A stretch of 32,868 nt of DNA from the NCBI GenBank assembly GCA_015486155.1, contig WFSF01000010.1:1-32868 (forward strand), given 5' to 3'. Below are positions 1 through 32,868 of the stretch, piece by piece; position 1 is the stretch's first letter, and every line of letters starts with the position of its first letter. The position numbers and the translations under genes were made by a program. The stretch is from Armatimonadota bacterium. Its GTDB lineage: Bacteria > Armatimonadota > Hebobacteria > Hebobacterales > Hebobacteraceae. The notes under the pieces were generated by a model. That model had not been told where the DNA came from, did not search any database, and was given only the letters and a program-made list of their open reading frames with translations.

Positions 1-1
1 G

Positions 2-1318
2 CTGGCGACCGGAGGAAAGGAACTCCGCGGGGAGGCCGCCGAGAACCTGAAACGCCTGGAGGGGGCGGATTCCGTGACCGTGCAGGAGGCGGACGCGGAG
101 GCCGTGCGACGGGAGTGCGAGGGGGCCGCGCTGGTGGTGGACGCGCTGCTAGGCACGGGGTTGAGCGGGGAATTGCGCGCCCCGGCGCCGCAGGTGATCG
201 AGGCCCTCAACGCGGCCGCCTGCCCGGTGCTGGCGGTGGACATTCCCTCCGGCCTTGACGCCGACACTGGAAAGCCCTTGGGCGGGGCGGTGACGGCGGA
301 GGAGACGGTCACCATGGGGCTGCCCAAGCTGGGGCTCTTCCTGTCCCCCGGGGCGGACTACGCGGGGCGAATCACCGTGGCCGACATCGGCTTTCCGAGC
401 GACCTGGTGAAGGAATCGGAGGCGGCGGCGGAACTCATCGAGCCCGCGTGGGTGCGCATGTTGCTGCCGCGCCGCAGGCGAACGGCTCACAAGGGAGATT
501 TCGGGCAGGTGCTGGTGATCGCGGGCTCGGTCGGCATGACCGGGGCCGCCTGTCTCTGCGCGGAGGGCGCCCTGCGGGTGGGCGCGGGGCTGGTCAGGGT
601 GGGCTGCCCGGACAGCCTCAACGACATCCTGGAGGTGAAACTGACCGAGGCGATGACCTTTCCCCTGCCGGAGACCTATGAGCGCACCCTGGACACGCGC
701 GCCCTGGCGCTCATCCTGGACCTCTCGGAGCAGGCGACCGTAGCGGCGATCGGCCCGGGGCTCTCCCGCCACCCGGACACCGAGCTGCTGGTGCAGCGGC
801 TGGTGGGGCGGATGGAAAAGCCGATGGTGCTGGATGCGGATGCGCTGAACGCGCTCTCGGAGGCCCCAGGGCTGCTGGAGAGCGACCACGCGCCGATGGT
901 GCTCACCCCGCACCCCCGGGAACTGGAGCGCCTGCTGGACCTGCCGCCCCGCGAGGTGCAGGCGAACCGCGCCCATTACGCGCAACTGGCGGCGAATCGG
1001 TTTCGATCTGTTATAATACTGAAAGGAGCCTATACTCTGGTGGCCGAGCCGGGCCGGCCGCTCGCGGTCAATCCCACCGGCAATCCCGGCATGGCCACCG
1101 GCGGCACCGGGGATGTGCTCACCGGCGTGGTCGCAGGGCTGATCGCGCAGGGGCTGCTGCCCTTCGAGGCCGCCTGCGCGGGGGCCTATCTTCACGGGCT
1201 GGCGGGGGATCTGGCGGCGGCCAGGCTGGGCGAGGCGAGCGTGTTGGCCGGCGATGTGGCGGCCATGCTCCCCGAGGCGGTGAGGCGGGTGTCGCGACAG
1301 GAGCGGGGCGAATGCTGA
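2..1318 (+). CDS. nnr: Bifunctional NAD(P)H-hydrate epimerase / ADP-dependent NAD(P)HX dehydratase, 5'-truncated by the window edge
   Basis: Frame stays open to the window start upstream of the listed GTG at 74; YjeF_N-like 'VDALLGTGLSGELR...AVDIPSGLDADTG' followed by carbohydrate kinase-like C-terminus 'HKGDFGQVLVIAGS...TGGTGDVLTGVVAGLIAQG'. Confidence 0.93.
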   Translation: MATGGKELRGEAAENLKRLEGADSVTVQEADAEAVRRECEGAALVVDALLGTGLSGELRAPAPQVIEALNAAACPVLAVDIPSGLDADTGKPLGGAVTAEETVTMGLPKLGLFLSPGADYAGRITVADIGFPSDLVKESEAAAELIEPAWVRMLLPRRRRTAHKGDFGQVLVIAGSVGMTGAACLCAEGALRVGAGLVRVGCPDSLNDILEVKLTEAMTFPLPETYERTLDTRALALILDLSEQATVAAIGPGLSRHPDTELLVQRLVGRMEKPMVLDADALNALSEAPGLLESDHAPMVLTPHPRELERLLDLPPREVQANRAHYAQLAANRFRSVIILKGAYTLVAEPGRPLAVNPTGNPGMATGGTGDVLTGVVAGLIAQGLLPFEAACAGAYLHGLAGDLAAARLGEASVLAGDVAAMLPEAVRRVSRQERGEC

Positions 1319-1344
1319 GGGCGGCGGGAGCCGCCGAGTGAAGG

Positions 1345-1929
1345 ATGAGGTCGGTGTTGTCTTCTCCATTCGGACAGGCGATCGTGTCGGGCGTGCTGAT
1401 GATCGCCGTACTGGTGCTCTACCTCCGCAGGTTTGCGCCCTCCTGGCACTGGGTGATAGTGGCGCTTGGGGTCTGCGTGGTGGATCAGGCGGCCAAGGTT
1501 CTGGTGACCGCCGAAGGCCCGCAACACCGCGTCTCTCTCCTGGGCGGATGGCTCCGGGTCACCTACCTGGAGAACCCGGAACAGGGCTTCGGCGGCAGTT
1601 TCTCCTATCTGCTGATCACCACCGTGGTGTGCGTCTTGCTGCTCCTCGTGCTCTACGACCGTCTCACCAAGACGCATTATCGCATGTCCGCGGTGGCGGA
1701 GGTGGGATTTGCCCTGATGATCGGCGGCTATCTGGGCATCCTCCTGGACCGGGTGAGGCTGGGCTTCGTGGTGGATTTCCTGGAGCTGGGGCGAGCGAGC
1801 CGGTTCGTGTACAATATCGCCGATCTGGCCGTCATTCTGGCCGTCGCCCTCCTGTTGGCGCGCGGGATTCAGTTTCTGGGGCAGGCGCGCGCGAAGGGAA
1901 CCGGCCTGGGGGATGACATCACGCCATGA
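1345..1929 (+). CDS. lspA: Signal peptidase II (lipoprotein signal peptidase), divergent
   Basis: Four predicted TM segments, 'VVDQAAK', 'ENPEQGF', 'LLDR...VVDFLELG...YNIADLAV' match the LspA layout; both catalytic Asp positions retained. Confidence 0.82.
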   Translation: MRSVLSSPFGQAIVSGVLMIAVLVLYLRRFAPSWHWVIVALGVCVVDQAAKVLVTAEGPQHRVSLLGGWLRVTYLENPEQGFGGSFSYLLITTVVCVLLLLVLYDRLTKTHYRMSAVAEVGFALMIGGYLGILLDRVRLGFVVDFLELGRASRFVYNIADLAVILAVALLLARGIQFLGQARAKGTGLGDDITP

Positions 1930-2369
1930 ACCGGGGAGGACCGGGAAGGGAGATCGGAGACCCCGCGGCCCTGGGCCGGCGCGTCGCCAGGCGCTTCTTC
2001 AAGATGGGGGAGCGGCCGCCGGTGCGGGCGGTGGCAGAGGAATTGGGGGTGAGGATAGTGGAGGAGGAGACGCCTCCCGCCACGCAGCCGAACCTCCGGG
2101 CCGAATATCGGCCCTCTCCCCCCTGCATCGTGCTCTATCGCGATCCGCTGGACCGGCTCGCCGCCGCGGTGCACGCCCTTCAGCGGTTCGACATGCTCGC
2201 CTGCCACGTGGACGACGTGCATATCGCCCACGAACTCTTCCATCACCTCCAGCACGACGGCCGCTTCGGCCCGCTGCGCCCGGAGGAGGAGGAAGAGGCC
2301 GCTCACGCCTTCGCGCAGGAATTGCTGGGTCTGCAGTTCCACCCCGCGGAGTACCCGGAGACAGGGTGA
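1926..2369 (+). CDS. Small ImmA/IrrE-like HEXXH metallopeptidase domain protein
   Basis: 'HIAHELFHHLQ' HEXXH motif followed by 'EEEAAHAFAQELLGL' (E..A..FA..LL as in ImmA/IrrE zincins); ATGA overlap with lspA stop. Confidence 0.75.
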   Translation: MNRGGPGREIGDPAALGRRVARRFFKMGERPPVRAVAEELGVRIVEEETPPATQPNLRAEYRPSPPCIVLYRDPLDRLAAAVHALQRFDMLACHVDDVHIAHELFHHLQHDGRFGPLRPEEEEEAAHAFAQELLGLQFHPAEYPETG

Positions 2370-2415
2370 TCCGGCTCCGCTCCGCCTGCCCTATGGAGCG
2401 CCCGCCACACCACGG

Positions 2416-3225
2416 CTAGAGGCACTCCCTCAGGTACGCGAGCGCACGCCCGGCGACCGCGGCCGCGTCGAGGGGGAAAGCGAACGGCTCCACCGACACG
2501 AACCCCTGGTAGCCGATCTCCCTCAGGGCGGCCAGTATCGGCCGGAAGTCCACCTCGCCGAACCCTGGGGCCTGGCGGTTGACATCGTTTGCGTGGAAAT
2601 GGGCCAGCGCCTCCCGGTGTGACCGGATGAGATCGGGAATGGGGATGGTCTCTGCGCACATGGCCTTCACATCCAGCAGCAGCCGGAAGCGCTCATCGTT
2701 CACCTCGGCGATCAACCGACTCGCCTCCGCGGCGGTGTTGACGAAATCCGTCTCCTGTGGGCCCAGGGGCTCGAAGCAGATCGTCACCCGCCGCTCGGCC
2801 AGGGTGGGCAGCACCGCGCGGAAGGTCTCCACCGCCCACCGCCAGGCCTCCTCCCCGGAGGCACCCGCGGAGCGGCCGCGCTGCTTGGGGGATCCGAACA
2901 CCATCACCCTTCCCCCCAGGTCCGCGCACAGGTCGGCCAGGTGCCTCAGATAGTCGGCCGTTCGGAGGCGCACCGCGGGGTCCGGATGGGCGATGTGCAT
3001 ACCCTCGGGGCTGGCCAGAAGCCAGTGCAGCCCCACGATTTGCAGCCCCGCCTCCTCCGCCGTGCGGCGGATCTCGCTCCGCTCCGCGGCCGACAGCTGA
3101 TGCACCTCCTCGGCCAGTGTATAGGGAGCGATCTCCACCCCGTCATATCCGGCCTCGCCCAGCACCTCGCACACCCGACGCCAGGGCGTTTCCCCGAAAC
3201 CCTCGTTGCAGAATGCGAAGTGCAT
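2416..3225 (-). CDS. Sugar phosphate isomerase/epimerase (xylose isomerase-like TIM barrel)
   Basis: 'GYDGVEIAPYTLAEE...ICFEPLGPQETDFVNTAAEASRLI...LLLDVKAMC...FHANDVNRQAPGFGEVDFRPILAALREIGYQGFVSVEPF'. Confidence 0.88.
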   Translation of the reverse strand: MHFAFCNEGFGETPWRRVCEVLGEAGYDGVEIAPYTLAEEVHQLSAAERSEIRRTAEEAGLQIVGLHWLLASPEGMHIAHPDPAVRLRTADYLRHLADLCADLGGRVMVFGSPKQRGRSAGASGEEAWRWAVETFRAVLPTLAERRVTICFEPLGPQETDFVNTAAEASRLIAEVNDERFRLLLDVKAMCAETIPIPDLIRSHREALAHFHANDVNRQAPGFGEVDFRPILAALREIGYQGFVSVEPFAFPLDAAAVAGRALAYLRECL

Positions 3226-3297
3226 AGGGGCCGCCTTTCGTGTTCCTCCGAAGGAGAGCGCGCCGCAGGCCGGCTTACCCTCTCCGCTTGGAGGGGG

Positions 3298-4566
3298 TCA
3301 AGTGGCGGACTGGTCCGCCTCCTCCGCCTCCGGCTCCGGCAACTCCCGCGGCCGGAGGTCCACCGGCTCCAGTTCCTGCAGTTCGTCCCCGCCGGCCGCG
3401 CCGAGCTCGCGGAAGCGGCGGGCTGAGGGAAGGACGCGCGCCTCCAGGGAGCCCACCGCCTGATTGAAGGCTTCGGTGGTGCTGCGCAGCCTGCGGCCCA
3501 CGTTCGACAGGTGCCCGATGAAGACGCCCAGCCGCTCGTAGAGCTGCCGGCCCAGGTCGCTCACCTGCTGCGCGCTCTTTGCCATCTGCTCCTGACGCCA
3601 GCCGTAGGCCACCGCCCGCAGCAGGGCCACCAGGGTGGTGGGGCTGGCCAGCACCACGCCTTCCTTCATGCCGTCCTCGATCAGCGCGTGGTCCACATCA
3701 CAGGCGGCGTGGAGGAAGGACTCTCCCGGCACGAACAGCACCACGAATTCCGGGGTGGGCTGGAACTGCTGCCAGTAGGATTTGGCGGCGAGCCCGCGGA
3801 TGTGCTCTCGCAGCTGCTGGGCGTGTTGGGCGAGAAAGGCCTTGCGTTTCTCCTCGCTCTCCGCCTCGATGGAGTTCAGGTAGGCGTCGAGGGAGACCTT
3901 GGCGTCCACCACCACCTGGCGCCCCGCGGGCAGATGCACGATCATGTCCGGCCGCAGGCGCCCCTGGTCGGTGTCGGTGGAGACCTGCTCCATGAAGTCC
4001 ACGTGGTCGGCCATCCCCGCGATCTCCACCACGCGGCGCAGGGTGAGCTCCCCCCAGCGGCCGCGCACCTGCGGCCGCCGCAGGGCGTTGACCAGGTTTC
4101 CCGTCTCCTGCTGGAGTTGCTGCTCCGATTCGGCGAGCCGGCGCAACTGCTCGTCCAGCCTTCCGTAATCCCGCTGGCGGGTCTTCTCCAGCTCGCGGAG
4201 GTGCTCCTCATATCGGCGCAGCGCCTGCTGGAGCGGCTCCAGGGTTTCCCTCGCCCGCTCCACGAAGGCCTGGCTGTTGGCCTGCAGCGCGTCCGAGGAG
4301 AGCGCCTTGAAGGTGTCTCCGAGCTGGGCGCGCGCCTCGTCCAGCAGCCCCTTCTGGGCCTCCAGCTGTTTTCCCATCTCCTCCAGCCGCGTCTCGGCCG
4401 CCACCCGCTGCTCGCGCTCCGCCTGCACCTGCTCCTGCGCCCGGAGCGCCTGTTCCTGGGCCTTCAGGGCGCTTTGCTGCGCGCGCGCCCTCCCCGCCAG
4501 CCAGCCGATGACCGCCCCGATGACGAGGCCCGCCAGAATCCCGATTACCGCGATCGCTGCATTCAT
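3298..4566 (-). CDS. rmuC: DNA recombination protein RmuC
   Basis: N-terminal TM, coiled coil, then 'GRWGELTLRRVVEIAGM...RPDMIVHLPAGRQVVVDAKVSLDAYL...FVPGESFLHAA...LASPTTLVALLRAVAYGW'. Start moved from 4698 to ATG at 4566 (MNAAIAVIGILAG). Confidence 0.94.
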   Translation of the reverse strand: MNAAIAVIGILAGLVIGAVIGWLAGRARAQQSALKAQEQALRAQEQVQAEREQRVAAETRLEEMGKQLEAQKGLLDEARAQLGDTFKALSSDALQANSQAFVERARETLEPLQQALRRYEEHLRELEKTRQRDYGRLDEQLRRLAESEQQLQQETGNLVNALRRPQVRGRWGELTLRRVVEIAGMADHVDFMEQVSTDTDQGRLRPDMIVHLPAGRQVVVDAKVSLDAYLNSIEAESEEKRKAFLAQHAQQLREHIRGLAAKSYWQQFQPTPEFVVLFVPGESFLHAACDVDHALIEDGMKEGVVLASPTTLVALLRAVAYGWRQEQMAKSAQQVSDLGRQLYERLGVFIGHLSNVGRRLRSTTEAFNQAVGSLEARVLPSARRFRELGAAGGDELQELEPVDLRPRELPEPEAEEADQSAT

Positions 4567-4577
4567 TTTTCCCTCGG

Positions 4578-5510
4578 TCACTCCCTGCGAGGCGCGCTCT
4601 GGATGAACTCCCTCGCCTCCTCCAGAGTGGGCTGACTGGCGCTTCCTCCGACGGCCTGGGTGGAGAGCGCCCCGCACGCCATGCCCAGGTCGAGGCACTC
4701 CTCCAGCGTTGCGCCCGTGAGGTACGCGTGCAGGAATCCGCCGTTGAAGGAGTCTCCCGCGCCGGTGGTGTCCACCACCTCCACCGCGAAGGCGGGGCTG
4801 TGTACCGTCGCGTGCTCCCGGCGCGCGGTCGCGCCTTCGGCCCCCAGCTTGACCACCACCAGTGGAATGCGTTTGGCGAGCACGTCCAGCGCCTCCTCCA
4901 CCGTGTCCCGGCCGGCGATGAGTTTCGCCTCCACCTCGTTGGGGAGGAATATGTCCAGGTGCTCGAATGTCTCCGCGACAGACCCCACCCCGTTCTCGTC
5001 GGAGGGATATCCGGTGTCCAGAGAGGTGGTCATCCCCAGCTCCTTCGCCTGCTGAAAGATGCGCGGGAGGTCGGGCTGCAGCTTGCGCTGGAGGTAATAG
5101 GAGCTAATGTGAAGGTGCTGGCACAGGCGGATGAGGTGCCAGTCCATGTCCGCGTGGGTCATCTCCTGGATGGTGCCGAGCTGGGTGATCAGGGCGCGCT
5201 CCTCGCCCAGGGAGATGGAGATGGTGAGCCCGGAGCGCCGCTCCGGCAGCACGGTTACGTGTTCCGTGGGCACTCTCACCTCGTCGAGGAATTGGAGCGC
5301 GCGCCGGCCGAACTCGTCGTCGCCGACCTTGCTCACGAACACCACGTCGTCGCCGAGCCTCGCCAGTTGGGAGGCGATGAGGGCCGAGGAGGCTCCCAGG
5401 GTGAGGAGCATGTCATCCACGATGAGCTCCTCACCCGGCCGCGGCAGGCGCGGCGCGCCGGTGACGATGAGGTCCAGATTGATTTCTCCGATGATGGCTA
5501 TGCTCGCCAT
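4578..5510 (-). CDS. PfkB-family carbohydrate kinase
   Basis: 'GEINLDLIVTG...' N-terminus and PfkB signature 'VVDTTGAGDSFNGGFLHAYL'. Confidence 0.92.
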   Translation of the reverse strand: MASIAIIGEINLDLIVTGAPRLPRPGEELIVDDMLLTLGASSALIASQLARLGDDVVFVSKVGDDEFGRRALQFLDEVRVPTEHVTVLPERRSGLTISISLGEERALITQLGTIQEMTHADMDWHLIRLCQHLHISSYYLQRKLQPDLPRIFQQAKELGMTTSLDTGYPSDENGVGSVAETFEHLDIFLPNEVEAKLIAGRDTVEEALDVLAKRIPLVVVKLGAEGATARREHATVHSPAFAVEVVDTTGAGDSFNGGFLHAYLTGATLEECLDLGMACGALSTQAVGGSASQPTLEEAREFIQSAPRRE

Positions 5511-5528
5511 GCCGAATACCTCCTCGGC

Positions 5529-6194
5529 TCAGGTCAACAGGGAGACGGCCTCGCGCAGGCTGCTCAGCCTCGCCTTCGCCCCCGGAAACTCCAGATGTCT
5601 GGTGTACTGATTCGGCACCGCGTACACCGTCACCCCTGCCGCCGCCGCAGAAGCTACCCCTGGGGGCGTGTCCTCGAACGCGATGCACTCTCCCGGCGCG
5701 ACGCCCAGACGGGAGGCGGCCAGCAGATAGATCTCCGGGTCGGGCTTGGTATGGGTTACCTCATTTCCGCACACCAACGCGTCGAAGTACTCCTCCGGGT
5801 CGGGCCGGTCGGGGTGCTGCTCGAAGGCGCGCCGCAGGGGCAGCACCACCTGTTCCCGGGCGCTGGAGGAGACCACGGCCTGCTTCAGGCCGCGCCGCTT
5901 CGCTTCCGCGCTGAGCTCCCAGAACCCCGGAAACACCGGGATGGTCTCGGTGTGGAGCAATTCCACATACCGCCGCCGGCGTCGGGCCACCAGCTCCTCG
6001 AGGGAACCGGGGAGGTGGTATTTGCGCTTGAGGTCCCGCATGTTGTCCATCTCGTGGTAGCCGACGAACTCCGACATCACCGATTCCGGCAGCTCGTGAC
6101 CGTATTCTCGGACGAGGTCGCGAAACGCCTTGAATTGAATCGGCTCCGTGTCCACTATCAGGCCGTCCATGTCGAACAAGAGGGCGCGAATCAC
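5529..6194 (-). CDS. HAD-superfamily hydrolase, beta-phosphoglucomutase-like
   Basis: 'ALLFDMDGLIVDTEP', 'AVVSSSAREQV', 'KPDPEIYLLAASRLGVAPGECIAFEDTPPGVASAAAAG'. GTG start at 6194 gives a GTGA overlap with the upstream gene; the listed start is ATG 6212. Confidence 0.9.
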   Translation of the reverse strand: MIRALLFDMDGLIVDTEPIQFKAFRDLVREYGHELPESVMSEFVGYHEMDNMRDLKRKYHLPGSLEELVARRRRRYVELLHTETIPVFPGFWELSAEAKRRGLKQAVVSSSAREQVVLPLRRAFEQHPDRPDPEEYFDALVCGNEVTHTKPDPEIYLLAASRLGVAPGECIAFEDTPPGVASAAAAGVTVYAVPNQYTRHLEFPGAKARLSSLREAVSLLT

Positions 6195-7396
6195 GGCCGG
6201 CCCCCTTCCCATGGGTAGATGGTCACCCCTTGCACCACCCGGTGAATCACCCCGGAGCGGCTGGGGGCGTCGGGTTTCAGCCCCAGCTCCAGAGAGGCGA
6301 ACAGCCCCAGGAGCTGGCCCGCGATGGCGGCCACCGGGGACTTCATGTGGTCGGGCAGGGCCAGGTCACCCTCCGGGTCGAAGGCGATCACCTCATCGGC
6401 GAGGCCGCGCAATTCGTCCCCCACGCGGTCGCCCACCAGGAGATGGGAGAGGCCGACCCCCTGCTCGCAGTTGGCCCGCACCAGGTCCGCCTCGTACTGC
6501 TGGACATAGGGGGCGGAGGAGAGCAGGTACGCCACCAGAGTGTCATCGTGAATCGCCGCCCGCGGCCCGTGGCGGAGGCCCAGAAAACTGTCGTAGAAGC
6601 AGATGAGCTCTCCGTCGGTGAGCTCCTGTAGCTTCAGGTGACACTCCACCGCCGCGCCCAGCAGCCCGCCGGAGCCCAGGAAACACGCCCTCCGCGGCCC
6701 TCTCTTCACCAGCCGCTCGACCGCCTCCGGCGCGGCCTCCAGCATCCGCTCCCCCGCGCGCGCCGTCCTCTCCACCAGGTCGAGGTACTCCTCCACCCGG
6801 TCGAGGTAGGCGAGGCCCAGTCCCGCCACCACCATCGAGGTGAAGGAGCTGGTCATGGCGAGGCCGCGGTCATTGGTGCGCGGGTGGAGCACCAGCACGT
6901 GGGCCCTGTCGCCCAGTTCCCGCCCCACCGAGGCCAGTTTGCCCTCCTCGTTGCAGGTGATGATGAGGTGCCGCATCTCCGGCCATCCCTTGCGGGCGAT
7001 CTCCACCGAGGCGAGGCTCTCGGGGCTGTTGCCGGAGCGGGCGAAGGAGACCAGCACTCCCGGCCGCGGCGAGGGGAAGGCCGCTTGGGGATGGGTGACG
7101 ATGGTGGTGGTGGGGCAGGCGATCGCCCGAGTGGTGAGGGCCGCGGACACCGGCTCCTCCAGGCACCGCCCCACGAAATCAGAGGTTCCCGCCCCCGCGA
7201 ACACGACTTCCGCGGAACCCCCGGGCAGGCCTACCTGCGCGAACAGGGCGCGGAGGGCGGGCGCGGCCTTCGCGAACCGGCCGGCGGTGTCCCGCCACAT
7301 CTCCGGCTGTTGCGCGATCTCGGAGGGAGTGGCCTCCACTCCCATCCGCGCCTTTTCTTCCGGATCGAGAGCCAGCAGTCGTGAGAGAGGGTTCAT
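6191..7396 (-). CDS. SIS-domain sugar isomerase/deaminase, AgaS-like
   Basis: 'FAGAGTSDFVGRCLEEP...CPTTTIVTHPQAAF...GVLVSFARSGNSPESLASVEIA...HLIITCNEEGKLA' matches AgaS-type tandem SIS proteins. Start set at ATG 7396; the N-terminal half of the 869-aa ORF is antisense read-through. Confidence 0.85.
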   Translation of the reverse strand: MNPLSRLLALDPEEKARMGVEATPSEIAQQPEMWRDTAGRFAKAAPALRALFAQVGLPGGSAEVVFAGAGTSDFVGRCLEEPVSAALTTRAIACPTTTIVTHPQAAFPSPRPGVLVSFARSGNSPESLASVEIARKGWPEMRHLIITCNEEGKLASVGRELGDRAHVLVLHPRTNDRGLAMTSSFTSMVVAGLGLAYLDRVEEYLDLVERTARAGERMLEAAPEAVERLVKRGPRRACFLGSGGLLGAAVECHLKLQELTDGELICFYDSFLGLRHGPRAAIHDDTLVAYLLSSAPYVQQYEADLVRANCEQGVGLSHLLVGDRVGDELRGLADEVIAFDPEGDLALPDHMKSPVAAIAGQLLGLFASLELGLKPDAPSRSGVIHRVVQGVTIYPWEGGRP

Positions 7397-7648
7397 GCGG
7401 TCACCTTTCCGTGCTGAAATCGCGCGCCCCGGCCCGCTGTATGCCGGCGGATCGCGCCGCGAAATCTCCCCGCCACCCTTCTTCAGCGCGCGCGTTTTCC
7501 TTCCTGCCCCGCTTCGCGGGAAGGAAAGGCGGCGCCGCCGGGGTAGAGTGCAGGAAGCGGAAGGCGCCCTGGTGGGGGCGCTCTCGGCGGCGGAGCGGGT
7601 TTCGCCGCGCCCCATCGGGTCCGCAATCACGTGAAGGCGAGGAGTGAA

Positions 7649-8749
7649 ATGGCGGAAAAAGTGAAAATCGGAATCATCGGAGTGGGGCAGATCGGCAAAC
7701 ACCACCTGAAAAACTACCGGGATCTTCCGGTGGAGGTGATGGCGCTGGCCGATGTCAATGAGGCGGAGGGGAAGCGGGTGGCCGAGGAGTACGGCATTCC
7801 CACCGTGCTGAAGGATTTCCGCAAGCTGCTGGAGATGGATAAGATCCAGGCGGTGGACGTGTGTCTCCACAACAATCTCCACGCGCCGGTGACCATCGCC
7901 GCGCTGGAGGCGGGAAAACACGTCTACTGCGAAAAGCCCATCGCCGGGGCCTATGTGGACGGCAAGGCGATGGTGGAGGCGGCCCGGCGGACGGGCCGGA
8001 TGTTGAGCATTCAGCTCTCCACCGTGTTCTCGGCGGAGACCCGGGCCGCGCAGCGCCTCATCGAGGAGGGGTATGTAGGCGATATCTACCTTGCCAAGTC
8101 TGTGGGGTATCGCCGCCGCGGGCGGCCGTATGTGGACGGATATGGAACCAGTTCCTTCGTGCAGAAGAGCATCGCGGCGGGGGGCGCCATGTTCGACATG
8201 GGCGTCTACCACATCGCACAGATACTCCACCTGCTCTCCAACCCGCAGGTGGAGACGGTGAGCGGGGCCACCCACCAGGCGATTGCGATGTACGAGGACC
8301 GCAGGGAGCGGGGGAAGTACGATGTGGAGGAGCTGGCCACGGGGTTCGTGCGGCTGGCCGGCGGCATCTCCTTCACCATCGAGGAGAGCTGGGCCCTCCA
8401 CATTGGAAAGGAGACCGGCAGCAAGCTGTTCGGCTCGCGGGGCGGCATCTGTCTCGACCCCTTCTCCTTCCACGCCACCATCGCGGACATGGAGATGGAC
8501 GCCACCTTCGACCTGAAACAGGCCGACTGGCGCTGGCACCAGTGCATCCCGGACACCGACGCCTACGACAGCCCGCAGAGCCACTGGGTGGCCGCATTGC
8601 AGGGGCGGGTGCCCCTCATTGACACGGCGGGGTTGGCGCTGGCGACCATGTTGATCAGCGAGGGGATCTATCTCTCGAACCGCCTGAAGAGGGAAGTGAC
8701 CCCCGCGGAGATAGAGGCCGAATCCAAATCCACGGCGATCGAGTTGTAA
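7649..8749 (+). CDS. Gfo/Idh/MocA-family NAD(P)-dependent oxidoreductase
   Basis: 'KIGIIGVGQIGKHHLKNY', 'VCLHNNLHAPVTIAALEAGKHVYCEKPIA'; RBS GGCGAGGAG upstream of ATG 7649. Confidence 0.92.
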   Translation: MAEKVKIGIIGVGQIGKHHLKNYRDLPVEVMALADVNEAEGKRVAEEYGIPTVLKDFRKLLEMDKIQAVDVCLHNNLHAPVTIAALEAGKHVYCEKPIAGAYVDGKAMVEAARRTGRMLSIQLSTVFSAETRAAQRLIEEGYVGDIYLAKSVGYRRRGRPYVDGYGTSSFVQKSIAAGGAMFDMGVYHIAQILHLLSNPQVETVSGATHQAIAMYEDRRERGKYDVEELATGFVRLAGGISFTIEESWALHIGKETGSKLFGSRGGICLDPFSFHATIADMEMDATFDLKQADWRWHQCIPDTDAYDSPQSHWVAALQGRVPLIDTAGLALATMLISEGIYLSNRLKREVTPAEIEAESKSTAIEL

Positions 8750-8757
8750 GGGTGATC

Positions 8758-8789
8758 GCGAGCGCGGGCGGCGCGCCGCCCGCGCTCGC
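8758..8789. terminator. Perfect 32-bp GC palindrome downstream of the Gfo/Idh gene (candidate terminator)
   Basis: GCGAGCGCGGGCGGCG/CGCCGCCCGCGCTCGC is an exact self reverse complement 8 bp after the stop codon; no long U-tract. Confidence 0.6.
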
Positions 8790-8818
8790 TTGTCACTCAT
8801 TCGGCCCGGTGTTATAAT
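8790..8818 (+). promoter_or_regulatory. Sigma70-like promoter for the ABC ATPase gene
   Basis: TTGTCA (8790-8795), 17-bp spacer, TATAAT (8813-8818), about 90 bp upstream of the GTG start at 8905. Confidence 0.75.
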
Positions 8819-8904
8819 CCGGCCCGGCCCGGCAGAGGGGCCCGTCCGGGCTGAGCGGCCGCCCGCGGGCCGTGCGAAGCGGCAGAGGATGGAGTAAAGG
8901 GACA

Positions 8905-10011
8905 GTGGCTCAAGTCGTCTTTCGCAACTTGACCAAGCGATTCAAGAACGTGGTCGCTCTGGACGACGTCACGCTCACCGTCCAGGATGCCGAGTTCCTG
9001 GTGCTGGTGGGGCCCTCCGGGTGCGGCAAGACCACTGCCCTGCGCTGTCTCGCGGGACTGGAGGAGCCGACCTCCGGAGAGATCTACATCGGCGACCGCC
9101 TGGTGAACGACGTCTCCCCCAAGGACCGCGACATCGCCATGGTGTTCCAGAACTACGCCCTCTACCCGCACATGAACGTGTATGACAACATGGCCTTCGG
9201 GCTGAAGTTGCGCAAACTCCGCCGCCAGGAGATCGACCGCAGGGTGAAGGAGGCGGCGGCCATGCTGGGGCTGGAGAACCTGCTGGGCCGCAAGCCGCGG
9301 GAACTCTCGGGGGGCCAGCGGCAGCGGGTGGCCCTGGCGCGCGCCATAGTGCGCGAGCCCAAGGTGTTCCTGATGGACGAACCGCTCTCAAACCTGGACG
9401 CCAAGCTGCGCGTCCAGACGCGGGCCGAGCTGATCAAGCTCCACCGGAAACTGGGCATCACGACGGTCTACGTGACCCACGACCAGACCGAGGCGATGAC
9501 CATGGGGGACCGGATCGCGGTGATGAACAACGGCCGCATCCAGCAGGTGGACCGTCCGCTCAATCTGTTCAATTCGCCGGCCAATCTGTTCGTCGCGGGC
9601 TTCATCGGCAGCCCGGCCATGAACTTCATTCACAGCCGTATCGAGGAGCGAGACGGGCGGGTGGTGGTGAACGCCGACCCGCTGGTGTTGGAACTGCCGG
9701 AGGCAAAGGCGGAGAGGGTGAAGGGCAGGACGGGGCAGCCGGTGATCCTGGGCGTGCGGCCGGACGACATCTACGACCGCGCCCTGAACCCGCCGGTTCC
9801 GGTGACTGAGGGCAGCCGGGCGACCATGATGGTGGACGTCACCGAGCCCATGGGGTCCACGGTCTACGTCTACCTGACCGCGGGTGAGCATTCGCTGGTG
9901 GCGGACCTGGACGCGGAGACCCGCGCCCGGGACGGGCAGCCGTTGGAGGTGGTCTTCGACATGGACAAGGTTCACCTGTTCGACCCGGAGACAGAGCTGG
10001 CGCTCACCTGA
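8905..10011 (+). CDS. Sugar ABC transporter ATP-binding protein (MalK/UgpC/MsmX type)
   Basis: Walker A 'GPSGCGKTT', signature 'LSGGQRQRVALARAIVREPKVFLMDEPLSNLD', C-terminal TOBE region. GTG start at 8905 (MAQVVFRNLTKRF) with AAAGGG upstream. Confidence 0.93.
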   Translation: MAQVVFRNLTKRFKNVVALDDVTLTVQDAEFLVLVGPSGCGKTTALRCLAGLEEPTSGEIYIGDRLVNDVSPKDRDIAMVFQNYALYPHMNVYDNMAFGLKLRKLRRQEIDRRVKEAAAMLGLENLLGRKPRELSGGQRQRVALARAIVREPKVFLMDEPLSNLDAKLRVQTRAELIKLHRKLGITTVYVTHDQTEAMTMGDRIAVMNNGRIQQVDRPLNLFNSPANLFVAGFIGSPAMNFIHSRIEERDGRVVVNADPLVLELPEAKAERVKGRTGQPVILGVRPDDIYDRALNPPVPVTEGSRATMMVDVTEPMGSTVYVYLTAGEHSLVADLDAETRARDGQPLEVVFDMDKVHLFDPETELALT

Positions 10012-10046
10012 ATCTGGAGGGGAAACGAACAACTTCGGCGTGGAAG

Positions 10047-10079
10047 GGCGAGGGGCCGGGCGTCCCTCGCCGTAGTTTT
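10047..10079 (+). terminator. Rho-independent-like terminator after the ABC ATPase
   Basis: GGCGAGGG (10047-10054) / CCCTCGCC (10064-10071) stem with 9-nt loop, then GTAGTTTT. Confidence 0.6.
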
Positions 10080-10106
10080 ACATGTGCTTGGTCCGCGCAC
10101 TATACT
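10077..10106 (+). promoter_or_regulatory. Candidate sigma70-like promoter
   Basis: TTTACA (10077-10082), 18-bp spacer, TATACT (10101-10106), upstream of ATG 10150. Confidence 0.5.
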
Positions 10107-10149
10107 AAACTATAGCGATGATGGGGCGGAACACCAGGAGGGTGTGCCG

Positions 10150-12561
10150 ATGAAGAGGCTGATAGGCTGGCTGGTGGTCGGCGTGGTATTGGCTGCGGCA
10201 GGCACCTGTGCGGCCGCCGAGAATGCTGCTCCTCCCCCTCCGCCGGTCAAGGTGCGCCGGGACGCGAATTTCCTGCGCATCGACGGCCGGCCGGCCCTGT
10301 TGCTCTGGGCCCAGGGGCTCACGGATGCAGATGAATTGGATCTGTACCGACAGACCGGCCTCAACACGCTCTATGTACGCGTTGTGGACGGTTCCCCGGA
10401 GGAGCTGGAGGCGGTCTCTGCATTGATGTCGGCGGCGGAGGAGCAGGGTCTCTACATCGTGGCCTCGCTCGCCCCCTCGGCGATCAGAGACGAGGCGGGA
10501 GAGACGCTTCCGGTCGACCCGGACGACGACCGATATCGCCGGGCGGTGGAGGAATTCGCCACCCGTGCGGCGGAAGCACTTTCCGCGCATCCCCGCCTGA
10601 TCGCCTGGCTGGTGGAGGCGGTGCCGCCCAACCGGATTGCCTGGGGGGACGCGGGATTCCGCTCGTTCCTCGAGGAGGGATATCCATCGCTGGCCGCGCT
10701 CAATCGCTCCTGGGGATCGAATCTTGCGAGTTGGGATGCGATCACCGCGGCCGCGGCCCGCGATGTCGACTCCACATTCCCCTGGGGTGTCGGGCGGGCG
10801 AGCGTGGACCTGGCCGCCTACCGGGAGCAGACCTTCGCCAGGGCGGTGTCCCTGTGGGCGACCGCCGTCAGGTCCGCCGACCCGGGGAGGCCGGTGCTGG
10901 CCTCCGCCCTCACCGACTATCGCTCCATCGCCAGCGTGACCTCGGATGTGGATGGGATGGTGCTCCACGTCTATCCCTCTCTGGCGGAGGCGGATTATGT
11001 GACTCACAACGTGCAGGCGGTGGACATCGCACGCCGCGGCAACCAGTTCGCCGCCGTCCAGACGCTGGACGTGTGGGCCGGCGATCCCGCCCAGGTGGAC
11101 GGCTGGGCCCGCCTCGCCCTGTTGCACGGCGCGGCCGGGGTGGCATTCACCGACTGGAAGAAAATCGCCGGCTCCAGCGCGCTGCAACACGTGATTCAGA
11201 CCCTGGCCCGGGATTACGGCGAAAGCGCCTCCTTCCCCCAGACGCCTCTGGCCAGGATAGCCGTGCTCTATACCCCGGTCGCGGGAGGCGCCGCCAGAAA
11301 CGGTCAGGGGCTCTACGGATATGTGGATGGACTGACCCCCAAGGAGCCGACCGGCTTGTTCGACATCGTGCGCACGGGAACGCGTTATGGTCTGCTGGAC
11401 GTGCTCACGCTGAGCGCGCTCAAGGAGACGGACCTCAACCGATATGGGGCCATTATCGCCCCCGCCGCCTTCTATCTGCCGGACGACTCCCAGGTGGCGC
11501 TGCAGAACTTCGTCCTCCGGGGAGGGGTTCTGGTGGTGGACAGGGGCGCCGGCATGTATCAGGCCCAGGGCAGCGTCTATTCCATGCCGCCGCTGCTCCG
11601 GGATCTCCTGGGGCTGCGCCATGCGGATTTGAGCTCTCCCACCCTGGAGAAGGTGACCAGCACCCAGGACACGACCGGACAGCAGGGCAGCCCAGGCGAG
11701 TCCGGCCTGAATCCAGTCAACCCCATCGAGCGGGGCCTGGAGAGCTCCCAGGCATTGCAGGAGTTGGCCAGCATTCTCGAGGATGTGTTGGCGAAGAAGC
11801 AAGTCACCACGCATTTCGGCGAGCAGTTCGCCGTCGGGCAGGGCCCCAACCTGCGGGTCCGGGAGTTCGGGAAGGGCCTCGCCGTCTACGTGCCGATGTT
11901 TCTCTATCAGGAATGGGGAGCGAATGATCCCGCGTTCGTGAAATTTCACCAGGAGATATTGAAGCGCCGCGCCGATATTGAGGTGGTGTTTCCGAATAAA
12001 TTGTGGCCCAATGTCTCGGTTGCGGTGTACCGGGGATGGCCGATCGGGGTGTCGGCCGCGGGCACCGCGGTGAGCGTGGACGCCTTCGACGCCGAGAACC
12101 AGGCCTACTTGATTCCGGGCGGCGCGATGAGATTCGCGAATCCGGCGGACGACGACCGCACCGAGCTGTTGTTCCCTCCGGCCACCCTCGCTCTCGCCCG
12201 CCCCGTGCCCATTTACCTCCGGCCGCGCGCGCCGGGCGCGGTGGTGGCGGCCTCCGTGACGCGCTATGACGCGGATGGGATCGAGATCGCCCTCTCCGGC
12301 GCGGGGGCCCAGGCCAACGTGAAGGGCGGCGTGGTTCGGATCAGCGGGGGGGTGTCCGTCCCCGTCGAGATCGAGATCAAAGGCGGCCTCTATCCGGTGG
12401 CCGCCGGAAGCATACACCATCTGACGGTGACCGTCGGGCGGAGAAACCGCCCGTTGATAGACCGGGACATCATGCCCAGCGCCGATACGGGTTCCCTAGT
12501 GTTCACCGTGGGCGCGCAGCCCGCCCGCATCGTGGTGGAGCCGGTCCCGGAGCAGGAGTGA
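10150..12561 (+). CDS. Secreted GH42/beta-galactosidase-like protein
   Basis: Signal peptide 'MKRLIGWLVVGVVLAAAGTCAAA'; TIM-barrel-like region then 'RYGAIIAPAAFYLPDDSQVALQNFVLRGGVLVVDRGAG' resembling the GH42 amidotransferase-like trimerisation domain. Family assignment is tentative. Confidence 0.6.
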   Translation: MKRLIGWLVVGVVLAAAGTCAAAENAAPPPPPVKVRRDANFLRIDGRPALLLWAQGLTDADELDLYRQTGLNTLYVRVVDGSPEELEAVSALMSAAEEQGLYIVASLAPSAIRDEAGETLPVDPDDDRYRRAVEEFATRAAEALSAHPRLIAWLVEAVPPNRIAWGDAGFRSFLEEGYPSLAALNRSWGSNLASWDAITAAAARDVDSTFPWGVGRASVDLAAYREQTFARAVSLWATAVRSADPGRPVLASALTDYRSIASVTSDVDGMVLHVYPSLAEADYVTHNVQAVDIARRGNQFAAVQTLDVWAGDPAQVDGWARLALLHGAAGVAFTDWKKIAGSSALQHVIQTLARDYGESASFPQTPLARIAVLYTPVAGGAARNGQGLYGYVDGLTPKEPTGLFDIVRTGTRYGLLDVLTLSALKETDLNRYGAIIAPAAFYLPDDSQVALQNFVLRGGVLVVDRGAGMYQAQGSVYSMPPLLRDLLGLRHADLSSPTLEKVTSTQDTTGQQGSPGESGLNPVNPIERGLESSQALQELASILEDVLAKKQVTTHFGEQFAVGQGPNLRVREFGKGLAVYVPMFLYQEWGANDPAFVKFHQEILKRRADIEVVFPNKLWPNVSVAVYRGWPIGVSAAGTAVSVDAFDAENQAYLIPGGAMRFANPADDDRTELLFPPATLALARPVPIYLRPRAPGAVVAASVTRYDADGIEIALSGAGAQANVKGGVVRISGGVSVPVEIEIKGGLYPVAAGSIHHLTVTVGRRNRPLIDRDIMPSADTGSLVFTVGAQPARIVVEPVPEQE

Positions 12562-12571
12562 GAGACGCACG

Positions 12572-12855
12572 ATGAAGCTTACGCCAGAACAAGTCGAACA
12601 CGTGGCCCTGCTGGGCCGCATCAAGCTGACGGAGGAGGAGCGAGAGCTGTTCACGACCCAGCTCAACTCCATCATCTCCCACTTCGAGCAGCTGCAGCAG
12701 CTGGACACCTCCGGGGTGCCGCCCATGTCCCATGCGGTGCCGGTATCGGATGTATTCCGGGAGGATGAGCCGGGAGAGTCGCTCTCCACCGAAGAGGCGC
12801 TCCAGAATGCCCCTGAGCAGGCGCGCGACTGCTTCCAGGTGCCGAGGGTGATAGA

Positions 12856-12859
<4 letters not shown>
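12572..12859 (+). CDS. gatC: Asp-tRNA(Asn)/Glu-tRNA(Gln) amidotransferase subunit C
   Basis: '[52 protein letters not shown]...FREDEP' typical GatC; followed directly by gatA. Confidence 0.93.
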
Positions 12860-14378
<1,519 letters not shown>

Positions 14379-14382
<4 letters not shown>

Positions 14383-15704
14383 AGATGTCAGAAACCAAGC
14401 AAAGCGCGCTGCTTCAGGTGGCGCTTGATTTTATCGAGTTGGACCGCGCCCTACAGGTGGCGGAAGAAGCCGCGGCCGGAGGCGCCGACATTCTAGAGGC
14501 GGGCACCCCTCTCATCAAGAGCGTGGGGCTGGAGGCCGTGCGCGCCCTGCGCGCCCGTTTCCCCGGCTTGCGCGTCGCCGCGGACATGAAGGTCATGGAC
14601 GCGGGCCGCATCGAGGTGGAGTCCGCGGCCAAGGCGGGGGCCCACCTGGTGCACGTGCTGGCGGCCGCTCCGGACGCCACCATCGCGGAGGCGGTGGAGG
14701 CCGCGCGGGAGTACGGCGCGGAGATCGTAGCGGACCTGCTGGGAACGGCCGCTCCAAAGGAGCGGGCCCTGCGGGCGGCCGAACTGGGCGCCGATTATAT
14801 AGGGGTCCATATCGCGATAGACCAGCAGATGCAGGAGGCGGGCGGCGGGGAGGCGCGCGCGCTGGAGCTGCTGCGCCAGATCGCGGGGGAGGTGCAGGTG
14901 CCGGTGTGTGTGGCGGGGGGAATCCATTCCGCGAACGCCGCGCGGGTGGTCGAGTCTGGAGCGGCGGTGGTGATCGTGGGGGGAGCCATCTCCAAGGCCA
15001 CCGATGCCCGCAAGGCGACCGCAGAGATCAAGCGCGCCATCACCGAGGGGGTGAGCATCTCCACCACGCTCTTCCGGCGGGTCGGGGAGGACGAGATCAG
15101 GGAGATACTGAAGCTCATCTCCACCGCCAACCTATCGGACGCCATGCACCGGAGGGGGGTGCTCCACGGGATTCGGCCCATCGGCGAGGGGATGAAACTG
15201 GTGGGACCGGCCTTCACCGTGCGGACCGCCCCCGGCGATTACGCCAAGCCGGTGGAGGCGATCGACCGGGCCCGGCCGGGGGACGTCATCGTGGTGGACG
15301 CCGGCGGCGTTCCGCCGGCCGTCTGGGGGGAGATGGCCTCCCGGAGCTCCCTCAACCGCAAGATAGCCGGGCTGGTGGTGGACGGGGCGGTGAGGGACAG
15401 CGCCGATATCCGCGGGCTCAAATTTCCCGCCTTCACCCGCCACGTATGCCCCAACGCGGGCGAGCCCCGCGGGCTGGGGGAGATAGGGGTTCCCATCACC
15501 ATTGCGGGCGAGGTGGTGGAGCCGGGCGACTGGCTGCTGGGGGACGACGACGGCGTGGTGCGCATCCCGCGGGACCGCGCGGTGGAGTGGGCGAACCGGG
15601 GGATGGAGGTATACGAGAGAGAGACCCGCATCCGGGAGGAAATCCTCCGCGGCGACACCTACGGCCGTCTCGCCGAGCTGGAGAAGTGGGAGAAACCGCG
15701 GTGA
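14379..15704 (+). CDS. 3-hexulose-6-phosphate synthase (OMPDC family) - RraA-like fusion protein
   Basis: N-terminal '[28 protein letters not shown]...[16 protein letters not shown]' (HPS/OMPDC) and C-terminal '[28 protein letters not shown]' (RraA/HMG aldolase-like). Confidence 0.88.
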
Positions 15705-15720
15705 GGATGCGGAGGCTTTC

Positions 15721-16701
15721 ATGCGCATCGCGGTGATCGGACCGGGCGCGATGGGCTGTCTGCTGGCCGCCCTGTTGAGCAAGGGAGGACACGAGGTCTG
15801 GCTGGTGGACAGGCGCCCGGAGAGGGCGCGCGTGCTGGACCGGAGGGGCGTGTTGGTCTCCGAGGCGGGCGACGAGGGCAGGGACACGAGGTTGCGCGTT
15901 CCGGTGCACGCCACCGCGGACCCGGGCCGGGTGGGTGAGGTCGAGTTGGTGATCGTGGCCGTCAAGTCCCGCGACACCGCGGAGGCGGGGAGCGCGGCCG
16001 GGCGGATGGCCGGTCTGAAGACCTCCATCCTCACCCTTCAGAACGGCCTGGGTAACCTGGAGACGCTCCAAGATGCCCTGGGCGGAGATCGAGTCCTGGC
16101 CGGAGTCACCTCCCAGGGGGCCACCAGCATCGGTCCGGGCGAGGTGATTCACGCGGGCTCCGGCCCCACGGTGGTCGGAGAGGCGAGCGGGGAGGCAAGC
16201 GCGCGCGCCCGCACCATCGCGGAGATCTTTTCCGCGGCCGGCATACCCACTGAAGTGACCGATGACATCGAATCCGCGCGGTGGGGGAAACTGGTGGTGA
16301 ACGCGGGCCTGAACGCGGTGGCGGCGCTGGCCCGGGTTCCCAATGGGGCGTTGGTGACTTCCGAGAACCTGCAATCGGCGATGAGGGAGGCGGTTCAGGA
16401 GGCCGTGAGGGTGGCGGAGGCGAAGGGCATCACGCTTCCAGAGGAGGACATGGCCGCGTGGAGCAAGGAGATTTGCCGCCGCACGGATAAGAATATCAAC
16501 TCGATGCTCCAAGATCTGCTCCGCGGGCGCCCCACGGAGATAGATGCCATCAACGGAGCAGTGGTGCGAGAAGGGCGCGCGCTGGGCGTTCCAACCCCTG
16601 TCAACCAACTCCTGGCGTGGCTCGTCAGGGGGATAGAGGAAACCTCCGATCGACGCGTGCCGCCGCCCGGCAGCGCCGGGCGGAAGGCGACCGCGGCGTG
16701 A
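15721..16701 (+). CDS. 2-dehydropantoate 2-reductase (ketopantoate reductase family)
   Basis: 'MRIAVIGPGAMGCLLAALLSKGGHEVWLVDR', 'VKSRDT', 'TLQNGLGN', 'RWGKLVVNAGLNAVAALARVPNG', 'EIDAINGAVVREG'. Start corrected from 15502 to ATG 15721. Confidence 0.9.
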   Translation: MRIAVIGPGAMGCLLAALLSKGGHEVWLVDRRPERARVLDRRGVLVSEAGDEGRDTRLRVPVHATADPGRVGEVELVIVAVKSRDTAEAGSAAGRMAGLKTSILTLQNGLGNLETLQDALGGDRVLAGVTSQGATSIGPGEVIHAGSGPTVVGEASGEASARARTIAEIFSAAGIPTEVTDDIESARWGKLVVNAGLNAVAALARVPNGALVTSENLQSAMREAVQEAVRVAEAKGITLPEEDMAAWSKEICRRTDKNINSMLQDLLRGRPTEIDAINGAVVREGRALGVPTPVNQLLAWLVRGIEETSDRRVPPPGSAGRKATAA

Positions 16702-16774
16702 CCGGAGCCGCGGGAGAAGACGACGCGGCCGGGCGGCGCGAGGCGCCGCACATCGAACTGCGAGGAAGAATCTC

Positions 16775-17572
16775 ATGATCATCGTCGGGGAGAAGATCAA
16801 CGGCAGCTCCAAACGGGTGCGCGAGGCGATCCTGGCCAGGGACGAGGAATTCATCCGGGGACTGGCGCGGCGGCAGGCGGAGGCCGGCGCGGATTATCTG
16901 GATGTGAACGCGGGGACGGGACCGGAGCGCGATGCCGATGACATGGTCTGGCTGGTGAAGACGGTGCAGAGCGAGGTGGAGATGCCCCTGTGCATCGATT
17001 CTCCCAACCCGCAAGCGCTGGAGGCCGGGCTGGAGGTCCACCAGGGGCGCGCCCTGGTCAACTCGGCCACCGCGGAGAGCGCCCGGATGGATCTCGTCAT
17101 CGGGACCGCCCGCAAACACGATGCCCGCCTGGTGGCGCTCACCCTGGACGAGGGGGGGATGCCCTCCGGGGCCGAGGAAAGGGTGGAAATCGCGAAGCGG
17201 CTGGCTGACGCGGCCGCGGGGGCGGGGATGGCGCGGGACGATCTCTTCATAGATCCCCTGGTGCGCGCGGTGGGCGTCGAATACGAGCAGGGGGCCGCGG
17301 TGCTGGAGGCCGTCGCGAAGATCCGCGAATCCCTTCCGGAGGCGCACATCATCTGCGGGCTCAGCAACATCTCCTTCCAGATGCCGGTGCGGAGCCTGTT
17401 GAACCGCACTTTTCTCGCGATGGCGATGGCGCGGGGTCTGGATGCGGCAATCCTGGATCCCCTAGACGCCGGCCTGATGGCCACCATATACGCGGCTGAG
17501 ACGCTCGCGGGCAGGGACGAGATGTGCATGGGATACCTCAAGGCCTACAGGGCCGGCAAGTTGGAGCAGTGA
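16775..17572 (+). CDS. AcsE-like methyltetrahydrofolate:corrinoid methyltransferase (pterin-binding family)
   Basis: 'IIVGEKINGSSKRVREAI...GADYLDVNAGTGPERDADDMVWLV...CIDSPNPQALEAGLEVHQGRALVNSATAE...HIICGLSNISFQMPVRSLLNRTFLAMAMARGLDAAILDPLD'. Confidence 0.82.
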   Translation: MIIVGEKINGSSKRVREAILARDEEFIRGLARRQAEAGADYLDVNAGTGPERDADDMVWLVKTVQSEVEMPLCIDSPNPQALEAGLEVHQGRALVNSATAESARMDLVIGTARKHDARLVALTLDEGGMPSGAEERVEIAKRLADAAAGAGMARDDLFIDPLVRAVGVEYEQGAAVLEAVAKIRESLPEAHIICGLSNISFQMPVRSLLNRTFLAMAMARGLDAAILDPLDAGLMATIYAAETLAGRDEMCMGYLKAYRAGKLEQ

Positions 17573-17622
17573 GGGGGAAATGACCGGAAGACGAGAAAAC
17601 CTATGTAGCAACAGGGACGCGG

Positions 17623-19776
17623 ATGCTTGAACATTTTTTCACTCCATCCTCAGTGGCCGTAATCGGGGCCTCCACCAATCCGGAAAAGGTGGGACATCAG
17701 GTCCTCGCCAACCTGCTCCAGGGCGGGTTCAAGGGGCGGCTCTACCCGGTGAATCCGCGCGCGGAGGAGATCCTGGGGCTGCGCGTCTATCCCGAATTGA
17801 CGGCCATCGAAGAACCGGTCGACCTGGCCGTGATCGTGGTGCCGGCGGTAGCGGTGCTGGGGGTGGTGGAGCAGTGCGCCGAGAAGGGGATCGATTCCGC
17901 GATCATCATCTCGGCCGGCTTCAAGGAGGCCGGGCCGGAGGGAATAGAGCGGGAGCGCCGGCTGGCGGAGCTGGCCCGGAACCGCGGGGTGCGCATCGTC
18001 GGCCCCAACTGTCTTGGCATCATCTCCACCGTCGCCGAGAAGAGCGGCTCGGCGCTGAACGCCTCCTTTGCTCCCGGAATGCCCCACTACGGCAACATCG
18101 CCCTGATGTCGCAGTCTGGAGCTCTCGCCACCGCCCTCATCGACTGGTCTCTGCAGCAGAACATCGGCTTCAGCAAGTTCGTCAGCTTCGGAAACGGAGT
18201 GGACGTGGGGGTGGTGGACTTGCTCCGCGCCTGGGAAGAGGACGAGGACACCTCCGTCATCGTCGCCTATGTAGAGGGGCTGCCGGACGGACCGGAGTTC
18301 ATGCGTGTCGCCAAGCGGGTATCCCGAAAGAAACCGGTGATCATCATCAAGTCCGGCTCCACCCAGGCGGGCGCGCGCGCCATCTCCTCCCATACCGGGA
18401 GCCTGGCCGGATCGGAACAAGCCTACACCGCGGCCTTTCTGCAGAGCGGAGTGATTCGCGCCCACTCCGTGGAGGAGCTCTTCGACTTCGCGGTCGCTTT
18501 CGCCTATCAGGGTCCTCCCCGGGGGCGGCAGGTGGCGGTCGTGACCAATGCCGGCGGGCCCGGCATCATGGCCACCGACGCGCTGGAGAGAGCAGGGCTT
18601 CGTCTGGCGACCATCAGCCAGGAGACGGTGGAGCGGCTGCGCGAGGGGCTGCCGCCGGCCTCCAACTTCTACAACCCCATTGACGCGCTGGGGGATGCCG
18701 ACGCCGAGCGCTATCGGTTTGCGGCCGAGATGGCGCTCAAAGACGAGAATGTAGACGCGATGCTGGCTCTCCTCACCCCGCAATCGGTGACCGAACCGAA
18801 GCAGACCGCGGAGAACCTGGCTGCGGTCGCCGCCGCCACCGACAAGCCGGTGCTGGCCTCCTTCATGGGCGGAGAGGCGATGGCCGAGGCGCAGCGGGTG
18901 CTGGGCGCCAACCGCGTGCCCAACTACCCCTATCCGGAGCGGGCGGCCGCGGCGCTCAGCGCCATGGCCGACTACCAGCAGTGGTTGCAGGAACCAGAGG
19001 ACGAGATTCGAACCATCCAGGTGGATGGAGCAGTCGTGGAAGCGGTGTTCGCCGCCGCCCGGCGGGAGGGCAGGGTGAACCTGGGCGAGACCGAGTCGCG
19101 GGAGGTGTTGAGCGCCTACGGGTTCAAGTTCCCCAGAAACGAACTCGCCCGCACCCCCGAGGAGGCGGCTGAGATCGCGCAGAAGATCGGTTTTCCGGTG
19201 GTGATGAAGATCGTCTCCCCGGACATCCTGCACAAATCGGACATCGGAGGTGTGCGCCTGGGAATCCAGGACGCCCAGCAGGCGCAGGACGTATTCGAGC
19301 TGCTGATGCTGAGGGCAAAGAGGTTTATGCCCGATGCAGACTTGCAAGGCGTTAGCGTGCAGCAGATGGTAAAGGGCGGGAGAGAGGTGATCATCGGGAC
19401 CTCGCGGGACCCGCAGTTCGGTCCGGTGGTCATGTTTGGGCTGGGGGGCATCTATGTGGAGGTGCTCAAGGACGTGAGCTTCCGGGTTGCGCCCTTCGGC
19501 GAGCGGCACGCCCGCAAGATGATAGAGGAGATTCGCTCCGCGGGGTTGCTGTGGGGAGCGCGGGGGGAACAGCCCAGCGACATTGACGCCATCGTCGACT
19601 CCCTGCTCGCGGTCTCCCAGTTGGTCACCGAGCATCCGGACATCGTAGAACTCGACATCAACCCGCTCAAGGTGGCGGAGGCTGGAGGAGGAGCGGTGGC
19701 CGTTGACGCTCGCATCACCATCACCGAGACGCCCCCGGAGGACGAGCGCGCCCGCGGAAGGCAAGACGCCAGTTAG
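17623..19776 (+). CDS. ADP-forming acetate/acyl-CoA ligase, fused alpha-beta subunits
   Basis: CoA-binding N-terminus 'SVAVIGASTNPEKVGHQVLANLL', 'SHTGSLAGSEQAYTAAFLQSGVIRAHSVEELFDFA', 'NAGGPGIMATDALE', C-terminal ATP-grasp 'GFPVVMKIVSPDILHKSDIGGVRLGI'. Confidence 0.92.
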   Translation: MLEHFFTPSSVAVIGASTNPEKVGHQVLANLLQGGFKGRLYPVNPRAEEILGLRVYPELTAIEEPVDLAVIVVPAVAVLGVVEQCAEKGIDSAIIISAGFKEAGPEGIERERRLAELARNRGVRIVGPNCLGIISTVAEKSGSALNASFAPGMPHYGNIALMSQSGALATALIDWSLQQNIGFSKFVSFGNGVDVGVVDLLRAWEEDEDTSVIVAYVEGLPDGPEFMRVAKRVSRKKPVIIIKSGSTQAGARAISSHTGSLAGSEQAYTAAFLQSGVIRAHSVEELFDFAVAFAYQGPPRGRQVAVVTNAGGPGIMATDALERAGLRLATISQETVERLREGLPPASNFYNPIDALGDADAERYRFAAEMALKDENVDAMLALLTPQSVTEPKQTAENLAAVAAATDKPVLASFMGGEAMAEAQRVLGANRVPNYPYPERAAAALSAMADYQQWLQEPEDEIRTIQVDGAVVEAVFAAARREGRVNLGETESREVLSAYGFKFPRNELARTPEEAAEIAQKIGFPVVMKIVSPDILHKSDIGGVRLGIQDAQQAQDVFELLMLRAKRFMPDADLQGVSVQQMVKGGREVIIGTSRDPQFGPVVMFGLGGIYVEVLKDVSFRVAPFGERHARKMIEEIRSAGLLWGARGEQPSDIDAIVDSLLAVSQLVTEHPDIVELDINPLKVAEAGGGAVAVDARITITETPPEDERARGRQDAS

Positions 19777-19844
19777 TGTGGCGAGGTGCGATGAAACACC
19801 TCCCCCTTGGAAAAGCGGCCAATAGGTAGAAAGGGAGAAGGCCC

Positions 19845-20903
19845 ATGATAGTGGTCTATGTAGGCTCGACCGAGCCCTACTCGGGGAAAACGCTGACCTG
19901 TACCGTGTTGGGTATTCGCTGGCAGCGACAGGGTCAGCAGGTGGGATATATGCGGCCTTTGGGAGTGATGCCTACGCGCATCGGGGAAGAGTTGGTGGAC
20001 GAGGACGCGGCCTTCGTGGCGCGGCAGCTCGGCCTGGAGACCGCCGGCCGCGATCTCTGCCCGGTGCTGCTCAGCCCCGATCTCTGCCACATTGACCCCG
20101 CCACGGCGCGCAAGCGCCTCGAAAAGTCCTTCGCGGCGGCCTCCGCCGGGAAGGAAGTCATGCTGCTCAATGGCACTGGCTCCCTGCTGACCCGCGGCAC
20201 CGCCGTCGGACTGGACGGTGTAAGCGTGGTCAAGATGCTCGACGCCAAAGCGGTGTTGGTGACCAGGTGCACCTCCTTCCTGGATGGAGACAGCATCATC
20301 GCCGCCCAGCGTCAACTCGGAGACCGCCTGACCGGCGTCATCCTCAACCGCGTCACCGATTCCGCGCGTCAGCACGTGGAGGAACACGTCATCCCCTGCC
20401 TGCGAGACCGGGGAATCACCATCTTCGGTCTGCTTCCAGAGGACACGGTGTTGCATTCCGTAACGGTCCGTGAAGTGGCGGAGGCCACCGGCGCGGAAGT
20501 GATGTGCGGCGGAGACGGAATGGACGGGCTGGTGGAGAACTTCGTGGTGGGAGCGATGGGAGTGGAGGGGGCGCTGCGCTACTTCCGTCGCACCACCCGC
20601 AAGTGCGTGATCACCGGCGGAGACCGCAGTGACATTCAGCTCGCGGCCCTGGAGACCCCCACCGAGTGCCTCATCCTCACCGGGGGTATGCGCCCCAGCC
20701 ACACGGTGCTCGCCCGCGCACAGGAGAGAAACGTGCCCGTGCTGCTGGTGCCCCAGGATACGCTGTCCACGGTCTCCGTGATTGACGAGATGACGGGAAA
20801 ACTGCGGGTGCGCGAACCCAGCAAGGTGGAGCACGCGCTCCAGCACTTCGAGCGCCACGTGGACCTGGATCTGCTGGACCGGACCCTCGGACTGAAACAA
20901 TGA
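19845..20903 (+). CDS. Phosphotransacetylase-family N-terminal-like protein: BioD-like P-loop domain plus DRTGG domain
   Basis: Walker A 'VGSTEPYSGKTLT' and DRTGG-like C-terminus; no PTA catalytic domain follows before the stop. Confidence 0.82.
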   Translation: MIVVYVGSTEPYSGKTLTCTVLGIRWQRQGQQVGYMRPLGVMPTRIGEELVDEDAAFVARQLGLETAGRDLCPVLLSPDLCHIDPATARKRLEKSFAAASAGKEVMLLNGTGSLLTRGTAVGLDGVSVVKMLDAKAVLVTRCTSFLDGDSIIAAQRQLGDRLTGVILNRVTDSARQHVEEHVIPCLRDRGITIFGLLPEDTVLHSVTVREVAEATGAEVMCGGDGMDGLVENFVVGAMGVEGALRYFRRTTRKCVITGGDRSDIQLAALETPTECLILTGGMRPSHTVLARAQERNVPVLLVPQDTLSTVSVIDEMTGKLRVREPSKVEHALQHFERHVDLDLLDRTLGLKQ

Positions 20904-22282
20904 GACCCCGGCGGCCGCGGGGGAGGGAGAAGCGCGGCCGCCGGGCGCCCCGGCCGGCGGTCGGGGTGATCTCCCTGGGGTGCCCCAAGAATCTGGTGGA
21001 CACCGAAGTGATGCTGGGCCTGCTCAGGGAGGCCGGGTGCGCACTGGTCGGGGACCCGCAGAAGGCGGATATCATCCTCGTCAACACCTGTTCCTTTATC
21101 TCCGCGGCCCGCGAGGAAGCCGCCGAGGCCCTGCGACAAGCGATCGAGTGGAAGAGAAACGGGGCGATCAGGGCGGTGGTGTGCGCCGGATGCTGGCCCC
21201 GGCACGATCTGGAGGGGTTGCGCGCCCGCTATCCTGAAGTCGACGCCTTCATGGGGCCGGCCGACGTGCCCCGGGTGGTGTCGGTGATTGAAGCGGCCCT
21301 GGCCGGGACGGGGCGGGAGCGAAGGCCGTCGGCCGGGCCCGCCTATCTGTACGACGAGGCGGTATCCCGCGTGCGCGCCACTCAACCCTGGACGGCTTAT
21401 GTGAAGGTCTCAGAGGGTTGCTCCCACGGATGCGCCTTCTGCGTCATCCCCCGCCTGCGCGGGCCCCTCCGTTGCCGGCCCATCGCCTCCATCGCGGCCG
21501 AGGCGAAGGCGCTGGCCGAGCAGGGTGTGCTCGAGGCGAACCTGGTGGCCCAGGACACCACGGCCTACCGCGATCCCGAGACCGGCCGGGACATGGCAGA
21601 CCTGCTGAGCGCGCTCGCCCGCCTCTCCGGATTGAGATGGATCCGCCTTCTCTACGCTTTCCCAACCAGCGTCACCAGCCGCCTGATCGAGGTGATGGCA
21701 GGTGAGGACGCGGTTTGCAAGTACCTGGATGTGCCCTTTCAACACGCGGACCCGGAGGTGCTCCGCCGCATGGGCCGGCCGGGCGACGGAGAGCAGTACC
21801 TGCGGCTGATCGGGAAGCTGCGGGAGGCGATGCCCGACATCGCCATCCGCACCACTTTCCTGGTTGGGTTTCCGGGGGAGAGCGAGCAGGCGTTCGAGGC
21901 GCTGCTCGCGTTCCTCGAGGCCGCGCAACTCGACCGCGTGGGAGCCTTCGTTTTTTCCGCCGAGAGGGAAACGCCCGCCGCGGAGATGCCGGACCGGATT
22001 CCTCCGGAGGTGGCGCAGGAGCGCTATCATCGCCTCATGTCCCGCCAACGGGAGATCTCGCTTGCACGGAGCCGGCGATGGGTGGGGAGAACGCTGGAGG
22101 TGTTGCTGGAGGGCGCGGGCTCCCGCCGCGGGGAATGGGTGGGGCGCAGTTTCCGGGACGCGCCGGAGATAGACGGCACCGTGATGGTGACCACCCGGTC
22201 GGAGCTGCGGCCCGGCACTTTGACGCCCGTGAGGATCACCCGCGCAGAACCCTACGACCTGGTCGGGATTCCCGCCGGGTGA
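20900..22282 (+). CDS. rimO: Ribosomal protein S12 methylthiotransferase
   Basis: 'GVISLGCPKNLVDTEVMLGLL', 'VNTCSFI', radical SAM 'VKVSEGCSHGCAFCVIPRLRGPLRCR', 'DVPFQHADPEVLRRMGRPG', C-terminal TRAM region. Confidence 0.96.
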   Translation: MRPRRPRGREKRGRRAPRPAVGVISLGCPKNLVDTEVMLGLLREAGCALVGDPQKADIILVNTCSFISAAREEAAEALRQAIEWKRNGAIRAVVCAGCWPRHDLEGLRARYPEVDAFMGPADVPRVVSVIEAALAGTGRERRPSAGPAYLYDEAVSRVRATQPWTAYVKVSEGCSHGCAFCVIPRLRGPLRCRPIASIAAEAKALAEQGVLEANLVAQDTTAYRDPETGRDMADLLSALARLSGLRWIRLLYAFPTSVTSRLIEVMAGEDAVCKYLDVPFQHADPEVLRRMGRPGDGEQYLRLIGKLREAMPDIAIRTTFLVGFPGESEQAFEALLAFLEAAQLDRVGAFVFSAERETPAAEMPDRIPPEVAQERYHRLMSRQREISLARSRRWVGRTLEVLLEGAGSRRGEWVGRSFRDAPEIDGTVMVTTRSELRPGTLTPVRITRAEPYDLVGIPAG

Positions 22283-22299
22283 GCGTCGCCCCGCGCCGC

Positions 22300-22515
22300 C
22301 TAGCCCCCCTCCATTTTCCGGTCGAGATAGGCGACCGTAAACAGGTAGCCTCCGCCATGGGTCGGTTCATCGTCGCTGCGGTGGATCTTGCACCACAGTA
22401 CATTGGTCCGGTCGTCCCTGCCCACCTCCAGTGAGGCCACCTCCTGGGCGGGCCAACGTTCCCTGATGAAGTCCAGCATGTGTCTCGCGAACAACTCTGC
22501 CAGCGCTCGATCCAT
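22300..22515 (-). CDS. Small hypothetical protein (71 aa)
   Basis: ATG at 22515 preceded by ACCGGAGAGAG; directly downstream of the 22532-23332 gene on the same strand. Confidence 0.6.
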   Translation of the reverse strand: MDRALAELFARHMLDFIRERWPAQEVASLEVGRDDRTNVLWCKIHRSDDEPTHGGGYLFTVAYLDRKMEGG

Positions 22516-22531
22516 TGCCGTCTCTCTCCGG

Positions 22532-23332
22532 TTACTCGTCTCTCTGCACGGCCGACTCCCCAGCGAGCGATTCCGTGTACGCAAAGGCCTGCTCGACGGA
22601 GGCGCCGCTTCCCTCGATGGCGATCACCACCGCGCCCTCCGATCCGGCCACTCCGCCGGAGGCCACATGCCAGGCCTCCACGCCGAACAGGATCTCCAGG
22701 GCCTCCAGTTCAGTGACCACCTCCGCGCCGGTCAACACCGCCATGCCGCAGGATACGCCGTCCACCCGGTCCATTCTGTCTGCTCCGAGTTGACGGGCCG
22801 CCTCGATCACGTCCGGCACCAGTTTTTCCAGGCCCACGGGCGCGATCAGATGCGCTCCGCGGGCCGCCAGGATACCGTAGAACTGCCCTACGGTGCCGCC
22901 CACCGGACTGCCGAGCAACACCCCTACATTGCCCTCCGGGTCCAGGGCATTGGCTCCCTTGATGAAGACATCGCCCTTCTGAAACTCCTGGAGCAGGTCG
23001 ATCCAGGCGCCCGTAAAGGGTTTGCCGCGCTTCAGCGCCACGAGTTCGGGACGGGCCGCGGAATCCGTTACATCCAGGCGCCCCCCGGCGATCACTCCCG
23101 CCGCATAGCGCCACTTCGGCATCGGCTTCCCGATGATTTCCTCCGCCACAAAGGCGTTGGTGATCCCGTTTCCGATGATCAGCCTGCCGTTGCGAAGCGC
23201 CTCCTGCACCACCGGCATCTGCGCCACAGCGCGCGCGATGAGCCGCTTCGATTCGGATGGATTCAGCACCACCATCGCCCTCATCCGCGCCGACTTGTCC
23301 TTGCGGATGGAGTTCTCCCCCATTTCCGCCAT
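22532..23332 (-). CDS. Conserved-looking hypothetical protein (266 aa), possibly Rossmann-like/NagB-RpiA-like fold
   Basis: Long ORF with good composition; Gly-rich motifs 'NGRLIIGNGITNAFVAEEIIG', 'FIKGANALDPEGNVGVLLGSPVGGTVGQFYG', 'HVASGGVAGSEGAVVIAIEG'. Family not recognised. Confidence 0.7.
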   Translation of the reverse strand: MAEMGENSIRKDKSARMRAMVVLNPSESKRLIARAVAQMPVVQEALRNGRLIIGNGITNAFVAEEIIGKPMPKWRYAAGVIAGGRLDVTDSAARPELVALKRGKPFTGAWIDLLQEFQKGDVFIKGANALDPEGNVGVLLGSPVGGTVGQFYGILAARGAHLIAPVGLEKLVPDVIEAARQLGADRMDRVDGVSCGMAVLTGAEVVTELEALEILFGVEAWHVASGGVAGSEGAVVIAIEGSGASVEQAFAYTESLAGESAVQRDE

Positions 23333-23613
23333 GCGCCACCTCCCAAACGGTCAGGCGGTATGCCGCCGGCCTGCCAGAACGAATGGAGCGACCGCCGCTG
23401 CGGCCGCTCCCCGACTCACTCTACGGAGGGACTTCCCTCACCTTCGCGAGAGGAGAGGCCTCCGCATTACAGTCATACTGGCCAGAACCCATCCCGCCCG
23501 GCAGCTCGCTGCGTCCCGCGGCCGTCAAATGCCGCTTGCGCAACGCCGGAGCCGCTGTGACTGATCGGCATATCTCCGCTATCGGAGGGGATTACTGCCG
23601 TTCGCTCGTAGCG

Positions 23614-23850
23614 CTACTGTCCCCCTCCGCGGCTGCCGCGCGCATTCCGCTGTTGTCCTCCTCCGCCGCCTCGCCGGCCTCCCCGACGGGTGGGCTGGAT
23701 GACCTTACCGGTCTTGGGGTCAATACGACCAACGCCCGGCCTGATGGCAAGAGTCTTGTGGCTGGTGGCCTTGATCAGGAAGAACACCACCACCAACACC
23801 ACCACCACGATCAACAAGATGGCTACGGTTGGACTCACAGACTTCCGCAT
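23614..23850 (-). CDS. Small single-TM protein with Arg/Gly-rich tail (78 aa)
   Basis: Near-perfect Shine-Dalgarno AAAGGAGGTGA 7 nt upstream of the ATG; TM 'VAILLIVVVVLVVVFFLI' then 'RRGGRRGGGGGQQRNARGSRGGGQ'; promoter on the same strand upstream. Confidence 0.78.
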   Translation of the reverse strand: MRKSVSPTVAILLIVVVVLVVVFFLIKATSHKTLAIRPGVGRIDPKTGKVIQPTRRGGRRGGGGGQQRNARGSRGGGQ

Positions 23851-24152
23851 TCGCTGTCACCTCCTTTCACAAGCAGCAACGCATGGCCCGCGTGAGACGA
23901 GGACGGTCCGAGCCGCTCCCGCCCTCTTCCTGAGAACGTGACCGGGCCAACGTCATGGTGGCAGGTCGTGTTCCCGCGTTATCCCGTCGCCACGTCGGGA
24001 GCCGTGCTGCGATCACTGGTATCATCATGCCGCGATCACACTGGTTGCGATCGTAGCTGTTCGCTGCTAAGGCAGGCTCTCCCTGCGTCCGGACTCTGCC
24101 GCGCGTGCATTCTCCGCCAGAGCCCGCCGCCTATCCTCCTCCGCGTGCAGTT
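23851..24152 (-). ncRNA. Candidate structured ~300-nt 5' leader of the RGG membrane protein gene
   Basis: No convincing ORF; lies between promoter 24159-24187 and the SD/ATG at 23850; several hairpins visible such as TCCCG-tcgccacgt-CGGGA and GCAGG-ctctc-CCTGC. Confidence 0.4.
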
Positions 24153-24158
24153 CGGCGG

Positions 24159-24187
24159 AATATACCATGCCGCTTGCACCCTGTCAA
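24159..24187 (-). promoter_or_regulatory. Near-consensus sigma70 promoter driving the minus strand
   Basis: On the minus strand: TTGACA (24187-24182), exactly 17-bp spacer, TATATT (24164-24159). Confidence 0.8.
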
Positions 24188-24272
24188 CAATCTCGCGGTC
24201 CCTCTTGGCCATTTGACGCTCCGAGAGGCGCAGGAGTTCCCCTGCGGACAAGGAAATCTTGAGTGGAAAGCC

Positions 24273-25973
24273 ATGGGAAAGTCACGCGCGCTGCTTCGTC
24301 TCTTATCTCTGTGCCTGTATATGACCGCGACGGTCGGAGCGCTGGGGATGTTGTCTCGGTCCGTCGGAGCGACGGTGGCGGGGGAATATCTGGCAGAGGC
24401 CGCGCGCGCCACCGGAACCATCGCCCTCCCCGGCGATCAGTCGGCCGCGCGCCGCGAGGTGGCGATCACACAGGTTAAATTGGACCCGCGCGCGGCGCTG
24501 GAGATGGTGGCGACCATCGCCCGCCCCACCGACGCCGCCCGCGCCCTGGCCGCGGCGGCTCTGGGCATTGCGGAATTCGATCTCCCGAAATCCCAGGACG
24601 CCCTGTCCACGGCGGGCAGACTGTTGACCCGCATCTCCAACTCCACCTGGCGGGAGACGGAACAGCGCCTGTTGCTGGCCGAGGTCTCCGCCCTGGGGGA
24701 AAAGGCCCTCGCGGCGGCCCCCGAGCTGGCCAAAGAGGACGCGGAGAGCTGCATCCTGCTCGCCGCCGCCCGCCGCGGCGATCCCGCAGCGCTCGACCTG
24801 TTGGACAAGTGGTCCGTCTCCAGCGAAGTGGCCGACCGCACATGGTCCATGTCGGCGGTTTCGCTCGCCGCGACTAAGCCGGAGCGCGCGCTGGAGCTCG
24901 CCGGTAAAATCACCTCCACCGACATCCTCGCCCATACCCTCTGGATGATCGCGGAACAGAGACCGCCTTTCGAGGCGATGGCCCTCGCCGGCCGCGTCTC
25001 GGACCCCGTTGCCCGCTCCGCCATCCTCTCCAGCGCGGCCAGGCGTTCCGTCGCCTCCGACCCGGAGGCGGCATTGGCGGCCGCCCGGACGGTTCCGGTC
25101 TCCCCGAATTCCGCCCTCGCGGAGGTGGCCGTCGCTCTCGGCTCCCGGGAGGTGAAGCGCGCGCTGGCCGTGGTGAAGGAATTGCCCCCCTCCGCGCGGT
25201 CCTGGGCGACGGGACGCATCGCCGCGGGCCTGGCCCGGACCGACGCCGAGGCTGCGGAGGCGCTGCTTGCAGAGACCCCGGTTTCCGGTGACGCATACCG
25301 CCTCGCCCTGGTTCACATGGCGGCCCGCGATCCCGACCGGGCGGCCCGGCTGGCGCGGTCGCTTCCGGAGGGTGAAGACCGGGAGTCCACACTCGCCGCG
25401 GTGGCGGAGGCGGTGGCGGAGAGGCGGCCCGGCCTGGCCGTCGACCTGGTCTGGGAACTCACATCGCCCCGGTGGCGGTCTCGCGGCGCGGCGGCGGTGG
25501 CCAGAAAGATCGCGGCCGCGGACAAAGACGGAGCCCTGAGCCTGCTTGGGCTGGCGGAGACGAAGGAGACGGCCCAGCGGGCACGTGCGGACATCGGAGC
25601 GCAGATCGCCTCCAGGGACCCGGAGGATGGAAGGAAACTGCTGGCCTCTCTGCCCGCCAGCTCCTACCGGCGGGACAGGGCGTTTGAAGCGGCGGAAGCG
25701 CTGTTGCAGGCGGGGAGCAAACTGGACGAAGCGATGCCCCTGGCCGCGCTCGCGGACAAGCCCGACATGTCCCTCCGCTGGCTGTTGCCGAACCTCGTCT
25801 GGAGCCAGCGGGAGAGTCCGCTTCACGCCGCGGAGCGCATCTCCGATCCCTATCTGCGCGCCCTCGCGCTGGTCGACGCCGCCCGGAGGATGCTCGGCGT
25901 CGAGCCGAGGTGTCGGCCGGATCCCGCGCGGCTGGCCATGGTCCGCCCCATCGTGGAATGGGAGGGACGCTGA
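24273..25973 (+). CDS. Secreted/membrane-anchored alpha-helical repeat (HEAT/TPR-like) protein
   Basis: N-terminal hydrophobic segment 'LLRLLSLCLYMTATVGALGML', then about ten 29-32-aa units like 'DPEAALAAARTVPVSPNSALAEVAVALGS' and 'DPDRAARLARSLPEGEDRESTLAAVAEAVAER'. Start moved from 24105 to ATG 24273. Confidence 0.8.
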   Translation: MGKSRALLRLLSLCLYMTATVGALGMLSRSVGATVAGEYLAEAARATGTIALPGDQSAARREVAITQVKLDPRAALEMVATIARPTDAARALAAAALGIAEFDLPKSQDALSTAGRLLTRISNSTWRETEQRLLLAEVSALGEKALAAAPELAKEDAESCILLAAARRGDPAALDLLDKWSVSSEVADRTWSMSAVSLAATKPERALELAGKITSTDILAHTLWMIAEQRPPFEAMALAGRVSDPVARSAILSSAARRSVASDPEAALAAARTVPVSPNSALAEVAVALGSREVKRALAVVKELPPSARSWATGRIAAGLARTDAEAAEALLAETPVSGDAYRLALVHMAARDPDRAARLARSLPEGEDRESTLAAVAEAVAERRPGLAVDLVWELTSPRWRSRGAAAVARKIAAADKDGALSLLGLAETKETAQRARADIGAQIASRDPEDGRKLLASLPASSYRRDRAFEAAEALLQAGSKLDEAMPLAALADKPDMSLRWLLPNLVWSQRESPLHAAERISDPYLRALALVDAARRMLGVEPRCRPDPARLAMVRPIVEWEGR

Positions 25974-27700
25974 TGGCAAGACACCTGCGGGCGATGATCG
26001 CGGCCCTGCTTCTTATATCGGCCCCGGCGGCGGCCGCGCAGCCGGCCTGCACCATCGTGAAGCGCACTCCCTCCGCCCTCACCGTTCGCATCCAGCCCTG
26101 TGAGCCGGGCGCACTCTACCGCGTGACCTACCGCGATGGAAAACACCAGTTCACCTGGGACAACCTCTCCCCCGACCCATCCGGCCTGGTGGTGTTGACC
26201 GATGACAAGCACCTGCAGCCGAAGCAGAGGCTGCAATGCGCGTCCCGCCTGTCGGCCGGGGACCCCGTGGTATTCGACGACTGGCTGAAGGCTCCGGTGG
26301 TGGGAAAACGGCGGGGAACCTTCGGCGTCCCGGTAAGCACTTTCGGAGGGCCGGGTTACCTGGTGCCCGGCGTCTCCGAGCTGAAGCGGGACGACTACGG
26401 CAACTTCTGGCTCTACCTCCACCACCCTCCCTATGCTCTGCTCAAGTATGACCACAATTTCGTCTATCAGTTCGCCCTGCTCATGCCGGACCGGGTGCTC
26501 GCCTTCGACACCGATGCCGAGGGCAACCTCTACGTGCTCCACCCGGACAACTGGATCTCCAAGCACAGCCCCCTGGGGGAGAACCTCGCCGCGTGGGATC
26601 TCCCCGTGGGTAGGGAACCGGGAGAGTTCATCTCCGCATCGGGGATGGTGATAGACCGCGCGGGCGGTTTCATCTACCTCTCCGACGAGCGGCTGGGCCG
26701 CGTCCAGCGCTTCAGCCTGGACCTGGAGCTGCGCCCCATTCCCCATATCGCCTGGGGCTGGATCGGGAGGGAGGACCTGGAATACACGGAGGCCGGCAAG
26801 TATGACCCGGACCACATGTACTACCAGCTCGACCGCCCCCGCCAGTTGGCCCTGGACGGAGAGGGACACCTCTACGTGAGCTGCGAGCACTATATCAGCA
26901 AGTTCGACCTGGCCACCGGGCGACAGCTCCCCTTCGGAAAACATCCCGTCTTGGGCTGGGGAGGCAGTTTCACCGATTCCCCCTTCTCTCAATCCGCCGG
27001 ACTCGACGGACACTGGGCCCGCCAGTGGCTGGCCGGGGTGGACGGGCTCGGCGACATCTACATCGGGGATCGGGAGAACGATTTCGTCGTCTTCCCCCGC
27101 CTGCAAGTGTTCGCGCCCGATGGAACTCTGATCCAGAGCCTCGACATCGAGGACGAAGTGCAGGCCCGAGACGGGCGGCCCGTGTATATCAGAGGCGTCG
27201 CCGGGCTCGCGGCCGACGGGGCCAGGGTGTGGCTGGTGGACGCCGCCGGCAGGATCTACGCCAATCCGCCGGCCGGCAAGATCACGAGCGGCGGGCAGCT
27301 TTTCCTGGGGCCGGGCGCGGCCGGGAGACAATTCGACCTCACGCAGGTCAAAGCAGAGAACCTGAGCGTCGAGATGCAGGAGAAGCGCGTGATCCACCGC
27401 AGCGAGGGCCGGGTGCTCGGATTCCTCAACCCGGAGCAGGGCACCGGGAACTGCGAGCGGGAAGGCGTCACTTTGCTGGAGTCCGGCGAGCGCTCCATGT
27501 GGCTGCCCTCCCGGATCGGGGAGCCGTTCCGCGTGCGGCTCTATGATGAGAGCGGCGGGGAAATTCCCGTCTCAGACTATTTCGTCGAGTTCGAGGAAAG
27601 GCCCGGCCTCTTCGGAACGCAGTACGACTACTTCCGGGTCACCAACCGCAGCGGGAAGCCATGGCGCAATGTCCGCTTCGTCGCCGAGGCGAAGCAGTGA
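25973..27700 (+). CDS. Secreted beta-propeller-like (NHL-type) protein
   Basis: Signal peptide 'MARHLRAMIAALLLISAPAAAAQ'; repeated blade-like strings 'VLAFDTDAEGNLYVLHPDNWISKHSPLG', 'LALDGEGHLYVSCEHYISKFD', 'VDGLGDIYIGDRENDFVVF'; TGATG overlap with upstream gene. Confidence 0.8.
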   Translation: MARHLRAMIAALLLISAPAAAAQPACTIVKRTPSALTVRIQPCEPGALYRVTYRDGKHQFTWDNLSPDPSGLVVLTDDKHLQPKQRLQCASRLSAGDPVVFDDWLKAPVVGKRRGTFGVPVSTFGGPGYLVPGVSELKRDDYGNFWLYLHHPPYALLKYDHNFVYQFALLMPDRVLAFDTDAEGNLYVLHPDNWISKHSPLGENLAAWDLPVGREPGEFISASGMVIDRAGGFIYLSDERLGRVQRFSLDLELRPIPHIAWGWIGREDLEYTEAGKYDPDHMYYQLDRPRQLALDGEGHLYVSCEHYISKFDLATGRQLPFGKHPVLGWGGSFTDSPFSQSAGLDGHWARQWLAGVDGLGDIYIGDRENDFVVFPRLQVFAPDGTLIQSLDIEDEVQARDGRPVYIRGVAGLAADGARVWLVDAAGRIYANPPAGKITSGGQLFLGPGAAGRQFDLTQVKAENLSVEMQEKRVIHRSEGRVLGFLNPEQGTGNCEREGVTLLESGERSMWLPSRIGEPFRVRLYDESGGEIPVSDYFVEFEERPGLFGTQYDYFRVTNRSGKPWRNVRFVAEAKQ

Positions 27701-27765
27701 ACCGCGCCCTCCCCTGCCGGACCTGAGGAATGAAATGCTAGCGGGGGGAGATGGGAGATGGAGAA

Positions 27766-28659
27766 ATGGCCAGCATGAAACTCGGAGTTTTCACCGACGA
27801 AGTCTCGCAAGATCTCGACCGCGCGGTGAAGTTGGCGACGCGCTTCTCGTGCGACGGAGTGGAGATTCGCAGCGTCTGGAGCAAGTCGGTGCAGCACCTG
27901 GACGACGAGGATATCGCCCGCATCCAATCCACCCTCAACCACGCGGGCCTCGAGGTCTGCGCCATCGCCTCCCCGGTGTTCAAGTGCGAACTGGACGACG
28001 ACGCGGCCCATGAGGAGCACCTCGAATACCTGCGCAACTGCATACGGGTGGCGAAGGCGCTGGGGACCGACATCGTGCGCATCTTCACCTTCTGGAAGCA
28101 CGGGCCCTCCGGCCCCGTGTGGGATAAGATCAAGGAGAAGTTCGCCCCGGCCCTCCCCATCGCCGAGGAGGCCGGCATCACCCTGGGACTGGAGAACGAG
28201 GCATCCACCTATGTCGCCACCGCGGCCGAGGCGAAGCGGTTCGTGGAGGAGATGGGTTCGCCCGCGCTCAAGATCACCTGGGACCCCTGCAACGAGGTGT
28301 ATGCGGACGAGGGCATCACCCCTTACCCCGACGCCTACCGGCTGGTGGAGCCCTATGTGGTGCATGTGCACGTGAAGGACGCCAAGCGCGATCCCGGCGC
28401 GAAGGAGGCCACCATCATGCCCGTGGGCGAGGGGATCGTGGACTGGAAGGGGCAGTTCCGCGAGCTGCTCTCCAGGGGATATGACGGCTACCTCAGCCTG
28501 GAGACCCACTGGCGCCCCCAGGCCCTCACCGAGGAGCAGATGAACCGCCCCGGCGGCGAGTCCTTCTCCGAGTCCGGCGAGTACGCCAGCGAAGTGTGCA
28601 TGGAGAACCTGGTCTCCATCCTCGCCGAGGCGAGGCGGGAGGTCGGGGGCGCGGCCTAG
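27766..28659 (+). CDS. Sugar phosphate isomerase/epimerase (TIM barrel)
   Basis: 'LGVFTDEVSQDLDRAVKLATRFSCDGVEIRSVW', 'ITLGLENEASTYVATAAEAKRFVEEMGSPALKITWDPCNEVYA', 'VHVHVKDAK', 'YDGYLSLETHW'. Confidence 0.9.
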   Translation: MASMKLGVFTDEVSQDLDRAVKLATRFSCDGVEIRSVWSKSVQHLDDEDIARIQSTLNHAGLEVCAIASPVFKCELDDDAAHEEHLEYLRNCIRVAKALGTDIVRIFTFWKHGPSGPVWDKIKEKFAPALPIAEEAGITLGLENEASTYVATAAEAKRFVEEMGSPALKITWDPCNEVYADEGITPYPDAYRLVEPYVVHVHVKDAKRDPGAKEATIMPVGEGIVDWKGQFRELLSRGYDGYLSLETHWRPQALTEEQMNRPGGESFSESGEYASEVCMENLVSILAEARREVGGAA

Positions 28660-29699
28660 CTTTCCTCCATGCTTACCTGCTCCTCGGCGGCCGGAACGGT
28701 CTCCACCGCCGGAACGAGGCGCGCCGACGCGTCCCGGTACCAGAAGAAGTAGGCGGCGGCGAAGAGCGCGCCCACCGCGGCCGAAGCGCAGTCATAAATG
28801 AGCCGGACTCCAAGGGCGGTCCACAGGTGGAGACCCGCCGCGGACAAGGTACGATATCCTCCCACCGGCGGCACGGCCGCATAGACCCAGACGAGGATTC
28901 TCCCCACAAGCACGCCGGACGCCACCAGCCCAATGGCTACCGCAATATCCCCAGTCACTGCACGCACCCCTCGCCTTATCGCCGCCACCACGGAGCAATC
29001 GTCCCAGATCAGAGCGAACGGAATCAGCACCAGAAAGAAAGCGGCGATCTGCACGCACCACACCAAGAGCGAAAAGGGCACCCGCGCCAGCGCCGTGTTG
29101 TTCTGAATCGCCGGCAAAAGGTAGAACATGGCCCCCAGCAAGCCGGAGAAGATGAGATACAGCACCCATAGACGGCCGGCAAATCTCCGAGCCAGGGTGC
29201 CAAATTGGTTCCAACGGATGCCGCCGCGGCGCACCGTTCCCGCAAGCGTGGCATAGTAGCCGCCGGCCACCAGCGCGTTGACAGGCGCGATCAGGACCAC
29301 GGTGACCACTGCACTCAGAAATATCACCAGGGCGTTGGAGGGCCACTGTGAGTAGGGCTCGCCGTCGCCGATTGCAAGAGCGCCCAACAAGAGAGCGCTG
29401 GTTCCTGTCAGGTGGACACCAACCGCATCCGGCGCGCCTCCCATCTCCATCTTGAGCACGCGCGCTTGCACGGGCGCGGTAGGGAGAGGCGCGCGCTGCT
29501 CCCTCTGCTGCGTGACCCAACGGCCAAGGGCAGTATAGCGCAGCATAGCCTGAGACCCGGCATAACCCTCCCCAAGGTTGAACACCGCAACTGCCAGCGG
29601 CAATAGCAACAGGCTCGGATGCCGCCGCACCAGCTGCGCGCCCTCCACCAGATATCCGCCTGCCCTGCGCAGGTCGCCCACAATCCGCGGCGCCGTCAT
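28656..29699 (-). CDS. Multi-pass membrane protein of unknown function
   Basis: Several hydrophobic segments ('LLLLPLAVAVFNLG', 'ALVIFLSAVVTVVLIAPVNALVAGGY', 'LWVLYLIFSGLLGAMFYLL', 'LLVWCVQIAAFFLVLIPFALI'); GGGAGGGG SD before ATG 29699. Confidence 0.82.
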   Translation of the reverse strand: MTAPRIVGDLRRAGGYLVEGAQLVRRHPSLLLLPLAVAVFNLGEGYAGSQAMLRYTALGRWVTQQREQRAPLPTAPVQARVLKMEMGGAPDAVGVHLTGTSALLLGALAIGDGEPYSQWPSNALVIFLSAVVTVVLIAPVNALVAGGYYATLAGTVRRGGIRWNQFGTLARRFAGRLWVLYLIFSGLLGAMFYLLPAIQNNTALARVPFSLLVWCVQIAAFFLVLIPFALIWDDCSVVAAIRRGVRAVTGDIAVAIGLVASGVLVGRILVWVYAAVPPVGGYRTLSAAGLHLWTALGVRLIYDCASAAVGALFAAAYFFWYRDASARLVPAVETVPAAEEQVSMEES

Positions 29700-29724
29700 C
29701 TTCACCCCTCCCGTCAGATGGTTA

Positions 29725-29751
29725 CAGGGGCGCGGCTTCGCCGCGCCCCTG
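29725..29751. terminator. Strong GC hairpin between two minus-strand genes
   Basis: CAGGGGCGCGGC-ttc-GCCGCGCCCCTG, 12-bp perfect stem with 3-nt loop, no T-tract. Confidence 0.55.
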
Positions 29752-29783
29752 CCTTGCTCCTTCAGCCAACGCCAGCCGCTGGG

Positions 29784-30191
29784 TTATTCGTCGCTCGTCT
29801 CCTCAAAGATCACCGGCTCGTCCGCGGCATGCCACTTCGCGTGGCCGTCTGCGAACCCGTAGTTGCTGCCTCCCAGGTGTCTCTCCGAGGCCACGTCCTC
29901 CTCTCCGCCTGAGGGGCAGTCCCCGGGGTGCGCGGTCTCGTAGACGGCCACCACCTTGGATGGGTCCTGGGAGAACATGTGCTCGGCCACTTTCAGCGCC
30001 TGCATCCGGCTCAGAGCCTGCCGCAGCGCGGCCAGGTCCGGCGTCTTGGCCTGCAGCCTGTCCAGGTTCAGCTCCATGTAGATCGCCGCGTCGGGGCCTA
30101 TGAGGGTGGCGGGCGGCTTCTCCGCGGCCGCCGGGCCGCCCACCGCTCCCAGGAGCGCGATCACGACCACCCTCAGCAATGCTCGGAGCAT
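29784..30191 (-). CDS. Small secreted protein with C-terminal H-X9-DG motif (DUF1559-pseudopilin-like tail)
   Basis: SD AAGGAGAAG before ATG; signal peptide 'MLRALLRVVVIALLGAVGGPAAAE'; C-terminal 'DPSKVVAVYET...SERHLGGSNYGFADGHAKWH'. Confidence 0.78.
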   Translation of the reverse strand: MLRALLRVVVIALLGAVGGPAAAEKPPATLIGPDAAIYMELNLDRLQAKTPDLAALRQALSRMQALKVAEHMFSQDPSKVVAVYETAHPGDCPSGGEEDVASERHLGGSNYGFADGHAKWHAADEPVIFEETSDE

Positions 30192-30241
30192 CTTTTCTTC
30201 TCCTTGCTCGCGCTGCCCGTCGGGAGCGCGTTCCGGTTCCC

Positions 30242-30871
30242 CTAAGAGGAAGGTTCCACCACCTCCGCTTTCACTATCTTGTCGCCCACGGCGATGCGCT
30301 CCACCACCTCCATACCCTTCACCACGTGCCCGAAGGCGGTGAAGCCGGCCTCGTCGAGGTGGGGCTCATCGGCCAGGGTGATATAGAACTGCGTGCTCGC
30401 GGAATTCGGCACCATCTGGCCTCCCCGGTAGAGCCGGGCCATCGCGATCACTCCCTTGGTGTGCTTGATGGGCGACTTTTCGTCCGGGATGGTATAGCCC
30501 ACGGGCGGTTTGCCCACCAGCTTCGGGTCTCCCGCCTGGATCACGAATCCCGGCTCCACGCGGTGGAAGGGCATACCATTGTAGAAGCCTTCGTTCACCA
30601 GTTTCACGAAATTCGCCACCGTCTTGGGCGCGGCCGAGGGATCGAGCTCCAGCTCGATTACCCCTTTCTCTGTCTCCAGTTTCACGAGCACTTTCTCCCC
30701 TGGGGATTCAGCCGCGCTCTCTGCGGGCTGTGCTTCCTGTGTCTCGACCGGTGCCGCCGCCTCCGGCCGGGGCGGCGCCGGCTGCTTCTCGGACTTCGTC
30801 GTTTTCGCCTCCGGGCCGCGGCAGCCGACGACGGCCGCGGCGAGCAGGACGATGATGGAAAGGCGTAGCAT
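30242..30871 (-). CDS. Cyclophilin-type peptidyl-prolyl cis-trans isomerase, lipoprotein
   Basis: Lipobox 'AAVVGC' then Pro/Ala/Glu-rich linker and 'GVIELELDPSAAPKTVANFVKLVNEGFYNGMPFHRVEPGFVIQAGDP...ASTQFYITL...FGHVVKGMEVVERI'; GGAGGAG SD before ATG 30871. Confidence 0.93.
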   Translation of the reverse strand: MLRLSIIVLLAAAVVGCRGPEAKTTKSEKQPAPPRPEAAAPVETQEAQPAESAAESPGEKVLVKLETEKGVIELELDPSAAPKTVANFVKLVNEGFYNGMPFHRVEPGFVIQAGDPKLVGKPPVGYTIPDEKSPIKHTKGVIAMARLYRGGQMVPNSASTQFYITLADEPHLDEAGFTAFGHVVKGMEVVERIAVGDKIVKAEVVEPSS

Positions 30872-30917
30872 ATTCTCCTCCATTCCGTGTTGCTAGCGTA
30901 CCATGCCTTGGGGACGA

Positions 30918-31868
30918 TCACCTGCCCGCGTTGGTCCATTTCGCGAGCACCCGCCGCGCCCTGCGGCAGTCGGCCTCCATCTGGAAGACGAGCGCCTCGA
31001 CGGAGGGAAACCGGCGCTCTCCCCTCAATCTGGCCGCGAGGCGCACTGTCAGGGCCCGCCCCAACAGATCCCTCGGCCGCGGCGGCTCCAGCAGGTGCAC
31101 CTCCACCCTCCGCTCGCCCCGCCTTTCGAACGTGGGCCGCACGCCGATGCTGGCCACCGCGGGCCGCAGCTTCCGCAGGCCGGCTAGGCAGGCGTAGACG
31201 CCGTCGGCGGGCAGCAGTTTCTCCGCGGGCAGACTCAGGTTGGCCGTGGGGAAGCCGAGGGTGCGTCCCCGTTGCTCCCCGGAGACCACCTCGCCGCGCA
31301 GCTGATACGGTCTCCCCAGCAGCGCGTTCGCCTCCGTCACTTTTCCCCCTGCGAGCAGTCTGCGGATGCGGGTGCTGGAAACGAGCCCCCCGCGCGCCCG
31401 CACCCGCTTCACGCCGCGCACGTGCATCCCCATCTCCCGCCCCACGCGCCGCAACAGGGACAGGTTCCCCTCGCCGCGGGCCCCGAATCGCCATCCCTCA
31501 CCCACCACCGCTCCACAGGCCCGCAACCGCCGCCCCAGCGCGTCCCGCGCGAAGTCCTCCGCGGCCGTGTCGGCCAGGGAGCGGGTGAACGGAAGAATGA
31601 CGACCGCTTTCACGCCCAGGCCGCGCACCAGGGCGATTTTCTCCTCCGTCGTGGTGAGCAGGGGCGGCGCTCCCTCCGGCGAGAGCAGGGCATCCGGGTG
31701 GGGCTCGAAGGTCAACAGCGCGGGCAGACCCCGGTACCGCCTCGCCATCTCCACCGCGGCCGCGATGATCGCCTGATGCCCCAGGTGCACTCCATCGAAA
31801 ACCCCCAGCGCCAGGCAGAAACGGCGGCGGGGCGGCGTCTCGGGCAGGCCGCGGAGCACCCTCATCAT
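30918..31868 (-). CDS. ribF: Bifunctional riboflavin kinase / FAD synthetase
   Basis: 'LALGVFDGVHLGHQAII', 'SSTRIRRLLAGGKVTEANALLGRPYQLRGEVVSGEQRGRTLGFPTANLSLP', 'VHLLEPPRPRDLLGRALTVRLAARLRGERRF'. Confidence 0.96.
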   Translation of the reverse strand: MMRVLRGLPETPPRRRFCLALGVFDGVHLGHQAIIAAAVEMARRYRGLPALLTFEPHPDALLSPEGAPPLLTTTEEKIALVRGLGVKAVVILPFTRSLADTAAEDFARDALGRRLRACGAVVGEGWRFGARGEGNLSLLRRVGREMGMHVRGVKRVRARGGLVSSTRIRRLLAGGKVTEANALLGRPYQLRGEVVSGEQRGRTLGFPTANLSLPAEKLLPADGVYACLAGLRKLRPAVASIGVRPTFERRGERRVEVHLLEPPRPRDLLGRALTVRLAARLRGERRFPSVEALVFQMEADCRRARRVLAKWTNAGR

Positions 31869-32770
31869 TTCCCCTCCCCGGAGGACAGCACCAGGTTGGG
31901 CTTCAGCTGCCCTCCCCGGAGCACCTCGCCCAGGCCCAGAAACCCGCTGTCCGCCCCGTATACCCTCACCAGCGGAGCCGGCTCCGCCCCGGTCAGCACC
32001 CGGCCGCCATGCGAGAAGGCGCGCGCGCGCCCCGCGTCAAGGTCCACCCGCGGCAGGTGAGCGAGCGGGCGGTCGGGAGGGATGACGCAGTCCCGCCAGG
32101 TTCCCTCCTCCAGCGCCTGTGAGAGCTCCTCCAGGGTCAGCGCGTCGGAGAGCGCGAAGCCCCCCGCGCGGGTGCGCACCAGGAAGCCGAGATAGGCCCC
32201 ACACCCCAGCGCCGCGCCCAGGTCGGCGGCCAGGGAGCGGATGTAGGTCCCCGGGGAGCACACCACATCCAGCAGGGCCGTGGGCGCCTCCCCAGGGCGG
32301 AAGGAGACGAGACGAAGGTCGAAAATGGTGACCTGTCTCTCCGGGGCCTCGGCGGGCACTCCCTTCCTGGCCAGTTCGTGCAGCCTCTTGCCGCCGACGT
32401 GCACCGCGGAATAGGCGGGCGGCCGCTGGCTGATGTCTCCGCGGAACCGCTGGAGCGCCTTCTCCACCGCTTCCGCGCTCAGCCCGCGGGCGTCCGACTG
32501 CGCGGTGATGCGCCCCTCCGCGTCCAGGGTGTCCGTGGTGGAGCCGAACACGACCTCCGCCCGATAGGCCTTGTCCGCGCCCCCCGCAAAGCGGAACAGG
32601 CGCGTCGCCCCTCCCAGGGAGATGGGAAGGACGCCGGCCGCGGCGGGGTCCAGGGTGCCCAGGTGGCCGGCGCGGCGGGGTTTGAGTTCCCTGCGCACCA
32701 GCTGCACCACCTCGTGGGAGGTCATGCCCGGGGGTTTGAGCAGATTGAGGAATCCGTCAACGCGGCTCAT
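31865..32770 (-). CDS. truB: tRNA pseudouridine(55) synthase
   Basis: 'GFLNLLKPPGMTSHEVVQLVRRELKPRRAGHLGTLDPAAAGVLPISLGGATRL', 'RRPPAYSAVHVGGKRLHELAR'-like region, 'CSPGTYIRSLAADLGAALG'. Confidence 0.97.
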   Translation of the reverse strand: MSRVDGFLNLLKPPGMTSHEVVQLVRRELKPRRAGHLGTLDPAAAGVLPISLGGATRLFRFAGGADKAYRAEVVFGSTTDTLDAEGRITAQSDARGLSAEAVEKALQRFRGDISQRPPAYSAVHVGGKRLHELARKGVPAEAPERQVTIFDLRLVSFRPGEAPTALLDVVCSPGTYIRSLAADLGAALGCGAYLGFLVRTRAGGFALSDALTLEELSQALEEGTWRDCVIPPDRPLAHLPRVDLDAGRARAFSHGGRVLTGAEPAPLVRVYGADSGFLGLGEVLRGGQLKPNLVLSSGEGK

Positions 32771-32868
32771 TCAATCCGGCCTTGAGCAGGCTCTGACGCA
32801 CCGCCGAGAGCACGCGCTGCCTCACCTGCTCCGCAGTGCCCGCGATGTTGCACCCCGCGGCCCCCACA
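32757..32868 (-). CDS. nrnA: C-terminus of a DHH/DHHA1 phosphoesterase (bifunctional oligoribonuclease/PAP phosphatase), truncated by window edge
   Basis: Not in the supplied ORF list; frame reads 'VGAAGCNIAGTAEQVRQRVLSAVRQSLLKAGLNEPR*', resembling the DHHA1 terminus; position next to truB-ribF is common for nrnA. Confidence 0.6.
   Translation of the reverse strand, partial: VGAAGCNIAGTAEQVRQRVLSAVRQSLLKAGLNEPR

Follow-up and report, generated by a model that had tools for sequence, protein, structure and literature searches.

A conserved promoter, a genus-specific 5' leader and a terminator-like 3' hairpin at a small membrane-protein gene of Hebobacteraceae (Armatimonadota)

The window, i.e. 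the whole stretch of DNA that was analysed, comprised 32,868 nucleotides of contig WFSF01000010.1 from an uncultured sediment bacterium of the Armatimonadota (family Hebobacteraceae). The locus of interest lies on its minus strand and was compared with other genomes of the family and phylum, above all with the sister species G001 (contig JALGTT010000009.1, labelled Candidatus Hebobacteria). The class Candidatus Hebobacteria belongs to the Armatimonadota and has been described from marine sediments that are anoxic (PMC10290634). The following features were annotated.

24153-24187, minus strand: sigma-70-type promoter, TTGACA-17-(TGG)TATATT with GC-rich discriminator CCGCCG (consensus match and family conservation)
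23851-24152, minus strand: 5' leader of about 302 nt, no conserved upstream ORF (start site deduced from the -10 hexamer)
24069-24089, minus strand: hairpin P1, GGACGCAGGGAGAGCCTGCCTT region (comparison with the sister species)
24029-24057, minus strand: hairpin P2, GCTACGATCGCAACCAGTGTGATCGCGGC (comparison with the sister species)
24009-24045, plus strand: repeat GCGATCACTGGT (24009-24020) / GCGATCACACTGGT (24032-24045), only the GATCGC core being kept in the sister species
23848-23867, minus strand: extended Shine-Dalgarno (SD) sequence AAAGGAGGTGACA, 9-nt spacing, ATG (comparison of family orthologues)
23614-23850, minus strand: gene for a 78-aa protein, membrane segment MRKSVSPTVAILLIVVVVLVVVFFLIK followed by an RG/RGG-rich tail (ORF and translation)
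23385-23410, minus strand: hairpin GGAGCGGCCGC-AGCG-GCGGTCGCTCC behind the ORF (two-species structure scan and family conservation)
L147, about 1500, minus strand: second promoter of the same kind before rpsU (bS21) (looser pattern; rpsU named from sequence)

The small protein is built from an N-terminus of the form M-R/K-K-x-V-S-P, a single membrane segment and an RG-rich tail, and was assigned to no family in Pfam or NCBIfam. Short membrane proteins starting with M-K/R-K-x-VSP (L022-L043) were found across Armatimonadota, with up to eight matches per genome (genus g14), and their N-terminus is reminiscent of archaeal pilin N-termini. The start codon at 23850 is preceded by AAAGGAGGTGACAGCGA, and the extended SD can pair with most of the 16S anti-SD. 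Six family orthologues share the SD stretch AARGGAGGTGACAKC, whereas G003, the seventh, carries AAAGGAGGAAG; the exact string AAAGGAGGTGACA plus ATG was found a single time in this genome. A gene at 22532-23332 (minus strand) encodes a 266-aa protein with relatives in Bacillota, Chloroflexota, Bipolaricaulota and methanogenic archaea, which matched nothing in Pfam and NCBIfam.

The preliminary description had proposed a near-perfect promoter at this site, and the comparison bore this out. TTGACA starts at 24187 and is followed by a 17-nt spacer and by TATATT ending at 24159 (minus strand), with 11 of 12 hexamer positions matching the consensus and a TG ahead of the -10; the spacing is within the 16-18 nt of sigma-70 promoters, and the hexamers are conserved at the gene. 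It was the sole promoter-like site in the surrounding 3 kb, where 0.2 were expected. The pattern TTGACA-N17-TATANTNCGCCG was present as a single copy per genome in seven of eight family genomes, each time upstream of the small-protein orthologue; the eighth genome, 55% complete, holds a paralogue of the small gene only and no orthologue. Elsewhere in the phylum, five matches were obtained among 283 other genomes, giving 12 genomes with the pattern in all. Judged by this conservation, this is a genuine promoter, and it is the promoter of the small membrane-protein gene.

Stringently controlled sigma-70 promoters of the rRNA and ribosomal-protein type carry GC-rich discriminators. The promoter described here resembles them in its near-consensus hexamers and the CCGCCG discriminator, and a similar promoter stands before rpsU (bS21) in the same genome; it differs from them in that its gene is not ribosomal and in that a ppGpp response is suggested by the discriminator only. 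The discriminator suggests growth-rate (ppGpp-type) control. With the looser pattern TTGACA-N17-18-TATAATCCGCC, the rpsU promoter was the one further site in this genome, located about 140 nt before that gene, with a putative link to such control. Upstream of the -35 hexamer, a block at 24188-24250 (minus strand; GGGGAACTCCT..CTCGGAGCGTCAAATGGCCAAG) is almost unchanged in the sister species and may represent either a regulator site or a part of the gene that diverges at 24273.

Assuming a transcription start 6-7 nt past the -10 hexamer (near 24152), the leader extends over about 302 nt to the ATG at 23850. The earlier description of about 300 nt without a convincing ORF held up: ORFs are present in the leader (e.g. 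53 aa at 24028-23867), and none of them has a start with an SD or a reading frame shared with the sister species. A leader-peptide attenuator was rejected, as the leader shows no SD-bearing start, no kept frame and no terminator. Leader lengths deduced in the same way in seven family genomes were 302, 286, 256, 216, 208, 117 and 116 nt. Outside the genus, the leaders aligned poorly except at both ends; the exception was the pair of sister species G006 and G007, whose leaders show a difference of about 100 nt close to the start site. The G007 leader (L020) contains about 100 nt of hairpin-rich sequence adjoining the start site that is absent from G006.

DNA identity to G001 was 73% across promoter, leader and gene start. 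It was highest at the SD and gene start (0.92-0.96) and at the promoter (0.84), lower in the middle of the leader (about 0.70) and at 24050-24149 (about 0.50); the worst-conserved spacer windows (23450-23699) reached 0.40-0.52. Copies of the leader were not found elsewhere in this genome. DNA similarity to other families of the phylum was weak and corresponded to the hydrophobic coding repeat or to other short stretches at either query end. As far as these alignments go, the leader is genus-specific and shows no family-wide conservation as an RNA.

A search of the whole window with the 4227 families of Rfam 15 gave no match above the gathering threshold. At E-values up to 10, one spurious microRNA match was obtained (16 bits versus a cut-off of 82), and the six orthologous loci gave no Rfam match either. 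The initial statement that the leader belongs to no known RNA class was upheld at strict and lax thresholds. A literature search on RNA regulators in Armatimonadetes returned nothing. The leader is placed like riboswitches of the Rfam classes, in the 5' leader of a single gene; it differs from them in matching no Rfam family and in showing no conservation beyond the genus. A riboswitch is generally recognised by an aptamer conserved across species with covariation, whereas conservation of this leader was seen in the genus only. The riboswitch reading found no support, because only promoter and SD are constant across the family while leader length and sequence change, and a covariance model of the leader hairpins (R1, see below) found nothing convincing outside the genus.

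Folding of the single leader sequence gave a minimum free energy of -122.8 kcal/mol, corresponding to a z-score of -0.17 versus dinucleotide shuffles; the range across six species was -0.2 to -1.9. The several hairpins noted at the outset are present, as they would be in any sequence of 65% GC. The plus-strand repeat reported together with them was recovered with both copies in place. One of these copies makes up a hairpin's 3' arm, a point absent from the first description, and P2 includes part of the repeat.

Comparative support within the leader was limited to the stretch 24089-24029. P1 keeps seven pairs versus G001 with two double compensatory changes (A-U/G-C and G-C/A-U), and P2 keeps ten pairs with three one-sided changes of the G-U type and a diverged loop. 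Taken together, 17 of 17 pairs are kept, with two double and five one-sided changes and diverged loops, in a comparison of two sequences only. Windows of 80 nt near this stretch, aligned with G001, scored z about -4. On the gene strand the P1/P2 signal reached z -5.1 (0 of 1000 shuffles), versus -1.6 on the other strand, in a test that rests on two sequences and on a region chosen after the signal was seen; this asymmetry argues for an RNA rather than a DNA dyad. Significant covariation is out of reach because there are only two sequences, and in one control 134 of 500 shuffles did as well. When the whole 15-kb alignment was scanned blind, z -4 was attained by 0.5% of windows; the leader windows reached at most -2.9 before realignment. 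Applied to 291 genomes of the phylum, model R1 recovered only the two input loci; its other matches (E 0.016-0.05 per genome) included no credible new member. These data are suggestive of a structured P1/P2 element kept between only two species of the genus. Of the undescribed cis-regulatory RNA first proposed, the two-hairpin element with compensatory changes between two species is partly supported, and the riboswitch reading is not.

The strongest window of the 15-kb two-species scan (23353-23432, z -5.4) lies behind the gene and contains the 3' hairpin, which is nearly identical in G001 despite the poorly conserved spacer around it. Six family genomes are sequenced across this spacer, and in all of them the arms GGAGCGGCCG/CGGCCGCTCC occupy the same position, between the small gene and its neighbour. 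The loops differ among the six genomes, and the stem is intact in each of them (60 of 60 pair cells, no double changes). Tails such as ATTCGTTC (in the present genome), CTTTCAG and TGATCGA represent weak U tracts. Like intrinsic terminators, the hairpin stands between two genes and has a short loop on a GC-rich stem that is 10 or more pairs long; unlike them, its stem sequence is conserved across genera and its T tract is weak. The hairpin is terminator-like without a good U tract; the conservation of its arm sequence would also be compatible with a DNA-binding site. On the predicted structures, this hairpin and not the leader is the family-wide structured element of the locus.

The locus is probably the transcription unit of one small membrane protein, for which high expression is predicted. 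The account that we favour, and hold to be fairly likely, combines a strong dedicated promoter with a passive, genus-specific 5' UTR that tunes stability or translation and with a terminator-like 3' hairpin. Transcription from the near-consensus sigma-70 promoter with its extended -10 and GC-rich discriminator would start near 24152, and the 302-nt untranslated leader would lead to the SD and to translation of the 78-aa RG-tailed protein. P1 and P2 would most likely act passively, either by shielding the 5' portion of the transcript or by stopping upstream sequence from pairing with the SD. The unit would terminate at, or be trimmed back to, the strong GC hairpin at 23410-23385.

Conservation at the gene is shown for its promoter, its SD and the 3' hairpin, and the leader is not conserved beyond the genus; start site, expression level, hairpin role and termination are deduced from these sequence comparisons. 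Since the leader is swapped freely among genera while the promoter and SD on either side of it stay fixed, no particular aptamer can underlie its general role. Conservation of its structure between only two close relatives likewise points to strong expression of the small protein rather than to a new riboswitch. Strongly expressed bacterial mRNAs can have long 5' UTRs with stabilising 5' hairpins, as in E. coli ompA. The present locus is similar in having a long hairpin-bearing leader before a strong SD and a membrane-protein gene; it differs in that there is no homology, its hairpins are backed by two species and the stability role is a proposal. Counting against the passive leader, the mid-leader identity exceeds that of the worst spacer windows, which leaves room for active regulation, and the lack of a proper U tract at the 3' hairpin counts against the unit as drawn.

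Active regulation would mean a genus-specific cis-regulatory RNA that recognises a protein or a signal through P1/P2 and the GATCGC repeats and switches access to the SD in response; the protein could perhaps be the gene's own RG-tailed product, a ribosomal protein or an RNA-binding protein. This is possible and rather unlikely. It would agree with the compensatory changes in P1 and the wobble-compatible changes in P2, seen on the gene strand only, and with the sequence near the SD being kept in several genera. The SD can pair in part with sequence just upstream (UUGCUGCUUGUGAAAGGAGGUGACAGCG) and is about 40% paired in the predicted ensemble, where a local hairpin covers SD and start codon. 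That hairpin, however, is G-U-rich and is different or absent in G003, G006 and G007, the P1/P2 element is confined to two species of the genus, and neither an alternative terminator nor a clear switch structure was found.

A leader that is functionless spacer, left behind when sequence between the unchanging promoter and SD was rearranged, and conserved in two species mostly by shared ancestry, is doubtful and somewhat less possible than genus-limited active cis-regulation. Replacement or resizing of the leader between genera and a fold no better than that of shuffled sequences fit such a spacer, but the conserved P1/P2 pairs do not, nor does the higher identity of the mid-leader relative to spacer 23450-23699. 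Autoregulation, in which the RG-tailed membrane protein would bind RNA and act on its own mRNA at P1/P2 or at the 3' hairpin, is conceivable but improbable. The independent small RNA considered in the preliminary description, although compatible with the strong promoter and the long non-coding stretch, is very improbable and found no support, because the leader has no terminator-like site and a conserved SD and ORF follow directly; leader sequence and length moreover vary in the family.

For this locus, the result speaks clearly against a new riboswitch class, and attention moves to the hairpin behind the gene, which is conserved wherever the family genomes show that region. Were the RG-tailed protein to control its own mRNA, it would be an autoregulatory RNA-binding protein that is anchored in the membrane and restricted to this Armatimonadota family. 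Under the favoured account of strong, dedicated expression, a small uncharacterised membrane protein would be among the genes best equipped for expression in this genome, because its promoter pattern is unique to the gene in seven of eight family genomes and its SD string is unique in the genome.
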